This document shows, piece by piece, positions 1 through 64,000 of a stretch of 64,000 bases of DNA (position 1 is the stretch's first letter; each line of letters opens with the position of its first letter). Made by a program: the position numbers and the translations under genes. The notes beneath the pieces are model-generated. The model worked only from the letters and a program-made list of their open reading frames with translations. It was not told where the DNA came from and made no database searches. This stretch comes from an uncultured Clostridia bacterium (GTDB taxonomy: Bacteria; Bacillota; Clostridia; Christensenellales; Pumilibacteraceae): positions 412,187 to 476,186 of the forward strand of contig CAOJOK010000001.1 in assembly GCA_948440265.1 (NCBI GenBank), given 5' to 3'.

Positions 1-81
1 AAACCAGTTACAAGGCTTTTTTATATTCTATAATTCCTATCGTCATATTGCTGCGCATAAAAAGTACGGGCGGTATTTGGG

Positions 82-110
82 TTGCTTTTGTTGTGTTAAC
101 GTGGTATAAT
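82..110 (+). promoter_or_regulatory. Promoter of the GNAT gene
   Basis: TTGCTT at 82-87 and a perfect TATAAT at 105-110 are 17 bp apart. The transcript would start near 117 and carry a short leader with a weak GGTGAAG ribosome site just before the ATG at 138. Bases 1-81 show no gene. Confidence 0.6.
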
Positions 111-137
111 GGCTAAAATATATTTCGGCGGTGAAGT

Positions 138-602
138 ATGGAAAAGGTACAAAATTCGGTGAAAATCAGAAGCATAACAAAGGCGGACAGAAGCGCGGTC
201 TTAAAAATGATGGAGCAGTTATACTACTCTCCTGCCGTGCTTTCCGACACTCCGCGCAGTATTTTGGAAAAAAGTCTGGACGACGCAATAAGCGGTCTGC
301 CGCAGATAGAAGGTTACGTCATCGAATACGAAAAGCAGAGCGCGGGATATTCCCTTGTCGCAAAGGGGTATTCCACCGAGTTCGGCGGCATATGCGTACA
401 AATAGAAGACTTATTCGTTTTGCCCGACTTTCGCGGCAAAAGTCTCGGCACTGCGTTTCTGCGCTTTTTGGAGGAAAAGTACAAGGATTCGGCGGCGCTT
501 TTGCGTCTGGAAGTCGAACCGTCCAATGCAAACGCCATTGCCCTATACAGGAAATGCGGTTTGAGCGAGCTTCCTTATACCGAAATGATAAAGAAGTTAT
601 AA
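138..602 (+). CDS. GNAT-family N-acetyltransferase
   Basis: A 154-residue protein of normal length for a single GNAT domain. The acetyl-CoA-binding motif A is visible around residues 92-115 (LFVLPDFRGKSLGTAFL, the Arg/Gln-x-x-Gly-x-Gly/Ala type loop here as RGKSLG). It is followed by the typical C-terminal pattern EVEPSNANAIALYRKCGL (residue after Asn entering a helix, then a Tyr and a Gly-Phe/Leu turn). It should transfer an acetyl group from acetyl-CoA to an amine in the cytosol. The substrate cannot be read from the sequence. It stands alone, upstream of the activator gene, which has its own promoter. The ATG at 138 was chosen for the weak upstream ribosome site; the overlapping frame from 131 is a shadow. 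Confidence 0.85.
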   Translation: MEKVQNSVKIRSITKADRSAVLKMMEQLYYSPAVLSDTPRSILEKSLDDAISGLPQIEGYVIEYEKQSAGYSLVAKGYSTEFGGICVQIEDLFVLPDFRGKSLGTAFLRFLEEKYKDSAALLRLEVEPSNANAIALYRKCGLSELPYTEMIKKL

Positions 603-622
603 GGGCGGTTTCCTTTGTTTAA

Positions 623-651
623 TTGACAAAAACGGCGCGATTTGATATACT
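623..651 (+). promoter_or_regulatory. Promoter of the activator gene
   Basis: TTGACA at 623-628 and TATACT at 646-651 with a 17-bp spacer. The ATG at 685 follows a leader of about 27 nt containing AAAGGAA as ribosome site. Confidence 0.75.
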
Positions 652-684
652 TAACAGCGTATAAACACACCAAAGGAACATTCA

Positions 685-3600
685 ATGAAAAAATATTCTA
701 TCGGTTTGGACGTTGGGTCCACGACTATCAAGACCGCCGTGCTGGACGAAAGCGGAAAGCTGTTATATTCGAGTTACGAACGCCACTATTCCGACATCAA
801 AGCCACGCTGGCGAAAGTTCTCAAAACCGTTCTGGCAAAGTATGACGATTTTTCGCTGTGCGTTACGGGCAGCGGCGGCATATCGGTTTCGCAATGGCTG
901 GGAATTCCGTTCGTTCAGGAAGTCATAGCCGGCGTGGAAGCAATCAAGCGGCTCATTCCGCAGACCGACGTCGCCATAGAACTCGGCGGCGAGGACGCCA
1001 AAATAACCTACATAAAAGGCGGTTTGGAACAGCGAATGAACGGCACTTGCGCAGGCGGCACGGGTGCGTTCATCGACCAGATGGCAAGTCTTTTGAACAC
1101 CGACGCTTCCGGACTTAACGAGCTTGCCAAGCAGGCGACAATCATATACCCCATTGCTTCGCGCTGCGGCGTATTCGCAAAATCGGACATTCAGCCGCTC
1201 ATAAACGACGGCGCGAAAAAAGCCGATATCGCCGCGTCGGTATTTCAATCGGTAGTCAATCAGACCATTTCCGGTCTGGCGTGCGGCAAGCCCATTAAGG
1301 GCAAAGTTGCATTTCTCGGCGGTCCGCTGCACTTTCTGACGGAGCTCGGCAAACGGTTTACCGAAACGCTTCAACCGGAATCCGCCATCTTCCCCGAAAA
1401 CTCGCAGGTGTTCAACGCAATCGGCGCGGCATATTCTTCGGACAAGGTATTCGGCGCAAAAGAGCTTTTGCAAAAAGTGGACGAGCTGTCCGCGCTCAAC
1501 GTCAAGGAAGTGGAACGCCTGCCCGCCCTGTTCGATTCGCCCGAAGAACTCGAAGCGTTCAGGGCGCGGCACGCAAAGACTAAAATCAAGTTTGCCGACA
1601 TAAAAACGCACAAGGGCGTGTGCTTTATGGGTATAGACGCAGGGTCTACCACGACGAAAGTCGCGCTTATCGACAGCGACGGCGGCTTGCTGTATTCCTA
1701 TTACGGAAGCAACAGCGGCGACCCTCTTGCCACTGTCACCGCGGTGCTGAAAGAGATTTACACGCTTTTGCCGCAGGACGCTTTCATAGGCAGAGCCACG
1801 GTTACGGGATACGGCGAACAGCTTATCAAGACGGCGTTGAATCTCGACGACGGCGAAATAGAAACTATGGCGCACCAGACTGCCGCAGGATATATTCTCC
1901 CCGGCGTGGAGTTTGTTCTCGACATAGGCGGACAGGATATGAAGTGTCTGAAAATCAAGAACGGCGTCATACACGACATACTTTTGAACGAAGCGTGTTC
2001 GTCGGGTTGCGGCTCGTTTATAGAAACATTTGCGTCCGCTCTCGGTATGAGCGCGGCGGAATTTGCGCAGAAGGGACTGGAATCCTCCTCTCCCGTCGAC
2101 CTCGGTTCGCGCTGTACGGTATTTATGAATTCGCGCGTCAAACAGGCGCAGAAGGAAGGCGCGTCGGTCGCAGACATTTCCGCAGGGCTTGCCTATTCCG
2201 TCGTGAAGAACGCTCTGTTCAAAGTCATTAAGATGCGCGACAGCGCGCAGATGGGCGAAAAAATCATAGTTCAGGGCGGCACGTTTCTCAACGAATCCGT
2301 GCTTCGCGCGTTCGAACTCATATCGGGCAGAGAGGTCGTAAGACCGGACCAGGCAGGGCTTATGGGGGCTTACGGCTGTGCGCTTATAAGCCGCAAAAAC
2401 TACGACGGTGTAAGAAGCGGCATAAAGTCTGCGAGCGAATTAGACAGCTTTACCGCCGTCAAAAGCAATCGCCGCTGCGAAAAGTGCGGCAATCACTGTC
2501 TTTTGACTATAACGAAGTTCTCCGACGGCAGAGAATTTATCACTAACAACCGCTGTGAACGCGGCGCGGGAAAGGATGTGGAAAAGAAGATTCTGCCGCC
2601 GAATTTATTTGCTTTTAAATATAAGCGGCTGTTTTCCCATTACGCTCCGCTGCCGCTTAAAGACGCAAAGCGCGGAGTCGTGGGTATACCGCGCGTTCTG
2701 AACATTTACGAAAACTATCCGTTCTGGTTTACCTTCTTCACGCGGCTCGGATACCGCGTCGAGCTTTCGCCGCGCTCGTCGCGCGACATATACAATCTCG
2801 GCATAGACACTATGCCGTCGGAGTCGGTATGTTACCCTGCAAAGCTCGTGCACGGACACATTACGGCACTTGTGAACAAGGGAATCAATTTCATATTCTA
2901 TCCCTGTCTGCCGTATGAACTCATAGAGGACGAAAGCGCGAACAATCATTACAACTGCCCTATCGTATCCACATATCCCGAAGTCATAAAGAACAATATG
3001 GACGAGGTGTTTGCAGGCGGCGAAAATAAAATCGTGTTCAAGGCTCCGTTTCTGCCGTTCTCCAATCCCGAAAGAATGGTCGAGAGGTTGTGCGAAGAAT
3101 TCCCCGATATAAATAAGGGCGAAATCAAGAAAGCCGTCAAAGCCGCTTACGAAGAAGTCGAGCATTTCAAAAGCGACATTCGCAAGGAAGGCGAACGCGT
3201 CGTAAAGGAACTGAACGAAAACGGCGGACGCGGCATAGTGCTTGCGGGACGCCCCTATCACGTCGACCCCGAAATCAATCACGGCATACCCGAAATGATA
3301 AACTCTTACGGTTTTGCCGTTCTTACCGAGGACAGCGTTGCCCACCTCGACCGAGTACAGCGTCCGATACGCGTGGTGGACCAGTGGATGTATCACTCGC
3401 GGCTGTACAGTGCGGCGAACTTCGTGCGCAAAACCGACAATCTCGAACTTGTGCAATTGAACTCTTTCGGCTGCGGCTTGGACGCCGTTACGACCGACCA
3501 GGTTCAGGAGCTTATGGAAGAAGCCAACAAGCTATACACCGTGCTCAAAATCGACGAAGTGAACAATCTCGGTGCGGCGAGAATACGCGTGCGCTCGCTT

Positions 3601-5004
3601 ATCGCCGTGCTCAACGAGCGGCGGATAAAGGACATACACGCGCTGACGAAGCTGCCGCCCCCTGTGGAAAGAGTTATTTTCACACCGGAAATGCGCGCGA
3701 AATACACCATAATCGCGCCGCAAATATCCCCCATTCACCTGCGGATTTTGCAGGAGTCGCTGAACAGCTACGGATATAATCTCGAAGTGCTCCCCGAATC
3801 GCCCACTGCGGTGGAAACGGGTCTGAAATATGTAAACAACGACGCCTGCTACCCCACCATTCTGACGGTCGGGCAAATCATAGACGCGCTTTTATCGGGC
3901 AAATACGACGTCAACAGCACGGCTGTCATACTCACCCAGACGGGCGGCGGCTGTCGAGCGACGAACTATATAGCTATGCTTCGAAAGGCGCTTCGGCAGA
4001 CCAATATGGCGCAGGTACCCGTCATATCGCTGAACTTCGTGGGTATGGAAAAGAACCCCGGATTCAAGCTGTCGGTGCCGCTCGTTATGTCTATGCTGCA
4101 CGGGCTGTTATACGGCGATTTGCTTATGCGGTGTCTGTATAAGGTGCGCCCCTATGAAAAAGTCAAGGGCAGTGCGGACGAGCTGTACGAGAAGTGGAAC
4201 GGCATTATCTGCAACGATATGAGAAACCGCAAAAACCACTTCAAAAAATATGCGCCGCAGATAGTCAGGGAATTCGACGAACTGCCCGTCACGGACGAAA
4301 TACGCCCGAGAGTGGGTATCGTCGGAGAGATACTCGTGAAGTTCCACCCCGTCGCAAACAATCAAGCCGTATCGCTTATAGAGCGCGAAGGCGGCGAAGC
4401 GGTGGTCCCCGACCTTCTCGACTTCTTTATGTACAATATGTACAACGCCACCACCCGATATGAAATTTTGGACGGCACAAAGACAAAGAAGCTTATAAAC
4501 AATCTCGGCATATGGTTTGTGGAAAAACTGCGAAAGCCTATGACGAAGGCTTTGAAAGGCACGAAGTTCGGCGCGCCCGCGCACATAGCCAAGATGGCGA
4601 AGCTCGCGAAAAAGGTCGTCAGTCCTGCGAATATGAGCGGCGAAGGCTGGTTCTTGACCGCGGAAATGCTGGAACTCATCGAAAGCGGCGTCGGCAATAT
4701 TATCTGTATGCAACCGTTTGCCTGTCTGCCCAATCACGTCACGGGCAAGGGCGTTATGAAAGAAATCAAAAAGCAGAACCCCACCGCCAACATAGTTGCC
4801 GTCGACTATGACCCAGGCGCGAGCGAAGTCAATCAAATAAACCGCATTAAGCTTATGATGAGCGTGGCTTTCTCCAATCTCAAAGGCGAACAGACGCAGA
4901 CGCTTGAGCTTACCGATACGGACGAAAAGCCGAGCGTGGGCAGCGACTGCTGCGGCGGCTGCGAACCGCTTAAAGAAGCGGCGGCGACGCAGGACGAAAA
5001 TTGA
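685..5004 (+). CDS. 2-hydroxyacyl-CoA dehydratase activator-like protein (duplicated BadF/HgdC ATPase plus DUF2229)
   Basis: A 1439-residue cytosolic protein. Residues 1-255 and about 312-565 are two ASKHA-fold ATPase domains of the BadF/BadG/BcrA/HgdC family, each opening with GLDVGSTT or [10 protein letters not shown]. Each has the two family cysteines that bind a bridging [4Fe-4S] cluster in HgdC: NGTCAGGTG (about 119) with SRCGVF (about 159), and NEACSSGCG (about 435) with SRCTVF (about 475). A CxxC ribbon follows near residue 597. From about 660 to the end lies a DUF2229/HgdB-like region with GGGCRATNY near 1087. A cysteine-rich tail (DCCGGCEPL) closes the protein. Family members of 1400-1500 residues are common in anaerobes. 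By homology it drives ATP-dependent low-potential electron transfer, but no dehydratase subunits are adjacent, so its partner is unknown. Confidence 0.9.
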
Positions 5005-5055
5005 TTTTTACAAGCGGCAATTCGCACAGGAATTAAAAGATTGCATAATTTAATT

Positions 5056-5649
5056 TCAAGTATATAATTTTTTTAAGTGATATGAAAAGCCTTGTCTTGA
5101 CATACCAACCAAAAAAGCGGCTTGCTTTTGAGAAAGCAAACCGCTTTTATATTGTTTTACAACCGCTAAAAACTGTTTTGTGTATTGTGTTTTAGGTCGT
5201 CCGAATTTAACGCCTTTCGCCCGCGCCGTTTTTATTCCTTCCGCTTGCCGCGCCTTTATGTTCGTGCGCTCGTTTTCGGCAACGAAAGAGAGTATCTGCA
5301 AAACAATGTCCGATATAAATTTGCCTATCAGAGTATCTTTTTTCACGCGCGTATCTAATAGCGGCATATCCAAAACTAAAATATCCGCTTTTATGCCGTT
5401 TACAATTCTATCCCACTCAAAAATAATCTCGTCGTAATTGCGCCCCAAACGGTCTATCGACTTAATAATGAGTAAATCGCCGCTTTTCAAAGTGGATATT
5501 AGCCGTTTGTATGCGGCGCGTTCAAAGTCCTTGCCGCTTTTCTTTTCGGCAAAAATATTCCGCTCCGAAACTCCGAACTTAATAAATTCCGCAATTTGTC
5601 TGTCAAGATTTTGGTCTTTTGCGGAAACGCGCCCGTATGCGTATTCCAT
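5056..5649 (-). CDS. Serine recombinase / resolvase family protein
   Basis: A 197-residue protein with the resolvase/invertase catalytic domain: YGRVSAKDQN at residues 5-14 carries the nucleophilic Ser9, and LLIIKSIDRLGRN near residue 68 holds the conserved Asp-Arg-x-Gly-Arg. A long helix with NERTNIKARQAEGIKTA follows, then a short HTH (LSQKQAAFLVGMSRQGFSYH) at the C-terminus. This is the usual size for a small site-specific DNA invertase or resolvase. The start follows AAGGAG, which sits in one arm of an inverted repeat (5663-5685). No invertible segment or res site is obvious, though the neighbouring lipoprotein region has short direct repeats. A terminator-like hairpin lies inside its last 40 codons. 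Confidence 0.9.
   Translation of the reverse strand: MEYAYGRVSAKDQNLDRQIAEFIKFGVSERNIFAEKKSGKDFERAAYKRLISTLKSGDLLIIKSIDRLGRNYDEIIFEWDRIVNGIKADILVLDMPLLDTRVKKDTLIGKFISDIVLQILSFVAENERTNIKARQAEGIKTARAKGVKFGRPKTQYTKQFLAVVKQYKSGLLSQKQAAFLVGMSRQGFSYHLKKLYT
5111..5150. terminator. Hairpin with T-runs on both sides
   Basis: AAAGCGG-TTGCTTT pairs with AAAGCAA-CCGCTTT, with T-rich flanks in both directions. It can end transcription of the large activator gene on the plus strand. On the minus strand it lies within the last codons of the recombinase. Confidence 0.6.
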
Positions 5650-5662
5650 AATATAAAAAACT

Positions 5663-5685
5663 CCTTATAGCGTGATACTATAAGG
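5663..5685. promoter_or_regulatory. Inverted repeat over the recombinase ribosome site
   Basis: CCTTATAG (5663-5670) and CTATAAGG (5678-5685) form a perfect 8-bp inverted repeat with a 7-nt centre. On the minus strand one arm overlaps the AAGGAG of the recombinase. It could be an operator, a recombination site, or an RNA hairpin masking the ribosome site. Confidence 0.5.
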
Positions 5686-5706
5686 ATACCGAAAAAGCAA
5701 ATAAAA

Positions 5707-5831
5707 GTACACTTTATTTTGCATAGGCGAAAACGGCTTAATTTTGCCTTTTTGCCCTTATATTTTATCATATTTACACTATAAATGCAAGAAAAAGCAA
5801 GGCAAAAAAATGTGTACTTTATTTTGCATAG
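5707..5831. repeat. Short direct repeats upstream of the lipoprotein
   Basis: The 16-nt core ACTTTATTTTGCATAG occurs at 5711-5726 and again at 5816-5831, each preceded by GTAC or GTGT. The copies bracket an A/T-rich 90-nt segment that probably holds the promoter of the downstream lipoprotein. Confidence 0.6.
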
Positions 5832-5857
5832 CAAATAACTTTTTCGGGGTGTTTTTT

Positions 5858-7027
5858 ATGAAAAGAACTTTCAAATTTTTACCGCTTATTTTATGCGCCG
5901 TTATGGGCTTGGCGGTCTTTCTTTCCGCTTGCGGCGATAACAACCAAACTACGCCGCCCGCACACGAACACACATTTGCAACCGTTTGGACAAACGACGA
6001 TACACACCATTGGTATGCCGCTACTTGCGAACACACCGACCAAATAAAAGACAAAGCGGCGCACAATTTTGACGGCGGCGAAACTTGCATTGTCTGCAAC
6101 TATACAAAACCGCACAAACACACTTTTGCGACTACTTGGACGACGGACGGCACTCACCATTGGTATGCCGCTACTTGCGAACACACCGACCAAATAAAAG
6201 ACAAAGCGGCGCACAATTTTGACGGCGGCGAAACTTGCAAGGTATGTAATTATACAAAGCCGCACGAACACACATTTGCAACCGTTTGGACGAACGACGA
6301 AACATACCATTGGTATGCCGCTACTTGCGAACATACAAACGAAACGAAAGACAAAGCCGCGCACGATTTCAACGGTAATAAATGCACCGTCTGCGACTAC
6401 GAAAAACCGCTTACTTGGGACGATATTTCAAACGAGCAAATTTTGAATTTGTTTAATGAAAAACTTACCTTAAAAGCCGCACAAAATATTTACGCTGATT
6501 ATGGTTGGGATATTAACGAAAATAATGTTACAAATGCGACTTGGTATGTTAGTAAAGACAGGGATATATCAACTGCAAATTTAGTGTTTACTTATATGAG
6601 AGGTCAAAAATCGCATTATATCAATCTTTGTAAAGTTGAATTTGCTACTCCTTTAACGCCGCAAAACATACAAGATAAAAATATAGGTGTACCTACTTGT
6701 ACAAGTTTATATATGAAAAATATAGATGCGGCAATTCAAGAACAACGCACGGCATTGACAAACGCAATTTGCGACACCTTATTCGGCGCAAAAACGGGCG
6801 CAACAAGATACATTATTGATAATGGCAGAAATGAACTTGACCCACAGATGAGTGATGTTTCAAGATTTACTGTGATTGAAATAACGGAAAATGTCATACA
6901 AGAAAAATCTATTAAAATTAAATATGCAAACAATGACGCAGATTTAATTTCAAAACTTGCAACGGAAAATAATTATGCCGTTTACGGCGACGATAAAAAT
7001 ATTGCTATCACGGGTGAAAAGTTATGA
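5858..7027 (+). CDS. Secreted lipoprotein with three 50-residue CxxC repeats
   Basis: A 389-residue protein. The chosen ATG at 5858 gives a clear lipoprotein signal peptide (MKRTFKFLPLILCAVMGLAVFLSAC, lipobox LSAC) and follows GGGGT; the longer frame from 5744 would bury this signal. Three tandem repeats of exactly 150 bp follow, each with H-x-H-TFAT-x-W, HHWYAATCEH and a C-x-x-C-x-Y-x-KP end, as seen in Bacillota surface proteins. Repeats 1 and 2 share 85 identical bases (6005-6089 and 6155-6239). The C-terminal 200 residues match no family I know and are more A/T-rich than the repeats, suggesting a different origin. It should be anchored outside the membrane. The stop overlaps the start of a small ORF (ATGA). 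Confidence 0.85.
   Translation: MKRTFKFLPLILCAVMGLAVFLSACGDNNQTTPPAHEHTFATVWTNDDTHHWYAATCEHTDQIKDKAAHNFDGGETCIVCNYTKPHKHTFATTWTTDGTHHWYAATCEHTDQIKDKAAHNFDGGETCKVCNYTKPHEHTFATVWTNDETYHWYAATCEHTNETKDKAAHDFNGNKCTVCDYEKPLTWDDISNEQILNLFNEKLTLKAAQNIYADYGWDINENNVTNATWYVSKDRDISTANLVFTYMRGQKSHYINLCKVEFATPLTPQNIQDKNIGVPTCTSLYMKNIDAAIQEQRTALTNAICDTLFGAKTGATRYIIDNGRNELDPQMSDVSRFTVIEITENVIQEKSIKIKYANNDADLISKLATENNYAVYGDDKNIAITGEKL
5975..6410 (+). repeat. Three 150-bp tandem coding repeats
   Basis: The period is exact: CACCATTGG or its variant lies at 6005, 6155 and 6305. Identity is highest between units 1 and 2, so copy number may vary between strains by slippage or recombination. Confidence 0.85.
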
Positions 7028-7125
7028 GCGAATTTGACGAAACCGAAAAATTAGACGGACGGCAAACGGCAATTATCAGAGCCATAGCGGAAAACGAAGC
7101 CGCTAAAAGCGCAACGAAGCAATAA
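7024..7125 (+). CDS. Small 33-residue ORF translationally coupled to the lipoprotein
   Basis: ATG at 7024 overlaps the lipoprotein stop in an ATGA arrangement. The product starts MSEFDETEKLDGRQ and ends AAKSATKQ: highly charged, helical, without signal or membrane segment. The overlap suggests coupled translation, but no family is recognised and it could be non-functional. Confidence 0.4.
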   Translation: MSEFDETEKLDGRQTAIIRAIAENEAAKSATKQ

Positions 7126-7179
7126 CGGGCTATTTTTCACAGAGATAAAGCACTATTAAAAAGCAAATAACCATACAAA

Positions 7180-7215
7180 AAAACCTGCTTTCGGGAGCAA
7201 TCAAAAGCAGGTTTT
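7180..7215. terminator. Bidirectional terminator
   Basis: A 12-bp stem (7180-7191 with 7204-7215, core CCTGCTTT/AAAGCAGG) flanked by A-run and T-run separates the convergent lipoprotein and amidohydrolase genes. Confidence 0.8.
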
Positions 7216-7267
7216 AATTTTAAAATGTATATTATAAAAGCGCCCTGCCCTGCAAGACATAATTTCA

Positions 7268-8062
7268 TTATATACCGTTTAACAGGTTGAGAGCGTTTTT
7301 ATAAAAAATCAAATCCAGCGTGTTTTTGTCTTTCACGAAGCCGCGCATTTCTTCGACTTCGGTCTGCTGGTTCTGCCACGGGGTGTCCGTGCCGAACAGA
7401 ATTTTATCTCTGCCGTGGCGGTCTATGAACTCGTCTATTCTTTCCTGCGGCAGAAATTTGAAGCCGAACGAAGTGTCTACAAACACATTCTTTCCGACGA
7501 CGTACTTAAACACGTCGTCCCACATATCCTGTCCGCCGAGATGTGCGCCGACGATTTTCGCGCCGTCGAAGTCGGAAGCGAACCTTGCGAACATTTCGGG
7601 CGTACACATATATTTTTCCCGAAGAACGAGGTCGTGACCGCAGTGGAAAATCATTATCATATCTTCTTTTGCAATCGCCTCGTACAGCGGATAGACCGCC
7701 CTGTCGTCCACGGCAAAGCCCTGATAGTCGGGATGAAACTTTATGCCCTTGACGCCGCTGTGCTTCAAGCGTTTGATTTCTTCCGCGTAATCCGTGCAGT
7801 TCGGATGCACGGAGCCGAAAGAGATAAAGCCGTCTTCCCCATTCGACGCTATCGCCCAATCGTTGACGCTGTGCGTCTGGTGCGGATTTGTGGCGATATT
7901 GCAAATCACGGATACGTCTATGCCTGCCCTTGCCATAGACGCTTTTAAACCGCCGAGCGTGCCGTCGAAATGCGGCGGATAGAGAGAGTGCCGCGCAAGA
8001 TTTTCCATTGCTTTCGGGGCGAGAGCGTCGTTGAAACAGTGCGTATGAAAATCTATTATCAT
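7268..8062 (-). CDS. Amidohydrolase family metal-dependent hydrolase (amidohydrolase_2 / TIM-barrel)
   Basis: A 264-residue protein. The ATG at 8062 follows AAGGAGATAGCCC and gives the family N-terminus MIIDFHTHCFND with the HxH metal ligands; the frame extending to 8368 has no such support. Further family marks are IKFHPDYQGF, the metal-binding H in MIIFHCGHD, and the C-terminal D in LFGTDTPWQN. It resembles the Amidohydrolase_2 group (decarboxylases and lactonases of the ACMSD/TatD-like kind). The substrate is unknown. It is a single gene divergent from purA, with its own promoter. Confidence 0.85.
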   Translation of the reverse strand: MIIDFHTHCFNDALAPKAMENLARHSLYPPHFDGTLGGLKASMARAGIDVSVICNIATNPHQTHSVNDWAIASNGEDGFISFGSVHPNCTDYAEEIKRLKHSGVKGIKFHPDYQGFAVDDRAVYPLYEAIAKEDMIMIFHCGHDLVLREKYMCTPEMFARFASDFDGAKIVGAHLGGQDMWDDVFKYVVGKNVFVDTSFGFKFLPQERIDEFIDRHGRDKILFGTDTPWQNQQTEVEEMRGFVKDKNTLDLIFYKNALNLLNGI

Positions 8063-8097
8063 TCGGGCTATCTCCTTTTGTTTTTCGCGATATTCGT

Positions 8098-8127
8098 ATT
8101 GTACCACTTCGGTCGCCTGTCGGTCAA
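8098..8127 (-). promoter_or_regulatory. Promoter of the amidohydrolase gene
   Basis: On the minus strand TTGACC (8127-8122) and TACAAT (8103-8098) with an 18-bp spacer. Confidence 0.6.
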
Positions 8128-8164
8128 GCAACTGCGAAAAGTTTTCGTTTGGAGCGTTCAACGG

Positions 8165-8193
8165 TTGACTAAAAATGCAAATTGCTCTATAAT
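8165..8193 (+). promoter_or_regulatory. Promoter of purA
   Basis: TTGACT (8165-8170), 17 bp, perfect TATAAT (8188-8193). The 46-nt leader ends in TCGGAGGA before the ATG. I see no purine riboswitch core here. Confidence 0.8.
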
Positions 8194-8245
8194 GATAAGG
8201 TGTTCGCGATTTTTGCGGACAAAAGCATTTTCGGAGGATATTACT

Positions 8246-9517
8246 ATGGCAACCGTAGCACTTGTGGGAACTCAATGGGGCGATGAGGGCAAGGGTAAAA
8301 TTATAGACATACTTGCCGCGAAAGCCGATATGGTCGTGCGCGCACAGGGCGGCAACAATGCCGGTCACACTGTGGTAAGCGGCGGCGAGACTTATAAACT
8401 GCGGCTTGTACCGAGCGGAATACTTTATGAAAACTGCGACTGCATAATCGCAGGCGGCGTGGTGGTCGACCCCAAGGCTTTACTTAAAGAGCTTAAAGAC
8501 CTGACCGACAAGGGCGTGAAAATCGACAGACTGCGCATAGACGAGCGCGCGCACGTCATTCTGCCCTATCATTTGAAGATTGACGCTTTGAGCGAGAAAG
8601 CTCGCGGCAAGGGCGATATAGGCACGACGGGCAGAGGCATAGGTCCCTGCTATACCGACCAAGCCGAACGCAGCGGAATCAGAATGTATGACTTCATACA
8701 TCTCGACGTTTTCAAGAAAAAACTTGCCGAGCGCGTAAAAGCCAAAAACGAAATCATAACGAAGGTATACGGCGAACCGCCTTTGAATGCCGACGAAATT
8801 TACGAAGAATACAAAGAGTATTCCGAAACATTGAAAAAGTACGTTGCGGACACGTCCGTTCTCGTGTATGACGCAATCAAGTCAAAAAAGAGCGTTCTGC
8901 TCGAAGGCGCGCAGGGCACTCTGCTCGATTTGGGCTTCGGCACATATCCGTACGTCACAAGCTCGCACCCCATAAGCGGCGGCTTCTGCATAGGCGCAGG
9001 CATAGGTCCCACGGCGATTGACGAGTGTATAGGCGTGGCGAAGGCATATACGACGAGAGTCGGAAAAGGTCCTTTCCCCACCGAGCTCGACGACGAAGTC
9101 GGAGAAAAAATCCGCACGGTCGGTGCGGAGTTCGGCACCGTCACGGGCAGACCGCGCCGCTGCGGCTGGCTGGACGCCGTCATACTCCGCCTTGCGGTGC
9201 GTTTAAACGGCTTGACGTCGCTTTCCTTAAACAAACTCGATACGCTTTCGGGAATAGACGAGTTGAAGGTTTGCGTGGCATACGAGTGCGACGGGCGGCG
9301 CATAGAGCACTTCCCTGCCGACATCGACGAGCTGGAAAAGTGCAAGCCCGTTTATGAAACGGTGAAGGGTTGGAGCGAGGATATAAGCGGCGCAAAGAAG
9401 TTCGGAGACCTTCCAAAAAACGCGCAGAAGTATGTGGAGTATGTGGAAAAGCAAATCGGCTGCCGCATATCTATAATCGGCGTCGGTCCCGACCGCACGC
9501 AGTGCATTTACAGATAA
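8246..9517 (+). CDS. purA: Adenylosuccinate synthetase
   Basis: A 423-residue enzyme of normal length that joins IMP and aspartate using GTP, the first step of AMP synthesis. The N-terminal GTP-binding glycine loop with the catalytic Asp (GTQWGDEGKGK) and GGNNAGHTV are intact. So are GTTGRGIGPCYTDQA, the switch-like VTSSHPISGGFCIGAG, and the C-terminal GVGPDRTQCI. The ATG at 8246 follows TCGGAGGA; the upstream frame from 7970 would overlap the divergent gene and lacks family sequence. It is monocistronic, between its own promoter and a strong terminator. Confidence 0.98.
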   Translation: MATVALVGTQWGDEGKGKIIDILAAKADMVVRAQGGNNAGHTVVSGGETYKLRLVPSGILYENCDCIIAGGVVVDPKALLKELKDLTDKGVKIDRLRIDERAHVILPYHLKIDALSEKARGKGDIGTTGRGIGPCYTDQAERSGIRMYDFIHLDVFKKKLAERVKAKNEIITKVYGEPPLNADEIYEEYKEYSETLKKYVADTSVLVYDAIKSKKSVLLEGAQGTLLDLGFGTYPYVTSSHPISGGFCIGAGIGPTAIDECIGVAKAYTTRVGKGPFPTELDDEVGEKIRTVGAEFGTVTGRPRRCGWLDAVILRLAVRLNGLTSLSLNKLDTLSGIDELKVCVAYECDGRRIEHFPADIDELEKCKPVYETVKGWSEDISGAKKFGDLPKNAQKYVEYVEKQIGCRISIIGVGPDRTQCIYR

Positions 9518-9534
9518 GCAACTTAAATACAAAA

Positions 9535-9569
9535 CAGCGACTGCTTTGAAATGCGGTCGCTGTTTTTTT
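9535..9569 (+). terminator. Rho-independent terminator of purA
   Basis: CAGCGAC (9535-9541) pairs with GTCGCTG (9556-9562), followed by seven T. Confidence 0.9.
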
Positions 9570-9577
9570 GTCGTTTT

Positions 9578-10933
9578 TTATTTTAAAGTAAAGCCTATCT
9601 CTTTCAGTTTTTTGCTGTTATAGTCTATGACCGAAATAAGGCGGTCGAAAATCTTTTTGGCTTCGGCTTTGTCCGATATTATTCTGGGCACGCCTGCATC
9701 GTATATATCGGAATGGGTATAGAAGTTTCTGCGCGCGAAATATTCGGTGTACAGCGCGCTCATAACTTCGTTGTACACCACGCTGTCTATACGCTTTCTG
9801 TACCCCGATTTCAGTCTGTAATTGCCGTCGTCGTCCTTTTCATAGCCCTGACCTATCATCTTGACTTCTATGCCGCGTGCGCGCTGTAAGTCGCTTATGA
9901 ACTTCTCCAAGCCCCTGTACGGCGGCGTTAAAAGCGAGGAATAGTCGGACAGCTTCGTGTCGTTGTTTATGTCCACAAGACCTATCGCAAGGTCAATCTT
10001 CGACTGCTCGCACAAAAAGTCGAATGCGTTGGGCAGAAGTTTTTTCAGACGGCGCTGAACCGCGCTCTGCGTGTTTGCAGTATTCTTTACTCCGTCGTTT
10101 TTCTTGGGCGCGGTAAGCTCTATATGAGAGCCGACGGCGCTTTTGAAGTCCGTATCTTTGGATATCAAAACCTGTACTTCGGAAAACAGGTAACTGCGTT
10201 TGCCCTGCATCTGAATGACCTGTTTTTTCGGCAGATAGCGGAGAATTACCTTTTGGGAGTCCTTGCCGCTGACAATATACGTTTCCGTTTCGTCGGGCTT
10301 GCCCCTGCCCGTTGCGCTCTCCGTTTTATACGTTACGCCGCGCATTGCCTTTATGGCTTTTAACGCGTCGTCCAGCCGTTTACGGGCATAGTTCTTCACA
10401 GCATAGCCGTTTTTATATTCCGCGTTTACTGTTTCCGAGGGTTTTTCCTGCGGCTTGGGCTCTATCTTCTTCTCCTGCGGTTTTACGGGCGGCTGTGCCT
10501 TTTTGTCCTTTTTGACAATCTGTTTGGACGGCTGTTTTGCAGGCAGAGTATTTCCCTTTTCCGCTTTCTTGGACGGCAATGAGGAAACACCCTTATGCTG
10601 AACGGGCAAGCGGCTTTTTCCGCTTTCGCGCTTATCGCTCTCCGATTCGCTTAAAATGGAGTCGCGCTTTACATACAGCTGTTTGAACCGCTCCAAGACG
10701 TTCGGCAAGGCGGTGAGCGATATTTTTTCCGCTTTGGTGTCGTACACCACTACGCATTTGTCTTTGCCTTCCGAAAACTTGTATATGATGAAATGGTTCT
10801 TTTCGTCGGCTGGCGTGTATGACGTCTGCGCCACCTGCGGCACTGTTTTGACCGCATTTATGAAGCCGAGAAAGTCGGCTTGCTGTGCCTTTATGTCGAA
10901 CTTGACATTATTATCTTTGACGGGAGTATCCAT
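9578..10933 (-). CDS. RnlA-like HEPN ribonuclease (orphan toxin or antiphage RNase candidate)
   Basis: About 451 residues. The C-terminal third resembles the toxin RnlA/LsoA (RNase LS): a DYSSLL-x-PPYRGLEKF segment corresponding to DYCMLLYPELRTIEGVL of E. coli RnlA, and a YFARRNFYTHSD stretch matching its RX4H active-site motif (here RNFYTH, about R402/H407), followed by PRIISDKAEAKKIFDRL like RMISDMARL. N-terminal residues 10-95 and about 165-260 look like two alpha/beta repeats as in the RnlA N-terminal and repeated domains. They are separated here by a Lys/Pro-rich linker. HEPN enzymes of this type are metal-independent RNases. No RnlB-type antitoxin is adjacent. An in-frame TTG at 10948 lies right on the GGAGG, so the ATG at 10933 is preferred although its spacing is long. 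Confidence 0.65.
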   Translation of the reverse strand: MDTPVKDNNVKFDIKAQQADFLGFINAVKTVPQVAQTSYTPADEKNHFIIYKFSEGKDKCVVVYDTKAEKISLTALPNVLERFKQLYVKRDSILSESESDKRESGKSRLPVQHKGVSSLPSKKAEKGNTLPAKQPSKQIVKKDKKAQPPVKPQEKKIEPKPQEKPSETVNAEYKNGYAVKNYARKRLDDALKAIKAMRGVTYKTESATGRGKPDETETYIVSGKDSQKVILRYLPKKQVIQMQGKRSYLFSEVQVLISKDTDFKSAVGSHIELTAPKKNDGVKNTANTQSAVQRRLKKLLPNAFDFLCEQSKIDLAIGLVDINNDTKLSDYSSLLTPPYRGLEKFISDLQRARGIEVKMIGQGYEKDDDGNYRLKSGYRKRIDSVVYNEVMSALYTEYFARRNFYTHSDIYDAGVPRIISDKAEAKKIFDRLISVIDYNSKKLKEIGFTLK

Positions 10934-10995
10934 CGGGTTTTTCGGCAACCTCCGTTTCTATTGCAAAGTCTTTCAAGATTTTTCGACCGATATAA

Positions 10996-11027
10996 GATTA
11001 AGCGGCTCATATCAAAGCCGCTTAATC
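10996..11027. terminator. Perfect 12-bp hairpin between two minus-strand genes
   Basis: GATTAAGCGGCT and AGCCGCTTAATC pair fully with an 8-nt loop, just after the stop of the surface-protein gene. T content after it is modest on both strands, so termination may be weak. Confidence 0.55.
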
Positions 11028-11049
11028 GGGTGTTTGTATTTATGACGGA

Positions 11050-14000
11050 TTATTTGCCCGTCTTTTCCGTTTTGACTCTGCGCTTGCGGAACAGTACGAA
11101 GTACAGTATTACCGCCGCGATGAGCACTACGCCGACAACGATAAGCACGGTGCTGATTGCCGCTATCGAGAACGGGCTCTTTGCCGTCTTGCCGGACACG
11201 GTGATTTTCTCTCTGTAAGTCGTCACGTTGCCGAGTTTGTCGTACACTTCGTACTTGATTTCGTACGTTCCGGACTTCGTCAAGGTTATCTTCGTGTTGC
11301 TGTCTTTCTGCTCCAAATCTCTGTATCTGGTACCCGTGCCGTCAATCGTAGCTTCGCTTACGACTTCGTTGCTGGGGTCATAGAGAGTCTTGACATAACG
11401 GAAATCGCCCTGGCTTTCATTCTCGTCGAGGCTTGCGGTGTCGATAACGATTTTACCGAACTTGAACTCCGCGCCCTGCTGACGGTTTGCCTGGAACGCG
11501 TCCGTGTAAGAAACGCTGAACGCAGGTCCTCTGACGTCGCCGACATATATAATCTTTTCCGTGGAAACGGACTCGCCGTTTACCGTGCCGGTTATGATTA
11601 CTTTGTATTCGCCGTCGTTCTTCGCCGTGAACTTGTAGGTGTTCGTATCTTCGTCGTACGTCGTTTCGATAGTACCGCCGGAACCGCTTCCGCCGAGCTT
11701 GCTGCTGTAACGCACTCTGACTTCGACTTCGCCCATTCCGTTTGCGTTGTACGCCACTATGGACGGCAACGTGATTTCCGAACCCTTTGCCTTATAAGTG
11801 GGCATAACGTCCTGTATTTCGATTACGGGAGCGTCGCTGTCCGTGAAGCTGACCGTATATGCCGTGCAACCTGCAACGTCGGTCTGCACTTCGTTATCCA
11901 CAACGCTGCTTCCGCTGACTTCGACATAACCTTCCGTTATCTCGTACGAAGAAGCCGTCTTTGCCGTGAATTCCTTGCCCATAACGGAATATCTGCTGCC
12001 CTTGACTTTGTAAGCCATATGGTAGGTCTTGCCTTCGCCGCCGGGTATGGTCAGTTCCTTGCAACGGAAAGAATACGTTGCGTTTATGCTGCCCTTCGTC
12101 GGTACGGTAGCCGCCGTCGTGGACGTGCCGTCGTCGCTTCCCTTTTCCACTTCTATGAGAGCCACTCTGACAATGTTCTTGCCCGTCAAGTCGAATGCGC
12201 GAACGCTGACCTGATAGACGCCTGCTTGAGAAGGCTTGAAGCTGATGTTTCTTACGACTATCTGATTGTCTGCGACACTGTAATAATGTTCGGACTCTAC
12301 GTCGTTTACATACTTGCCGTCGGCGGTGTTCTTTACCGAGAACTCATAGCCCGTGTACGGACGGAAGTCGGCATTGCCTACGTCGATTTTGAACGAACCG
12401 AGTTCTGCAACCGCGTTGGTCTTGAACTTACTGCCGTCGGTATTTTGAGTTTTGATATCGAAGTTTGCCGCAGGCATAGCGAAGCTTACGTTTTCGCTTT
12501 CGGAACTGAACACTTTAACGTCTGCCGAATCGGTCTTGCTGTAACCGAGCTTGTCCTTTACCGTAAGGGTAAGCGTTATCGTGTTATCGCCTGCTATCAA
12601 GAGCTCTTCTTTCTTATCGTTTACGAGATAGAATTTGTTTTCTTTCTCCACTATGTCGAGCACTTCGCCGCCGCTGACATTCAACGCTTTCTCTGCATCT
12701 GTTTCAGCCGCACTTTTCAAAGTGTATTCGATTTGCGGTCTGGTGTCGTCGCGCTTGCTTGCAACGCGCGTGGGAACGGTGAAGGTTTCGCCGTCAACCG
12801 CCACGAGATATGCGGGAGCGTCTTCGATTTTGGCTTCTATCGAGTCGACGCCTGCCGTATCTTCGTATTCTTCTTCGACAGTGATTTTATAGGTTTTGTA
12901 CGAACGATTCGGCTTTGCGTCGCGCGCCGTGTATTCCACGGTGTAATCGCCTACGCCGTTGTCGTGCGTGTGAACTTCGGAGAACAGGAACTCCAAGTCT
13001 TTGAATTTATACTTTTCGCCTGCAGCGCCGTAAGTGGAATCGCTTCCCGTGAACTCCTCGTTTTCGTCGAGAATGTTATCGAAGCTGATAACCGTCTTGT
13101 TTGCGTTGTCGGTGTTATCCGTGATTTTGAAGGATACGGTCACATTCTTTGCGCCGTTGTTGTCAACAACTACGGGCATAGGGAATTTGATTGCCGCACT
13201 TGCATCATCTTCGCCTTTCTTGACTCTTACGCCCCACTTCTCGGGAATCTGATAATCGTTGATTTCCTTGAACACGGGAGCCGTCGTATCGGATACGTTT
13301 ATGGTATACTCGTGAGCCGTGGACTGATTGCCGGCGTCGTCGTGCGCCTGATACGTGACGACGTATCTGCCGACCTGCGTCGGATAGAAGCTCATTTTCT
13401 TATTGTTGTCGAATATTTCTTTCTCGGCTTTGACAACGGGCTTGCCGTCTGCGTCGAGCTTTACATATTCGTCTTCAACTTCGACCTGAGGAACTTCTTC
13501 GTCGCCGAAAGTTACCTTTACGGTTATCTGAACGTTCTTATCCCAGTTGTCGGTTGCGGTAGCCGTCGGAAGCGTGAACTTTCTGTTCAGCGATGCGTTC
13601 TCGGCTACGTTGACGGTATTGAGATTGGGTCTCTCCTCGTCCTTGAAACCGGAAGCGTCCTGAACGGTCACTTCGAAATCCTGCGTATAGACCTTGGAGT
13701 AGCCCTTGAACTTCGCGAAATACGTCACATACAGCTTACCTGCAAAGTTGTCCAACTTTATCTTGTCGGTGCCGTTTGCCGTATACTCGGTGTCGTTGAG
13801 GCTGGTCTTTACTTTAACGACTGCGTCGTCCTTATGCCACACGTTGTCTTCGTCGTAATAGCCGAGTTCAGCGGACGGGAACACGATTTCCGAACCCGTC
13901 GTCGTGACGGTGGGAATGGTGGCTCCGCCGTACAAAACGCTTATCGTATAATCTTCGTCTACATAGCTCTTTACGTCGAAATCGTAGCTGTACTCTTTAT

Positions 14001-14307
14001 TTGCGGAATCTTTCTGTTTATAGGAAACGGTATACACACCGACCTGCTCGGCAACAACGTCGCCTGCGGCAGTCGCAACGGTCTTTCCGTTGGGTGCGGT
14101 TACCGTTATTTCCGTGCCTGCGGTTGCCGCGGGTACGTTGAACGATTCACCGTATTTAACCTTGCTTACGACCTCTACTTTCGACAGATATTCGTCGTTG
14201 GCGCCGACGTTCAGAGCGAACGCGGAAAAGCTCAACGTGCCGACCGTCAAGGTCATCGTCAGCATCATTATAATTAAAGTCATACAGATGCGTTTGATTG
14301 TCTTCAT
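11050..14307 (-). CDS. Large membrane-anchored surface protein with Ig-like/cadherin-like repeats
   Basis: A 1085-residue exported protein. It has an N-terminal signal (MKTIKRICMTLIIMMLTMTL up to SAFA). About ten beta-rich repeats follow with motifs such as GRYVVTYQAHDDAGN, GVYQVSVRAFDLTGKN and GTYEIKYEVYDKLGNV, the strand F-G pattern of bacterial Ig-like/HYR domains. A C-terminal membrane segment (ISTVLIVVGVVLIAAVILYF) is followed by a short Arg/Lys tail, placing the repeats outside. There is no LPxTG sorting signal. It is probably an adhesin or structural surface protein; the ligand is unknown. It has its own consensus promoter, and GGAG lies about 12 nt before the ATG. The 752-codon open frame on the opposite strand is a shadow produced by codon bias. 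Confidence 0.8.
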   Translation of the reverse strand: MKTIKRICMTLIIMMLTMTLTVGTLSFSAFALNVGANDEYLSKVEVVSKVKYGESFNVPAATAGTEITVTAPNGKTVATAAGDVVAEQVGVYTVSYKQKDSANKEYSYDFDVKSYVDEDYTISVLYGGATIPTVTTTGSEIVFPSAELGYYDEDNVWHKDDAVVKVKTSLNDTEYTANGTDKIKLDNFAGKLYVTYFAKFKGYSKVYTQDFEVTVQDASGFKDEERPNLNTVNVAENASLNRKFTLPTATATDNWDKNVQITVKVTFGDEEVPQVEVEDEYVKLDADGKPVVKAEKEIFDNNKKMSFYPTQVGRYVVTYQAHDDAGNQSTAHEYTINVSDTTAPVFKEINDYQIPEKWGVRVKKGEDDASAAIKFPMPVVVDNNGAKNVTVSFKITDNTDNANKTVISFDNILDENEEFTGSDSTYGAAGEKYKFKDLEFLFSEVHTHDNGVGDYTVEYTARDAKPNRSYKTYKITVEEEYEDTAGVDSIEAKIEDAPAYLVAVDGETFTVPTRVASKRDDTRPQIEYTLKSAAETDAEKALNVSGGEVLDIVEKENKFYLVNDKKEELLIAGDNTITLTLTVKDKLGYSKTDSADVKVFSSESENVSFAMPAANFDIKTQNTDGSKFKTNAVAELGSFKIDVGNADFRPYTGYEFSVKNTADGKYVNDVESEHYYSVADNQIVVRNISFKPSQAGVYQVSVRAFDLTGKNIVRVALIEVEKGSDDGTSTTAATVPTKGSINATYSFRCKELTIPGGEGKTYHMAYKVKGSRYSVMGKEFTAKTASSYEITEGYVEVSGSSVVDNEVQTDVAGCTAYTVSFTDSDAPVIEIQDVMPTYKAKGSEITLPSIVAYNANGMGEVEVRVRYSSKLGGSGSGGTIETTYDEDTNTYKFTAKNDGEYKVIITGTVNGESVSTEKIIYVGDVRGPAFSVSYTDAFQANRQQGAEFKFGKIVIDTASLDENESQGDFRYVKTLYDPSNEVVSEATIDGTGTRYRDLEQKDSNTKITLTKSGTYEIKYEVYDKLGNVTTYREKITVSGKTAKSPFSIAAISTVLIVVGVVLIAAVILYFVLFRKRRVKTEKTGK

Positions 14308-14358
14308 TTAACTCGATATCTCCTGTGAATTTCATCTATTTTTAGACGTAACGCTATG

Positions 14359-14387
14359 ATTATACAATTTAACATACAATTTGTCAA
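14359..14387 (-). promoter_or_regulatory. Consensus promoter of the surface-protein gene
   Basis: Minus strand: TTGACA (14387-14382), 17 bp, TATAAT (14364-14359). Perfect match, implying strong expression. Confidence 0.85.
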
Positions 14388-14469
14388 ATAAAATCACGCC
14401 GTCTTGACAAAGTTATTATTTCTCCGCGCCGAAAAAAATATGTGACGCTTATTCAAACCTTAAATAAAA

Positions 14470-15738
14470 CTATTTTATCACGCGCAAAGTCGTGTTCAGT
14501 TTTTTGACGCCGCTTAAAGATTCGAGCTTTTCCGTCGCCGACCTTATCGCCCTTTCTTTAGTCGTATGCGTGAGTATGATTATCTCCGCCTGTCCTGCCG
14601 CCGCCGCTTGCTGCTGCATTTTGCCGATACTGATTCCGCAGTCGCCGAACACCTTTGCTATGGAGGCGAGTATGCCCGGCTTGTCCGCCACAGTCAAAGA
14701 CAGATAGTACTCCGACGAGAAGTCGTCCGCAAGAGAAACGGCGCCGTTTCCGAAATCGGGGCGGAAAGGCTCTTCCCTGTTTGCGCAGTAAACTATATCG
14801 CTGACAATGGCGCTTGCCGTCGGGTGCGCGCCTGCGCCCTTGCCGTAAAGCATTATCTCGTCCACGAAGTCGCCCTTCAAAAACACCGCGTTGAATGCGC
14901 CGCGAACCGACGAGAGCGGATGACTGTCCGGCACAAACGCCGGATGAACTCTCGCTTCCGCGCTTCCGTCGGAATTCATTCTGCCTATCGCAAGCAGTTT
15001 CAGCGTGTAGCCCATACTTCTACCCACGGCTATGTCTTTCGGCGTCACTTTGGCGATACCCTCTCTGTACACGCCCGAGAGCGGCACTCTCGTATGGAAA
15101 GCCAGCGAGGCGAGTATGGAAAGTTTGTACGCCGCGTCGAAGCCGTCCACGTCCGCGGTCGGGTCGAACTCCGCATATCCGAGCTTCTGCGCTTCTTTAA
15201 GCGCCGCCGCATACGTCGAACCGTCTTCCGTCATCTTGGTCAGAATGTAGTTCGTTGTGCCGTTGATTATGCCCATTATCTCGGTTATGCGGTTTGCCTG
15301 CATACTGTCCGTGAGCGTTCTTATAATCGGCACTCCGCCGACGCAGCTCGCTTCGAAATACAGTCCGGCTCCGCCCTCTTTCGCCGCTTCTTCCAACTCG
15401 TCGAAGCGTTTTGCAAGCAGTTCCTTATTTGCGGTCACGACGTTCTTTCCGCTTTTGAGCGCCTTTATTATAAACGTGCCGGCAGGCTCCAATCCGCCCA
15501 TAGTTTCCACCACTACGGAAATGTCGTCGTCCCTTATTATTTCGTCTATACTGCCTGCGAACTTTTCGGCAGGCACTCCGCGCGAAACGAGCACGTCTTT
15601 CGAGCGGTCGAGCACTTTAACCACTTCCGCGTCCACGCCGTAGCCCGACGCAATGACGTCGCGGTTGCGCGTCAGCACTTCGTATGTGCCGCCGCCCACC
15701 GTGCCGAGTCCCATAATAGCGACTTTGATTTTTTTCAT
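14470..15738 (-). CDS. hom: Homoserine dehydrogenase with ACT domain
   Basis: A 422-residue enzyme that reduces aspartate semialdehyde to homoserine for threonine and methionine synthesis. It has the Rossmann motif GLGTVGGGTYEVL, the catalytic region GIINGTTNYILTKM with AEFDPTADVDGFDAAYK, and a C-terminal ACT domain (LSLTVADKPGILASIAKVFGD). The ACT domain in this family senses threonine, so feedback inhibition is likely. Its start overlaps the coaX stop by 4 nt (ATGA), placing it third in a panT-coaX-hom operon. Length and motifs are normal. Confidence 0.96.
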   Translation of the reverse strand: MKKIKVAIMGLGTVGGGTYEVLTRNRDVIASGYGVDAEVVKVLDRSKDVLVSRGVPAEKFAGSIDEIIRDDDISVVVETMGGLEPAGTFIIKALKSGKNVVTANKELLAKRFDELEEAAKEGGAGLYFEASCVGGVPIIRTLTDSMQANRITEIMGIINGTTNYILTKMTEDGSTYAAALKEAQKLGYAEFDPTADVDGFDAAYKLSILASLAFHTRVPLSGVYREGIAKVTPKDIAVGRSMGYTLKLLAIGRMNSDGSAEARVHPAFVPDSHPLSSVRGAFNAVFLKGDFVDEIMLYGKGAGAHPTASAIVSDIVYCANREEPFRPDFGNGAVSLADDFSSEYYLSLTVADKPGILASIAKVFGDCGISIGKMQQQAAAAGQAEIIILTHTTKERAIRSATEKLESLSGVKKLNTTLRVIK

Positions 15739-16520
15739 AACGTACCTCCCGCGTTCATTTTATATATCACGTTCAAACCGCGAAGCGTCAGCGTTCTGTC
15801 CACGACGTCGATGACGTTGCTTTTTGCCGCCACTATTTCTGACAGTCCGCCGGTTGCGATGACCTTTATATCGTCGCAGTTCATTTCGCTCTTTATTCCT
15901 TTTATGATGTATTCCACCATTCCGACGTATCCGAAAATCAGTCCCGACTGCATATTGGTTATCGTCGTTTTTCCTATTGTTTTTTCGGGTACGGAAAGCT
16001 CCACTTTCGGCAGCTTGGACGCGCTTTTGGTCAACGCGTCGGACGCCGTTTTCAGTCCGAGGCTTATTGCGCCGCCGAGAAATTCGCCTTTGCCGCTTAT
16101 CGCGTTGAACGTCGTCGCCGTTCCGCAGTCCATAACTATGCACGGACCGCCGTATGTGTAATACGCCGCGACCGAGCCGACTATTCTGTCCGAGCCGACT
16201 TCTTTGGGATTGTCGTACTTGATGTTCAGACCCGTTTTCAGTCCTGCCCCGACTATCATCGGTTTTTTGTCGAAATAGAAGCGAATCAAATGTTCGAACG
16301 TATAGTTCATATTCGGGTTCACGCTGCTCATAATCGCGCCGTCTATCATATCGGGCGATATGCCGCGCTCGCGCAGGATATTCTTTATATACATTCCGTA
16401 CTCGTCGCCCGTCTTATTCACGGACGAGGACAGGCGCAGAGAGCTGACCAATTTATCTTTGTCGAACACGCCGCATTTGACGTTGGTATTTCCTATATCT
16501 ATGGCAAGTATCAAATTCAA
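15735..16520 (-). CDS. coaX: Type III pantothenate kinase
   Basis: A 261-residue ASKHA-fold kinase phosphorylating pantothenate, the first step of coenzyme A synthesis. The phosphate-binding loop AIDIGNTNVKCGVFD opens the protein, GSDRIVGSVAAYYTYGGPCIVMDCGTAT holds the family Asp and Gly-rich segments, and GGAISLGLKTASDALTKSASKLP follows. Type III kinases are not inhibited by CoA and often need a monovalent cation. It overlaps hom and abuts the PanT-like transporter, which fits a vitamin uptake and activation unit. Confidence 0.95.
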   Translation of the reverse strand: MNLILAIDIGNTNVKCGVFDKDKLVSSLRLSSSVNKTGDEYGMYIKNILRERGISPDMIDGAIMSSVNPNMNYTFEHLIRFYFDKKPMIVGAGLKTGLNIKYDNPKEVGSDRIVGSVAAYYTYGGPCIVMDCGTATTFNAISGKGEFLGGAISLGLKTASDALTKSASKLPKVELSVPEKTIGKTTITNMQSGLIFGYVGMVEYIIKGIKSEMNCDDIKVIATGGLSEIVAAKSNVIDVVDRTLTLRGLNVIYKMNAGGTL

Positions 16521-17068
16521 GCTCCTTTCCGCTCTTTTATTTTATACATAACCGCGGCTATCGGCGGCAAAAGCGCCACGTTTACGGTAAGCTCTATCGC
16601 GCCCGATATCAGCATTGTCACGGCATACAGGTACACCGTCGTATCACCGAACTCGAATGACGGCATACACAACAGCAAAAGCGACACCACGAACGCCGTA
16701 TTCGCTATACTGCCGACTGCCGCAGAAACGCCGACGGGCAGTAATTTTTTCAGTCTGCCTTCCTTTTTTATCAGTTTATCCGTCAGCTTATACGCGCCGT
16801 GCGCCAGCACGCCTATGGGCAGTCTTGCAACTATCGGTATCCAGGGCTGTGCCACGAATGCCGCCGACACTATGGAGCTGCCGCCCATAAACGAGTATAA
16901 CAGCGACACGACCCCGAAAAACAGCGATATTACAAACGACGTCTTATAGTTTGTCGTCACGCACGCAAGCAGCAGCGGCAACAAAAACACATACGGCAGC
17001 AGTCCGAATACCAGCGTCAACGCCAGATATACCGCACAGAGCGCAATGCCCTTGGCTTTACTTTCCAT
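16517..17068 (-). CDS. ECF transporter S component, probably pantothenate-specific (PanT-like)
   Basis: A 183-residue protein with five to six hydrophobic helices and an alanine-rich first helix typical of S components that dock on the ECF energising module. The ATG at 17068 follows GGAGG at good spacing; the frame upstream to 17194 has no membrane-protein character. It overlaps coaX by 4 nt. That pairing is the main reason to infer pantothenate as substrate, since S-component sequence alone is a poor guide. The shared EcfA/EcfA'/EcfT module is not in this window. Confidence 0.75.
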   Translation of the reverse strand: MESKAKGIALCAVYLALTLVFGLLPYVFLLPLLLACVTTNYKTSFVISLFFGVVSLLYSFMGGSSIVSAAFVAQPWIPIVARLPIGVLAHGAYKLTDKLIKKEGRLKKLLPVGVSAAVGSIANTAFVVSLLLLCMPSFEFGDTTVYLYAVTMLISGAIELTVNVALLPPIAAVMYKIKERKGA

Positions 17069-17183
17069 AATTTTGCCTCCAATGGACTCCCTTTCGGGTA
17101 GCCCTCGAACGATAAGTAATTTATTCTTCGGATACGCGGCGGTTTGGCTCGCGTTCCTTTTTTCGGTCAAGCGCCGAAAAAAA
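17069..17183 (-). other. 115-bp gap upstream of the panT-like gene
   Basis: It contains a hairpin TTTTTTCGG / CCGAAAAAA (17158-17182) just after the preceding lipoprotein stop, and a small GGGCTACCCGAAAGGGAGTCC-type stem near 17080-17100 on the minus strand. I could not match it to a known riboswitch class, and no clear promoter is visible. Confidence 0.3.
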
Positions 17184-18083
17184 TTATTTTTCAAAGAAAG
17201 ACATTCTGTCCACTTTGACTCCGCCCGTGACGAAAGTCACTTTTGCGGTGAACTCGAAATTGCCGAGCGCGGCGCCGCCCATTCCGCCGCCGCCTGCCGT
17301 TTTGAACGTGACTGCGACTTCTTTCAGGGCGCGTGCGGTGGAGCGTATTTCCACCTTACCAGCATAATTGTCCGCGCTTTGCGTCAGGTCGAAGAACTTC
17401 CACACCCCGACGTTGTCTTTGAGACGAAGAAGGGGCAGAAAATCGTTCAGCCAATCGGCGTATTTTTCTATGGACCCGCTTTTCACGTCCGCGCTTACGA
17501 CGTACGTTCCGCTCACCTTTTCGCCGCGGAAGTTCTCCATCTCGCTTTCGGGGAAAAGGCGGTTGCACTTTCTCACCAGACTGTCGGACGAGGTTTCGGA
17601 CAGCGGCTCTATAAACAAATCGGAATAGTCGTTGCCGTAAGACGAAGGCTGGCTCCAAACGTCGTTTGCGGAGTCGTAAAAGCTTTCCATATAGGTGTCG
17701 TACTTAAACGCTTCGCTGTATTGAAAGCCCGTTTCCATTTCGTCATAAAGCGGTTCGATTTTTCCCAAACTTTCCGAAAGAGAGTTTACCGCTTTCAAAC
17801 GCGCGTAAGAAGTTTTTTTATCCGACGAATAATCGTGCTTATAGACGGAGTTCATCTGAACAAATCCGTCGAGATTGCCGCCCGAAAAAGTGCCTTGCGT
17901 TTCTATGGCAAAAGTCGCCTGCTCCGCAAACGAGAAAGCCGCGCCGTCGCCTGCAAGCGAATATATGCGCGCATACTCCTCCTGCGGCGTTCTCGCAAGT
18001 CCCGAACCGTTCGAGCAGTCGCAGGCGGAAAGCGGCAAGACCGACAGCAAAACGGCAAATATCAAAGTCAGAAATTTTTTCAT
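17184..18083 (-). CDS. Lipoprotein of unknown function
   Basis: About 299 residues. It starts MKKFLTLIFAVLLSVLPLSAC with lipobox LSAC, then a Ser/Gly linker and a mostly beta-strand and helix mixed domain. An in-frame ATG three codons earlier (18092) sits only 3 nt from the GGAG, so 18083 is slightly preferred. No family is recognised. A segment near the C-terminus, GGGGMGGAALGNFEFTAKVTF, may form a flexible turn. It sits upstream of the panT-coaX-hom group but has its own promoter. It is probably anchored outside the membrane. Confidence 0.7.
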   Translation of the reverse strand: MKKFLTLIFAVLLSVLPLSACDCSNGSGLARTPQEEYARIYSLAGDGAAFSFAEQATFAIETQGTFSGGNLDGFVQMNSVYKHDYSSDKKTSYARLKAVNSLSESLGKIEPLYDEMETGFQYSEAFKYDTYMESFYDSANDVWSQPSSYGNDYSDLFIEPLSETSSDSLVRKCNRLFPESEMENFRGEKVSGTYVVSADVKSGSIEKYADWLNDFLPLLRLKDNVGVWKFFDLTQSADNYAGKVEIRSTARALKEVAVTFKTAGGGGMGGAALGNFEFTAKVTFVTGGVKVDRMSFFEK

Positions 18084-18125
18084 TATAGGCATTTGCTCCG
18101 ACTGTAAATATGTATAGTTATGTGC

Positions 18126-18154
18126 AGTATAACATATTTTAAAAAGCAAATCAA
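18126..18154 (-). promoter_or_regulatory. Promoter of the lipoprotein gene
   Basis: Minus strand: TTGATT (18154-18149), 17 bp, TATACT (18131-18126). Confidence 0.7.
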
Positions 18155-18236
18155 GAATTTTGCAATATGGAACGAGAATTTTGCAAATAAATATCTCCCT
18201 GCCCTTAAAGCCGAAGCATTTCCGACAAAGTATTTA

Positions 18237-18265
18237 TTGCCTTTTTCAGCCGTCTATGGTATTAT
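18237..18265 (+). promoter_or_regulatory. Promoter of the 261-residue hypothetical gene
   Basis: TTGCCT (18237-18242), 17 bp, TATTAT (18260-18265). The leader ends in AAAAAGGAGCG before the ATG at 18302. Confidence 0.65.
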
Positions 18266-18301
18266 ATATTTGTCGAAAGCGAAATAAAAAGGAGCGCCTT
18301 T

Positions 18302-19087
18302 ATGATTCCTATACCCAAGCATATGCGTGAGTTTGCCGTGCAGACGGCTTGCGAAAAAGACAAAATCAAATGCAGTCTGAAATGCACCTGCGGCTGTGAA
18401 AATTTTTTACTGTATAAAAACGTCAAGCCGCGCGCCGCGCTCAATGCCGCGGGCAGAGAGCGCAAGCGCATTTCCGACCTTTGGTGGCGCGAATTTGAAA
18501 AAACCGTTCCCGACGACTGCGAGTATTTTGCCAACGTATCCGACAACAGCCAAGACATTTGGGTGTTCAAAAAAGCCGATATGGAAGCATACGAAAAGCA
18601 GACCGATAAAATGATTGCCGACGGCACATACACGAAGTTTTTCGCGCATACCGAAGGTATGGAACAGGAATTGAAAAAGCTTGGATATAAAGCCGTCGCA
18701 CATATCAAGAGAAAGGAAAACGAGCCGCCTTACGAGGACTTTTACAAATATTACGAAACATTCGACAACACGGACGTTTTAAAGGTCGTTTGCTCCGACT
18801 GCGGAAAGGAATATCTGCTTTTCGACAGCCGCCTGCACGGCAACGACGCGATAGAGTCCGAGCCGGACGACACGCAGTATAAATTCAAGCAAAAACTGCC
18901 GCACAACGTTTCCGCGCCGCGCGTTTCGGTCATTATCACAAACTATTGGGATTTCGACGACATTGCTTCGAACGGCAACGAGGAGCTGACGGCGGACGAC
19001 TATTCCGAGCTCTTTCACTGCATTTCCGTTTACGCCGTCCTGCCCGACGGAAAAAAATCCGCTATACTCACGCGCGAACTCGGCTGA
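18302..19087 (+). CDS. Hypothetical cytosolic protein with two cysteine pairs
   Basis: A 261-residue charged protein without signal or membrane segment. Two similar half-motifs, CTCGCENFLLYKN near residue 30 and CSDCGKEYLLFDS near residue 165, suggest two zinc-ribbon or beta modules arising from an internal duplication. The middle is Lys/Glu-rich and helical; an Asp/Glu-rich stretch (WDFDDIASNGNEELTADD) follows. I do not recognise the family. A good ribosome site (AGGAG) and own promoter support it as a real gene. Confidence 0.7.
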   Translation: MIPIPKHMREFAVQTACEKDKIKCSLKCTCGCENFLLYKNVKPRAALNAAGRERKRISDLWWREFEKTVPDDCEYFANVSDNSQDIWVFKKADMEAYEKQTDKMIADGTYTKFFAHTEGMEQELKKLGYKAVAHIKRKENEPPYEDFYKYYETFDNTDVLKVVCSDCGKEYLLFDSRLHGNDAIESEPDDTQYKFKQKLPHNVSAPRVSVIITNYWDFDDIASNGNEELTADDYSELFHCISVYAVLPDGKKSAILTRELG

Positions 19088-19139
19088 CGCGCGGCTATTG
19101 TAAAAAAACGGTTTTACGAAAAAGAGCGTATTCGCTTTG

Positions 19140-19207
19140 CTGAAGGGGATTTCTCCGCTTCGCGCGCTTAAAAAAGCGCGCTTCGGTCGAAATGACATTA
19201 AAAAGAA
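19140..19207 (+). repeat. Dispersed repeat, copy 1
   Basis: Conserved left flank GGGGATTTCTCCGCTTCG, a central hairpin (GCGCGCTT...AAGCGCGC), then the right flank CTTCGGTCGAAATGACATTA. Other copies lie at 63781 and 63952 with a different hairpin sequence. Confidence 0.8.
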
Positions 19208-19287
19208 TGGTCGGATAAATGACAGGAAAAAGAACGGTCGGAAATAGCGGTGTAAGAGTTTGGGCGAATGACAGCGGAAAAAGAAAA

Positions 19288-19319
19288 AGCGCGCTTCGGA
19301 CGGAATGACATTAAAAAGA
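19288..19319 (+). repeat. Partial degenerate copy of the dispersed repeat
   Basis: GCGCGCTTCGGACGGAATGACATTA resembles the right half of copy 1 about 110 bp upstream. The rest of 19088-19389 shows no gene. Confidence 0.6.
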
Positions 19320-19322
19320 AAA

Positions 19323-19351
19323 GGACGCAGCTTTAAGCCGCGTCCCCTTTT
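19323..19351. terminator. Bidirectional terminator
   Basis: GGACGC (19323-19328) pairs with GCGTCC (19340-19345), flanked by AAAAGAAAA on the left and CCTTTTT on the right. It serves the minus-strand cysteine-rich gene and any plus-strand transcript. Confidence 0.75.
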
Positions 19352-19389
19352 TATCGTATGTGTATCTTGCTTTAAGCCGCTTTTTCGAC

Positions 19390-19593
19390 TTATTTGCAGC
19401 AGACGTCTTTACCGCCGCCGCAGCAGCAGTTCATCAGTAAGTACAGCATAATCAAATCGCAGCAATCGCAGCCGCCGCCCTTGCGGGTGTCGTAGCAACC
19501 GCAGCCGCAATCATTATTCTTGCCGCCGCAGCAGCAGAGTAATATAAGGATAAGGAAGATATCGCTTCCGCATCCGCAGCCGTTGTTAAACAT
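19390..19593 (-). CDS. Cysteine-rich miniprotein
   Basis: A 67-residue protein with about 16 cysteines in CC, CCC and CxC clusters (NNGCGCGSD, LLCCCGGK, DCGCGCYD, GCDCCD, NCCCGGGKD, VCCK), interrupted by two hydrophobic stretches (IFLILILL and LIMLYLLM). The ATG at 19593 follows AACGGAGGAACC, an ideal ribosome site. The frame is open for another 135 codons upstream, but that stretch is Arg/Lys-rich and lacks a start signal of similar quality. It could bind metal or be a disulfide-rich surface or membrane-associated peptide. No family assigned. Confidence 0.7.
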   Translation of the reverse strand: MFNNGCGCGSDIFLILILLCCCGGKNNDCGCGCYDTRKGGGCDCCDLIMLYLLMNCCCGGGKDVCCK

Positions 19594-19980
19594 TTCAGGT
19601 TCCTCCGTTAAAAATTCGGTATCGTATTTAGGGGATATTAAAGCGTGCGTTTCGCCGCCCTTGTTCCGCCCTTTCCGCCCGAGGCTCTCCTTTTCGAAAA
19701 CCTTGCCCCGACCGCCTGCCGATTTGCGCGCTGTATCGGTCGGCTTGCCGGCGCTCCGTCTCCGCTTCGGAAAAACGCACGGGCGTTTAAGTGCGGGAAA
19801 CGCGGGAGAGAAACGCTTCGCCTTAAAACCGCTCCAACTCGCGGAGCCTTTATCCCAAGTACTTCTTCGGCGCGCCTCTTTGGTCACCCCTATCGGATAT
19901 CCTACTACATAATATGTACGCGTCGAATAAGTGTGCGACTTTTTCCTTTTTGTCAAAAAAATTCTTTGACGGCGGCAACG
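19594..19980 (-). other. 390-bp region without clear gene; possible long leader or structured RNA
   Basis: On the minus strand this G/A-rich stretch leads to the cysteine-rich gene. It contains GC-rich hairpin potential, for example GGCTCCGCGAGTTGGAGC near 19850. Its open frame is most likely chance. I could not match it to a known RNA family. Confidence 0.3.
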
Positions 19981-19982
19981 GC

Positions 19983-20011
19983 TTGACAAACTCGGCAAAA
20001 GTATTTATTAT
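19983..20011 (+). promoter_or_regulatory. Promoter of glyQS
   Basis: TTGACA (19983-19988), 17 bp, TATTAT (20006-20011). The leader is about 32 nt with AAAGAGG as ribosome site; no T-box fits in this space. Confidence 0.85.
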
Positions 20012-20049
20012 TATAGCATAATCGACTATATATTAAAGAGGTTGCAATT

Positions 20050-21420
20050 ATGGGCAAACTGACTATGGATAAACTGGTTACGCTCTGCAAAGGGCGCGGC
20101 ATAATCTTCGCCGGCAGCGAGATTTACGGCGGAATGGGAAACACCTGGGATTACGGCCCCGTAGGCGTGGAAATTAAGAACAATATAAAGCGCGCCTGGT
20201 GGAAACGGTTTGTGCAGGAAAACGACAACTCGTACGGAGTGGACGCCGCCATTTTGATGAACTCCCGAGTATGGGACGCAAGCGGTCACACCGCTTCCTT
20301 CTCCGACCCGAAAATGGACTGCAAAAAGTGCAAGTCCAGAATGAGAGCGGACACTTTGATTTCCGCGCACGCGAAAGGCAAGGTCAATCCCGACACTATG
20401 AGCAACGAAGAAATGCAGGCTTATATCGAGCAGCACAAGCTTGCCTGCCCGAAGTGCGGCGCTTGCGACTGGACCCCTATCCGCCAATTCAACCTTATGT
20501 TCGAGACGGCGCGCGGAGTCACCGACGAAAACCAGAATAAGATTTATCTGCGTCCCGAAACGGCGCAGGGCGAATTCGTGAACTTCTTATCCGTTCAGCG
20601 TTCGACAAGAGCCAAGGTGCCTTTCGGTATCGCGCAAGTCGGCAAGGCGTTCAGAAACGAAGTCACGCCCGGAAACTTTATTTTCCGCACCATAGAATTC
20701 GAGCAGATGGAGCACCAGCTTTTCTGCAAGCAAGACGACAGCAAGAAATTCTATGACCTTTACAAGCAGAAAGCTATGCAGTTTCTGCTTGACATCGGAT
20801 TCGACAAAGAACACCTGCGCTTTAAGGACCACGACAAGCTTGCGCACTACGCTTCGGCGGCGTGCGACATTCAGTTCCTGTACCCTATGGGCTGGGAAGA
20901 ACTCAACGGCATACACAACCGCGGCTCTTACGACCTGACAAGGCACCAGGAATTTTCGGGAAAGAGTATGCTCTATACCGACCCGTTCAACGGCGAAAAG
21001 TATGTCCCGAGCGTGGTGGAATACTCAATCGGCGCGGACAGACTTATGCTTGCCGTACTGTGCGAAGCGTTTGACGAAGAAGAACTCGAAGGCGGAGAAA
21101 TCCGTTCCGTACTCCGTCTTGCCCCCTGTCTTGCCGCGTACAAAGCCGCTGTGCTTCCGCTGCAGAAGAATCTGTCCGACGCGGCGCGTCCCATATTCGA
21201 AAACCTGCGCAAGGTCTTCCCCGTCATTTACGACGATGCAGGCAGCATAGGAAAGCGTTATCGCCGTCAGGACGAAATAGGCACGCCTTTTAGCATAACC
21301 ATAGACTTCGACACTTTAAATGACAATACGGTTACGGTGCGCGAGCGCGATTCTATGGAGCAGGTGCGGCTTAAAGTCGACGAGCTGGAAAGCTATATCG
21401 CAAAAGCGGTGAAATTCTAA
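20050..21420 (+). CDS. glyQS: Glycyl-tRNA synthetase, homodimeric type
   Basis: A 456-residue class II synthetase of the single-chain (eukaryote/archaeal-like) type found in Bacillota. The class II motifs are present: GGMGNTWDYGPVGVE near the N-terminus, RNEVTPGNFIFRTIEFEQMEHQ (motif 2 region), and SIGADRLMLAVL (motif 3). A C-terminal anticodon-binding domain begins near LRLAPCLAAYKAAVLPL. Two CxxC pairs (CKKCKS, CPKCGACD) form an insertion zinc site. It charges tRNA-Gly with glycine. It is followed 9 bp later by a small ORF likely in the same transcript. Confidence 0.97.
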   Translation: MGKLTMDKLVTLCKGRGIIFAGSEIYGGMGNTWDYGPVGVEIKNNIKRAWWKRFVQENDNSYGVDAAILMNSRVWDASGHTASFSDPKMDCKKCKSRMRADTLISAHAKGKVNPDTMSNEEMQAYIEQHKLACPKCGACDWTPIRQFNLMFETARGVTDENQNKIYLRPETAQGEFVNFLSVQRSTRAKVPFGIAQVGKAFRNEVTPGNFIFRTIEFEQMEHQLFCKQDDSKKFYDLYKQKAMQFLLDIGFDKEHLRFKDHDKLAHYASAACDIQFLYPMGWEELNGIHNRGSYDLTRHQEFSGKSMLYTDPFNGEKYVPSVVEYSIGADRLMLAVLCEAFDEEELEGGEIRSVLRLAPCLAAYKAAVLPLQKNLSDAARPIFENLRKVFPVIYDDAGSIGKRYRRQDEIGTPFSITIDFDTLNDNTVTVRERDSMEQVRLKVDELESYIAKAVKF

Positions 21421-21429
21421 ACAAGCACA

Positions 21430-21636
21430 ATGAGCAAATACGACGCACTGTGGAATTATTTGAAGGACGGCGGCAAAAACGAATACAAGCTGTCTTATGA
21501 AGAAATCAAAGATATCTCGGGGTTTGACCTCGACCACTCGTTTCTGACATACAAGAAAGAGGCGAAAGCGTACGGTTATGAAGTGAGCAGAATATCTATG
21601 AAAGAAAAAACCGTTTTCTTCAAAAAAGTTCTGTAA
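21430..21636 (+). CDS. Small conserved hypothetical protein downstream of glyQS
   Basis: A 68-residue protein (begins MSKYDALWNYLKDGG, contains YKLSYEEIKDISGFDLDHSFLTYKKEA). It resembles a group of small proteins with a YDAL-x-x-YL start and a helix-turn-helix-like arrangement followed by a beta hairpin. DNA binding is possible but unproven. No strong ribosome site precedes it, so it may rely on coupling with glyQS, whose stop lies 9 nt upstream. Confidence 0.65.
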   Translation: MSKYDALWNYLKDGGKNEYKLSYEEIKDISGFDLDHSFLTYKKEAKAYGYEVSRISMKEKTVFFKKVL

Positions 21637-21697
21637 ACGAATTTATCTTGCTTAATCGAAAAAACACGGATACAAAGTATTGTCATTCAAAATCGAT

Positions 21698-21733
21698 AAA
21701 AAAACGAAGATACATCAAATGTCTTCGTTTTTT
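21698..21733. terminator. Bidirectional terminator
   Basis: AAAACGAAGA (21701-21710) pairs with TCTTCGTTTT (21722-21731) with extra A:T pairs outside, between the convergent 68-residue gene and the membrane-protein gene. Confidence 0.85.
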
Positions 21734-21742
21734 ATATGCGAT

Positions 21743-22198
21743 TTAATTTTTAATTGCTTTCGAATAGTCGTCATAATAAACTATTATATTTGCAAAATCG
21801 GTTTGCAGATATTCTACCACTTCTCTTTCTCGGCTGATTATGTATTTTTGACTTTCGACAACAATTATTATATCATTGCGCGAAAGTCTTTTTTTTAATG
21901 CAATCGGTGACGGCAATAGAACTTTATTTATGTTTACTGCGTCGATGGTAAATACGGTTTTGTTATGATTGGATATAATCGAAATCGTTTCATCGTTAAA
22001 TAAAACTTTATCGCCGGACAGCGAATATGTATTTATAAAACTCACAACTGCCGCAATCAAAAGAAGTAACGGAATTTCCAACAAGACAAGGCAATCGAAA
22101 ACCAATATCAAAATTCCCGATATCAAAGCGACCGATATTGAAACAATTCCCACAGCCAAGAACAATTTAAAATCATTACTGTTTCTTTTGAACTGCAC
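21743..22198 (-). CDS. Small membrane protein with two N-terminal helices
   Basis: A 151-residue protein from a GTG start preceded by GAGGTGAGAA. Residues 11-60 form two membrane helices (FKLFLAVGIVSISVALISG and LVLLEIPLLLLIAAVVSF). The rest is a beta-rich soluble domain resembling PH-like bacterial domains: GDKVLFNDETISIISNHNKTVFTI, then IIIVVESQKYIISREREVVEYL. That layout is common in small Bacillota membrane proteins of unknown role. The DNA is more A/T-rich than the neighbours. Confidence 0.65.
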   Translation of the reverse strand: MQFKRNSNDFKLFLAVGIVSISVALISGILILVFDCLVLLEIPLLLLIAAVVSFINTYSLSGDKVLFNDETISIISNHNKTVFTIDAVNINKVLLPSPIALKKRLSRNDIIIVVESQKYIISREREVVEYLQTDFANIIVYYDDYSKAIKN

Positions 22199-22285
22199 TT
22201 CTCACCTCGCCAAATGACTATTTATCGCTTGCCTTCAAGTCAATCACATAGAAATACACAATCAGTATTTTAGTTTTTGCCGTTG

Positions 22286-22777
22286 TCAGTAGCTTACTAT
22301 TTTTACGGGTTTTTCGTCGACGCGCGCCTTTTCCAGCGTCCGGAACGTGCCGCCGCTTCTCTCCCCGTTCCACACAGCCAGAACGAAATCGGCGTTATCC
22401 ACCATATACGCGTTGCGTTTCATCATACAGAATTTCGTATAATGCGGACTTACCGTCGTCACCCTGTCGGCGCGGGCTATTATATCTTTATACCGTCCGA
22501 CGTTTTCCGCCGACCAGCCTTTCGACTGCTCCGGACAGGGCAAAGCACATTCCAGCCCCACGGACGGATATTTTTCTTTCAGTTTCAGCACGGCTTCGGC
22601 GCAGAAGATATCCGAACCCAAAGCCATACCAGATATGAACCAATCATAGCCCTGCTCTATCAGCCGTTCCGTTTCCGAATATATTTCGCTTTTCAGACGT
22701 TTGCACCTTTCGTCGTTTTCGTCATAGCCCCACGGAAAGCGCGTCGGGCGGTTGCCCGTGAAACAGCACGATTTCAC
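22286..22777 (-). CDS. SLOG-family protein (DUF1273, YpsA-like)
   Basis: A 163-residue Rossmann-like protein. MKSCCFTGNRPTRFPWGYDE at the start carries the TGNRP motif of the family. It is followed by YDWFISGMALGSDIFCAEAV (the G-x-A-x-GsD nucleotide-contacting segment) and FVLAVWNGERSGGTFRTLEKA (the GGT segment). SLOG proteins bind nucleotides or ADP-ribose-like ligands; B. subtilis YpsA influences cell division. It overlaps gpsA by 4 nt, so it is translated from the same mRNA. Confidence 0.85.
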   Translation of the reverse strand: MKSCCFTGNRPTRFPWGYDENDERCKRLKSEIYSETERLIEQGYDWFISGMALGSDIFCAEAVLKLKEKYPSVGLECALPCPEQSKGWSAENVGRYKDIIARADRVTTVSPHYTKFCMMKRNAYMVDNADFVLAVWNGERSGGTFRTLEKARVDEKPVKIVSY

Positions 22778-23739
22778 AGATAGAATTCCTCTTTCGGTTC
22801 TCTGTCGAACAGTCTTGCAAGCGCTTCTTTCGGCGGAGTGCTATGGCAAATCATATCGTACACTTCGCGCGTTATCGGCATATCCACTCCGCACTTATCC
22901 GCAAGCGCGCACAGCGCCCCTGCCGTCGCCACGCCTTCGGCAAGCTTATCGAACTTCTCGCCCTTCGCGTACTTTTCGCCCCACATTCTGTTATGGGAAT
23001 ATTTCGAAAACAGCGTCGTTTCGTAGTCGCCCAGATGGCACAGTCCGTATGCGGAAAACTCGCTTCCGCCGAGCGCTTTCGTAAGGCGCGCCACTTCCCT
23101 GCTGCCCCTGGACATAAGCGGACCTTTCAGCTCGCTCAAATTCATTCCGTCCAGCATACCTGCGACTATGCCCATTACGTTTTTCGCCGCCGCGCCGACT
23201 TCCGTGCCGATTATGTCATTGCCGTAATAAAAGCGGATAAGGTCGCTTTTGAACGAATCGGCAAGGCGTTTGGTCAGCTTTGCGCTGTACGAGTCGACGA
23301 CCATACAATTGGGTATGCCTGCGACGAACGACTGAATATGTCCCGGTCCGACCCAAACGGCGATATTGTTTTTATCTATGCCTTCTTCGATTGCCACCTG
23401 CGTCAGGCGTTTGCCGCTCGGCTCCTCTATTCCTTTCATACACAGCACGAACGTCTTGCCTTTCAAGTCGTGCTTGACCACACGTTTCAAAAATCCGCGC
23501 AGACCCTGCGCGCTTATGGATATGATGATTGTTTCCGCGTGCTTTATCGCCGCCGCCAAATCGTCGGTCAGCGTTATGCTGTCGGGGAAAGCGACATAGT
23601 CGTTTTTACGCGTTTTTTTGAGCACGTCATAGCTCGGCTCGCCTTCCATTCCCCAACTGATTACGTCATTGCCTATTTTATCGTTATACCAGGCAAGGAA
23701 AGAACCCCATCTTCCGCACCCCAAAACCGATACTTTCAT
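22774..23739 (-). CDS. gpsA: NAD(P)-dependent glycerol-3-phosphate dehydrogenase
   Basis: A 321-residue enzyme that makes sn-glycerol 3-phosphate from dihydroxyacetone phosphate for phospholipid synthesis. The dinucleotide fold opens with LGCGRWGSFLAW; the family segments GPGHIQSFVAGIPN and GAAAKNVMGIVAGMLDGMNL (catalytic Lys) follow, then LGDYETTLFSKYSHNRMWG, a GDL-type loop. The GPGH-type loop and CMKGIEEPSG vary slightly from GpsA of model bacteria but the order is conserved. GGGAGG precedes the ATG. It is second in a three-gene run (384-residue membrane protein, gpsA, SLOG). Confidence 0.93.
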   Translation of the reverse strand: MKVSVLGCGRWGSFLAWYNDKIGNDVISWGMEGEPSYDVLKKTRKNDYVAFPDSITLTDDLAAAIKHAETIIISISAQGLRGFLKRVVKHDLKGKTFVLCMKGIEEPSGKRLTQVAIEEGIDKNNIAVWVGPGHIQSFVAGIPNCMVVDSYSAKLTKRLADSFKSDLIRFYYGNDIIGTEVGAAAKNVMGIVAGMLDGMNLSELKGPLMSRGSREVARLTKALGGSEFSAYGLCHLGDYETTLFSKYSHNRMWGEKYAKGEKFDKLAEGVATAGALCALADKCGVDMPITREVYDMICHSTPPKEALARLFDREPKEEFYL

Positions 23740-23756
23740 TTTGACCTCCCTATAAC

Positions 23757-24911
23757 TTACTTCTTATTTGCAAGCGCAAGCATATATTCTTTTTCCATTT
23801 GAAAATAATAGCTTGTCATATCCCAATCTTCGCCGTCCCTTTCGAAATGGCGCAGCTCTCCGCGCCATATCGCCGCATCGTTCGTAACCAAACCGTCGTA
23901 AAAAGGACAGCTTCCTATCACGAGCTGTGCGCGGAACACGCTGTCGGAAAAATTCGTGAGCGCGCGGAAAGCATAGAGTCTGTGCAGTAAATCGTCCGTC
24001 GTATAATCGGACGGCAGCATATCGTTTAGCACGAAGTCGCGGAAAGCGACGAACTTGTCTTCTATCTGCTTCATCAAAAGCGTTTTGTTTTCCTTTTCCT
24101 GTCTGTCTATGAGCGGATAAAACCAGGCATACCCCGACGGCAGAGAATTGCCGAGCGCGCCGAGCTTGTCTTCGTTTATGACCTTGCCCGACAATAAATC
24201 GCTTGCGCCTGCCTTTTGAAAATCATACGCTATCATTGCGGAAAGCGAATTGAAAATTTCGGCATAGGTGTCAATCGTGCTTTCCGTTATCTGAATATTC
24301 TGGTTCAAAAAACGCGAAGTGGTTTCCCGTATGTCTTCCGCCGTTCCGTTTACGAGCATAGCGCCGCGCTCGTTCAGCTCGCAACGGGCAAGATAGTTGT
24401 ATCTCGCAAGATAGTCGCGATAGCTGTACAGCGACGTATGCTGATAATACGGGCTGTGCTCTATGTTATACTTATTCATTTCGAAGTTGCGTTCCTGTAT
24501 TCCGTTCACGGCAAGATATTCTTCCGTATACTTTTTGACGTCGGCGGCGCGCTCTGTCTTATTGCCGTCGTCCTTTTCGGCGTTATACAGCGATATGGAC
24601 AACTCGCAAGCCATATACAGAGCGGAGACGTATCTCGAATCGAGAGCCGGCGTTTCCTGCGCGTATTTGGCGCGGTTCATAGCGATATAGTTTTCCGCAC
24701 ATTCGAGCGCGCGGGCGCGGTTGCCGAAATCGACGTATATCTTCATTGCGTCGTACGGAAAGAGCGTCACAAACAGCGCGCCGAGCAGTGCAAGGCACAC
24801 AAACGTGGACAGCACGGCTCTCACGGCGGTCTTTATAACAAGCTCCACCGTCGAACCGCCGCTTGCAGGTTCTTTATTCTCGATTACCGTCGATTTGTTT
24901 TCGTTCTCCAC
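23757..24911 (-). CDS. Membrane-anchored helical protein of unknown function
   Basis: A 384-residue protein from a GTG start 10 nt after AAAGGAG. Residues about 27-52 are one membrane helix (AVRAVLSTFVCLALLGALFVTLFPY) after a short acidic cytoplasmic part. The remaining 330 residues are helical with Tyr/Asn-rich pairs that could be TPR-like (ALECAENYIAMNRAKYAQ, VSALYMACELSISLYNAE). No known family recognised. It lies 17 bp upstream of gpsA, so a link to membrane lipid metabolism is possible but only by position. Confidence 0.7.
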   Translation of the reverse strand: MENENKSTVIENKEPASGGSTVELVIKTAVRAVLSTFVCLALLGALFVTLFPYDAMKIYVDFGNRARALECAENYIAMNRAKYAQETPALDSRYVSALYMACELSISLYNAEKDDGNKTERAADVKKYTEEYLAVNGIQERNFEMNKYNIEHSPYYQHTSLYSYRDYLARYNYLARCELNERGAMLVNGTAEDIRETTSRFLNQNIQITESTIDTYAEIFNSLSAMIAYDFQKAGASDLLSGKVINEDKLGALGNSLPSGYAWFYPLIDRQEKENKTLLMKQIEDKFVAFRDFVLNDMLPSDYTTDDLLHRLYAFRALTNFSDSVFRAQLVIGSCPFYDGLVTNDAAIWRGELRHFERDGEDWDMTSYYFQMEKEYMLALANKK

Positions 24912-25049
24912 GGCAAAAAACTCCTTTTTGTTAAGGTATTGGCTTTCAAGCAGCTGCTTTTTTTTGCAAGCTACGTCTAAAAGTATAGCACATATTTTTC
25001 CATAAGGAAAGTATTTCGACTCGATTTTTGCCGCTACAGGCGAATTTTA

Positions 25050-25089
25050 CACAAAAAAACGGCAGTCGCGCCCTGCCGCCGACTGCCGT
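25050..25089 (-). terminator. Terminator of the lipoprotein gene
   Basis: CGGCAGTCG (25060-25068) pairs with CGACTGCCG (25080-25088). On the minus strand it is followed by TTTTTTT. Confidence 0.85.
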
Positions 25090-25103
25090 CACTGTTTTTA
25101 TGT

Positions 25104-25787
25104 TCAGTTTTTCACGCCTATCACCTGCGCCGTCTTTCTGTCTATCAGCGCGGCATAGGTATCTTTTCCCACAAACGCGACGTACCAATAATAGCCGCCG
25201 TCGGCGTTTATCGGATTGGCAATCAGCCGCACATAAATTTCGCAGTCCAATCCGCCCGTTTTTTTCAGCGGTTTGAGTTCTTCTTTGAGCGCGCCGAGCG
25301 CCGTATCGAGAGCGCGGTCGGCGTCTATATCGTCCTGTTCGCACACGCTTTCGAGCACGACGTTTTCGCTCATTGCGCCGAGCTTTATGTTCAGCGACAA
25401 CTGCGGCTCTTTCGTCCTGCAATCGAGCTCTGCGGAATAGGAATCGCCGAACGGGTGCATTGTCAATATGCCCGTATACGCGGTGCCGCCTATCGTGACC
25501 GCATAGCCGTACAGCATATTGGGCGCAAACTCTTTCGGCTTCACTGTTATGACGGTGAATTCCTTTTTACTGCCTGCCGTGCCGTCGGGAGTGAACGGCT
25601 GTTCGTGCACGCCCGACACCGCTGTCACTTCCAGATTTTCGGTGCAGCCCGTATACACCGCGTCGCGCAGTTCGGAGATATTTTTGTCATACTTCTGTAT
25701 TGCGCCGCCGCAGCCGAAAAAAGCAAGCGACAGCACGAGCGCCACCGCGGACAAAGCCACAAATTCAAATACACGATATTTCTTCAT
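25104..25787 (-). CDS. Lipoprotein with C-terminal PepSY-like domain
   Basis: A 227-residue protein. The N-terminus MKKYRVFEFVALSAVALVLSLAFFGC is a lipoprotein signal. After a beta-rich domain, residues from about 165 contain ADRALDTALGALKEELKP and GGYYWYVAFVGKDTYAALIDRKTAQVIGV. This resembles a PepSY-type fold, in which Tyr-Trp-x-V and a final Asp-xxx-G-x-V strand are typical. It would face outside. A TATAAT lies only 5 nt before the ATG with no ribosome site, so a leaderless mRNA is possible. Confidence 0.7.
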   Translation of the reverse strand: MKKYRVFEFVALSAVALVLSLAFFGCGGAIQKYDKNISELRDAVYTGCTENLEVTAVSGVHEQPFTPDGTAGSKKEFTVITVKPKEFAPNMLYGYAVTIGGTAYTGILTMHPFGDSYSAELDCRTKEPQLSLNIKLGAMSENVVLESVCEQDDIDADRALDTALGALKEELKPLKKTGGLDCEIYVRLIANPINADGGYYWYVAFVGKDTYAALIDRKTAQVIGVKN

Positions 25788-25847
25788 ACCGTATTATATT
25801 TTGCCGCCGACGCGATTATGTCTTTTTCGACAAATTTCCGTATCGCA

Positions 25848-25878
25848 CAAAAAAAAGGCGCGTGCAAGCGCATACGCC
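25848..25878 (-). terminator. Probable terminator of the V-ATPase operon
   Basis: An imperfect GC-rich hairpin between GGCG (25857-25860) and CGCC (25875-25878) lies about 20 nt past the subunit D stop. It is followed on the minus strand by eight T. Confidence 0.65.
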
Positions 25879-25898
25879 GTTTTATACTTTCTCTGCCG

Positions 25899-26543
25899 TC
25901 AGACGTCCTCCGACTGCATCATAGACTTGACCTTCATCAGGCGCACGATACTGCCCCTTTCGTTCTCGTCGAGCTTCATAACGATATACTTTATGGTTTC
26001 GGTGAGCTGGGGTATCATAACATATTCGAGCGCATTGACTCTGCGCCTGTTTTTCTCTATTTCTTCGGCAAGCATATTGCAGGTCTTTTCCACCTGCGCC
26101 AGCCGCAGGAGTTTTTCCATAAGCTCGTTTATCTTTTCGATTGCGGTGTCCAAATCGGACGCGGCGGAAAACAGTGCGTACGGCAGAGCGTCCGCGCCGC
26201 TTGCCGCCCCGTCGAAAGCAATCTGAACGACGGGCACTTCCACGCCCATTACGTTTTCCATAGACGTTTCCACGCTTGCCTTTCTCGCAGGCATACACAG
26301 CGTTTCGGCAAGCTCCGTTCGGCTCATAACCGCTTTTGCAAGCGTGAACGACTTCATAGCTTCGGCAAGGTCGGTTTCCGTTTCTTCGCGCAGGCGTTTA
26401 TTCTCCTTTACATAGGACAGGAAGCGGCGAACCATTTCGTCGGATTTATCCTTTAAGAGTTTATGACCGCGCTCCGCCGTTTTCAGCCGTGCTTTAAGCC
26501 GCCGAAGCTCCATACGCGTGGGGTTGACTGCCAGTCTCGTCAT
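25899..26543 (-). CDS. ntpD: V-type ATP synthase subunit D
   Basis: A 214-residue coiled-coil central-stalk protein. It begins [37 protein letters not shown], the diagnostic N-terminus of subunit D, and ends with the second long helix near [22 protein letters not shown]. It turns inside the A3B3 ring. It is the last gene of the operon and overlaps ntpB by 4 nt (ATGA). Confidence 0.97.
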
Positions 26544-27931
26544 ACGTTTTCCTCGCTGTTTGCGCCGTCGAAATATTTTTCTATATAGACGTCCTTTATA
26601 CGTTTGAGCTCGCTTCTCGGCAGTATTTTAAGCAGTTCCCAGCCGATATTCAAAGTTTCTTCTATATCTCTGTTTGCGTTGAAGCCCTGCGAAACATAGC
26701 GGCGCTCGAACTCCTCTGCAAACTTCGCATACTTTTTGTCGACTTCGGTCAATGCCGCGTCGCCGAGTATGGCGGACAGTTCCTTTGCTTCCTTGCCGCG
26801 CGCGTAAGCCGCGAACAGCTGGTTCATCGTATCGGCGTGGTCCTCTCTCGTCTTGCCTTTGCCTATGCCCTTGTCTTTCAGTCTGGACAGGCTGGGCAAA
26901 ACGTCTATCGGCGGATTGCAACCTTTCTTATACAGTTCGCGCGAAAGAATTATCTGACCTTCGGTTATATATCCCGTCAAGTCGGGTATCGGGTGGGTCT
27001 TGTCGTCTTCGGGCATAGTCAAAATGGGTATTTGCGTTATCGAGCCCTTTTTGCCGCGAATACGCCCCGCCCTTTCGTACATAGACGCAAGGTCGGTGTA
27101 AAGATATCCCGGATAGCCGCGTCTGCCCGGCACTTCCTTTCTTGCCGCAGACACTTCGCGCAGAGCTTCGGCATAGTTGGTTATGTCCGTCATTATGACA
27201 AGCACGTGCATATCCTTTTCGAACGCGAGATATTCCGCCGCCGTCAAAGCCATTCTCGGCGTGGAGATACGTTCTATCGCGGGGTCGTCCGCAAGGTTCA
27301 TAAACAGCACGGTTCTGTCTATCGCGCCCGTTTCGCGGAAGTCGTTTACGAAAAATTCCGCTTCTTCGTAGGTTATGCCGATTGCCGCGAACACGACGGC
27401 AAACGATTCCTGCGAGCCGAGCACTTTCGCCTGTCTGGCTATCTGCGCCGCAAGATTGGCGTGCGGCAGTCCGCTTGCCGAAAACACGGGCAGTTTCTGC
27501 CCCCTGACCAAAGTGTTGAGTCCGTCGATTGCCGATACGCCCGTCTGTATGAATTCGTCGGGATAGTCGCGCGCCGCAGGGTTCAGCGGCTGACCGTTTA
27601 TATCTGCGTATCTGTCGGGTATTATCGGAGCGCCGCCGTCTTTGGGTTTGCCCATACCGTCGAACACTCTGCCGAGCATATCTTCCGACACGGCAAGCTC
27701 TATGCTCTTGCCCAAAAAGCGTGCCTTGGACGTGCTTATCTTCAAGCCCTGACTGACTTCGAAAAGCTGAACGAGCGCCCTGTCTCTGTTCACTTCCAAA
27801 ACCTTGCCCTGTCTGATTTCGCCGTTTGCCTGTTCTATTTCCACAAGCTCGTTGTACTTGACGTTTTCCACGCCTTCGACGAGCATCAGCGGTCCGACGA
27901 CTTCGCTTATACTGCGGTATTCCTTTAACAT
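26540..27931 (-). CDS. ntpB: V-type ATP synthase subunit B
   Basis: A 463-residue non-catalytic nucleotide-site subunit. The N-terminal beta barrel ([18 protein letters not shown]) is followed by [18 protein letters not shown] in place of a P-loop, as expected for subunit B, and then [22 protein letters not shown] and [20 protein letters not shown]. Length is normal. It overlaps subunit D by 4 nt and shares one base with subunit A, so coupled translation is likely. Confidence 0.97.
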
Positions 27932-29709
27932 TATTCACTCTCCCTGCCGACAAGCGCGCCGAGTTCCGTGCGCAGTTGTCTGTCTATCTCGTCGAATTCG
28001 GCGATATTTTTTTCTTCTATATACTTGCTTCTTCCGATACGTTCCTTGGCGGAAATAGCAAGCACGTCTTCCAGCGACGCCCCTGCCGAAAGCGCTTCTT
28101 CCGACTGTTTATGGCAGTCTATGATGAGCTTCAACATTCTGTACTGCTTGACAAGCGACGCATAGGTATCCACTTCGTGGAATGCGTTTTGGTGCAGGTA
28201 GTCCTCTCTCAAAGACTTTGCCGCTTCCATTGTGAGCCTGTCGCGCGGCGACAGAGCGTCCATACCGACAAGGCGGACTATTTCGTCGAGCTGGGCTTCT
28301 TCCTGCAAAAGGCGCATTGCGCGCGCCCTGTACGCGTTGAAATCGGGAGCGACGTTTGCCGAATACCAACCGCTCAAACGGTCGGAATACAGGCTGTAGC
28401 TTACCAGCCAATCGATTGCAGGGAAATGTCTTTTATACGCAAGCGCGCTGGACAGTCCCCAATAGACCTTGACTATGCGAAGCGTTGCCTGCGACACGGG
28501 TTCGGACATATCGCCGCCCGGAGGAGACACCGCGCCTATCGCCGTGACCGAGCCGATACGTTCCTTGCTCGAGAGTGCGGACACTATTCCTGCGCGCTCG
28601 TAAAACTCCGCAAGGCGGCTGGAAAGGTATGCGGGATAGCCTTCTTCGCCCGGCATTTCTTCCAGACGTCCCGACATTTCGCGCAGTGCTTCCGCCCAGC
28701 GCGACGTGGAGTCCGCCATTATAGCCACGCTATATCCCATATCTCTGAAATACTCGGCAATGGTTATTCCCGTATAGATACTCGCTTCGCGCGCGGCGAC
28801 GGGCATATCCGACGTATTGGCGATAAGCACCGTGCGCTTCATAAGCGGCTTGCCCGTTTTGGGGTCGTTAAGCTCGGGGAATTCGTTTAAGACGTCGGTC
28901 ATTTCGTTGCCGCGTTCTCCGCAGCCGACGTACACGATTATGTCCGCGTCCGCCCATTTTGCGAGCTGGTGCTGAACCACGGTTTTGCCGCTTCCGAAAG
29001 GACCGGGAACCGCCGCGACGCCGCCTTCGGCTATCGGAAACAGCGTGTCTATTACGCGCTGTCCCGTTATGAGCGGACGCGAGGGGGCTATTTTCGTCTT
29101 ATACGGTCTGCCCCGTCTGACCGGCCATTTCTGCGCCATACGGACGTTGACCTTTTCGCCCTCGTCGTTTTTGAGCACGGCAACGACGTCGTCCACGGTG
29201 AAGCTTCCTTCTTCTATCCTTTCCACGACGCCGCTCTTGTTCGGCGGAATCATTATTCTGTGTTCGACGACTTCGTTTTCGGCAACCGTGCCTATTATGT
29301 CGCCTGCTTCCACTTTATCGCCGACCTTGACTGTGGGATGAAAATCCCATTTCTTTTTTCTGTCGAGCGCGGGCACGTCGAGACCGCGGCCTATTCTGTC
29401 GCCGCTCTTTTCCACGAGCTTGGCAAGAGGTCGCTGTATGCCGTCGTATATGCTTTCTATGAGTCCCGGTCCGAGTTCCACGGAAAGCGGCGCGTTTGTG
29501 GATACGACTTCTTCGCCCGGTCCGAGCATACTCGTTTCTTCATAGACCTGTATGGAAGCCTTATCGCCGCGAAGCTCTATGACTTCACCTATGAGCTTCT
29601 TTTCCGAAACTCTGACGACGTCGTACATCTTCACGTCCGCCATTCCTTCCGCCACTATGAGCGGACCGCTGACTTTTATTATTTTACCTTTCACAGAGTT
29701 TACCTCCAC
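27931..29709 (-). CDS. ntpA: V-type ATP synthase catalytic subunit A
   Basis: A 592-residue catalytic subunit. The P-loop GPFGSGKT near residue 235, the catalytic Glu in GCGERGNEM, the A-type insertion domain (residues about 110-200) and [27 protein letters not shown] are all intact. It hydrolyses or makes ATP in alternation with subunit B. ATG preceded by AAACTCTGTGAAAGG-type leader 20 bp after subunit F. Confidence 0.98.
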
Positions 29710-29728
29710 GACTTATCTGTCTTTATTT

Positions 29729-30049
29729 CTATTTGAATATATCCACGCCGACTGCCTTTTCCACGTCCCTGCTTATGCCTGCCATACCGAAACCGTTCGT
29801 GCCGTTTGCCGACGGTATGGGTATGACCACGGGATAGGGCTGTGTTTTGAGCTGTTCGATTTGTTTTTCCAGCATAACGGCTATGTTTTCCGTAACAAAC
29901 ACTATCGCATACTTTTCGTTTACGAGCTTTTTAAGCGTGTGCAGAGCGTTCATTTCGTTATCCGCGGTGAACACGTCCGCGCCTGCCGCTTTGAATATTT
30001 CCACGCTGTCGCCGTCGCCCAAAACGGCTATCTTTCCCGTTTCTTTCAA
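29729..30049 (-). CDS. V-type ATP synthase subunit F
   Basis: A 106-residue central-stalk subunit with GKIAVLGDGDSVEIFKAAGAD at the N-terminus and YAIVFVTENIAVMLE, the Rossmann-like pattern of subunit F. I chose the TTG at 30049 because it overlaps the subunit C stop in a TTGA pattern like the other junctions, and lies 8 nt after GAGG. An in-frame GTG at 30058 would sit directly on that ribosome site. The C-terminal helix (VGVDIFK) is short but normal. Confidence 0.88.
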   Translation of the reverse strand: MKETGKIAVLGDGDSVEIFKAAGADVFTADNEMNALHTLKKLVNEKYAIVFVTENIAVMLEKQIEQLKTQPYPVVIPIPSANGTNGFGMAGISRDVEKAVGVDIFK

Positions 30050-31017
30050 AATGACCACCTCACGCGCTTATTTATCTCGTCCCTTGCGCCGTTTTTGATG
30101 CAGGTGACGATTATGCCCACCGTCTTGTATTCGTTCATCGCCGCCGCATAGTAATGCAAAGTCGGCGCTTCGGACAGCATATTCTCTATATCTCCGTCGA
30201 AGAACGAGCTTTCGATAGCGCCTGCGTCGCTCTCGAAAGCGGGCAGAGCGGCAAAACCGCCGTCCGAAACCCGTTTCAAAATATCGTAATATTCCGTTTC
30301 CGAAAAGTGCGACGCGAAGTTTTCCAGACCGCCGCGCACGGCTTCGCCCAACGCTTCGGCTTTCAAAGAGCCGCCCTGCAAAAACATTTCGTCCGACTGC
30401 GACGCGTCCGCTTTCAGGCGCATAGCGCGCAGTGCCGCAATCAGGTTGGCGAAATCTATTTTCGCAGTCACATACTTCTTCACCGCTTTTCCGCATTTTT
30501 TGGCTTTGGCGGACATTTCGGCGTACATAGCTTTGGTGAGCGCGGCGTCTATCTGTGCGGCGGAAAGCGGCTTGCGCATATTTTCTTCGTCCAACTTTTT
30601 CAGAGCTTCCGCAAGTATATCCGAGCAAGTCGAATAGTCGCCCCTTTCCACGGCTTCTCCGACGTCGTTTTCCAAAGCGTACAGAGCGTCTTCTCTCGGC
30701 GCGACGCCGAGTTTGAATTTATAGCGCGCCTTGACGTTGTTATATGCAAACCGCATCAAAAGCACCGCCGCGGTATTTTCGTCGAAGCAGTCGCTTTCCA
30801 CAAAGTTTATCAGCCGACGGGTTTCCGCTTCTATGAGCGCGTCCGCGCCGAAATCGGCGGTTGCGTGAATCAGCGAACCGTAGCCGTAATCGACAAGCAT
30901 TTTGCCGAGACTGTCGGCGTCGGCTTCCGCAAGTCTGCGCAGTTTCTCCTGCGACAGCAGTCTGCCTTCGTTCTGCTTTGCCAGAGTATTCGCATATATC
31001 TTCGTAGTTACAGCCAT
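30046..31017 (-). CDS. ntpC: V-type ATP synthase subunit C
   Basis: A 323-residue all-helical funnel subunit that joins the central stalk to the membrane ring. Family marks are the N-terminal YANTLAKQNEGRLLSQEKLRRLAEAD, a middle YNNVKARYKFKLG, and the C-terminal EAPTLHYYAAAMNEYKTVGIIVTCIKNG, the RxKxxExxNIRxI-like end seen in bacterial subunit C. Overlaps subunit F by 4 nt. Confidence 0.93.
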   Translation of the reverse strand: MAVTTKIYANTLAKQNEGRLLSQEKLRRLAEADADSLGKMLVDYGYGSLIHATADFGADALIEAETRRLINFVESDCFDENTAAVLLMRFAYNNVKARYKFKLGVAPREDALYALENDVGEAVERGDYSTCSDILAEALKKLDEENMRKPLSAAQIDAALTKAMYAEMSAKAKKCGKAVKKYVTAKIDFANLIAALRAMRLKADASQSDEMFLQGGSLKAEALGEAVRGGLENFASHFSETEYYDILKRVSDGGFAALPAFESDAGAIESSFFDGDIENMLSEAPTLHYYAAAMNEYKTVGIIVTCIKNGARDEINKRVRWSF

Positions 31018-31027
31018 TAAATACGTC

Positions 31028-31609
31028 CTATTTGAAAAGCCTTGCGGCTATTTCGCCTTCCGTCGACGAGCGCAGTTGCTTGACAATCGTTTCGAAAGTC
31101 AAGTTTTTATCGCACTTATAGCCGACGAGAATTATGCCGCCCTTGCCCTTATGCTGTTTGCTCGACAGCGTCAAATCTTTCCCTATCGACGAACCGAGCG
31201 ACGTCGCCCAATCGTAGTTCAGGCGTTTTGCGTCGCGCTCCGAAATCATTATCTCGTCGCCGTCGTCGGCATAGCGTTTGACAAGCTCGCCGATAAACTC
31301 GCGGTATACGTGGTCGGTCATATTGAGCGTCTTGACTATTGCCGCGTCGTACACCTTGTCTATGACCGCCTGTTTGGCGGCAAGCAGTTGTTTTCTGCCG
31401 TCCAGCGCGGCAAGAGTGAGCTTGCGCTCCGTATCTCTTTCCGCCTGCTGTTTCGCCGTCTTTATCCGCTCCGCGCGCTCCTTTTCCAGAGCGTTGCGCG
31501 TCTGCTGCAGCAGCGCGTCCTTTTCGGCAAGCGCGTCGCCTACTATTCCTTCCGCCTTTTTCTCGGCTTCGGAAATTATGCTGTTTATAATCGCTTCTTT
31601 TCCGTCCAT
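31028..31609 (-). CDS. ntpE: V-type ATP synthase subunit E
   Basis: A 193-residue peripheral-stalk subunit. The N-terminal 90 residues are a long charged helix with Ala heptads (EAIINSIISEAEKKAEGIVGD), the C-terminal part has the small alpha/beta head (GGIILVGYKCDKNLTFETIVKQLR). It pairs with the subunit G/H coiled coil at the start of the operon. GGGAG precedes the ATG. Confidence 0.92.
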   Translation of the reverse strand: MDGKEAIINSIISEAEKKAEGIVGDALAEKDALLQQTRNALEKERAERIKTAKQQAERDTERKLTLAALDGRKQLLAAKQAVIDKVYDAAIVKTLNMTDHVYREFIGELVKRYADDGDEIMISERDAKRLNYDWATSLGSSIGKDLTLSSKQHKGKGGIILVGYKCDKNLTFETIVKQLRSSTEGEIAARLFK

Positions 31610-31625
31610 TATGACTCCCGATGGC

Positions 31626-32105
31626 TTATGCTCCGATGGGCATCAAGAACACGCCGAGCAGAGAAACTATAAGTGCGAATATGGCGAAGATTTCCACCAT
31701 AACCGCAAACAGTATCGCGTGTCCGACCTGCTTTTCCTGTTTGCCCAAAAGGTTGATACCGCTGACGACGACCGCGCCCTGCGCTATTGCGGACACGAAT
31801 CCCACAACGGCTATCGGCAGGCAAAGGCACAGCAAGGCTATACCCTGCTGAACGGTCACGTCGTTGACGGGTCCGCCGAGAATATTGAGCTTGACGAGCA
31901 TTATGAACGCCACGACGAAGCCGTAAAGTCCCTGCGAGGACGGCAGCAGCTGCAACACCATTGCGTTACCGAACTTCGACGGGTCTTTGCTCATAAGCGC
32001 GCTTGCTGCCTGTCCCGCTCTGCCCACGCCGATTGCCGAACCGACGCCGGAAAGAAGTATTGCGAGTGCGGCTCCTATGAGAGCGTAAAAATGTCCCATT
32101 CCCAT
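31626..32105 (-). CDS. ntpK: V-type ATP synthase subunit K (proteolipid)
   Basis: A 159-residue rotor-ring proteolipid with four membrane helices from an internal duplication, as in Enterococcus hirae NtpK. The ion-site residues known from NtpK are matched here as L54, S57 (Thr in NtpK), Q58 in LPSSQGLYGF, Q109 in AQGAVVV, and the carboxylate E138 in VMVEIFAIF. This set favours Na+ over H+ coupling. GGAGG lies 13 nt before the ATG. Confidence 0.95.
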   Translation of the reverse strand: MGMGHFYALIGAALAILLSGVGSAIGVGRAGQAASALMSKDPSKFGNAMVLQLLPSSQGLYGFVVAFIMLVKLNILGGPVNDVTVQQGIALLCLCLPIAVVGFVSAIAQGAVVVSGINLLGKQEKQVGHAILFAVMVEIFAIFALIVSLLGVFLMPIGA

Positions 32106-32168
32106 AATTGTTTTTATACCTCCGTAAAATAGATTCTTTATTGATTGCTTATTGATTTATTTAAAGCA

Positions 32169-34187
32169 TTACGCACCGGAAATATCCCTGCTCCTGCTTT
32201 TTTCTGTCTTTTGTTTCCGCTTTCTCTGCGGCAGGAAAGGTTTGAGTTTTACATACTTCGTGTTCTCGCCCATAGGGTTGAACAGTCTGCCGCCGCCGTC
32301 ATAGAATTTGCTGTAAAACTCTATGAACTGCAGGCGCGCGTTATGGACGTAAGAGGACAGCAGTCCGAGACCGAGATTGAACGCGTGCAGCGGTATCAGC
32401 ACTATTATGCCTATCACATAGCCGAATACGCCGAAGCCGAAGAACAGCGAACCGAGCGTATTGAACGCCAGCGCTATTGCGGACGAGGCGAGCGCAAGAC
32501 CGAACAGTCTGGCATAGCTCAAAACATCGGACAACAGGTTCATAAGGTCGTACAGACCCGTAAAGCCGCCGACTATCTTGCCTGCTATCGTGGGTTTGGC
32601 GTGACCTGCGGTCAGCACTATGCCGACAAGGGAGGCGACAATCACTATTATGCCTGCCGTGGTGACGCTCGGGAGCTTTAAGAGCATTGCGAGCATTATC
32701 AGTCCCACGCCGATTATTATTGTTATCTTGAACACCACGTCCACTATGCCCGCAAAGTATTTCTTTTGTTTGAACATTTTGGCGGCGTACAGTCCGTAGC
32801 CGAACACTATCTGTATCGCTCCGAGCACAAGGCTCAATCCGAACATAGTAAGAGGCTCGTCCATCGGGTTGAACCACAGCGCCGGTATGCCCTCTATTCC
32901 GAACAGACCGCCGAACAGTATGCCCCAGAAAATCGTGGACACGCCGCATATTCCTATCAGCGCAATCAGTCTGCCCGTACCCTTTTCCGGTTTCAGCAGT
33001 TTCAGCGCGACAAGCGCGACGACGGTCATTATCACGCCGTAACCTGCATCCGCCATCATAAAGCCGTAAAAAATGAAGAAGAACGTCGCCATAAACGGAT
33101 TCGGGTCCGTCTCGCCGTAGCCCGGCGGCGAATAGAGATTGGTGACGTCTTCGAACGGCGCAATCACTTTCGGATTTTCCAGAAGCGTCGGCGGATTGTC
33201 GTCGGCTTCGGGCTCGGTCACGAATATGCACACGCGCTCTGTTTGAGAGCGCACTCTTTCGCACACTTCTTCGGCGGCGTCTTTCGGCAGCCAGCCTTCT
33301 ATGACGAAAGTTTCTTCCGTGCGCACGAAGCCTTCCGCCGCGTGCGCCTTTTCGGCTTCGAGCACGGCGGCGTCGTACAGCACTTTCAAATCGTCGAAAT
33401 ACGACGCATAGTTCAGCGACGAATCGAGCAGTTCCCCGTCTTCCTTTTGAAGCTCGGCTCTGCGCAGGTTTAAGTCCGCCGTCATATTTTCCGCAGTAGC
33501 TTCGTCTTTGAACTCCGTTTCGGAAAAGCCCGAGTCGCTTAAAATATTCAGCGCTTTCTGCCTGTCTTCTTTCAATACTATCACAAGCGCAAGCGTGCCG
33601 CGCTCCGTCGGATAACATTCGGTGACCGACGCCATATCGGAGTTTTTCAATCTGTCGAGGTTGGCTGTCGCGGCATCGGCGTATACCAAAAGGCGCGACG
33701 TTTTCGACGTATCGCAGACGTCGGAGAACTTCAACGGGAACGACAGATACGGAAAAAGCGCGCGGACGGACGCGTCTATGCGAGCCTTTTCCGCCTTTAT
33801 TTCCGCCCGTCTGAAACTTATCTTTTCCATTTCGTCGACTTTGGACAGCAGTTCGTATTCCCTTGCCGCCACGTCTTCGAGTTCGCCGTATTCCAATTCG
33901 CGGCGTTTATTCGAGCGCTTTTTGCGCTTTTTGTATTCCTTGTCCTTTCTGTGGTTTTCCCTGTCTTCCGCTTCGGCTCTTGTCAGAAAGTCCAGCGCGA
34001 AAGCCGCTTTCACCTGTCTTGCGACCGCTTTGTCCAATCTTGCTCCGTCAAAAGGGCGCGACTCTATTTCCACCCCTTTTGTGGGGCAGACTTCGAAAAC
34101 GCCGGATTTTGCCAGCGTATCCAAAACTTTATCGCATTCGGCGGTCAGACCGACCAGCCGCAGTTTGCTCATTTCGACAACAGACAT
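32169..34187 (-). CDS. ntpI: V-type ATP synthase subunit I (a-type stator)
   Basis: A 672-residue protein: an N-terminal cytosolic arm with coiled coils (residues 1-370, start SVVEMSKLRLVGLTAECDKVLDTL), and a C-terminal membrane domain with about seven to eight helices from residue 375. SYVHNARLQFIEFYSKFYDGGGRLF near the end contains the essential Arg that releases the ion from the ring. The charged middle (KDKEYKKRKKRSNKRRELEYG) is unusually basic. Ion translocation occurs at its interface with subunit K. Confidence 0.95.
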   Translation of the reverse strand: MSVVEMSKLRLVGLTAECDKVLDTLAKSGVFEVCPTKGVEIESRPFDGARLDKAVARQVKAAFALDFLTRAEAEDRENHRKDKEYKKRKKRSNKRRELEYGELEDVAAREYELLSKVDEMEKISFRRAEIKAEKARIDASVRALFPYLSFPLKFSDVCDTSKTSRLLVYADAATANLDRLKNSDMASVTECYPTERGTLALVIVLKEDRQKALNILSDSGFSETEFKDEATAENMTADLNLRRAELQKEDGELLDSSLNYASYFDDLKVLYDAAVLEAEKAHAAEGFVRTEETFVIEGWLPKDAAEEVCERVRSQTERVCIFVTEPEADDNPPTLLENPKVIAPFEDVTNLYSPPGYGETDPNPFMATFFFIFYGFMMADAGYGVIMTVVALVALKLLKPEKGTGRLIALIGICGVSTIFWGILFGGLFGIEGIPALWFNPMDEPLTMFGLSLVLGAIQIVFGYGLYAAKMFKQKKYFAGIVDVVFKITIIIGVGLIMLAMLLKLPSVTTAGIIVIVASLVGIVLTAGHAKPTIAGKIVGGFTGLYDLMNLLSDVLSYARLFGLALASSAIALAFNTLGSLFFGFGVFGYVIGIIVLIPLHAFNLGLGLLSSYVHNARLQFIEFYSKFYDGGGRLFNPMGENTKYVKLKPFLPQRKRKQKTEKSRSRDISGA

Positions 34188-34210
34188 TTTTAACCGTTAC
34201 GCTCCGCTTC

Positions 34211-34525
34211 TTATATTTTGGATATTTTTTCGGCGATGCGTTCCACGCACTTGCCGAACTCGCGCTCGTTCACCTTTACGATTGCCGCGGCATCGGACTT
34301 TGTCTGTCTCATCACCTGCGCCGCCTTTTCTTCGGCTTGCTTTTCCGCCTGTTTTTCGATTTCGGTTATCTCGGCTTTGAGGCGCTCGGCATATTCTTTT
34401 TTTACCTGTTCGACTTCTTCCGCCGCGGAATTCCTGATATTTGCCGCGCGCTCTCTTGCGGCGGCGATTATTTCATCGGCTTTCTTCTCCGCTTCGGTTA
34501 TTTCTTTCATAACATCGTTTATCAT
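34211..34525 (-). CDS. V-type ATP synthase peripheral-stalk subunit (G/H)
   Basis: A 104-residue coiled coil (INDVMKEITEAEKKADEIIAAARERA, then long Ala/Glu/Lys heptads) that partners subunit E. ATG at 34525 follows GAGGG; an in-frame GTG four codons upstream is less likely. It opens the V-ATPase gene order G-I-K-E-C-F-A-B-D and lies 25 bp after rpiB. Confidence 0.85.
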   Translation of the reverse strand: MINDVMKEITEAEKKADEIIAAARERAANIRNSAAEEVEQVKKEYAERLKAEITEIEKQAEKQAEEKAAQVMRQTKSDAAAIVKVNEREFGKCVERIAEKISKI

Positions 34526-34550
34526 AGACCCTCTCACTACACAAACCGTT

Positions 34551-35000
34551 TCATTTGAAATATCTCTTTTCCGTTTCCGTTATCTGACCTATTCTGCGCG
34601 CGTGGCGCTCTTCTTTCGAAAACGGCGTGTCCAAAAACGTTTCCACTATTTTCAGCACGTTGCCTATGCCCATATTGCGCTGACCGACGGCAAGCACGTT
34701 GGCGTCGTTATGCAGTCTTGTCGCTTCCGCCGAAAACACGTCGGCGCACAGCGCGCATCGTATGCCTTTTACTTTATTGGCGGCAATGCTCATACCTATC
34801 CCCGTGCCGCATATCAATATGCCTGCACTGCACTTTCCGCCTGCCACCGCAAGCGCGACTTTTTCGGCGATTACGGGATAGTCGCAGCTTTCGCCTTCCT
34901 GCGTGCCGCAGTCCAAGACCTGCTCTTTGCGCTTTTCCAACAGTGCCTTTATCTCTTTTTTATATTCGGTCGCCGCGTGGTCGCAGCCGATTGCTATCAT
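34551..35000 (-). CDS. rpiB: Ribose-5-phosphate isomerase B
   Basis: A 149-residue enzyme that interconverts ribose 5-phosphate and ribulose 5-phosphate. MIAIGCDHAATEYKKEIK at the start and the catalytic Cys in ILICGTGIGMSIAANKVKGIRCAL are present, with RLHNDANVLAVGQRNMG later. ATG 35000 is preferred over two upstream in-frame codons because GGAGG lies 12 nt before it. It has its own consensus-like promoter and appears to lead the V-ATPase operon. Confidence 0.96.
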   Translation of the reverse strand: MIAIGCDHAATEYKKEIKALLEKRKEQVLDCGTQEGESCDYPVIAEKVALAVAGGKCSAGILICGTGIGMSIAANKVKGIRCALCADVFSAEATRLHNDANVLAVGQRNMGIGNVLKIVETFLDTPFSKEERHARRIGQITETEKRYFK

Positions 35001-35035
35001 AGAAAACAGCATCCTCCGCACTTTCTATTATGTCT

Positions 35036-35064
35036 ATTATACTATATAAAAATGATTTAATCAA
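35036..35064 (-). promoter_or_regulatory. Promoter of rpiB and probably the V-ATPase operon
   Basis: Minus strand: TTGATT (35064-35059), 17 bp, TATAAT (35041-35036). No other strong promoter is visible before the subunit G/H gene. Confidence 0.75.
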
Positions 35065-35095
35065 TTATTTGACAAATATTTTTCTTTAATTCCGT

Positions 35096-35857
35096 TTATT
35101 TTACCGCGTCCAGAGCCGCCGCATATACCTGCGGACAGGCGTTTAAAAGCCGCCGTGCCGTTGCGCGGTAGGCCTCGAGCGGCTGTCCGTAAGGGTCGGG
35201 CACTTCGCCGCCGCCGTCGAGCATACCCAAAGTTACGGCTTTCAAACCGCCTATCGCTCTTTTATGCGATTCCGACATACAAACGATTATGTCGCTCTCG
35301 TCCACGTCCGCCCAGGTGAGCTGCTGTGAAAAATGCATTGCGACTTTTATGTTCATTTCTTTCAGCGCGGCATAGGCGTTATCGCTCATATCGCTTCCCG
35401 TCTGCGCGGCAAGCCCCGCGCTTCTCACGTCGAAAGCGTCTTCTTCTCCGCGGCGTTTCAGATAGTCGCGGAAAATATACTGCGCCATTGCCGAGCGGCA
35501 GGTGTTTCCCGTGCAGACGAACGTCACAAAAATCGGCTTTAAAGTCCGCTTCGGCGCGGCGGGCTGTTCTTTCGGCTGTTCGATTTTCGGCTGTTCGATT
35601 TTCGGCTGTTCGACTTTCGGTTGTTCGCTTATTTCGGGCGGAACCTGCGTTTGCTCATTTTTACGGGCGTCGCTCTCGCGCTTTGTCTTTTTCGGTTTTT
35701 TTAAAGCTATCGGTCTGGCGGTCGGTTTGTCCTCCTCTCTCAAAGGCGGAGCGCCGACGTTTATCGTGGGCTTTTTTTCCTTGCCGCGCTTCTTCTTTTG
35801 CGGCGGTGCGGTTTTGACCGTCGGTTCTTTGGGCGTTTTGTTTTTCCTGCCTGCCAT
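35096..35857 (-). CDS. Low-molecular-weight protein phosphatase with Lys/Pro-rich N-terminal tail
   Basis: A 253-residue protein. Residues about 115-253 are the LMW phosphatase domain: FVTFVCTGNTCRSAMAQY holds the C-x5-R-S catalytic loop and GEVPDPYGQPLEAYR the general-acid Asp. A Thr after the Gly-Asn (GNTCRS) is the pattern of arginine-phosphatase-like (YwlE) members. The first 115 residues are disordered, with Lys-rich blocks and a PKIEQ repeat (EQPKVEQPKIEQPKIEQPKE). Start ATG at 35857 overlaps the stop of tsaC (TGATG). B. subtilis ywlE lies close to ywlC, so the pairing is conserved, but the long tail is unusual. Confidence 0.85.
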   Translation of the reverse strand: MAGRKNKTPKEPTVKTAPPQKKKRGKEKKPTINVGAPPLREEDKPTARPIALKKPKKTKRESDARKNEQTQVPPEISEQPKVEQPKIEQPKIEQPKEQPAAPKRTLKPIFVTFVCTGNTCRSAMAQYIFRDYLKRRGEEDAFDVRSAGLAAQTGSDMSDNAYAALKEMNIKVAMHFSQQLTWADVDESDIIVCMSESHKRAIGGLKAVTLGMLDGGGEVPDPYGQPLEAYRATARRLLNACPQVYAAALDAVK

Positions 35858-36858
35858 CAGATTATTCGACCTCCGCTGGATTTTATCAATCGGTTTATGA
35901 GCGACGAGCCTATTCCGCCGTCTTCCACGCCTTCGGCAATCACGACGTTGTAGCACCTGTCGTCGGCAAGGCGCAAATCGGCAAACAGGTTGTGCGCATA
36001 GTCGTCATAGGTCTTGCCCACTTTCAGCGTCGCTCTGTCGCCGTATTTTTCGGCGTTGCCGCTCAAACACATTATGACCGGCTTTTTTCCGCTCTGCGAC
36101 AGCTTGTCGTACCAATCGCATATCGACTGCGACATACTGTCGTAATACGCCGAAAACAGCACTTCGGCTTTGGGCGCGTAGTGCTTATACTTCATACCCG
36201 GGCAGAGCGCGACTCCGTCTTCTTTCGCCGTTTCGAGCTCGCCCGCCACTTCGCGCAGTTTTTCGGGCGGCAGTCCGCCGGGGCGCAGTATGCGCGGCTT
36301 GTCCGAAGTCAAATCGAGCACCGTCGATTCTATGCCGATTTTACAGGAGCCGCCGTCGAGAATGTACGGGATTTTTCCGTACAAATCGTTGTAAACGTGA
36401 CGCGCGGTCGTGGGACTGGGTCTGCCGCTCAAATTTGCCGACGGTGCGCAAATGGGCACTCCCGACGCCTTTATCAGCGACAGCGCCGCGGAAGATTTGG
36501 GTATGCGGACCGCCACGGTATCCAAGCCGCCCGTTACGGCGCTCGGCACGCAGGGTTTCTTCTTCATAACCAATGTCAGCGGTCCCGGCATAAACGCCGC
36601 GGCAAGTTTGAGCGCAAGCGGCGGTATCTTTTCCACGACAGCCGAAACGCCGTTTATCGACGCGACGTGGACTATCAAGGGGTTATCGCTCGGTCTGCCC
36701 TTTGCCGCATATATTTTCGACGCGGCTGTTTCGTCGAGCGCGTTTGCACCCAGACCGTATACCGTTTCGGTCGGGAATGCCACCAGTTCGCCGTTTTTTA
36801 TTGCGTCTGCGCACAGTTTGATATTTTCCGAAGTTATCGGCAGTATTTTCGTATCCAT
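35857..36858 (-). CDS. tsaC: Threonylcarbamoyl-AMP synthase (TsaC/Sua5/YwlC)
   Basis: A 333-residue enzyme that makes threonylcarbamoyl-AMP for the t6A37 modification of tRNAs. The YrdC domain (residues 1-200) has the KxR/SxN-type sites: LVAFPTETVYGLGANA, KGRPSDNPLIVHV, and APSANLSGRPSPTTARHV. The extra C-terminal Sua5 domain (about 220-333) makes this the long Sua5/YwlC form. GAGGA precedes the ATG. It is divergent from the 257-residue membrane gene and shares a 45-bp intergenic region with it. Confidence 0.96.
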   Translation of the reverse strand: MDTKILPITSENIKLCADAIKNGELVAFPTETVYGLGANALDETAASKIYAAKGRPSDNPLIVHVASINGVSAVVEKIPPLALKLAAAFMPGPLTLVMKKKPCVPSAVTGGLDTVAVRIPKSSAALSLIKASGVPICAPSANLSGRPSPTTARHVYNDLYGKIPYILDGGSCKIGIESTVLDLTSDKPRILRPGGLPPEKLREVAGELETAKEDGVALCPGMKYKHYAPKAEVLFSAYYDSMSQSICDWYDKLSQSGKKPVIMCLSGNAEKYGDRATLKVGKTYDDYAHNLFADLRLADDRCYNVVIAEGVEDGGIGSSLINRLIKSSGGRII

Positions 36859-36890
36859 AATATCCTCGTATAAATCGACGGTTTTAAGTC

Positions 36891-36896
36891 TATAAT
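36891..36896 (+). promoter_or_regulatory. -10 box next to a start codon (leaderless candidate)
   Basis: TATAAT ends 7 nt before the ATG at 36904; there is no Shine-Dalgarno and no clear -35. Confidence 0.5.
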
Positions 36897-36903
36897 CTCC
36901 GAT

Positions 36904-37677
36904 ATGAGAGAAAACAAATCATTGCTCGCCGAAATTCTCGACACCGTACTTTTTTTCACGGTTGCGATTGTGCTTTTATTCCTGCCCATTCGCACCGTGC
37001 TTTCCACGCTCGATTCGCTCTGTGCGGCAGTCGCCGCCGCAATCGCCGTTTTTGCTCTCGTCAAAATGAGAAGCGGCAGAAAGAAAGCCGAGCAAGCCGC
37101 ACTCAAACGCGGCGAAAAGATATGCAGAAGCCTGACCTATATCGGAGCGGAAAAGCGACTGCGCTCTTTCGCGGACGCGCTGTCGCGCTTTTCTTCCGTC
37201 GAAATAAAAGACGATTATCTGCAGGTCGGCGGCAAGCGCGTATATCCCGTCTTTCTGCCGAGCGGCGCAATTGCGGCGGAGTGCGCGCGCATACACGAGA
37301 TATGTCTGCGCGAAAACGTCAAAGCCGTCATAATAACGCCCGAAGCGCCCGACAAAGCCGCAACGCAGTTCATAGAAGGCAGTAAGCGTCTGAAAATTTT
37401 AAGCGGCGAGAAGCTGTTTAAGCTTGCCGCGGATATGCCGCCGCCGCAAGAGACGGTCAAGCCCAAGCAGAAGGGTCGGATTAAAAGGCTGTTTGCCGCC
37501 ACCCTGCACCGCAGTCTTTTCAGGCGGTATCTGACGGCAGGAGCCATTTTGATAGGCTCGTCCTACATTATGCCGCGCTCGCTTTTATACGTCGCGTTCG
37601 GGGTTTTGTGCATTGCCCTGTCGCTGTTGTGCCTTATGCCGAAGGGCTCGGGCAAAAAGCGCAAGGAGCGGTGTTAG
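36904..37677 (+). CDS. Membrane protein of unknown function
   Basis: A 257-residue protein. Two membrane helices at residues about 11-52 (VLFFTVAIVLLFLPI and LCAAVAAAIAVFALV) and two near the C-terminus (AGAILIGSSYIM and LYVAFGVLCIALSLLCLM) flank a cytosolic domain. That domain runs from YIGAEKRLRSFADAL to LKILSGEKLFKLAADM and contains KRVYPVFLPSGAIAAECARIHEICL. It has a nuclease-like alpha/beta feel (as in restriction-endonuclease-fold membrane proteins), but I cannot assign catalytic residues. The last four bases overlap the convergent 112-residue gene. Confidence 0.65.
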   Translation: MRENKSLLAEILDTVLFFTVAIVLLFLPIRTVLSTLDSLCAAVAAAIAVFALVKMRSGRKKAEQAALKRGEKICRSLTYIGAEKRLRSFADALSRFSSVEIKDDYLQVGGKRVYPVFLPSGAIAAECARIHEICLRENVKAVIITPEAPDKAATQFIEGSKRLKILSGEKLFKLAADMPPPQETVKPKQKGRIKRLFAATLHRSLFRRYLTAGAILIGSSYIMPRSLLYVAFGVLCIALSLLCLMPKGSGKKRKERC

Positions 37678-38012
37678 CTCTCTTTGCCGCCGTTCTTTTC
37701 TTCGCTCGGCGTTTCTTTATTTTCGCCGTCTTCTTCCCCTGTTTCTTCTTTATCCGCAGGCTTGTCCTTTTCGCCGTCTTCGGGCTTGTCCTTGTCGTCA
37801 ACGGTTATCTGCGGAGTTTTGGTTTCGGCGCGGTCGGAAAGTTTTATGACGATGAACACCGCTATGCCGACAAAGCCGGAAAACAGAGTTATATAACCGA
37901 AGCCGTGGTTCAGCGCGGTAGGCATTGCAAAGCACAGTACCAATGATACCGTAAATATCGCCATAAACACGAGCGCCACTATTGCCATTGCTTTTCGAAG
38001 TTTTTTGTTCAC
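37674..38012 (-). CDS. Small membrane protein with acidic tail
   Basis: A 112-residue protein: two membrane helices (MAIVALVFMAIFTVSLVLCF and FGYITLFSGFVGIAVFIVI) and a disordered Glu/Asp/Lys/Pro tail (DKDKPEDGEKDKPADKEE and similar). The start is GTG at 38012 with no ribosome site. TAAAAT lies 6 nt upstream and TTGCAA 17 bp further, which suggests a leaderless transcript. No family recognised. Confidence 0.6.
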   Translation of the reverse strand: MNKKLRKAMAIVALVFMAIFTVSLVLCFAMPTALNHGFGYITLFSGFVGIAVFIVIKLSDRAETKTPQITVDDKDKPEDGEKDKPADKEETGEEDGENKETPSEEKNGGKES

Positions 38013-38018
38013 GGTTAT

Positions 38019-38047
38019 ATTTTATCACAGTTTCGTGAAAGTTGCAA
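38019..38047 (-). promoter_or_regulatory. Promoter directly at the GTG start (leaderless candidate)
   Basis: Minus strand: TTGCAA (38047-38042), 17 bp, TAAAAT (38024-38019), then 6 nt to the GTG at 38012. Confidence 0.55.
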
Positions 38048-38076
38048 GAAAAATAAACAAAACAATCGGCAAAATA

Positions 38077-38105
38077 TTGCAATTTATACATAATTGCGCT
38101 ATAAT
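38077..38105 (+). promoter_or_regulatory. Promoter directly at the cls start (leaderless candidate)
   Basis: TTGCAA (38077-38082), 17 bp, TATAAT (38100-38105), then 8 nt to the ATG at 38114; no Shine-Dalgarno between. Confidence 0.65.
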
Positions 38106-38113
38106 GTTTTTAT

Positions 38114-39643
38114 ATGAAAAAGTTCTTTAAAAAGCTTTGGCGAATAATAACCAATCGGGCACTTTTGATAGCGCTCGCCCTTTTCGTTCAGCTTGCTTTA
38201 TTTGCCGCGGTCATCGTGTTTCTTTCCTTTATCTCGGTTTCCGTTTATATCGCTTTTTCTGCTCTGTCGGTTATCGTATGTTTTTTCATAATCAGCAAGG
38301 ACGACAACCCCGCCTATAAGCTCGCCTGGGTTGTGCCCATTCTCGCCCTGCCCTTTTTCGGCGGTATGCTCTATATCGTTCTCGGCAGGCGGAATATGCG
38401 CCCCAAGCGCAAAAAGCGGATACGCAAGCTGTCGCAGAAAGGGCGCGACAAGCTGCAGGAGCTTTCCGACGACGTTCGTCCCGTGCACGAGAGAAACGCC
38501 AAGCTTGCCAACTTCGTCGAAAAAAGTTCGGGCTTCCCCGTCTTTGAAAATTCCGCCGTGAAATATTACGACGTCGGAGAGAAATATGCCGCCGCGCTCA
38601 TAGAAGAACTCAAATCCGCAGAGAAGTTTATATTTCTCGAATACTTCATTATCGACACGGGAAAATTCTGGGACTCCGTTTTGGAAGTGCTTAAAGAGAA
38701 AGCCGCAAGCGGCGTGGACGTGCGCATAATTTACGACGACGTGGGCTGTCTGTTTAAGCTGCCGTCCAACTATGACAAAACGCTTAAAGCCGCGAAAATC
38801 AAGACCAGCGTTTTCAATCGGCTCGTTCCGTCGCTCGACATAAGAATGAACAACCGCTCTCACCGCAAGATAGCCGTTATCGACGGCAAAGTCGCGTTTA
38901 CGGGCGGAATCAATATTGCCGACGAATACGTCAACGAGATAACGCGGTTCGGGCACTGGAAGGACACGGGCATATCCGTGCGCGGCGCGGCGGTGAACAG
39001 TTTTACGATTATGTTTCTGACTTTCTGGGCGGCGTCCGAAAATCAATCCGACGTCGATTTCGAGCCCTATATCACTTTCGATTATCCCGTTTCGAGCACG
39101 GAAAAAATACAGCCGCTGTCGGGCGACCCCAATCGCGGTCAGATTATAGAAAACTCGTTTATACAGATAATAAACAACGCCAGCCGTTACGTCTACATCA
39201 ATACGCCCTATCTCATTCCCGACAACGAGACGTACACGGCGCTGTGTCTTGCCGCAAAGAGCGGCGTGGACGTGCGCATAACTATGCCGCATATCCCCGA
39301 CAAGAAAATGGTGTTTATGATGTCGCGCTCTTTCTACCCCGGACTTTTGAAAGCCGGCGTCAAGATTTACGAATACGTTCCCGGATTTCTGCACGCGAAA
39401 AGTCTGGTATGCGACGACGACGTGGCGTACGTCGGCTCGTGCAATATGGACTATCGCTCTTTCTATCTGCACTATGAATGCGGCGCGATTTTATACGAAT
39501 CCGACTGCATTGCGGACATAAAGCAGGACTATCTGACCACGCTTAAGGAGTGCAAGCCCATTTCTTACGAAACGGCAACCGACGTCACCTTTCTCACGAA
39601 AATCGCGCGCTCGATTATACGCGTATTCGCGCCGCTGTTATAA
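38114..39643 (+). CDS. cls: Cardiolipin synthase
   Basis: A 509-residue membrane phospholipase-D-family enzyme joining two phosphatidylglycerols into cardiolipin. Two N-terminal membrane helices precede a basic linker (RRNMRPKRKKRIRK). Two catalytic HxK(x)4D motifs are present: HRKIAVIDGKVAFTGG near residue 250 and HAKSLVCDDDVAYVGS near 425. Length and order match Bacillota Cls (PLDc_N plus two PLDc_2). It probably initiates from a leaderless mRNA. Confidence 0.95.
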   Translation: MKKFFKKLWRIITNRALLIALALFVQLALFAAVIVFLSFISVSVYIAFSALSVIVCFFIISKDDNPAYKLAWVVPILALPFFGGMLYIVLGRRNMRPKRKKRIRKLSQKGRDKLQELSDDVRPVHERNAKLANFVEKSSGFPVFENSAVKYYDVGEKYAAALIEELKSAEKFIFLEYFIIDTGKFWDSVLEVLKEKAASGVDVRIIYDDVGCLFKLPSNYDKTLKAAKIKTSVFNRLVPSLDIRMNNRSHRKIAVIDGKVAFTGGINIADEYVNEITRFGHWKDTGISVRGAAVNSFTIMFLTFWAASENQSDVDFEPYITFDYPVSSTEKIQPLSGDPNRGQIIENSFIQIINNASRYVYINTPYLIPDNETYTALCLAAKSGVDVRITMPHIPDKKMVFMMSRSFYPGLLKAGVKIYEYVPGFLHAKSLVCDDDVAYVGSCNMDYRSFYLHYECGAILYESDCIADIKQDYLTTLKECKPISYETATDVTFLTKIARSIIRVFAPLL

Positions 39644-39671
39644 TAGGTTTATTTGAAATACTCGCAGACAT

Positions 39672-39735
39672 CGCCGCTTCCTATTGGATTCCGGCATACC
39701 GCTCAATTGGCTTTCGTATGCCGCGGCGGTTTTTT
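39672..39735 (+). terminator. Terminator of cls
   Basis: A compound hairpin with GGCATAC (39693-39699) pairing to GTATGCC (39716-39722) and GC-rich outer pairs, followed by TTTTTT at 39730-39735. Confidence 0.7.
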
Positions 39736-39757
39736 GCAAGTAAATTCGAGTTTGAAT

Positions 39758-39791
39758 AAAAAAACCGCAGGAACAAATCGTGCGGTTTTTC
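39758..39791. terminator. Bidirectional terminator between cls and the ABC exporter
   Basis: AAAACCGCA (39761-39769) pairs with TGCGGTTTT (39781-39789), with A-run and T-run outside. Confidence 0.8.
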
Positions 39792-39847
39792 GGGTATTTT
39801 TCGTTTTTATATCGGGTGCAAATGCGGCAATGTTTAAAGCCGAATGA

Positions 39848-41611
39848 TTACAGGTTTTTGAACTGGTATTCGTACAGCGATTTATATATGCCGCCTGCCT
39901 TTATCAACTGCTCGTGCGAGCCGCGCTCGGCTATGCCGTCGTGCGTGACGACGATTATCTCGTCGGCGTTTTTGACCGTGGACAGTCTGTGCGCGACGAC
40001 CAGCGTCGTTCTGCCCTCGGACAGATGCGACAGCGCTTCCTGTATCTGCATTTCCGTCGCGTTGTCGAGTGCTGACGTGGCTTCGTCCAAAATCAGTATC
40101 GGCGGATTTTTCAAAAATGCGCGCGCTATCGATATGCGCTGTTTCTGTCCGCCCGAAAGCTTGACGCCGCGCTCGCCGACGTTTGTTTCGTATCCGTCGG
40201 GAAGCGACCGAATATACTCGTCGATATTCGCCTTTTTTGCCGCGGCGGCTATTTCTTCGTCGGTCGCGTCGAAATCGCCGTATGCGATATTCTCCTTTAT
40301 CGTGCCGTTGAACAGGAAAACGTCCTGCTGGACTATGCCGATATTTTTGCGCAGAGCGCGGCGGCTCAAATCGCGGATATCGTATCCGTCCACGGTTATC
40401 CTGCCGTCGTCAATCTCGTAAAAGCGCGGTATCAAGTGGCAGAGCGTCGTTTTGCCGCCGCCGCTGGGCCCGACCAAAGCGACGGTCTTGCCTGCTTCTA
40501 TCTTCATCGAAAAGTCGCTGATTACTTTTTTATCGCTTTCGTCGTTCTTATAGCCGAACGTGACGTTTTCGAAGGTTATGTTTCCGTTTAAGCTCGGCGG
40601 AGAAATTGCGTCTTCCTTTTCCTGCTCGGGCTGTATATCCATTATGTCGCAGAAGCGTTTGAAGCCCGTCGCGCCATCCTGTATCTGTTCGTAAATCGTG
40701 GTGAGCGTGCGTATCGGGTTTATCAGTGCGCTGATATAAAGCACGAACGCCGCAAATTCGCCCGTGTCTATCATTTCGTAATAGAAGAAAAGTCCCGAGG
40801 CAAGCAGTACGGCAAAATACAGAAAGTCGAGCATAAACGTCATCGACGAAAAGAATTCGCCCATAACCTTATACTGTCTGCTTTTCGCCTTTACGAAAGC
40901 CTTATTGCCCTTTTCGAATTTTTCCTTCTCGTGGTCTTCGGACGCGTAAGCGCGCGAAACTCTCATTCCCGAAATCGCGCTTTCTATATCCGCGTTTATT
41001 TCGCCCTGCACTTCCCTTGTCTTTTCATAGACCTTTATCATACGGTTGCGCATAAGCATTATATAAATCACTATGATGGGAATGAACGCAAACACTATCA
41101 GCGACAGCCACACGTTTATCGTCGCCACCATTATAAATGCGCCGACTATCGTTATGCACGACAAGAATACGTCTTCGGGACCGTGGTGCGCCAGCTCCGC
41201 AATCTCGAAAAGGTCGTTTGTCATACGGCTCATTATTACGCCCGTTTTATTGTCGTCGTAATATTTGAACGGAAGTTTTTGCAGGTGATTGAAAAGCTGC
41301 GAACGCATATCCGCCTGTATTCTCACGCCGACGAGATGTCCCCAATACTGCAATACGAAATTCAGCAGGGCTTTTATCGCGTACACGGCAAGCAATATAC
41401 CTGCCGCGGCAAGCAGCAGATTCAGCAGTTTATTCGGCACATAGTTGTTTATTATTTCCTTTGTGATATAGGGGTATAAAAGGTTGAACACCGCAATCAA
41501 GAGAGCGCACAGCATATCCACGACGAACAGCTTTTTGTGCGGTTTATAAAACTTGACGAAGCGTTTCAGCAGTCCTTTGTTTTTTTGTTTCTTTATCTTT
41601 TCTTTTTTCAT
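39848..41611 (-). CDS. ABC exporter, fused membrane and ATPase domains (MsbA/multidrug type)
   Basis: A 587-residue half-transporter: six membrane helices (residues about 28-310), then an ATPase domain with Walker A GPSGGGKTT, Q-loop IVQQDVFLF, signature LSGGQKQR, Walker B ILILDEATSALD and H-loop AHRLS. It works as a dimer exporting a lipid, peptide or drug; the substrate cannot be told. Very basic N-terminus (MKKEKIKKQKNKGLLKRF). It is monocistronic. Confidence 0.95.
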   Translation of the reverse strand: MKKEKIKKQKNKGLLKRFVKFYKPHKKLFVVDMLCALLIAVFNLLYPYITKEIINNYVPNKLLNLLLAAAGILLAVYAIKALLNFVLQYWGHLVGVRIQADMRSQLFNHLQKLPFKYYDDNKTGVIMSRMTNDLFEIAELAHHGPEDVFLSCITIVGAFIMVATINVWLSLIVFAFIPIIVIYIMLMRNRMIKVYEKTREVQGEINADIESAISGMRVSRAYASEDHEKEKFEKGNKAFVKAKSRQYKVMGEFFSSMTFMLDFLYFAVLLASGLFFYYEMIDTGEFAAFVLYISALINPIRTLTTIYEQIQDGATGFKRFCDIMDIQPEQEKEDAISPPSLNGNITFENVTFGYKNDESDKKVISDFSMKIEAGKTVALVGPSGGGKTTLCHLIPRFYEIDDGRITVDGYDIRDLSRRALRKNIGIVQQDVFLFNGTIKENIAYGDFDATDEEIAAAAKKANIDEYIRSLPDGYETNVGERGVKLSGGQKQRISIARAFLKNPPILILDEATSALDNATEMQIQEALSHLSEGRTTLVVAHRLSTVKNADEIIVVTHDGIAERGSHEQLIKAGGIYKSLYEYQFKNL

Positions 41612-41681
41612 TTATTGTTCCGTCCCATAATAGTTATCCCCCGATTATGCCATACTAACGGTATAACAGGAGGATTTTTGT

Positions 41682-41804
41682 ATGAATAAATTTATCGACG
41701 TGGAAGAAGAATTCAAGAGCAAAACCGACCCCGACGGCTGGTACACGGGTGTGACGACAACCGACGAATATGACGAACCCGTTCAGGACGCCGACGATTT
41801 ATAA
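41682..41804 (+). CDS. Acidic 40-residue miniprotein
   Basis: An ORF with an excellent ribosome site (ACAGGAGGATTTTTGT) before ATG 41682. The product begins MNKFIDVEEEFKSKTDPDGW and ends EPVQDADDL, strongly acidic, without cysteine or membrane segment. It lies between the divergent ABC exporter and the TIR-LRR gene that converges on it. No family known; the ribosome site and codon use resemble real genes. Confidence 0.55.
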   Translation: MNKFIDVEEEFKSKTDPDGWYTGVTTTDEYDEPVQDADDL

Positions 41805-41823
41805 TACATCGGAAAAGCTATTG

Positions 41824-44800
41824 TTATCTCCACCCTATAAGCCACAGTTCATCGACATAGCTTACCGTTAAGCAATATGCGGCGCTTTCGTCGTCATAAA
41901 ATATTATTTGCTTACCTACATCGTTATGCCAATCCCGTTCCGAAAATTTTGCCGTTTTAAGATTATCGCACCCGTAAAAAGCTTTGCTGTAGATAGCTTC
42001 CACATAAGAACCTATTTCCACGCTTTTCAAAGACTTGCAGTTCATAAATGCCCAACCGCCGATAGTTCTCGCTTTCCCGTTGACAACGACCTTTTCGACA
42101 TTCGTATCGCAGAAAGCGTAATTTGAGATTTCGTATTTTTCTCCGTCGCAATCGGCAGGCAACGTCATTTCTTTTACATCGGAAAGACAGCAAATCAAAA
42201 TATTTTTGGAATAATTCTTTTTTTGATAAAAAACAAAATCGCCGCTCTTTATGAAGTTGCTTTTATAATTTACGTCATCCGTTATTAAGTCCGCATATTT
42301 CGCCACGCTTCCGTTACTGCTGTAACCTGCGTCGAGGTAGAGACCGGAAAGGTTGACGATTTCATAAAGCTTTTCGCAGTTTGTAAATGCAAAATTTTCT
42401 ATATTCTTTAACTCCGCGTTCAGCGTAACGTTATAAAGGTTGTAACAACTATAAAACGCAAATTCGTCTATCGACACCGTTCTGTCGGCAAGCACGACCT
42501 TATATATAAGCGGATTTTTATAGAATGCGTAAGGCGCAATGCAGTAATTCTTGCCTGCAAAAGCGTCGGGCATAGTCAATTCCCTTTCCTTGCCCTTATA
42601 GCCCAAGACTACCACAGTATCGTCGTTATCGGGATGGACGTAATATATAAAGTCGTCCTTTTCCACGATTTTGCTTTCGGCGGCAGAATTTATATATTCG
42701 ACCAAATAGTTTAGCCCTGCCGAAGAACTTGTGCCCGACGGAAAGACATTGCCTTTCGGCGACACTATTTCATAGAGCTTATGACAATTCGAGAACGAAT
42801 TCTTGCCCAAATTTTTGACGTCCTTTCCCAGCGTGACGCGGACAAGGTTGTAACAGTCGGCAAAAGCGTTTTCGCTGACTTCAATAAGGCTGTCGGGAAG
42901 ATTTACATAAACGAGATTCTTGTTTTCACTGAATGCGCTTACCGCAATCTTCGTCGTGCCCTCGCGCAACGAAAGAGTGTCCGTATCGCCGTACCAGCCG
43001 TAAGCAAGGTTTCCTATGTACGTCACATTGTTATCGTTTTGCAAAAGCTTGTCGCAACCCTTAAATGCTCCTTTATACACATTGCCGACGCCTTTTTCGA
43101 AATAAATTTCTTCCAACATCTCGCAGTTTTCAAACACGCCGTCTTTTATATCGCCTCTCAAGACGGTAACTTTTTTGAGCGACTTCGGAATGTAGTAATT
43201 TCTTTTTGCGACGGTCGACGAATCTTTCAAAAAGCTTTGAGTGACTTCGACATACTTATCCGCCTTTTTTTCAGGCTCTTCCGACGCGAACAAATAGCCG
43301 AAAAGATTTTCTTCGTTGCTGTTCAAATTTGCGCCTGCCCCGACGAAGGGAACGGTCACTTCTTTGAGACTGTCTAAATCTGCAAGGAAGCCTTTGCTTA
43401 TCGTAACGGTTTTGGAATCGAATTCGACGCTTTTGACTCTGCCGCCCAAAGGCTTCAAACTGTCGCCTTTATAATTGTTTCCTATTACCAAATCGAGCCT
43501 GCCCCAGCCGCCGACGACATCGTAAAGCGGCGCGGTCAGTTTCACTTTCGTATCTAATGCCGCATAAATTTCGATTACCGTTCCTTCGTTGTATCTGATT
43601 ATACAGCCGTTTTCATAGGTATAGCCTTTTTCGTTGTCTACCGTGCCTATTCTCTTTTCCGACACGTTCACGCCGAACACCATAGCCGTGACGCAGAGCG
43701 CGCACGCTATCGTCATAAACACTATTCTGCCGACAGTGCCGCAATAGGCGCTTCGCATACGGCGCACCATAAGTACGAAAACCACTATCGTGATTATGCC
43801 CGTCACCACCGTCACGAAGTACGGCAGAAAACTGCCGACGGGCACAAGCATAAGCATCCAGATATTGAAGAAAGGCTGAACGCCGACAAAGCCCAAAATC
43901 TGCGACGTCAGCGTTGCCGCCGTAATCAGAAAGGCAAACACCATAACGATATTGACGGCGGTGTTCTTTATCTTTCTTGCCGCAGCGGATTTTCTCTGCG
44001 CCGCTTTTTCGGTGCGGTTTTTCTCCGCCGCGTCTATCTGCTTCTGTCTGACCGATTTTATATGCGTGAACGTCTTGCCTTCCGCCGCTTTGAGCGCCAT
44101 ATCGAAGTATTTATTGTCCACGACTTCGAAGTCGAAGTTGTAAAGTTCTTCTTCCTTTTGGCAGCCGTAATCGCAAAGCATCATATGCCAATAGACGTCG
44201 GCTTTGTCGGAAGCGTCGTTCAGCACGAGATTGTAATAGTGCATTGCGACGTACCAGAACTTCTTTTCCGACGCGGTATCCGCCATTGCGCGTATGCGGA
44301 GCGGCAGGACGTTGACGGGATAGAAGCTCAAAAACCTGTCGTAAAACTTGATTACGGCGTCGGTGTCCGCGTCCTTGATTTCCGCAGGACTGCGCTTTTG
44401 CGCGGTCTTTAAGTCGACCGTGCGCGCGTCCCAATAGGCTTTCAGACCGTTTACGATTGCCCTGTTCCACCCGTCCACTTTCGTCACGCGCATTTCGCTC
44501 GGGATATATGAAAGAATATCTTTCATACTTTCGAAATCGGAATCGGCAAACTTTACAAGGCGGCTGACTGCGAAATAATCGCCATACGAACAGCAGTATT
44601 TGGACGCCAAAAGATAAATATCCTTTGCTTCTATATTGCCGTCTTCGTACTCGTCGATTATCTTTTTCGCGTAAGCCAGCGCGACCGAAAACTGTCTTTT
44701 ATTCAGGGCGTTGTGCGCCATACCCAATATTTCTTCCGTTTCTTCGGCGTCGGTAAAGCCGAATCTCGGAAGCAGAGTGTCGAACATTTTTTTGTCGCTG

Positions 44801-46260
44801 TCGGCACGCGCCTTATCCAGCAGTTCTTTGAGATGAGTTTTTCTTCTCGGGTAGTCGTACGGCAGGACTATTTCCAGCGCCGCCATTCTCGACTGCGCCG
44901 TGCCGCACGAAGAATTCAGGTATCTATACAAATTATCGAGCACGGTGTGCAGCCAATCCTTGGAGCCGCCGCTTTCGATTATCTTTTTGAACACCGTTAT
45001 GTCGGATACTTTGTTTATGTTTTCGGGCTGTTTGAAGTCGGAAATCTTATTCAGTCCGCAGTCTATGACGAGTTGAAGCGCAAGTATTCTGCCGTCCGTT
45101 CTGCCTTCGGCTTCCACTTCGGCTTTAAGCTCCTGAAACTTTTTGACGGTCTTTTGTCTGCGGCTCGTGCAAAGGTCAGCTTCTATGAGTTCCAGCTGTT
45201 TGTCTATGCTCAACGTGAGTTCGTCGGAGAAAGTCTGTATGGAAAGCGTGCTTTCTTCCACCGTTTCCCTGTCTCTCGTCACCTTTTTCTTGTGCGAAGT
45301 CTTGCCGACGATATCCACCGTGCCCAGACCGTTATAGCGTTTGACGAAGGAGACGAGGCGTTCCACGTCGCTTAAATAGGACGCTTTGAACATATCGAAG
45401 TTCGGCCACTGCGTATCTTTGAGCGCAAGCGGCAGAGACGGCATATTTTCTTCGTAACCCAAAATCAGCGCGGAGCGTTTCTTTTTGCCCTTTGCCATAT
45501 AGTACAAAAATCTGCGCCACTCGTTTTCCACCCACTGCGCGGTCAGGTATTCGCTTTTCGTGCCGACAAGTATCATTGCCTGACTTGTCTGCAATGCTTT
45601 GAGTATTCTCGGCTCGTACTTCTCGCCGTGAAGTCCCGTATCCTTGCCTATAGACACGGGCGAGAAAAACACGCGGTAGCCCTTTTTCCGCAAGTGATTG
45701 AATATTTCTTCGGCTTTCTTCTTGTCGCGCGTTTCCACCGTCAGCGTTTTTCCGTCGGCGGTTTTGACGGTTTCCGAGCTTTTGAAGGAAATGAAAACGT
45801 CGTACGAGCTTTCCTTATCCACGAGTTCGAAGAACTGTTCCAAAAGGGAGTCCAGCTCGTCAGCCTTTCTTTCGTACTCCTTGGCTTCGTCGGGCGAGGC
45901 GAACTTGATACAGTTTTTATAGTTCGCGCTGTCCTTGATTTTCTCTTTCTCGCTGTAAGAGTACGAGAAAAACGTCGGCTTTGCCGTTTCGCCTTCCTGC
46001 ACGTATACGACGCCGAGTTCGGCAAGCAGCGACTGCCAATAGCCCTCGCTGCTCTCGGGCTGTTTCTTCAATAGTTCCTTACAGAGTTCTTCCGCCTGTA
46101 TGAACTCGCGCAGCTGTCTGCGCGAAGCTATTTCCTGAAATTCGCCTGCAAGCGCAGGAGAATTGCTTTCATAAGTATTGCCGCAATACCGACAAACGTA
46201 TTTGCCGTTCTTTTCGGCGAGCGGACTGCAACAGGTGGAACAAATCTTCAATTCTGCCAT
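41824..46260 (-). CDS. Zinc ribbon-TIR-transmembrane-LRR receptor-like protein
   Basis: A 1478-residue protein, last gene of the ESCRT-like operon. Residues 7-26 hold a zinc ribbon (CSTC, CRYC). Residues about 152-305 are a TIR domain: YDVFISFKSSE opens it, and AQWVENEWRRFL carries a W-V-x-x-E pattern (E247) like the catalytic Glu of NADase TIRs such as SARM1. A long helical region with TPR-like pairs follows (about 340-760). Three or four membrane helices lie at about 765-860. Residues about 900-1478 are BspA-type leucine-rich repeats (LRR_5; units such as SLIEVSENAFADCYNLVRVTLG). The parity of the helices decides whether the LRRs are outside. A role as sensor-effector is inferred. AAGGAAA precedes the ATG. 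Confidence 0.88.
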   Translation of the reverse strand: MAELKICSTCCSPLAEKNGKYVCRYCGNTYESNSPALAGEFQEIASRRQLREFIQAEELCKELLKKQPESSEGYWQSLLAELGVVYVQEGETAKPTFFSYSYSEKEKIKDSANYKNCIKFASPDEAKEYERKADELDSLLEQFFELVDKESSYDVFISFKSSETVKTADGKTLTVETRDKKKAEEIFNHLRKKGYRVFFSPVSIGKDTGLHGEKYEPRILKALQTSQAMILVGTKSEYLTAQWVENEWRRFLYYMAKGKKKRSALILGYEENMPSLPLALKDTQWPNFDMFKASYLSDVERLVSFVKRYNGLGTVDIVGKTSHKKKVTRDRETVEESTLSIQTFSDELTLSIDKQLELIEADLCTSRRQKTVKKFQELKAEVEAEGRTDGRILALQLVIDCGLNKISDFKQPENINKVSDITVFKKIIESGGSKDWLHTVLDNLYRYLNSSCGTAQSRMAALEIVLPYDYPRRKTHLKELLDKARADSDKKMFDTLLPRFGFTDAEETEEILGMAHNALNKRQFSVALAYAKKIIDEYEDGNIEAKDIYLLASKYCCSYGDYFAVSRLVKFADSDFESMKDILSYIPSEMRVTKVDGWNRAIVNGLKAYWDARTVDLKTAQKRSPAEIKDADTDAVIKFYDRFLSFYPVNVLPLRIRAMADTASEKKFWYVAMHYYNLVLNDASDKADVYWHMMLCDYGCQKEEELYNFDFEVVDNKYFDMALKAAEGKTFTHIKSVRQKQIDAAEKNRTEKAAQRKSAAARKIKNTAVNIVMVFAFLITAATLTSQILGFVGVQPFFNIWMLMLVPVGSFLPYFVTVVTGIITIVVFVLMVRRMRSAYCGTVGRIVFMTIACALCVTAMVFGVNVSEKRIGTVDNEKGYTYENGCIIRYNEGTVIEIYAALDTKVKLTAPLYDVVGGWGRLDLVIGNNYKGDSLKPLGGRVKSVEFDSKTVTISKGFLADLDSLKEVTVPFVGAGANLNSNEENLFGYLFASEEPEKKADKYVEVTQSFLKDSSTVAKRNYYIPKSLKKVTVLRGDIKDGVFENCEMLEEIYFEKGVGNVYKGAFKGCDKLLQNDNNVTYIGNLAYGWYGDTDTLSLREGTTKIAVSAFSENKNLVYVNLPDSLIEVSENAFADCYNLVRVTLGKDVKNLGKNSFSNCHKLYEIVSPKGNVFPSGTSSSAGLNYLVEYINSAAESKIVEKDDFIYYVHPDNDDTVVVLGYKGKERELTMPDAFAGKNYCIAPYAFYKNPLIYKVVLADRTVSIDEFAFYSCYNLYNVTLNAELKNIENFAFTNCEKLYEIVNLSGLYLDAGYSSNGSVAKYADLITDDVNYKSNFIKSGDFVFYQKKNYSKNILICCLSDVKEMTLPADCDGEKYEISNYAFCDTNVEKVVVNGKARTIGGWAFMNCKSLKSVEIGSYVEAIYSKAFYGCDNLKTAKFSERDWHNDVGKQIIFYDDESAAYCLTVSYVDELWLIGWR

Positions 46261-46311
46261 ATCGGTTTCCTTATCTTTTCAATTTTTATCTATACCTTTT
46301 ACAATCTTGTT

Positions 46312-47085
46312 TTACACGATTACGCCGCACCTACGGAGAAAGTGCTGTACTTCGCTTACGGGTATGGCAATGTTCATACCCTGCGCCTTGCTTCCGTCGT
46401 AATTGCGCCTGCCTGCGACGTGAGTGCCTATCACCAGACCTTCGGCGTTGAACACCGGTCCGCCGCTGTTTCCGGGGTTGGTGGCGCAGTCGTACATAAG
46501 CTGTCCGTTTCTGTCCTTATCGCTGACGATACCGCTTGTTATGCAGGTGCCGCACCCGAGAGAGTTGCCTATGACGTACACCGGCTCTCCCGTGCGTACT
46601 TTTTCGTACCTGCCGAATTTAAGCACCTTTACGCCGACGGGAATACGCGACAGCTTTATCAGAGCCAAATCCGCATTCGTGCTGAAACGCGCTCTGTCGT
46701 GCGTACCCATTTCCACCACTCTTGCGGAAACTGCCTCCCCTGCGATTTTCACGGTACAGCTGCCGCAGGAGTCGCCGCTCTCGGTCGAAACGACGTGGGA
46801 ATTGGTTATGCCGTAACCCTCGGGCGTGATTAAATAGCCGCTACCGCTTCCGTAAGGCGTGGATATTTCCAATATGCCGCCTTCGTTTATCTCGTACAGG
46901 TCGGCGCCGCTCAATTGCCTATGCGTATCGCTTTCGCGCGCGTTCTGTCTTGCAGGCTCGGTATACTTCGGCGCGGGTGCGGGCGCGGGAGCTTCTTCGA
47001 ACTCGGCGCCGCAAAACACGCAACGAAACTTCCCGCCGCCCAAATCCTTACATTCGCCGCCGCAGGCTTTACATTCTTTTGTCAT
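46312..47085 (-). CDS. Zinc ribbon plus trypsin-like serine protease, cytosolic
   Basis: A 257-residue protein. Residues 5-27 are a zinc ribbon (CKACGGECKDLGGGKFRCVFC), then an Ala/Pro linker. The trypsin-like domain has His in YGITNSHVVS, Asp in TNADLALIKLS and Ser in TNPGNSGGPVFN. No signal peptide or membrane helix is seen, so it should act in the cytosol, unlike most HtrA-type enzymes; there is no PDZ domain. Its zinc ribbon matches the style of the TIR-LRR and SPFH partners. It lies 14 bp after the AAA+ gene and 51 bp before the TIR gene, with GGAG before the ATG. Confidence 0.88.
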   Translation of the reverse strand: MTKECKACGGECKDLGGGKFRCVFCGAEFEEAPAPAPAPKYTEPARQNARESDTHRQLSGADLYEINEGGILEISTPYGSGSGYLITPEGYGITNSHVVSTESGDSCGSCTVKIAGEAVSARVVEMGTHDRARFSTNADLALIKLSRIPVGVKVLKFGRYEKVRTGEPVYVIGNSLGCGTCITSGIVSDKDRNGQLMYDCATNPGNSGGPVFNAEGLVIGTHVAGRRNYDGSKAQGMNIAIPVSEVQHFLRRCGVIV

Positions 47086-47099
47086 CTCGAAAGTCTCCT

Positions 47100-49190
47100 T
47101 TAATCGTTCTGTGTTTTCCAGGCAAGTAATTTTTCTATATCTTCGCTTTGCACGGAGGAGGTTACGGTTTCGAGCGCGCCGTCTATATCTTCGTTTTTCA
47201 GCGTCTTTTCGCCCGTTTCCACCGCTCTCAACGCAGACAGTTCTTCAGCCTTATCCAAAAGCGCGGATATATCCGAGCCGTTGAAACCGTTGGTCTTTTC
47301 CACCGCCGCGGCAACGTCTATATCGCCGTCCACGGCAACGATGCCCTTTTCGCGTATCTTTTCGATACGGCGGTTTATCATATACTCTCTCGCCGCGGTA
47401 TCGGGAAGTCCGACGTACACTCTCGTGCCGAATCTGCCCGGTCTGACAAAGGCGCTGTCCACGTCCCACGGCTTGTTTGTGGCGGCAATCAGAAACAGTA
47501 TATTATCCGTCTTTTTGCCGTATGCTTCTATGCCTTGAAGCTGTGAGAGCAGTTCGCTGCGGAGCTGTTTTGCGTACTGCGACTTTGTACTCTTGGGAGA
47601 GATTGAGTCCATCTCGTCGAAATATATGACGGCACACGGGAATTCCCTTGCCTGCGCGAACAGTGCGCGCACGGCTTTCTCGGTATTTCCGACGCCCTGA
47701 TTGAGCAAATCGGACGGCTTTACCGAGCAGAATTTCGCGCCTATTTCGTTGGCTATCGCCGCCGCTATCATTGTCTTGCCCGTGCCCGGAGGTCCGTACA
47801 GCAGCAGTCCGCCGCCGCTCTTTCTGACATAGCCTTCGAACACTTCGGGGTGCGTCAGCGGCAGCAGCACTTTGACCCTGACCACTTCTTTCACGCTGTC
47901 CAAACCTGCTATGTCGTCGAAGTTTATGACGGGCAGGCTGTCCCAATCGAACTTATAATCGGACGCCGCTCCGCCACCTTCTTCCAGCACTTTGTCTTCG
48001 GGGGTCTGCGATTTTTCTTCTCTTTTCGGTTTCGTATCCGAAGGGGTATCCGTTTTTGTTTCGCCGCAGGTATCGGCGTCGATATCGATATCGAAAATCT
48101 CGTCGGGCAAGTCGGACAGTGTGAGCGTCATCATCTCGGCGTCGGTCGGGTCGGACATTCTCGCCACCCTGCCCGACTGTCTTGTTACAATCGTTTCATA
48201 CAGGTTGCGGACGTCTCTGCCGTTGCCGAAGTTCTCGTTGCGCTTTCTATACATCTTTTCGAAGTGCAGAGAGAGCGCTTTTCTTGCGTCGCTATCCAGA
48301 GAGTAGCTGTCTTTCGAGCACATTCTCGCAAAGATATTGTAAAGCTCTTCGCCCGTATAGTCGGGAAAGTGAATGAAGTTTTTAAAGCGCGAGCGCAGTC
48401 CGGGGTTGGAGTTTATGAACTTCTCCATAGGCTTGTCGTAGCCTGCGACTATGACAACGAGATTATCTCTCTTGTCTTCCATTTCTTTGAGTATGGCGTC
48501 TATGGATTCCTGACCGAAGTCGTTGCTTCCGCCGCCGACGAGAGAATACGCTTCGTCTATGAACAGTACGCCGCCGTATGCTTTTTTGAGCACGTCCTTT
48601 GTCTTGACTGCCGTCTGTCCGACATAGCCTGCGACCAATCCGCTTCTGTCCACTTCCACAAGGTGACCTTCTTTAAGCACGCCGAGCGCGCAGTATATCT
48701 GCGCCATAAGCCTTGCCACCGTCGTTTTGCCCGTGCCGGGGTTGCCCGTGAACACGAGGTGATAGGACATATCGGGTACGGGCAGACCGCGCTGTTTACG
48801 CAGGCGGAATACCTTTATCTGGTCCACCCAATCGGATACTTTCTTCTTGACCGTCCCCAGCCCTTCCAGCTCGTTGAGTCTTTTAAGAGCTTCGTCCAGC
48901 GTGATTTTGTCGTTTTTGCTCACGCTGACGTTGCCGCCGTCCTTTTCTTCTTCGCCTGTTGCCGCTTTCTTTTCCGCGCCGATATTCTCGGCGAACTCGA
49001 CAATGCTCTTTGCCCTGCGGTAGCGCGTCTTTTGAAGCTGACCGTCGCTCTGCTTTGCCATTTTGAGCATTTGCTCCGCCGCCAGCATATAGTATTTTTT
49101 AGCAAGAGCTTTATCGCCTTTGTCCAAACTCAACTTGGCTTTCTTATAATACAAGTCGAAAGTCTCGCTTAACAAATTCATTTCGTCCAT
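47100..49190 (-). CDS. MIT-like domain plus CbxX-type and Vps4-type AAA+ ATPase
   Basis: A 696-residue protein. Residues 5-72 form a three-helix MIT-like domain (ETFDLYYKKAKLSLDKGDKA, then KYYMLAAEQMLKMAK). The first AAA+ domain, about 97-345, is of the CbxX/SpoVK type, with Walker A GNPGTGKT 149-156, Walker B LFIDEAY and NPGLRSRF. A disordered acidic linker covers 365-412. The second AAA+ domain, about 420-665, is Vps4/katanin-like: FDDIAGLDSVKEVV, Walker A GPPGTGKT 466-473, Walker B VIYFDEMDS, and RPGRF. The end (NEDIDGALETV to SVQSEDIEKLLAW) resembles the Vps4 C-terminal region. Likely to remodel the adjacent Snf7-like polymers. The tandem of these two AAA types is unusual. Confidence 0.88.
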   Translation of the reverse strand: MDEMNLLSETFDLYYKKAKLSLDKGDKALAKKYYMLAAEQMLKMAKQSDGQLQKTRYRRAKSIVEFAENIGAEKKAATGEEEKDGGNVSVSKNDKITLDEALKRLNELEGLGTVKKKVSDWVDQIKVFRLRKQRGLPVPDMSYHLVFTGNPGTGKTTVARLMAQIYCALGVLKEGHLVEVDRSGLVAGYVGQTAVKTKDVLKKAYGGVLFIDEAYSLVGGGSNDFGQESIDAILKEMEDKRDNLVVIVAGYDKPMEKFINSNPGLRSRFKNFIHFPDYTGEELYNIFARMCSKDSYSLDSDARKALSLHFEKMYRKRNENFGNGRDVRNLYETIVTRQSGRVARMSDPTDAEMMTLTLSDLPDEIFDIDIDADTCGETKTDTPSDTKPKREEKSQTPEDKVLEEGGGAASDYKFDWDSLPVINFDDIAGLDSVKEVVRVKVLLPLTHPEVFEGYVRKSGGGLLLYGPPGTGKTMIAAAIANEIGAKFCSVKPSDLLNQGVGNTEKAVRALFAQAREFPCAVIYFDEMDSISPKSTKSQYAKQLRSELLSQLQGIEAYGKKTDNILFLIAATNKPWDVDSAFVRPGRFGTRVYVGLPDTAAREYMINRRIEKIREKGIVAVDGDIDVAAAVEKTNGFNGSDISALLDKAEELSALRAVETGEKTLKNEDIDGALETVTSSVQSEDIEKLLAWKTQND

Positions 49191-49205
49191 TCGGATTTTT
49201 CCTTA

Positions 49206-49778
49206 TCAAATGCCTGAATCTATCTTCTTTTTAAGTTCGGCAAGCTCTTTGTCTATCATATTCTCCATAGCGTCGTCCGCCGCCGCGTTCGAGAATATCT
49301 GTTCCAGCTCTTTGTCTTCCGCCGCATTGCCGCTTGACGACACTGTGGAGAATGCCGATTCCGTTTCGTCCATAAAGTTTTCTATCTGTTCGGTCTGCAT
49401 TTCCACGCCCATCATAGCTTCGTTGAACTGCGCCTGCACTTTCAAGAAGTCCTTTTCCTTGGTTATCTTCATCATATCCTTGGACAGCGAGCTCATACCC
49501 TGCAAAAACTGCGACGTCATCTGCGTCATATCTTTCATCTGCGACGTGATTTCGAAATTCAGTTTCATTTCGTACACGCGCTTTTGCTGTACTATCGTCA
49601 TTTTGAGTCCGGAAAGCGCAAGGTTGTATTGCGCGGCAAGTCCGCGCTGTTTTGCCTGCTTGCCCGCTTCTATGTAGACCTGCTTCTGCTCTTCCAGCTT
49701 TTGTATCTGCTTATTCATTGCGTTGACCGTCTTTTTGATAAGCATTTTCTTTTCCAATTCTTTTTTAGCGTTTGCCAT
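49206..49778 (-). CDS. Snf7/ESCRT-III-like protein B with MIM1-like C-terminus
   Basis: A 190-residue, wholly helical protein. Residues 1-75 form a basic helical hairpin (KKTVNAMNKQIQKLEEQKQ ... AKQRGLAAQYNLALSGLKM), then a Met/Gln-rich helix (EITSQMKDMTQMTSQFLQGM) and an acidic C-terminal part, the order of Vps2/Vps24-type ESCRT-III subunits. The last helix, E172 to K183 (ENMIDKELAELK), fits the MIM1 consensus (D/E)xxLxxRLxxL(K/R) with Ile for the first Leu and Glu for Arg. MIM1 is what binds the Vps4 MIT domain in eukaryotes and archaea. It is 15 bp upstream of the MIT-AAA gene. GAAGGAG precedes the ATG. Confidence 0.8.
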   Translation of the reverse strand: MANAKKELEKKMLIKKTVNAMNKQIQKLEEQKQVYIEAGKQAKQRGLAAQYNLALSGLKMTIVQQKRVYEMKLNFEITSQMKDMTQMTSQFLQGMSSLSKDMMKITKEKDFLKVQAQFNEAMMGVEMQTEQIENFMDETESAFSTVSSSGNAAEDKELEQIFSNAAADDAMENMIDKELAELKKKIDSGI

Positions 49779-49790
49779 TGTTTAACTCCT

Positions 49791-50387
49791 TCACTCGGTA
49801 TCGACGCTCTTTTTTTCTTCTGCCGCCGCCGCTTCGGACAGGCTCTGTTCGTTTTCGATTTGCTCCTCTTCTTCGAACATAGACAGCAGTGCGTTATCGT
49901 CCTGGTTCATTCCGTATATGGTCTGGTTCTTCTCGTACGCTTCTTCCACGGTGCGGAAGGTTTCGTCGGCGGAGGTCAGCACTTCTTCTGCCGCCACTTT
50001 GGTGCCGAGAGCGCCGTTTAAAAATTTCGCAAGACCTTTCTGGTCCTTTAACAGATTGCCGAGCGACGCTTTCTGCGTATTCTTGAAAAACTTATTGTCG
50101 TCGATTGCCGCTTTCAGTTTGTTCAGCAGCTGTATGTTATACATAAGATACATAGCGCGCTGAATGTCCTGCTCGCGTTCCGACTTCAACATATTTATCT
50201 TCTTTGCATAGAAGAGCTGCATATCTTTCGATTTTTCGCTCTTGCCCTTTTTCATAAGGTCGTCTACCTGCGCCTGCTTCTGCATAAGTCCGTCTTCTAT
50301 CTCTTTGGACTGCTGTTCCAAATCGCAAATCGCGGTGACGACTTCTTCTCTGGTCAGTTTATCGTATTTGCTTTTAAAAGGCCACAT
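49791..50387 (-). CDS. Snf7/ESCRT-III-like protein A
   Basis: About 198 residues from ATG 50387 (GAGG 5 nt upstream), beginning MWPFKSKYDKLTREEVV. A basic N-terminal segment, long helices (LEQQSKEIEDGLMQKQAQVDD, then KKGKSEKSKDMQLFYAKKIN) and a Glu-rich tail with FEEEEQIENEQ match the layout of Snf7 core subunits: basic hairpin first, acidic autoinhibitory tail last. Sequence identity to known ESCRT-III is low, so the call rests on layout, on its sister gene and on the Vps4-like partner. It could alternatively be a PspA/Vipp1-like divergent member of the same superfamily. Confidence 0.65.
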   Translation of the reverse strand: MWPFKSKYDKLTREEVVTAICDLEQQSKEIEDGLMQKQAQVDDLMKKGKSEKSKDMQLFYAKKINMLKSEREQDIQRAMYLMYNIQLLNKLKAAIDDNKFFKNTQKASLGNLLKDQKGLAKFLNGALGTKVAAEEVLTSADETFRTVEEAYEKNQTIYGMNQDDNALLSMFEEEEQIENEQSLSEAAAAEEKKSVDTE

Positions 50388-50394
50388 ATCAACC

Positions 50395-50826
50395 TCACTG
50401 CTGTTTGACGCCGCGGTCGGCAATCGTGAGCTTTATCTGTTTGATGAGATTTTCCGTCTTTTTGTCTTCTTCGCCGTCGGTTTTGGTGAGCGCGATTTTA
50501 AGGTCGCCGATAAGGTTGGTTATCTTCTTGTCGAGCTCGAATACGTCGTCTTTCACGGACGGCATAAGATATTTTATTTTTTCCTGCAATTCTTTGAGTT
50601 CGGCGATAAGCTCGGCGTTATTTTCGGCAAGCACCAAGAGTGCTTCCACCGAAGCGGCGTTTGCCGCAATCAAGTCTCTGTCTTCCTTGTTTCTGTCGCC
50701 GTCCGTTCCGCGGCGTTTTCTTCCCGTAAGGAAGAAAACAACTGCAAGCACCGCAATCAAAGCAACTGCGCCTATTACTATTCCTATGATAAGCGGCATA
50801 TTTACCGCAAGCAATAATCCGTTCAT
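50395..50826 (-). CDS. Membrane-anchored coiled-coil protein
   Basis: A 143-residue protein: one N-terminal membrane helix (PLIIGIVIGAVALIAVLAVVFFL) followed by a basic stop (GRKRRG) and about 95 residues of heptad-rich helix (ASVEALLVLAENNAELIAELKELQEKI). This topology leaves the coiled coil in the cytosol, where it could recruit the Snf7-like proteins to the membrane. It lies 12 bp after the SPFH gene and 7 bp before Snf7-A. GGAGAG precedes the ATG. No family recognised. Confidence 0.75.
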   Translation of the reverse strand: MNGLLLAVNMPLIIGIVIGAVALIAVLAVVFFLTGRKRRGTDGDRNKEDRDLIAANAASVEALLVLAENNAELIAELKELQEKIKYLMPSVKDDVFELDKKITNLIGDLKIALTKTDGEEDKKTENLIKQIKLTIADRGVKQQ

Positions 50827-50838
50827 TTTACACTCTCC

Positions 50839-51870
50839 TTATTTCAACTCGTTGCCGCAGGACGAGCAGAATTTCGCGCCTGCATCATTTTTGTTTCCGC
50901 ACTTTTCGCACACTTTTTCCGTTACGACGGGTTTGCCGCAATTGGGACAGAAAGCCGCCGCCCCCGGTACGGGTTTGCCGCAATGCGCGCAGAACTGTCC
51001 GCCCGCCGCCGCGCCGCCGCTGCCGCCCGTGCTCGGGTGACCTATGACTTTGAGCACGTCGTAATAGGCTTTCTTGTCTTCCAGTTCCAGCTTTCTCAAA
51101 TATACGTCTCTTTCGAACTTCTTGTCGTCCAGTCTTTCCAGCTCGGCAAGGTATTCTTTGAGTTTGCGCTGACGCTGTGCTTCTTTAGCGAAGTCGTCTA
51201 TGCTCTTGCCTTCTTCGTCGGTTATGCCGACGTACTCTATGATGAAGTGGTCGAGACCGATACCCCAGCTCTTTGCAAAGCTTTCCGACAGTATCTCTCC
51301 CACTCTCTCGCCTATTTCCTTTTTCTCCGCCGCGAACTGGTCGTACGTCAGTTTTCTTTCCCTGACTACGCGCAGGAAGCAATCGGTGAACTCGTTGACG
51401 ACTTCGGCTCCGAAACGCTTTTTGAAGTCTTCCAAATCGAACTCGCTGCGTGCGCCGACGACCTTGCGGAAGAACTGCTCGCAATTGACGATATGTATTC
51501 CGAACTGTCCGCGCGCGCCGACGTTGACGACTTCCGAGCTCGCTTCGTCGCGGTATTTAAAGCGCTGGGGCGTTCCCCACAAAATGACGACGTCGGTGTC
51601 TTTCGGCATATAGACTACTTCGACGGAAAAGCCTTTCTTCCAATCCTTGATTTCCTTTTTGCCGTCGAATACGTCATAATGTCCGCTGTCGTATATGCGC
51701 GCGTCTCCGCCGCCCTTTATGACATAGGCGCGGTGCGTCAGCGGCACTTCAATCATTGCGTTCTTATTCGTAACGATGTCGTTTACACGAACGAACAGGA
51801 TACTGTTGTCATTCACGCTTGCCTTGCAAAGGTTTTGCTCGAACTTGATAATCTGCGGTTTTCCAAACAT
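50839..51870 (-). CDS. SPFH-domain protein with double zinc ribbon (YdjI-like)
   Basis: A 343-residue protein, first gene of the operon. Residues about 20-230 are the SPFH/band-7-like domain of the cytosolic YdjI group (PLTHRAYVIKGGGDARIYDSGHYDVF, then YVGITDEEGKSIDDFAKEAQRQRKL). A charged helical arm follows. Residues about 294-340 carry two zinc ribbons (CAHCGKPVPGAAAFCPNC and CEKCGNKNDAGAKFCSSC). In B. subtilis the ydjFGHI operon joins a PspA (ESCRT-III superfamily) to the SPFH protein YdjI, a close parallel to this gene order. No transmembrane helix. Confidence 0.88.
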   Translation of the reverse strand: MFGKPQIIKFEQNLCKASVNDNSILFVRVNDIVTNKNAMIEVPLTHRAYVIKGGGDARIYDSGHYDVFDGKKEIKDWKKGFSVEVVYMPKDTDVVILWGTPQRFKYRDEASSEVVNVGARGQFGIHIVNCEQFFRKVVGARSEFDLEDFKKRFGAEVVNEFTDCFLRVVRERKLTYDQFAAEKKEIGERVGEILSESFAKSWGIGLDHFIIEYVGITDEEGKSIDDFAKEAQRQRKLKEYLAELERLDDKKFERDVYLRKLELEDKKAYYDVLKVIGHPSTGGSGGAAAGGQFCAHCGKPVPGAAAFCPNCGKPVVTEKVCEKCGNKNDAGAKFCSSCGNELK

Positions 51871-51934
51871 AATTTATCTCCTTATCTTCTATTTTTCATA
51901 TTCCTTATAAATATATATTTTTTTACACGCATTT

Positions 51935-51963
51935 ATTATAAAGTAAAACCCGATATTTGTCAA
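51935..51963 (-). promoter_or_regulatory. Perfect promoter of the ESCRT-like/TIR operon
   Basis: Minus strand: TTGACA (51963-51958), 17 bp, TATAAT (51940-51935). The leader before the SPFH ATG is about 58 nt and ends in AAGGAGATAAATT. Confidence 0.88.
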
Positions 51964-52055
51964 TGATTTTGAAAATATAATTCTCTTTTGAACTTATTCT
52001 AAAGCAGGCAAGCCGTTAGCAGCCTGTTTGCGAGTATGCTTTTTTCGGCGGCGGC

Positions 52056-52090
52056 AAAAAAACAACCCGAAACGAAAAATCGAATCGGGT
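52056..52090 (-). terminator. Terminator of the deacetylase operon
   Basis: ACCCGA (52065-52070) pairs with TCGGGT (52085-52090); on the minus strand TGTTTTTTT follows. It insulates the ESCRT-like operon from upstream transcription. Confidence 0.8.
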
Positions 52091-52126
52091 CGGTGAAAAT
52101 CGGTTATTATTCCGCACGAAAGAAAA

Positions 52127-52558
52127 TCAGAGATAGTGTTTCATTTCGTCGAGATTTTTCTGTTCTATGCATTTCAAGCGGTATGCGAGATTTACGGCGT
52201 CGCAGTTGCAGTCGCTGTGCTCTTTCAACTGTTTGGTGACGTCTATGATTCCCATAGTGCTGCCCTGTATCACCATTTCGGCAATATGTTCCGCGGACTT
52301 ATCCATCATCGTCTTGGCGTTTATCATAACGCGGCAACAAAACTGCGTTATCTTGGAGCCGTCTTCCGGCTGTTCGCCCGCCGCCGCAAGTTTCTCTTTC
52401 GCCTGCACTTCCACCGTGCGGTATTCCGCGACCTGACTTTGAAGGGTCTCTTTCAGGCGCTCGTCTTTTACGTCGGGCATAAGCGTTTCGAGATTGTCTC
52501 CGCCCATCTTCGCATTGCGGTTGATATAATTCAACAGCTGTTTGTCTTTTTCCGTCAT
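52127..52558 (-). CDS. Helical, ferritin-like hypothetical protein
   Basis: A 143-residue protein predicted as a four-helix bundle (DKQLLNYINRNAKMGGDNLETLM, LKETLQSQVAEYRTVEVQAKEKL, CCRVMINAKTMMDKSAEHIAEM, LKEHSDCNCDAVNLAYRLK). It resembles small ferritin-like DUF proteins of Clostridia, but the Glu-x-x-His metal pairs are not complete enough to claim metal binding. AAGGAG precedes the ATG. It lies 23 bp after the polysaccharide deacetylase and likely shares its mRNA. Confidence 0.65.
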   Translation of the reverse strand: MTEKDKQLLNYINRNAKMGGDNLETLMPDVKDERLKETLQSQVAEYRTVEVQAKEKLAAAGEQPEDGSKITQFCCRVMINAKTMMDKSAEHIAEMVIQGSTMGIIDVTKQLKEHSDCNCDAVNLAYRLKCIEQKNLDEMKHYL

Positions 52559-52581
52559 TTATATATACTCCTTTAAAAATA

Positions 52582-53415
52582 TTACTTTATTCCGAGCTTT
52601 TCGAAATAGCGTTTTTCGGACAGTTTCGCCGAACGGTTCACGCGTTTGAGCCACATAAGTCTGTCCGTGTCGCCCTTTCTCAATCTGTTTACGCCTTCCG
52701 CGCAGGTAAGCACGGCGTCATAGCCCAAAGATTTCAACAGCTTGGGCGTGGAACTCGAATAGCTTCCGAACGGATAGGCGAACACTTTCGTATCTATGCC
52801 GCAGGCGTGTTTTATATAGTCGTGGCATTTTTTGCAGTCGCTCGTAAAAGTCTTTTTATACTCGTCTTCGCTTTCGCCGCGCTTCTTCATCACGCCGCGC
52901 CTGCCTTTCAGCGCGTGCATATCATAGCTGTGGTTGCCTATCTCCACAATGCCGCTCTTATGAATTTCGGCAAGCTCTTTTTCGTTCATATACGAATAAG
53001 AACTGCTGCGCTTTTTCTTGCCGTTATCCCTTGCGGAAAAGATACCCACCACGTTCACGGTGGCTTTGAACCCGTACTTTTCGAGCAGCGGCAGAGCGTA
53101 TTTCAGGTTATTGTAAAAGCCGTCGTCGAACGTAATCAGAACGGGTTTTTGCGGCAGTTTTGTTCCCTTTTCGACAAAGTTCACCACTTCTTTTACCGAT
53201 ACGGTTTCATAGCCGCGCTCTTTCAAAAAGGCAAAATCGCTTTCCAATATCTTCGGCGATACCACATAATCTCCGACGCCTATATTGCACACGGAATGAT
53301 ACATAAGCACGGGCAGGTCTATTCTCCCGTCGCCTTTTACGGGCGCAGAAAGCCCGACAATGCCCGCAAGCAACGTCATACTTGCAATTATTGCCGATGT
53401 CAACCGTCTGAACAT
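52582..53415 (-). CDS. Polysaccharide deacetylase (NodB family)
   Basis: A 277-residue exported enzyme: N-terminal signal (SAIIASMTLLAGIVGLSAP), then the carbohydrate esterase 4 motifs TFDDGFYNN (catalytic Asp and metal Asp), IGNHSYDMH (H-x(3-4)-H metal ligands), and AYPFGSYSSST. It removes N- or O-acetyl groups from cell-wall or surface glycans outside the cell. The start region LPVLMYHSVCN is typical of PgdA/PdaA-like enzymes of Bacillota. Confidence 0.93.
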   Translation of the reverse strand: MFRRLTSAIIASMTLLAGIVGLSAPVKGDGRIDLPVLMYHSVCNIGVGDYVVSPKILESDFAFLKERGYETVSVKEVVNFVEKGTKLPQKPVLITFDDGFYNNLKYALPLLEKYGFKATVNVVGIFSARDNGKKKRSSSYSYMNEKELAEIHKSGIVEIGNHSYDMHALKGRRGVMKKRGESEDEYKKTFTSDCKKCHDYIKHACGIDTKVFAYPFGSYSSSTPKLLKSLGYDAVLTCAEGVNRLRKGDTDRLMWLKRVNRSAKLSEKRYFEKLGIK

Positions 53416-53457
53416 ACTTTTATTATGTTTAAAACGGCGTTTACATATACGGTTTTA

Positions 53458-53490
53458 CAAAACAAAAGTCGGGCTTTTACACCCGACTTT
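53458..53490 (-). terminator. Terminator of the glycerophosphodiesterase gene
   Basis: AAAGTCGGG (53465-53473) and CCCGACTTT (53482-53490) pair perfectly; TTTTGTTTT follows on the minus strand. Confidence 0.88.
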
Positions 53491-53501
53491 CTCAATCGAT
53501 A

Positions 53502-55370
53502 TTATTCGGCGAACCTGCTTTTATCCGTCTTTCTCTTTTTCAAAACCGCGACCGCCGTTATTGCCGCCGCCGCGACTATCGCAATGCCGCCGCAGACGCA
53601 CAATACTATCGCCCAAACGGGAAACGGATTTTCATCCTCTATCGGCAGGTAATACGACAGCGCCTGCGAAAATATTCGGCGCGTATATCCTGCGGAATCG
53701 TCTTCGTATTCGGCGAAGCATCTCCAACCGCCGCTTACCGTTTCGAAGTATGTGACGCTGCCGTTCACTTCGATTTTCGTGCCGTCGTACAGCTCGGCGA
53801 TTAGGCTCACCTTATCTCCGAGCTTGGGCACGTCCTCTCTCGAATTTGCCGCAGTCGGCTCCTTATATACCGAGCGGACGACTTTCGCATAGCAGTCGGC
53901 GGAATTGTTCGTCACGCCGAGATAGCCGCTTTCGGACGCCCTTTGCACGTCGTTCTTTGCGCCGAAAGTCCAATACCATTCGGAAAAGCCCCTGTCGCGC
54001 AGAGCCGTGCTGTAAGAGTCGGTCTGCAAGACGTGAATCAAGTCCACGCCCGTATTCAAGCGGCACAGCTCGGGCAGTTTGGTTTTGAACGTCGATTCGG
54101 GCACGGAGTCGAGCGTTGCCGTCGGCACCTGCGGCAGAGTGTTTTTCAGGTTTTCCAGCTGGTGCTCGTTGCTGTCGAAGGTTATAATCACTATGCTGTC
54201 GTAAAAATCTTTTTCGTCGAGCACCGTTTTCAAGTATTGCACAAAATCGGCTTGGTCGTCCTTGATTTCGAAAATCAGCACGACATCCGTTTCGAGCTCT
54301 GCGTTCAGCGCGTCCACAAGGTCTATCACTTCTTCCAGCGTGGGTATTTTTTCGTACGGCGTTTTCAAAACAAGGTCGAGCTTTTTAATCTCGCTCAACG
54401 TCATTTCGGATATGACGCCTTTGCCGTTTGTGACTCCGTCCACGGTGTCGTCGTGATTTATGACAAAGCGTTTGTCCTTTGTCAGATGACCGTCCAGCTC
54501 GATATGAGTTGCGCCCGAGCGCATAGCCGCTTCCACGCCGCCGAGCGAATTCTCGTTGTAATTCTGCGGCAGTCCCCTATGCGCGACATTGAATATGTTT
54601 CTCGCATAGCCGTCGAAGTAGTCGAACGTATCGTACACGAAACGGGGGTCGGTCGCTATGACGCCGAGTGCGCCGCTTGCGATACTCTGAAAGTAATCGC
54701 CGAAAGAGTCGGTTTGCGCCCTTACCCAGACCGTTTTGAACCGCGCCTGAAGATAGGTCACCGTCTTTATATCGGCGTCGGCACTGTTTAAAACGACGGT
54801 CATCGCGCCGTTTTCTGTGGACTCCTTGACGACTTCATACAGGTTTTCGGGAAGGCTTTCATACTCGACTATGCCCCTGATATGCGGCTGTGATTTGCGC
54901 ACGCGCCCCACCGTTTGCGCCGAGCTCGACATTACGGCGATATCGGTTATGTTCACGTCGTTTCTCATCATATCGTCGAACGCGTCTGCGGCGGCGCCGT
55001 CGGACAGATAGGCTATCGGTATGATTTTACGGTTAAACGATTTGTAAATATCATAGAAGCTGCCGATTACTTTGCCGTCTACGTCCGTCACGTTTTTATC
55101 TTTGTCGAAGCGCAGTATCGCATTGGACGGCGTTACGTCCGACATCAGTCCGTCGTACACCGATTTACTCGTCACGTCGCAGACGACGGTGGGCGCGCCG
55201 ATAAGCGGAGACTGTTTGGAGTATGTCTTGCAAAGCTCGGCATCTGTTTCCGCCGCATAAACCGCCGCAAGCGCACTGCTTCGCGGCAACAGTATTATCG
55301 AAAGCGACAGCGCCGTAAGCAGGCATATCGAAAATGCCAACGGTAGTATGCGGATACGGTATTTTTTCAT
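53502..55370 (-). CDS. Membrane-anchored glycerophosphodiester phosphodiesterase with degenerate second TIM-like domain
   Basis: A 622-residue protein: signal helix (MKKYRIRILPLAFSICLLTALSL), a TIM-barrel-like N-terminal domain (about 60-250) lacking the HRG motif, and a GDPD domain from about 255. That domain has AHRGLPQNYNENSLGG (the HRG...ENS loop), IELDGHLTKDKRFVINHDDTVD (ELD and HD metal site) and IFEIKDDQAD. A C-terminal membrane helix (VWAIVLCVCGGIAIVAAAAITAVAVL) with a basic tail tethers it outside. The N-terminal domain seems to be a decayed duplicate of the GDPD fold. It cleaves glycerophosphodiesters from membrane lipids or teichoic acid. Confidence 0.85.
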   Translation of the reverse strand: MKKYRIRILPLAFSICLLTALSLSIILLPRSSALAAVYAAETDAELCKTYSKQSPLIGAPTVVCDVTSKSVYDGLMSDVTPSNAILRFDKDKNVTDVDGKVIGSFYDIYKSFNRKIIPIAYLSDGAAADAFDDMMRNDVNITDIAVMSSSAQTVGRVRKSQPHIRGIVEYESLPENLYEVVKESTENGAMTVVLNSADADIKTVTYLQARFKTVWVRAQTDSFGDYFQSIASGALGVIATDPRFVYDTFDYFDGYARNIFNVAHRGLPQNYNENSLGGVEAAMRSGATHIELDGHLTKDKRFVINHDDTVDGVTNGKGVISEMTLSEIKKLDLVLKTPYEKIPTLEEVIDLVDALNAELETDVVLIFEIKDDQADFVQYLKTVLDEKDFYDSIVIITFDSNEHQLENLKNTLPQVPTATLDSVPESTFKTKLPELCRLNTGVDLIHVLQTDSYSTALRDRGFSEWYWTFGAKNDVQRASESGYLGVTNNSADCYAKVVRSVYKEPTAANSREDVPKLGDKVSLIAELYDGTKIEVNGSVTYFETVSGGWRCFAEYEDDSAGYTRRIFSQALSYYLPIEDENPFPVWAIVLCVCGGIAIVAAAAITAVAVLKKRKTDKSRFAE

Positions 55371-55426
55371 AAGTCGGACTTCCTTGAAAATGTTTGTCGA
55401 AACGACGGACCGTTTCGCTGTGTTTA

Positions 55427-55455
55427 ATTATACCGTGCGGCGGAAAGTTTTTCAA
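55427..55455 (-). promoter_or_regulatory. Promoter of the glycerophosphodiesterase gene
   Basis: Minus strand: TTGAAA (55455-55450), 17 bp, TATAAT (55432-55427). The leader holds a CGAAACG/CGTTTCG hairpin. The rest of 55371-55613 shows no gene. Confidence 0.7.
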
Positions 55456-55613
55456 GGAGCGTCGCACAAACTCGATTATGATACGCACGAATTAACGCTT
55501 TGCCCGATATGCTTTTTTTTGCTTGACGCCATTCCCCGACTTTATTATCACCAGACTGCAAATGCGTTCGCTTTTTTTGTATCAAGAAAATTTTAAATAG
55601 CATATTAAAATCG

Positions 55614-55642
55614 TTGACAAAATCTTCGGCATTTGATATTAT
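55614..55642 (+). promoter_or_regulatory. Promoter of tRNA-Ala
   Basis: TTGACA (55614-55619), 17 bp, TATTAT (55637-55642), 31 bp before the mature 5' end. Confidence 0.85.
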
Positions 55643-55673
55643 ATAAAAGCTGTCTGTACGGACAGCGTTTTGT

Positions 55674-55749
55674 GGGGGTATAGCTCAGCTGGTAGAGCAC
55701 CTGCCCTGCAAGCAGGGGGTCAGCGGTTCGAACCCGCTTACCTCCACCA
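55674..55749 (+). tRNA. tRNA-Ala (anticodon TGC)
   Basis: Acceptor GGGGGTA pairs with TACCTCC (one G-T). D arm GCTC/GAGC, anticodon stem CCTGC/GCAGG with loop CCTGCAA, T arm AGCGG-TTCGAAC-CCGCT, encoded CCA. 76 nt. Confidence 0.97.
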
Positions 55750-55761
55750 CAAAACCTATTC

Positions 55762-55785
55762 GGGGCAAATCGCCCCTATTTTTTT
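55762..55785 (+). terminator. Terminator after tRNA-Ala
   Basis: GGGGC (55762-55766) pairs with GCCCC (55772-55776) with a T-rich run after. The tRNAs may therefore not be fully co-transcribed. Confidence 0.7.
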
Positions 55786-55806
55786 GGGTTTAGTTAAGAT
55801 TTACAG

Positions 55807-55846
55807 GCACACGCCTGTTACGTAGCGCGAAGCATAAGCGTGAGGT
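55807..55846 (+). repeat. Split copy of the tRNA-Ile anticodon arm in the tRNA spacer
   Basis: GCACACGCCTG (55807-55817) and ATAAGCGTGAGGT (55834-55846) are contiguous inside tRNA-Ile (55898-55921) but separated here by 16 nt (TTACGTAGCGCGAAGC). GTTAC/GTAAC and outer GTTAAG/CTTAAC allow a stem-loop around it. Confidence 0.7.
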
Positions 55847-55874
55847 AACGAAAACTTAACTTAATATTTTTCTT

Positions 55875-55951
55875 GGGGTTGTAGCTCAGCTGGTTAGAGC
55901 ACACGCCTGATAAGCGTGAGGTCGGAGGTCCGAGTCCTCTCAACCCCACCA
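55875..55951 (+). tRNA. tRNA-Ile (anticodon GAT)
   Basis: Acceptor GGGGTTG pairs with CAACCCC; D arm GCTC/GAGC; anticodon stem CACGC/GCGTG with loop CTGATAA; T arm GGAGG-TCCGAGT-CCTCT (one G-T); encoded CCA. 77 nt. Confidence 0.97.
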
Positions 55952-55981
55952 AGAACTGTCAAAGCGGCAGTTCTTTTTTTA
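55952..55981 (+). terminator. Terminator after tRNA-Ile
   Basis: AGAACTG (55952-55958) and CAGTTCT (55968-55974) pair, followed by a T-run, directly after the tRNA 3' end. Confidence 0.85.
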
Positions 55982-56000
55982 TAGCATACCCCCCCCTCAA

Positions 56001-56043
56001 CTAATTGACTATAATTCCATTATATTGCCTGTCAGTCAATTAG
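56001..56043. promoter_or_regulatory. Inverted repeat upstream of the XRE regulator (operator candidate)
   Basis: CTAATTGACT (56001-56010) and AGTCAATTAG (56034-56043) are a perfect 10-bp inverted repeat about 33 bp apart, with TATATT (56021-56026) between. A C-run of nine lies just before (around 55988-55997). Confidence 0.55.
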
Positions 56044-56073
56044 TCAAGCAGTTTAATCGACTACAATATAATT

Positions 56074-56280
56074 ATGGATTTTAAGGATTTCGGAGTTAAT
56101 TTGGCAAAGATAAGGATAAAGTCGAAATTGTCGGCTTATGAGTTAAGTTTGCGTATAAATAAAGACGCAAGTTATATTCACAAGGTAGAAAGCGGAAAAA
56201 TCAATATAAGTTTGAAAACGATATTGGAAATTTGCGAAGTGTTAAATATAGAACCTATTGAGCTATTCAAGTCCGAATAA
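56074..56280 (+). CDS. XRE-family HTH transcriptional regulator
   Basis: A 68-residue protein that is nearly all HTH_3 domain: FGVNLAKIRIKSKLSAYELSLRINKDASYIHKVESGK with the second helix pair near residues 20-40, then ISLKTILEICEVLNIEPIELF. It likely binds the inverted repeat just upstream and represses itself. TATAAT ends one base before the ATG with no ribosome site, so the true start may be leaderless or further downstream. Confidence 0.85.
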   Translation: MDFKDFGVNLAKIRIKSKLSAYELSLRINKDASYIHKVESGKINISLKTILEICEVLNIEPIELFKSE

Positions 56281-56288
56281 TACAGACA

Positions 56289-56318
56289 AAAAAAGCTGTG
56301 GTAATCACAGCTTTTATT
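56289..56318. terminator. Bidirectional terminator
   Basis: AAAAGCTGTG (56291-56300) pairs with CACAGCTTTT (56306-56315), between convergent genes. Confidence 0.88.
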
Positions 56319-56360
56319 TTTTGCGGTTTTAATTTTGTGCCGAAAATCGGCGGTGTGTTT

Positions 56361-56852
56361 TTACTTCTTTCGGCGGTGGCGGTCTTTATTTTGCGGACGT
56401 TTCTTTTTTTCGCCCGATTTAGTTTCGCGCTTTCTGCTCTTTTTATCTATCGGGTTGCCGTCTTCGTCCAGATACTCGACGTGTTTGATTTCCACCACTT
56501 CTTCCGCTCCCCCGTCGTCTTCGTCATCGTCGTACACGGGATTGCCGAAAATATCGTATGATACGCGCTCGTCGTCGAAGCCGCCGAAACCGAACAGGTC
56601 GTCGAGTATTCCGCCGAACAAGCCGCCGAAAAGTCCGCCGCCGAAAACGTCTCCGAAAAGTCCGCCGCTGCTTGTGGCACCGCCGCCGCTGACGTATACT
56701 TTCGACGGGTCTATTTCTACGGTTTCGGGTTCGTCCTGTTTATTATCGTTGTCTTCGCTTGTGCTCACACACAAATCTTTGACCGTATAGCCGCATCTCA
56801 TACATTTGAATTTGCCCTCGCTCATTTCCTCCCCGCAGTTCGGGCATTTCAT
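56361..56852 (-). CDS. Zinc-ribbon protein with Gly/Phe-rich and acidic low-complexity regions
   Basis: A 163-residue protein. Residues 3-20 are a zinc ribbon (CPNCGEEMSEGKFKCMRC), then an acidic segment, a Gly/Phe block (SSGGLFGDVFGGGLFGGLFG), a short helix, an acidic stretch (YDDDEDDGGAEEVVE) and a basic tail (KKSRKRETKSGEKKK). The Gly/Phe block is of the type that mediates phase separation or chaperone contact. GAGAGGTGA precedes the ATG. No function assigned. Confidence 0.7.
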   Translation of the reverse strand: MKCPNCGEEMSEGKFKCMRCGYTVKDLCVSTSEDNDNKQDEPETVEIDPSKVYVSGGGATSSGGLFGDVFGGGLFGGLFGGILDDLFGFGGFDDERVSYDIFGNPVYDDDEDDGGAEEVVEIKHVEYLDEDGNPIDKKSRKRETKSGEKKKRPQNKDRHRRKK

Positions 56853-56885
56853 AGTCGCTCACCTCTCCGATAACCTGTTATTACT

Positions 56886-57257
56886 CTATTCGAAACTCAC
56901 CGTTTTATGTACTTCGCCGTGTTCGTCCACGTCGTAATTCAAGAGAAATTTTTTCTCCTCTTTCTGACCCTTGACGGTTACCGTGCGTTTCACCCTGTCG
57001 GCGTACAGCGCCATAGAAGGCTGTTCCTGCTCCGACGTTTCATAGTATTCTATAAAGGCGCAACTGCTCGTCATACCGTATCCGTAAACACCGATACCGA
57101 TGTTCATAACGCTTTTCGCCGCCGCCGTCGGGTCGATTTCCACATCGAGCACCGCGCCCGGGATATTCTTCACAAAGCCGCCTATAAACTGAATGGCTTC
57201 TTCGTCTCCGCGAATAGCCTCGTCGATATGCTCCAAAAGCAATTGTTTCATCTGCAT
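56886..57257 (-). CDS. Small hypothetical cytosolic protein
   Basis: A 123-residue alpha/beta protein beginning MQMKQLLLEHIDEAIRGDEEAIQFIGGF. A Gly/Tyr segment (NIGIGVYGYGMTSSCAFIEYY) and a beta hairpin end follow. No family recognised. GGAGG is 9 nt upstream, and a promoter lies at 57280-57308. It is 33 bp upstream of the zinc-ribbon gene and probably co-transcribed. Confidence 0.6.
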   Translation of the reverse strand: MQMKQLLLEHIDEAIRGDEEAIQFIGGFVKNIPGAVLDVEIDPTAAAKSVMNIGIGVYGYGMTSSCAFIEYYETSEQEQPSMALYADRVKRTVTVKGQKEEKKFLLNYDVDEHGEVHKTVSFE

Positions 57258-57279
57258 AGCATTTTACCTCCGTCATTTT

Positions 57280-57308
57280 ATCGTATCACCTTTTCCTTCG
57301 AATGTCAA
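57280..57308 (-). promoter_or_regulatory. Promoter of the 123-residue gene
   Basis: Minus strand: TTGACA (57308-57303), 17 bp, TACGAT (57285-57280). Confidence 0.6.
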
Positions 57309-57378
57309 GTATTTACGGCAAATATTCTCTATGCTTCGCGGCAGAAACGACGGCGGTGAATTTATTTTTGACAAGCGG

Positions 57379-57407
57379 TTGACGAAAACCGCCGTATGCT
57401 TTATAAT
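57379..57407 (+). promoter_or_regulatory. Promoter directly at a start codon (leaderless candidate)
   Basis: TTGACG (57379-57384), 17 bp, TATAAT (57402-57407), then 6 nt to the ATG at 57414; no Shine-Dalgarno. Confidence 0.7.
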
Positions 57408-57413
57408 GACATT

Positions 57414-57698
57414 ATGAAACATATTATTCCCGTTTTGAATCTCGCGCTTGCCTGTCTTGCCGTCGTTATGAGCGGACTGTGCCTGACGCTGTTCATACTC
57501 ATAGACTTTTATTCCGCGCCCGTGGCAGCGGCGGCGTTTGCCGTTCCCGCGCTGTTTCTGACCACGGTTTTGACGGCGTTATCTTTTTCGACGGCGTTTT
57601 TCACGATAAAGCACAGGCTTTCCGTCGCCGCGCTGATAATCTCGATTTTATCCGCCGCAGGCGTGATTGCGTCGTTTATCCTTATGTTCGCGTTTTGA
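57414..57698 (+). CDS. Small membrane protein with three helices
   Basis: A 94-residue hydrophobic protein (MKHIIPVLNLALACLAVVMS and so on) with three membrane helices and few charges. The ATG at 57414 fits the promoter as a leaderless start; the frame open from 57396 would begin upstream of the transcript. No family recognised. Confidence 0.6.
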   Translation: MKHIIPVLNLALACLAVVMSGLCLTLFILIDFYSAPVAAAAFAVPALFLTTVLTALSFSTAFFTIKHRLSVAALIISILSAAGVIASFILMFAF

Positions 57699-57716
57699 AT
57701 ATCCCGAATTCGGGCA

Positions 57717-57752
57717 TAAAAGAAAAACTCTCTTTTGCAAGAGAGTTTGTTT
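57717..57752. terminator. Bidirectional terminator between the small membrane gene and gapA
   Basis: AAACTCTCTT (57725-57734) pairs with AAGAGAGTTT (57739-57748). Confidence 0.85.
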
Positions 57753-57778
57753 TATTTCAAGATGATTTTTTCAATCGA

Positions 57779-58819
<1,041 letters not shown>

Positions 58820-58859
58820 TTATTTTGCTTGGCGGGTCTTTTCTCTCCCACCGTCATTT

Positions 58860-58888
58860 ATTATAATATTTAAGCTTGTTAAAATCAA
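58860..58888 (-). promoter_or_regulatory. Promoter of gapA
   Basis: Minus strand: TTGATT (58888-58883), 17 bp, TATAAT (58865-58860). The leader is about 60 nt. Confidence 0.8.
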
Positions 58889-58898
58889 GCAAATACGC

Positions 58899-59606
58899 TT
58901 ACAAATACAATAATTTTTTCAAGCGGAGCGCAACCACTATTTCTGGCGCGGCGAAAATATCCGCCAGCGTTTTGACCATTTCGTCCAGCGTTTCGCCCTT
59001 TAAATCGGCGCGGTTGATGTCCTTGCCGCCCATAAACTTATTCGCCGCCGTCTTGAACGGGACTTTGGGAAGCATAAGACAGCCTGCGAAGGTATCCGCC
59101 TGCCCTTCGCTTTCGGGACGGGAGTCCAGACGCGCGTCCACATATATATCGTCCAATTCCGAGCTGTCGCACAGAAAATGCTTTTCGCTCTGCGTTCCCG
59201 TCAGGTCGAAAGACAGCTGTCTGTCGTCGTTTTCCCTATTGTGCAGATAGATATGCGACAGTCCGTGAAACACGGCGTACGAATATCTTCTCTCGTCTCC
59301 GCCGTCCTTTATCGCCTTTTCCACGACGATATCGCCTGCCGCCATAACCACGGCTCTGCCCTTTGACGTGCGCAGGGTCTGGTTTTCCAATGCGACGGCG
59401 CACAGAGAATACGGCGAGTCGGACAGATATTCGTCCCTTACCGATACCCCCATATACCGTGCGAGCTTCATACAGTCCGCTTTTTTCGGGGTTTTGAAAC
59501 GCTGTCCCGACTCGTACAGCAGTCGAGCCGCGGCGTCTTCCATTTCATAGTTTGCCATAACGGGATTGCCCGCCAGACTGAACTGTTTGCCGTTGTATCT
59601 TATCAA
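58899..59606 (-). CDS. ImmA/IrrE-like protein lacking the catalytic Glu
   Basis: A 235-residue protein with the DUF955 (ImmA/IrrE) fold: KADCMKLARYMGVSVRDEYL, then AVFHGLSHIYLHN where the family has HExxH, and SEGQADTFAGCLMLP in the place of the third ligand helix. The catalytic Glu is Gly here (H-G-L-S-H), so the His ligands remain but proteolysis should be lost or altered. The start is a TTG 8 nt after GGAG; ATG 59558 is an alternative. No XRE partner is adjacent; the nearest is the regulator at 56074. Confidence 0.75.
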   Translation of the reverse strand: MIRYNGKQFSLAGNPVMANYEMEDAAARLLYESGQRFKTPKKADCMKLARYMGVSVRDEYLSDSPYSLCAVALENQTLRTSKGRAVVMAAGDIVVEKAIKDGGDERRYSYAVFHGLSHIYLHNRENDDRQLSFDLTGTQSEKHFLCDSSELDDIYVDARLDSRPESEGQADTFAGCLMLPKVPFKTAANKFMGGKDINRADLKGETLDEMVKTLADIFAAPEIVVALRLKKLLYL

Positions 59607-59632
59607 GATTTACACTCCGAATGATTTTCGAT

Positions 59633-60748
59633 TTATTTCAGATTTTCGGGATTCAGGCATTTGAGCTCGTCGAGGACGAACATTCCGTCCTTTCTTATGA
59701 GCTTGTCGTCGAACCAGATTTCGCCGCCGCCGTATTCGGGGGTCATAATCAGTACCAAGTCCCAATGCACGGCGGACTTATTGCCGTTGTATGCGTCTTC
59801 ATAGCACGCGCCCGGTGTGAAGTGGATACTGCCTGCAATCTTTTCGTCGAACAGGATATCGCCCATAGGAGTCGTCACATAGGGGTTTACGCCGATTGCG
59901 AACTCGCCGACATATCTTGCGCCCTCGTCGGTGTCGAACACGGCGTTGCACTTCTCGGTGAAGTTGCTGGTCGCTTCCACAATCTTGCCGTTCTTGAACG
60001 TCAGGCGGACGTCTTCGTATCTCGTTCCGTTTTCTATGGACGGAGCATTATAGTGAATCACGCCGTTGACGCTGTTCTTGACGGGAGCGGTATACACTTC
60101 GCCGTCGGGGATATTCATATGTCCGGCGCACTTGACCGCGCCTATGCCCTTTATCGAGAACGTCAAATCGGTATCCTTGGCGACAAGTCTGACTTTATCG
60201 GTCTTGTCCATAAGCGCTTTGAGCTTATCCATTGCCTTATCCATTTTGGAATAGTCGAGGTTGCACACGTTGAAATAGAAGTCTTCGAACTTTTCGGTGG
60301 GCATACCGGAAAGCTGTGCCATAGAGAAGTTGGGGTAACGCAATATGACCCAGCGCGTCTTTCCCACTCTCGTATCGTGGTGGACTTCCTGCGCGTATAT
60401 ACGGGAATACATCTCCACCGCCGACGACGGCAGGTCGGAAAGCTCGTAAGAGTTTTTCGTGCCGCGTATGCCGATGTAGCACTGCATATCCTTCATCCTT
60501 ACCATTGCATACTCTTTGAGTTTTTCGTAATACTTCTTATTCGCGCCCATTCTTACCGCGCGTTCCACCTGCGAATCGAACAGCTGTACGAACGGATAGC
60601 CGCCTGCCGCGTACACTTCCTTTACGATTTCTTCCACGAGTTCGCTTGTGATGTCGGTCGCTTCTATCAATACTTTATCTTCCTTGCCGACGGCAATGGA
60701 ATAGTTTACGAGATTTTTCGCAAGTTTGCTTATTCTGGGGTCTTTCAT
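59633..60748 (-). CDS. M29-family aminopeptidase (AmpS/PepS type)
   Basis: A 371-residue metallopeptidase from ATG 60748 (GGAG 13 nt upstream; an in-frame TTG lies too close to it). It starts MKDPRISKLAKNLVNYSIAVGKEDKVLIEA as in the thermophilic aminopeptidases. The C-terminal half carries the metal site: FTEKCNAVFDTDEGARYVGEFAIG (Glu ligands), GSIHFTPGACYEDAYNGN (His) and SAVHWDLVLIM (His, Asp). Releases N-terminal residues from peptides in the cytosol. Confidence 0.93.
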   Translation of the reverse strand: MKDPRISKLAKNLVNYSIAVGKEDKVLIEATDITSELVEEIVKEVYAAGGYPFVQLFDSQVERAVRMGANKKYYEKLKEYAMVRMKDMQCYIGIRGTKNSYELSDLPSSAVEMYSRIYAQEVHHDTRVGKTRWVILRYPNFSMAQLSGMPTEKFEDFYFNVCNLDYSKMDKAMDKLKALMDKTDKVRLVAKDTDLTFSIKGIGAVKCAGHMNIPDGEVYTAPVKNSVNGVIHYNAPSIENGTRYEDVRLTFKNGKIVEATSNFTEKCNAVFDTDEGARYVGEFAIGVNPYVTTPMGDILFDEKIAGSIHFTPGACYEDAYNGNKSAVHWDLVLIMTPEYGGGEIWFDDKLIRKDGMFVLDELKCLNPENLK

Positions 60749-60882
60749 ATCTTTTATCAAGCTCCTTTTTTATAGTTTTATGCGGCCGTCAAGCCGCCCG
60801 AAATACTTTTACATTATATATCTTCCCTTAAAAAAAGTCAACTATTGGCATTGAAATAGTAGTCAAACGGCTTTTTTTATTG

Positions 60883-60888
60883 TATAAT
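60883..60888 (+). promoter_or_regulatory. -10 box of fba
   Basis: TATAAT 32 bp before the fba start; the -35 (around 60860) is weak. The leader contains TTGGAGGA. Confidence 0.55.
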
Positions 60889-60919
60889 ATAACCGACACA
60901 AAAATTGGAGGATTTTTTT

Positions 60920-61849
60920 ATGCCGTTAGTAACAACAAAAGAGATGTTCGCAAAAGCCTATGCGGGCGGATATGCAATCGGCGCTTTCAACGTCAACAAT
61001 ATGGAGATGATTCAGGGCATCGTGGAAGCGGGCAAAGAGGAAAAAGCTCCGCTTATCCTGCAGGTATCGTCCGGCGCAAGAAAGTATGCCAATCCGCGCT
61101 ATCTCAAAAAGCTCGTCGAAGCCGCAGTCGAAGATTCCGGTCTTCCCATCGCGCTTCATCTCGACCACGGCGACACGTTCGAGCTGTGCAAGTCCGCAGT
61201 CGACGACGGTTTCACTTCCGTTATGATTGACGCGTCGCACCACTCGTTCGAGGAAAACATCAAGCTCACGTCGCAGGTGGTCAAGTACGCGCACGACCAC
61301 GGCGTTGTGGTGGAAGCCGAGCTCGGACGCCTTGCCGGCGTGGAGGACGACGTCAACGTCTCCGCCGAAAACGCAAGCTACACCGACCCCGGTCAGGTTC
61401 AGGAATTCGTCGAGCGCACGGGCGTGGACTCTCTGGCAATCGCAATCGGCACTTCGCACGGCGCGTTCAAGTTCAAGGGCGATGCAAAACTTCGTTTCGA
61501 CATTCTCGAAGAAGTGGCAAAACGCCTGCCCCAATTCCCCATCGTTCTGCACGGCGCAAGCTCGGTCATTCCCGAGTATGTGGACATTATCCAGAAGAAC
61601 GGCGGCTCTATGCCCGGCGCAAAGGGCGTTCCCGAAGATATGCTCCGCAAAGCCGCGACTATGGCAGTCTGCAAGATTAACATAGATTCCGACCTGCGCC
61701 TTGCCTTCACCGCCGCCATAAGAAAGCATATGAGCGAAAACCCGTCGCACTTTGACCCGAGACAGTATCTCGCGCCTGCAAGAGAGCTTATCAAGCAAGC
61801 CGTCAAGCACAAGCTCGTGGACGTTCTGGGCTGCAACGGAAAAGCATAA
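60920..61849 (+). CDS. fba: Class II fructose-bisphosphate aldolase
   Basis: A 309-residue zinc aldolase of glycolysis and gluconeogenesis. Zinc ligands are in IALHLDHGDTFELC and VVEAELGRL, and VLHGASSVIPEYV. Gly-rich phosphate sites follow: GTSHGAFKFKG and KINIDSDLRLAFTAAIRKH. ATG 60920 follows GGAGG; the TTG further upstream lies on the ribosome site. Confidence 0.97.
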   Translation: MPLVTTKEMFAKAYAGGYAIGAFNVNNMEMIQGIVEAGKEEKAPLILQVSSGARKYANPRYLKKLVEAAVEDSGLPIALHLDHGDTFELCKSAVDDGFTSVMIDASHHSFEENIKLTSQVVKYAHDHGVVVEAELGRLAGVEDDVNVSAENASYTDPGQVQEFVERTGVDSLAIAIGTSHGAFKFKGDAKLRFDILEEVAKRLPQFPIVLHGASSVIPEYVDIIQKNGGSMPGAKGVPEDMLRKAATMAVCKINIDSDLRLAFTAAIRKHMSENPSHFDPRQYLAPARELIKQAVKHKLVDVLGCNGKA

Positions 61850-61879
61850 TCGATTTTAAATACATAATATCCCGAAGCA

Positions 61880-61917
61880 AAACGCGTTCCGCCCTATGTC
61901 CGAGCGCGTTTTTTTAT
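61880..61917 (+). terminator. Terminator of fba
   Basis: ACGCG (61882-61886) pairs with CGCGT (61905-61909) across an 18-nt loop and is followed by seven T. Confidence 0.6.
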
Positions 61918-62033
61918 GCGCTCCGCCCCGTTTTTCGCGCCCTTTTACTATCTTCGGGCGGCTTAAAAATTTCACGGCAAAAAAAGTTTTTTCCGTTTAA
62001 AGCAAGATATGGAAAAAAAGTACGGCAAAACCG

Positions 62034-62063
62034 TTGCATAAAAGGCGCAAAATGGTGTATAAT
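62034..62063 (+). promoter_or_regulatory. Promoter directly at the bioY start (leaderless candidate)
   Basis: TTGCAT (62034-62039), 18 bp, TATAAT (62058-62063), then 6 nt to ATG 62070. Confidence 0.65.
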
Positions 62064-62069
62064 TCTTAT

Positions 62070-62648
62070 ATGGTAGTCAAGCGGCTATTGAGAATAAGTT
62101 ATTTTATGATGCTTACCGTCATAGGCGCGCTTGTGCGCATACCGTTTACGCCCGTACCGTTCACTCTGCAAGCCGTGTTTGCCGTGCTTGCCGGACTGAC
62201 GATTGGCGGCGCGGACGGGGCTTATTCCCAGCTTGCTTACGCCGTATTCGGTATTATCGGCGTGCCCGTCTTTGCAGGCGGCGGCGGTTATACCTATGTG
62301 CTCGAACCGACGTTCGGATATATAGTCGGGCTGATACTCGGCGCGTACGTCGCGGGAGTGGTTCTTCGCAGGTTTGACACGCTGAAGCTCGGCAACGTCT
62401 TTCTTTCGGGTATGGCAGGCTTAACCGTCATTTACCTTATCGGCGCGGTATATCAGGTGCTTATTTACAAGCTGTATATGGCCTACCCTACCGCCGAGGC
62501 GTTCAAGACGCTTTTGCCCCTGCCGATTATGTTTGCGGCGCACGCGGTCATCATACTTATAATCGCGCTTATACTGCCGAAAGCAAAGACTATGATTGGG
62601 CGCTATAAGCAGGAAAAGTTCCGCAAGAATGCGTCCTGCCCCGAATGA
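62070..62648 (+). CDS. bioY: Biotin ECF transporter S component BioY
   Basis: A 192-residue membrane protein with six helices. VRIPFTPVPFTLQAVFAVLAGLTIGG and GVPVFAGGGGYTYVLEPTFGYIVGLILGAYVAG are the BioY signature (PF-x-P-V-PFT-x-Q and F-x-GG-x-G). It binds biotin outside and hands it to the ECF module. ATG 62070 fits the promoter as a leaderless start; codons from 62034 overlap the promoter itself. Confidence 0.93.
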   Translation: MVVKRLLRISYFMMLTVIGALVRIPFTPVPFTLQAVFAVLAGLTIGGADGAYSQLAYAVFGIIGVPVFAGGGGYTYVLEPTFGYIVGLILGAYVAGVVLRRFDTLKLGNVFLSGMAGLTVIYLIGAVYQVLIYKLYMAYPTAEAFKTLLPLPIMFAAHAVIILIIALILPKAKTMIGRYKQEKFRKNASCPE

Positions 62649-62684
62649 CTTTTATGTTAAGTTATATTTGATTTTGTGTATAAT

Positions 62685-62776
62685 GTTTACCCGAGCATTG
62701 CTCGATATAAAGGCGGCTCTTTAATCAAAGAGCGGAAAAGATTAACAACGGAATACTTTCAAGGAGGTTTCATACT
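62685..62776 (+). promoter_or_regulatory. 92-nt leader with two hairpins
   Basis: It follows a TATAAT at 62679-62684. CGAGCATTGCTCG and GCTCTTTAATCAAAGAGC form two small stems before AAGGAGG at the start of the next gene. It may be an attenuator or a stability element. Confidence 0.5.
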
Positions 62777-63550
62777 ATGAAAACGATGGATGATACGGTG
62801 AGGGCGCATCACTTCGATGCGCGGTTGAGCGGAACGGTTTGCGGCTATCTGCTTTTTGACCCCGATATTAAGTCAATACCGTGGTCGGGTCTGGCGATAG
62901 AGCAAAATGAGCTTGACGAGATTTTGAGTTTGAGCAAGTGCATAAACGGCTGCGGACAGACCGATTACCGCTTGACCGAACAGGGAATCGACGTATTGCT
63001 CGGGGCGACGGACAGTTTGAAAAATTTACTCAAAGAACAGCTTTCCGTTATCGTCAAACCGCCGCGCAAGAGAGCAGGCAAGCAGACACAGGATTACATA
63101 GCAAACAGCGGAATCAGTCCTATGCAAAAGCACGACGCGCACACTTTGCGTCTATTCGACAGTATTATCGAAGTTCTCGAAAGCACGGCAATCAAAGAGC
63201 CGAACGGCGACGAAGAAAGGTACGTCGACTATTTCATAGAATTTGCGACTAAAAACCGCCTTGCCGTCCGCGAGCTTTTAAACGGGCTTTTGACGGGCGA
63301 ATTCAAGCCGAACGAAAACATTACGCACTGCTTCAATAACGTCGGCGCGGTCAAGGAGTTCTGCGACGAAACGGACAAGAAAGACTATGTCGCGTCCTTA
63401 CTGACCGTGCAGAATAATAACGTGTTTATGACCGACGCTTTCGAAAAGAGACATAACAGCGTTCTTCCGTTCATACTCACCCTGCTCGACTTCTATTACC
63501 TCAACGAGAAGAAGTACCGCGCCCTTATGTTCTCCGCAATGGGAAGATAA
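62777..63550 (+). CDS. Hypothetical helical protein
   Basis: A 257-residue cytosolic protein with a strong ribosome site (CAAGGAGGTTTC). It begins MKTMDDTVRAHHFDARLSGT, has a basic linker (KPPRKRAGKQTQDY) near residue 95-110, and is helical after that (LFDSIIEVLESTAIKE, FATKNRLAVRELLNGLL). No family recognised. It has its own -10 box and terminator, so it is a single-gene unit. Confidence 0.65.
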   Translation: MKTMDDTVRAHHFDARLSGTVCGYLLFDPDIKSIPWSGLAIEQNELDEILSLSKCINGCGQTDYRLTEQGIDVLLGATDSLKNLLKEQLSVIVKPPRKRAGKQTQDYIANSGISPMQKHDAHTLRLFDSIIEVLESTAIKEPNGDEERYVDYFIEFATKNRLAVRELLNGLLTGEFKPNENITHCFNNVGAVKEFCDETDKKDYVASLLTVQNNNVFMTDAFEKRHNSVLPFILTLLDFYYLNEKKYRALMFSAMGR

Positions 63551-63577
63551 GCCGCACGGTTTTATGCAAGCCATCAA

Positions 63578-63607
63578 GACGGGCTCTTTATGCGCCCGTC
63601 TTTTTTA
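63578..63607 (+). terminator. Terminator of the 257-residue gene
   Basis: GACGGGC (63578-63584) pairs with GCCCGTC (63594-63600), followed by TTTTTT. Confidence 0.88.
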
Positions 63608-63780
63608 TTGAAAAAGCGCGGACCTTGGGTAATAGAGTTGCGCCTTATGCCCCGACTGAATAGAAAAGAGAAATGGTTCACAAAGACAAGACAAACGAGG
63701 GTTTTGTAGTAAGAGTTTGTAATCGCTTTGATGCAGGGGATTTCGAGCGGTTTAATTGGAAAGTTTGTAGTCGTTCTAAT

Positions 63781-63833
63781 GCAGGGGATTTCTCCGCTTC
63801 GCATACTTCGTATGCTTCGGTCGAAATGACATT
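63781..63833 (+). repeat. Dispersed repeat, copy 2
   Basis: GGGGATTTCTCCGCTTCG, hairpin GCATAC-TTC-GTATGC, then CTTCGGTCGAAATGACATTA. A partial left flank (TGATGCAGGGGATTTC) also occurs near 63731. The region 63608-64000 shows no gene. Confidence 0.8.
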
Positions 63834-63951
63834 AAATAAACAGAGAAATGACAAGGAACGCGCGTGCAGAGTGCGGGGTGTCCTGACGGCGGAGAAACGA
63901 GCAGTCCAAGAAAAGCAAGCATTTTTGAAAGGGCGTGTACTTCGCTCTGAT

Positions 63952-64000
63952 GCAGGGGATTTCTCCGCTTCGCATACTTCGTATGCTTCGGTCGAAATGA
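63952..64000 (+). repeat. Dispersed repeat, copy 3 (runs off the window)
   Basis: Same left flank and GCATAC-TTC-GTATGC hairpin as copy 2, cut at the window end within the right flank. Confidence 0.8.

Follow-up and report, generated by a model that had tools for sequence, protein, structure and literature searches.

A conserved operon in Clostridia joins a candidate ESCRT-III-type protein and a MIT-type AAA motor to TIR and protease genes

As far as the available passages of the literature go, the pairing of an ESCRT-III-type protein with a MIT-type ATPase is described for archaea and eukaryotes alone, or is reported in parts for bacteria. According to the accessible part of PMC7615534, a clear Vps4 homologue is absent from bacteria; PMC8281802, in the sections available, names as open which ATPase, if any, drives the bacterial ESCRT-III proteins PspA and Vipp1; and the passages of PMC7618577 that mention bacterial ESCRT-III-like proteins hold no bacterial Vps4. 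Excerpts of PMC11237479 report VPS4-like ATPases transferred to bacteria without snf7, PspA encoded beside a two-AAA protein whose N-terminal AAA copy is inactive, and Snf7 homologues encoded beside AAA+ genes. The original prediction for the DNA studied here held that no characterised bacterial system is known to combine a MIT/Vps4-type ATPase with TIR and protease effectors. The literature leaves room for this claim, since the available parts of open-licence sources, preprints excluded, describe no bacterial ESCRT-III/MIT-ATPase operon with a TIR or protease gene, but the forms in PMC11237479 are partial precedents that qualify it.

In this work, we analysed an operon within a 64,000-nucleotide stretch of an uncultured Clostridia genome, which we call the window. 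We find good support for a bacterial ESCRT-III-type protein and a MIT-type AAA motor encoded together in one conserved operon, with the caveats of fold and score given below, and the association of TIR and protease genes with this operon is real by neighbourhood.

Operon layout, conservation and distribution

Seven consecutive open reading frames, all with an ATG start, lie on the minus strand of the window (Table 1), separated in the order of transcription by 12, 7, 12, 15, 14 and 51 bp. Tight packing behind a single perfect promoter had been predicted, and coordinates, gaps and promoter are all as claimed. The 1.86-Mb genome contains 87 exact TTGACA/TATAAT pairs with a spacer of 16-18 and a single instance of the reversed pattern, so the promoter is of the usual kind in its host genome. 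Directly upstream of it, on the same strand, lies a gene for a DUF2383 (PF09537) protein (window 52127-52558). Pfam searches bear out the SPFH protein with zinc ribbons and the trypsin, TIR, LRR and AAA domains that had been proposed, and hydropathy agrees with the rest: one strong hydrophobic segment (residues 12-30) in the membrane-anchored coiled coil, here TM-CC, and no transmembrane segment in the zinc-ribbon trypsin, which had been called cytosolic.

Table 1. Features of the operon, in the order of transcription (window coordinates; domains follow the protein that contains them)
Feature	Position	Strand	Basis
Promoter TTGACA-17-TATAAT (perfect -35/-10), 5' of the first gene (SPFH)	51935..51963	-	Genome pattern scan
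SPFH (Band_7_1) protein, 343 aa, C-terminal double zinc ribbon	50839..51870	-	Pfam 6.8e-17
TM-CC, small membrane-anchored coiled coil, 143 aa	50395..50826	-	Hydropathy
E3B, 198 aa, basic N half and acidic C half	49791..50387	-	Directly upstream of E3A, 73/80 loci
E3A, 190 aa, assigned to the Snf7/ESCRT-III family	49206..49778	-	42%-identical relative over Snf7 cut-off; AlphaFold; Foldseek
MIM1-like C-terminal helix of E3A, residues 172-183	49230..49265	-	Relaxed pattern
AAA+ ATPase, 696 aa, MIT - CbbX/SpoVK AAA - Vps4/Cdc48-type AAA	47100..49190	-	Pfam, profile scores
MIT domain, residues 1-75, predicted three-helix bundle	48966..49190	-	Structure prediction
CbbX/SpoVK-type AAA module, residues 103-361	48108..48884	-	TIGR02881 6.1e-90, AAA_lid_6
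Vps4/CdvC/Cdc48-type AAA module, residues 419-692	47115..47936	-	Profile scores
Trypsin-like (HtrA-type) protease, 257 aa, N-terminal zinc ribbon, GNSGG at residue 205	46312..47085	-	Trypsin_2 1.5e-24
Zinc ribbon - TIR - hydrophobic segments - BspA-type LRR protein, 1478 aa	41824..46260	-	TIR_2 9.3e-10, LRR_5 1.1e-48
TIR domain, residues 152-277, candidate catalytic Glu216	45430..45807	-	Invariant Glu

A profile of E3A, scanned against named genomes, found 83 relatives, and the best 80 of these 83 make up the 80 loci counted throughout. Their titles are mostly Clostridia, Clostridiales or Eubacteriales, from metagenome-assembled genomes or isolates, with some Christensenella, Coproplasma and Caccovivens, one 'Bacilli' and three 'uncultured bacterium'. 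All 80 have an ORF with the MIT domain downstream of E3A, on the same strand and within 6 kb (66 within 200 bp), and in 75 of them the classical AAA, or the beginning of it, is part of the same ORF; L041 is left out of the 75 because its frame ends with the contig and its AAA match lies on the CbbX module. An SPFH relative within 4.5 kb of E3A and a TM-CC relative within 3 kb are each present in 73 loci. In six of the seven loci lacking SPFH, no more than 2.3 kb separates E3A from the start of the locus, and three of the seven lacking E3B (L033, L036 and L052) owe this to an overlong E3A start call, E3B being present. Zinc ribbon-TIR proteins, 78 in number, occur in 69 loci, and a trypsin-like relative occurs in 25, with the N-terminal zinc ribbon and a GxSGG motif in every case. 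The same kind of gene order is found in 80 other loci, which goes beyond chance, and the homologues do co-occur.

In the reverse direction, a MIT profile matches 31 places in 27 of 297 genomes of the order. One place had no locus; among the 30 MIT loci examined, E3A or E3B is no further than 1.5 kb away in 26, the exceptions being L104, L112, L129 and L131, and the classical AAA match is weak in L118, L125 and L128. Since operon members went into the MIT profile, this search is a consistency check and not a blind one. Further out, the E3A profile matches one of 398 genomes at the level of the phylum, the window's own, and a single-sequence search matches two of 291 at the level of the class, which marks the system as narrow and patchy. 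Viral, plasmid and phage sequences searched with E3A gave no match and the downstream genes are of similar length in many loci, a picture unlike that of a mobile defence island.

Several related gene sets were seen along the way. Many loci carry a TPR-like gene of 115-120 aa between TM-CC and E3B (L013:7434-7781), which is absent from the window and whose product resembles part of the TIR protein in phmmer comparisons. The window's genome has a second E3A/E3B pair with SPFH (L012:6724-10200; G000:C2, about 208200-211700), followed by a gene for a RelA/SpoT-domain protein and with no MIT ATPase in that stretch; L095 (G375) has the same kind of set with its own MIT-AAA gene and a RelA/SpoT-looking frame downstream. 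The same genome as the window also encodes a solitary MIT-AAA ATPase of 351 aa (L132:8006-9061; G000:C6), whose neighbours, judged by eye, include a LigD-type ligase-like gene and a FabZ-like gene, with no E3A/E3B match in 18 kb; L129, from the same genus, may be its counterpart. Finally, a distant locus next to genes for a phage integrase and a RuvB-like AAA protein (L133:547-11336; G430:C5) combines a Snf7 match of 24.7 bits (cut-off 27.3), a Vps4-like AAA, a protein with a helical start and a trypsin domain, and a protein with a weak TIR match (20.4 versus 28 bits), a zinc ribbon and LRRs. Related Vps4-like genes are present in two further genomes (L097 and L098).

The ESCRT-III candidate and its ATPase

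Searched alone against Pfam, E3A of the window has no Snf7 match. A relative with 42% identity to it, from L094, reaches 34.0 bits against the Snf7 cut-off of 27.3, which ties window E3A to Snf7 by one clear step, and PF03357 is precomputed on 21 of the 50 database relatives of the L094 protein. Across 34 chosen E3A members, Snf7 is matched by 17, only at the loose E ≤ 1, and no other Pfam family matches as many or as well. Taken singly, ten members gave one score over the cut-off (L094), one of 18.9 bits (L041), two weaker ones and six without a match. A Snf7 search of 200 genomes of the order matched in six, with two over the cut-off (L094 and L095, the latter slightly below it at 26.5 bits in the protein scan), and both of these proteins also match the E3A profile. 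We regard the placement of window E3A in the Snf7/ESCRT-III family as supported by these sequence relationships.

The AlphaFold model of E3A (mean pLDDT 76, pTM 0.53, with residues 146-172 below pLDDT 50) has helices at residues 2-44, 48-102, 108-148, 153-165 and 169-187, that is, a predicted long alpha1-alpha2 hairpin followed by shorter helices, as in ESCRT-III. In Foldseek, the two best matches are to Sulfolobus islandicus CdvB and the next two to CHMP1B/IST1 filaments, at E-values of 0.08 to 0.14; no match for the E3A or MIT models reaches E 0.001, and the E3A profile matched no chain of the PDB. A VIA comparison of the E3A model returned mostly unrelated generic helical chains and is not discriminating. 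ESCRT-III proteins have a basic N-terminal half and an acidic C-terminal half, and E3A carries a charge of +10 in its N-terminal 110 residues and -12 in the remainder. An ESCRT-III fold is thus predicted for E3A, as is a MIT fold for the ATPase, the fold match of E3A being weak by E-value. Of the two outcomes that would have spoken against the original prediction, models with neither of these folds and homologues that never occur together, neither came about.

The neighbouring protein E3B fared differently. Its charge runs from +4 in the N half to -13 in the C half. Snf7 is not among the 25 Pfam families listed for 38 of its members, and its hhalign score is 21.0, where 60 column shuffles reach 20.2 and E3A against the unrelated MIT profile scores 19.1. 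Of the two Snf7-like proteins proposed for this operon, therefore, E3A stands, whereas for E3B no Snf7 relationship is detectable.

The Walker motifs of both AAA modules of the ATPase are intact, with Walker A at residue 149 and a DE-type Walker B at 210 in the first module, and at 466 and 524, respectively, in the second (Pfam AAA 2.1e-54, in two stretches, and AAA_lid_6). Its N-terminal domain is predicted from the model to be a MIT domain: Foldseek gives the MIT of Sulfolobus Vps4 as the top PDB match, at a weak E-value, and Pfam, on 34 members, reports MIT in two (best 1.7e-4), TPR_8 in seven and DUF1771 in seven. The proposed series of a MIT-like domain, a CbbX-type module and a Vps4-type AAA agrees with these assignments, the last being of Vps4/CdvC/Cdc48 type. 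In 50 of the 80 loci (for example L013) the ATPase is a plain form, mostly of about 375 aa, with MIT and a single Vps4/Cdc48-type AAA. A CbbX module lies inside the MIT ORF of the other 30, and four loci (L028, L037, L040 and L042) have MIT and CbbX only. Because the window ATPase has an added CbbX-type AAA in place of a single AAA cassette after MIT, we file it as a Vps4-like variant and not as Vps4 itself. An interchangeable motor (MIT-Vps4, MIT-CbbX-Vps4 or MIT-CbbX) behind a constant MIT fits the idea that MIT is the fixed coupling to ESCRT-III.

The tail of E3A offers a candidate for the other half of this coupling. A relaxed MIM1-like pattern, drawn up after inspection of the E3A tails, occurs in 69 of 80 of them, compared with 2.0 expected from shuffled tails. 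The strict MIM1 occurs in none of the 80 because Glu replaces the usual MIM1 Arg, as it does in 68 of the 69 relaxed matches. Two near-invariant arginines of the third MIT helix, Arg56 and Arg59, could be the acceptors of this Glu.

TIR and protease partners and the proposed function

The TIR domain was compared in 80 proteins (78 from the loci, that of the window and that of L013, which is on the same contig as L087). Glu216 of the window protein is the only invariant column, in 80 of 80, the next best columns reaching 97%, and we liken it to the catalytic Glu of SARM1-type NADases. In 78 of these proteins a zinc ribbon is present among the first 60 residues, and hydrophobic segments follow the TIR region in most of the 80. 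The window protein has four such segments by hydropathy, one of them at the threshold, whereas most relatives with segments have three, which leaves the side of the membrane that bears the LRRs uncertain. Its C-terminal part is variable, with BspA-type LRRs in the window and a weak GLUG signal in L013. PADLOC has no match for the TIR-LRR protein and names no defence system that the gene set fits; the matches of note were to generic AAA (IetA, TRIP13) and protease (RT-Protease_XI) entries. When ten proteins from nine loci were scanned, BrxL (BREX Lon-like) genes came to light within or at the end of the operon (L057:5708-7144 and L074:17447-18859).

We hold it somewhat more probable than the alternatives combined that the operon encodes an ATP-driven membrane-remodelling module, predicted to respond to stress at the membrane and to bring in TIR and protease proteins as its effectors; that it remodels stressed membranes is likely, and it may trigger a defence response. 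The mechanism is one that we infer from the parts, namely a membrane platform, a filament, a motor and two zinc-ribbon-tagged effectors. SPFH and the membrane-anchored coiled coil would recruit E3A, together with E3B, to the cytoplasmic membrane; MIT would take hold of the helix at the C-terminus of E3A, and subunits would then be extracted by the AAA motor, so that the membrane is remodelled or sealed. Through their zinc ribbons, the TIR protein and the protease would attach to this same platform, where the LRR (or GLUG) part at the C-terminus of the former may read a signal from outside or from the membrane, upon which the TIR domain would act on NAD+. A bolder form, which we offer tentatively and think rather unlikely, is an innate-immune complex in which an ESCRT-III filament and MIT-AAA motor would close or sever the membrane, and a zinc-ribbon TIR receptor with an external LRR and a zinc-ribbon protease, both SPFH-docked, would choose between repair and self-destruction. 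If true, one bacterial operon would hold an ESCRT-III/Vps4 system in full together with a Toll-like receptor of LRR-TIR type, and the coupling of ESCRT and immunity would be older than eukaryotes or would have arisen twice.

The TIR and protease partners might instead have no immune role and serve as adhesion, scaffold or quality-control parts of a housekeeping module for envelope stress or membrane repair, PspA-SPFH-like but with a Snf7-type protein and its own ATPase. The pairing with SPFH is as in YdjI/PspA, according to the available parts of PMC10936438 and PMC11237479, and the like-length downstream genes and lack of viral, plasmid and phage matches suit such a role, as does the open niche: PspA is over the cut-off in only two of the 297 order genomes. 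We nevertheless judge this unlikely, since the TIR Glu is invariant while the remaining domain diverges, BrxL and integrase genes are neighbours, and a MIT domain in so few order genomes is patchy for housekeeping.

An explanation without any ESCRT would have generic coiled coils and a CbbX/Cdc48-type ATPase working on an SPFH scaffold or other complex, the likeness being due to common helical shapes. The profile scores lean this way: the window AAA scores 171.1 bits with CDC48, 164.0 with PAN and 155.5 with CdvC, and that of a 374-aa relative 220.1 with CDC48 and 211.8 with CdvC (cut-off 650), with Vps4_C at 18.4 bits, under its cut-off of 21.3. The CbbX/SpoVK module, the weak E-values of the fold matches, the undiscriminating VIA comparison and the few relatives that carry the Snf7 support add to this case. 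Weak Snf7 matches do arise by chance, as six below the cut-off in 299 phylum genomes, our control, show, none lying beside a related ATPase; in the order, by contrast, five of the six Snf7 matches adjoin a Vps4-type AAA gene, the sixth being an ABC-F-like protein. With the curated cut-off exceeded in relatives, and with MIT and ESCRT-III as two separate predictions converging in one operon, we find this explanation quite improbable.

That the operon is an archaeal Cdv-like machine for cell division or vesicle scission is very improbable indeed, for although CdvB heads the fold matches and the CdvC profile can be aligned along its whole length to a relative, FtsZ is over the cut-off in all 14 tested genomes with a MIT ATPase, so that division in place of FtsZ is unlikely, and the 270 of 297 order genomes without a MIT match still divide. 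The window's genome has a second FtsZ_C-domain frame (317 aa; G000:C2:110450-110719).

On the preferred reading, that of a membrane-remodelling module with TIR and protease effectors, this locus family supplies a concrete candidate pair of bacterial ESCRT-III protein and ATPase, of a size that allows reconstitution, and it links such a pair to TIR, LRR and protease modules. It thereby bears on the origin of ESCRT and on a possible tie between membrane damage and bacterial cell death.

Comparison with known systems

With archaeal CdvB/CdvC and with Asgard and eukaryotic ESCRT-III-Vps4, the operon shares a Snf7-family protein and a MIT-AAA protein in one locus. It differs in being bacterial and coexisting with FtsZ, in the extra CbbX module, in the Glu that takes the place of the MIM1 Arg and in its SPFH, TIR-LRR and protease partners; CdvA, ESCRT-I and ESCRT-II lie outside this comparison. 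The YdjFGHI system of Bacillus, in which PspA is paired with the SPFH protein YdjI, likewise sets an SPFH protein with a C-terminal zinc ribbon beside a protein of the ESCRT-III superfamily, whereas here, in a genome with no PspA_IM30 (PF04012) match at E ≤ 0.001, a Snf7-type protein is joined by a MIT ATPase and effectors.

Toll-like receptors and the bacterial TIR defence of Thoeris and CBASS provide the parallel for the last gene, a TIR domain with a candidate catalytic Glu joined via membrane segments to LRRs. In the window protein, in contrast, the TIR comes first, the reverse of the usual order, an N-terminal zinc ribbon precedes it, and the gene is tied to ESCRT genes.

Two further likenesses come from sources available in part. 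The archaeal Meth_adaptin ESCRT loci of PMC10936438 likewise encode an SPFH protein that has a coiled coil and a zinc ribbon; the operon here is bacterial, and TIR and trypsin replace the adaptin and GOLD domains. In the passages of PMC11237479 on bacterial PspA/Snf7 homologues beside AAA+ proteins, the genes are neighbours as they are here and one form has two AAA modules, whereas in the operon described here both Walker sites are intact and a MIT domain leads the ATPase.
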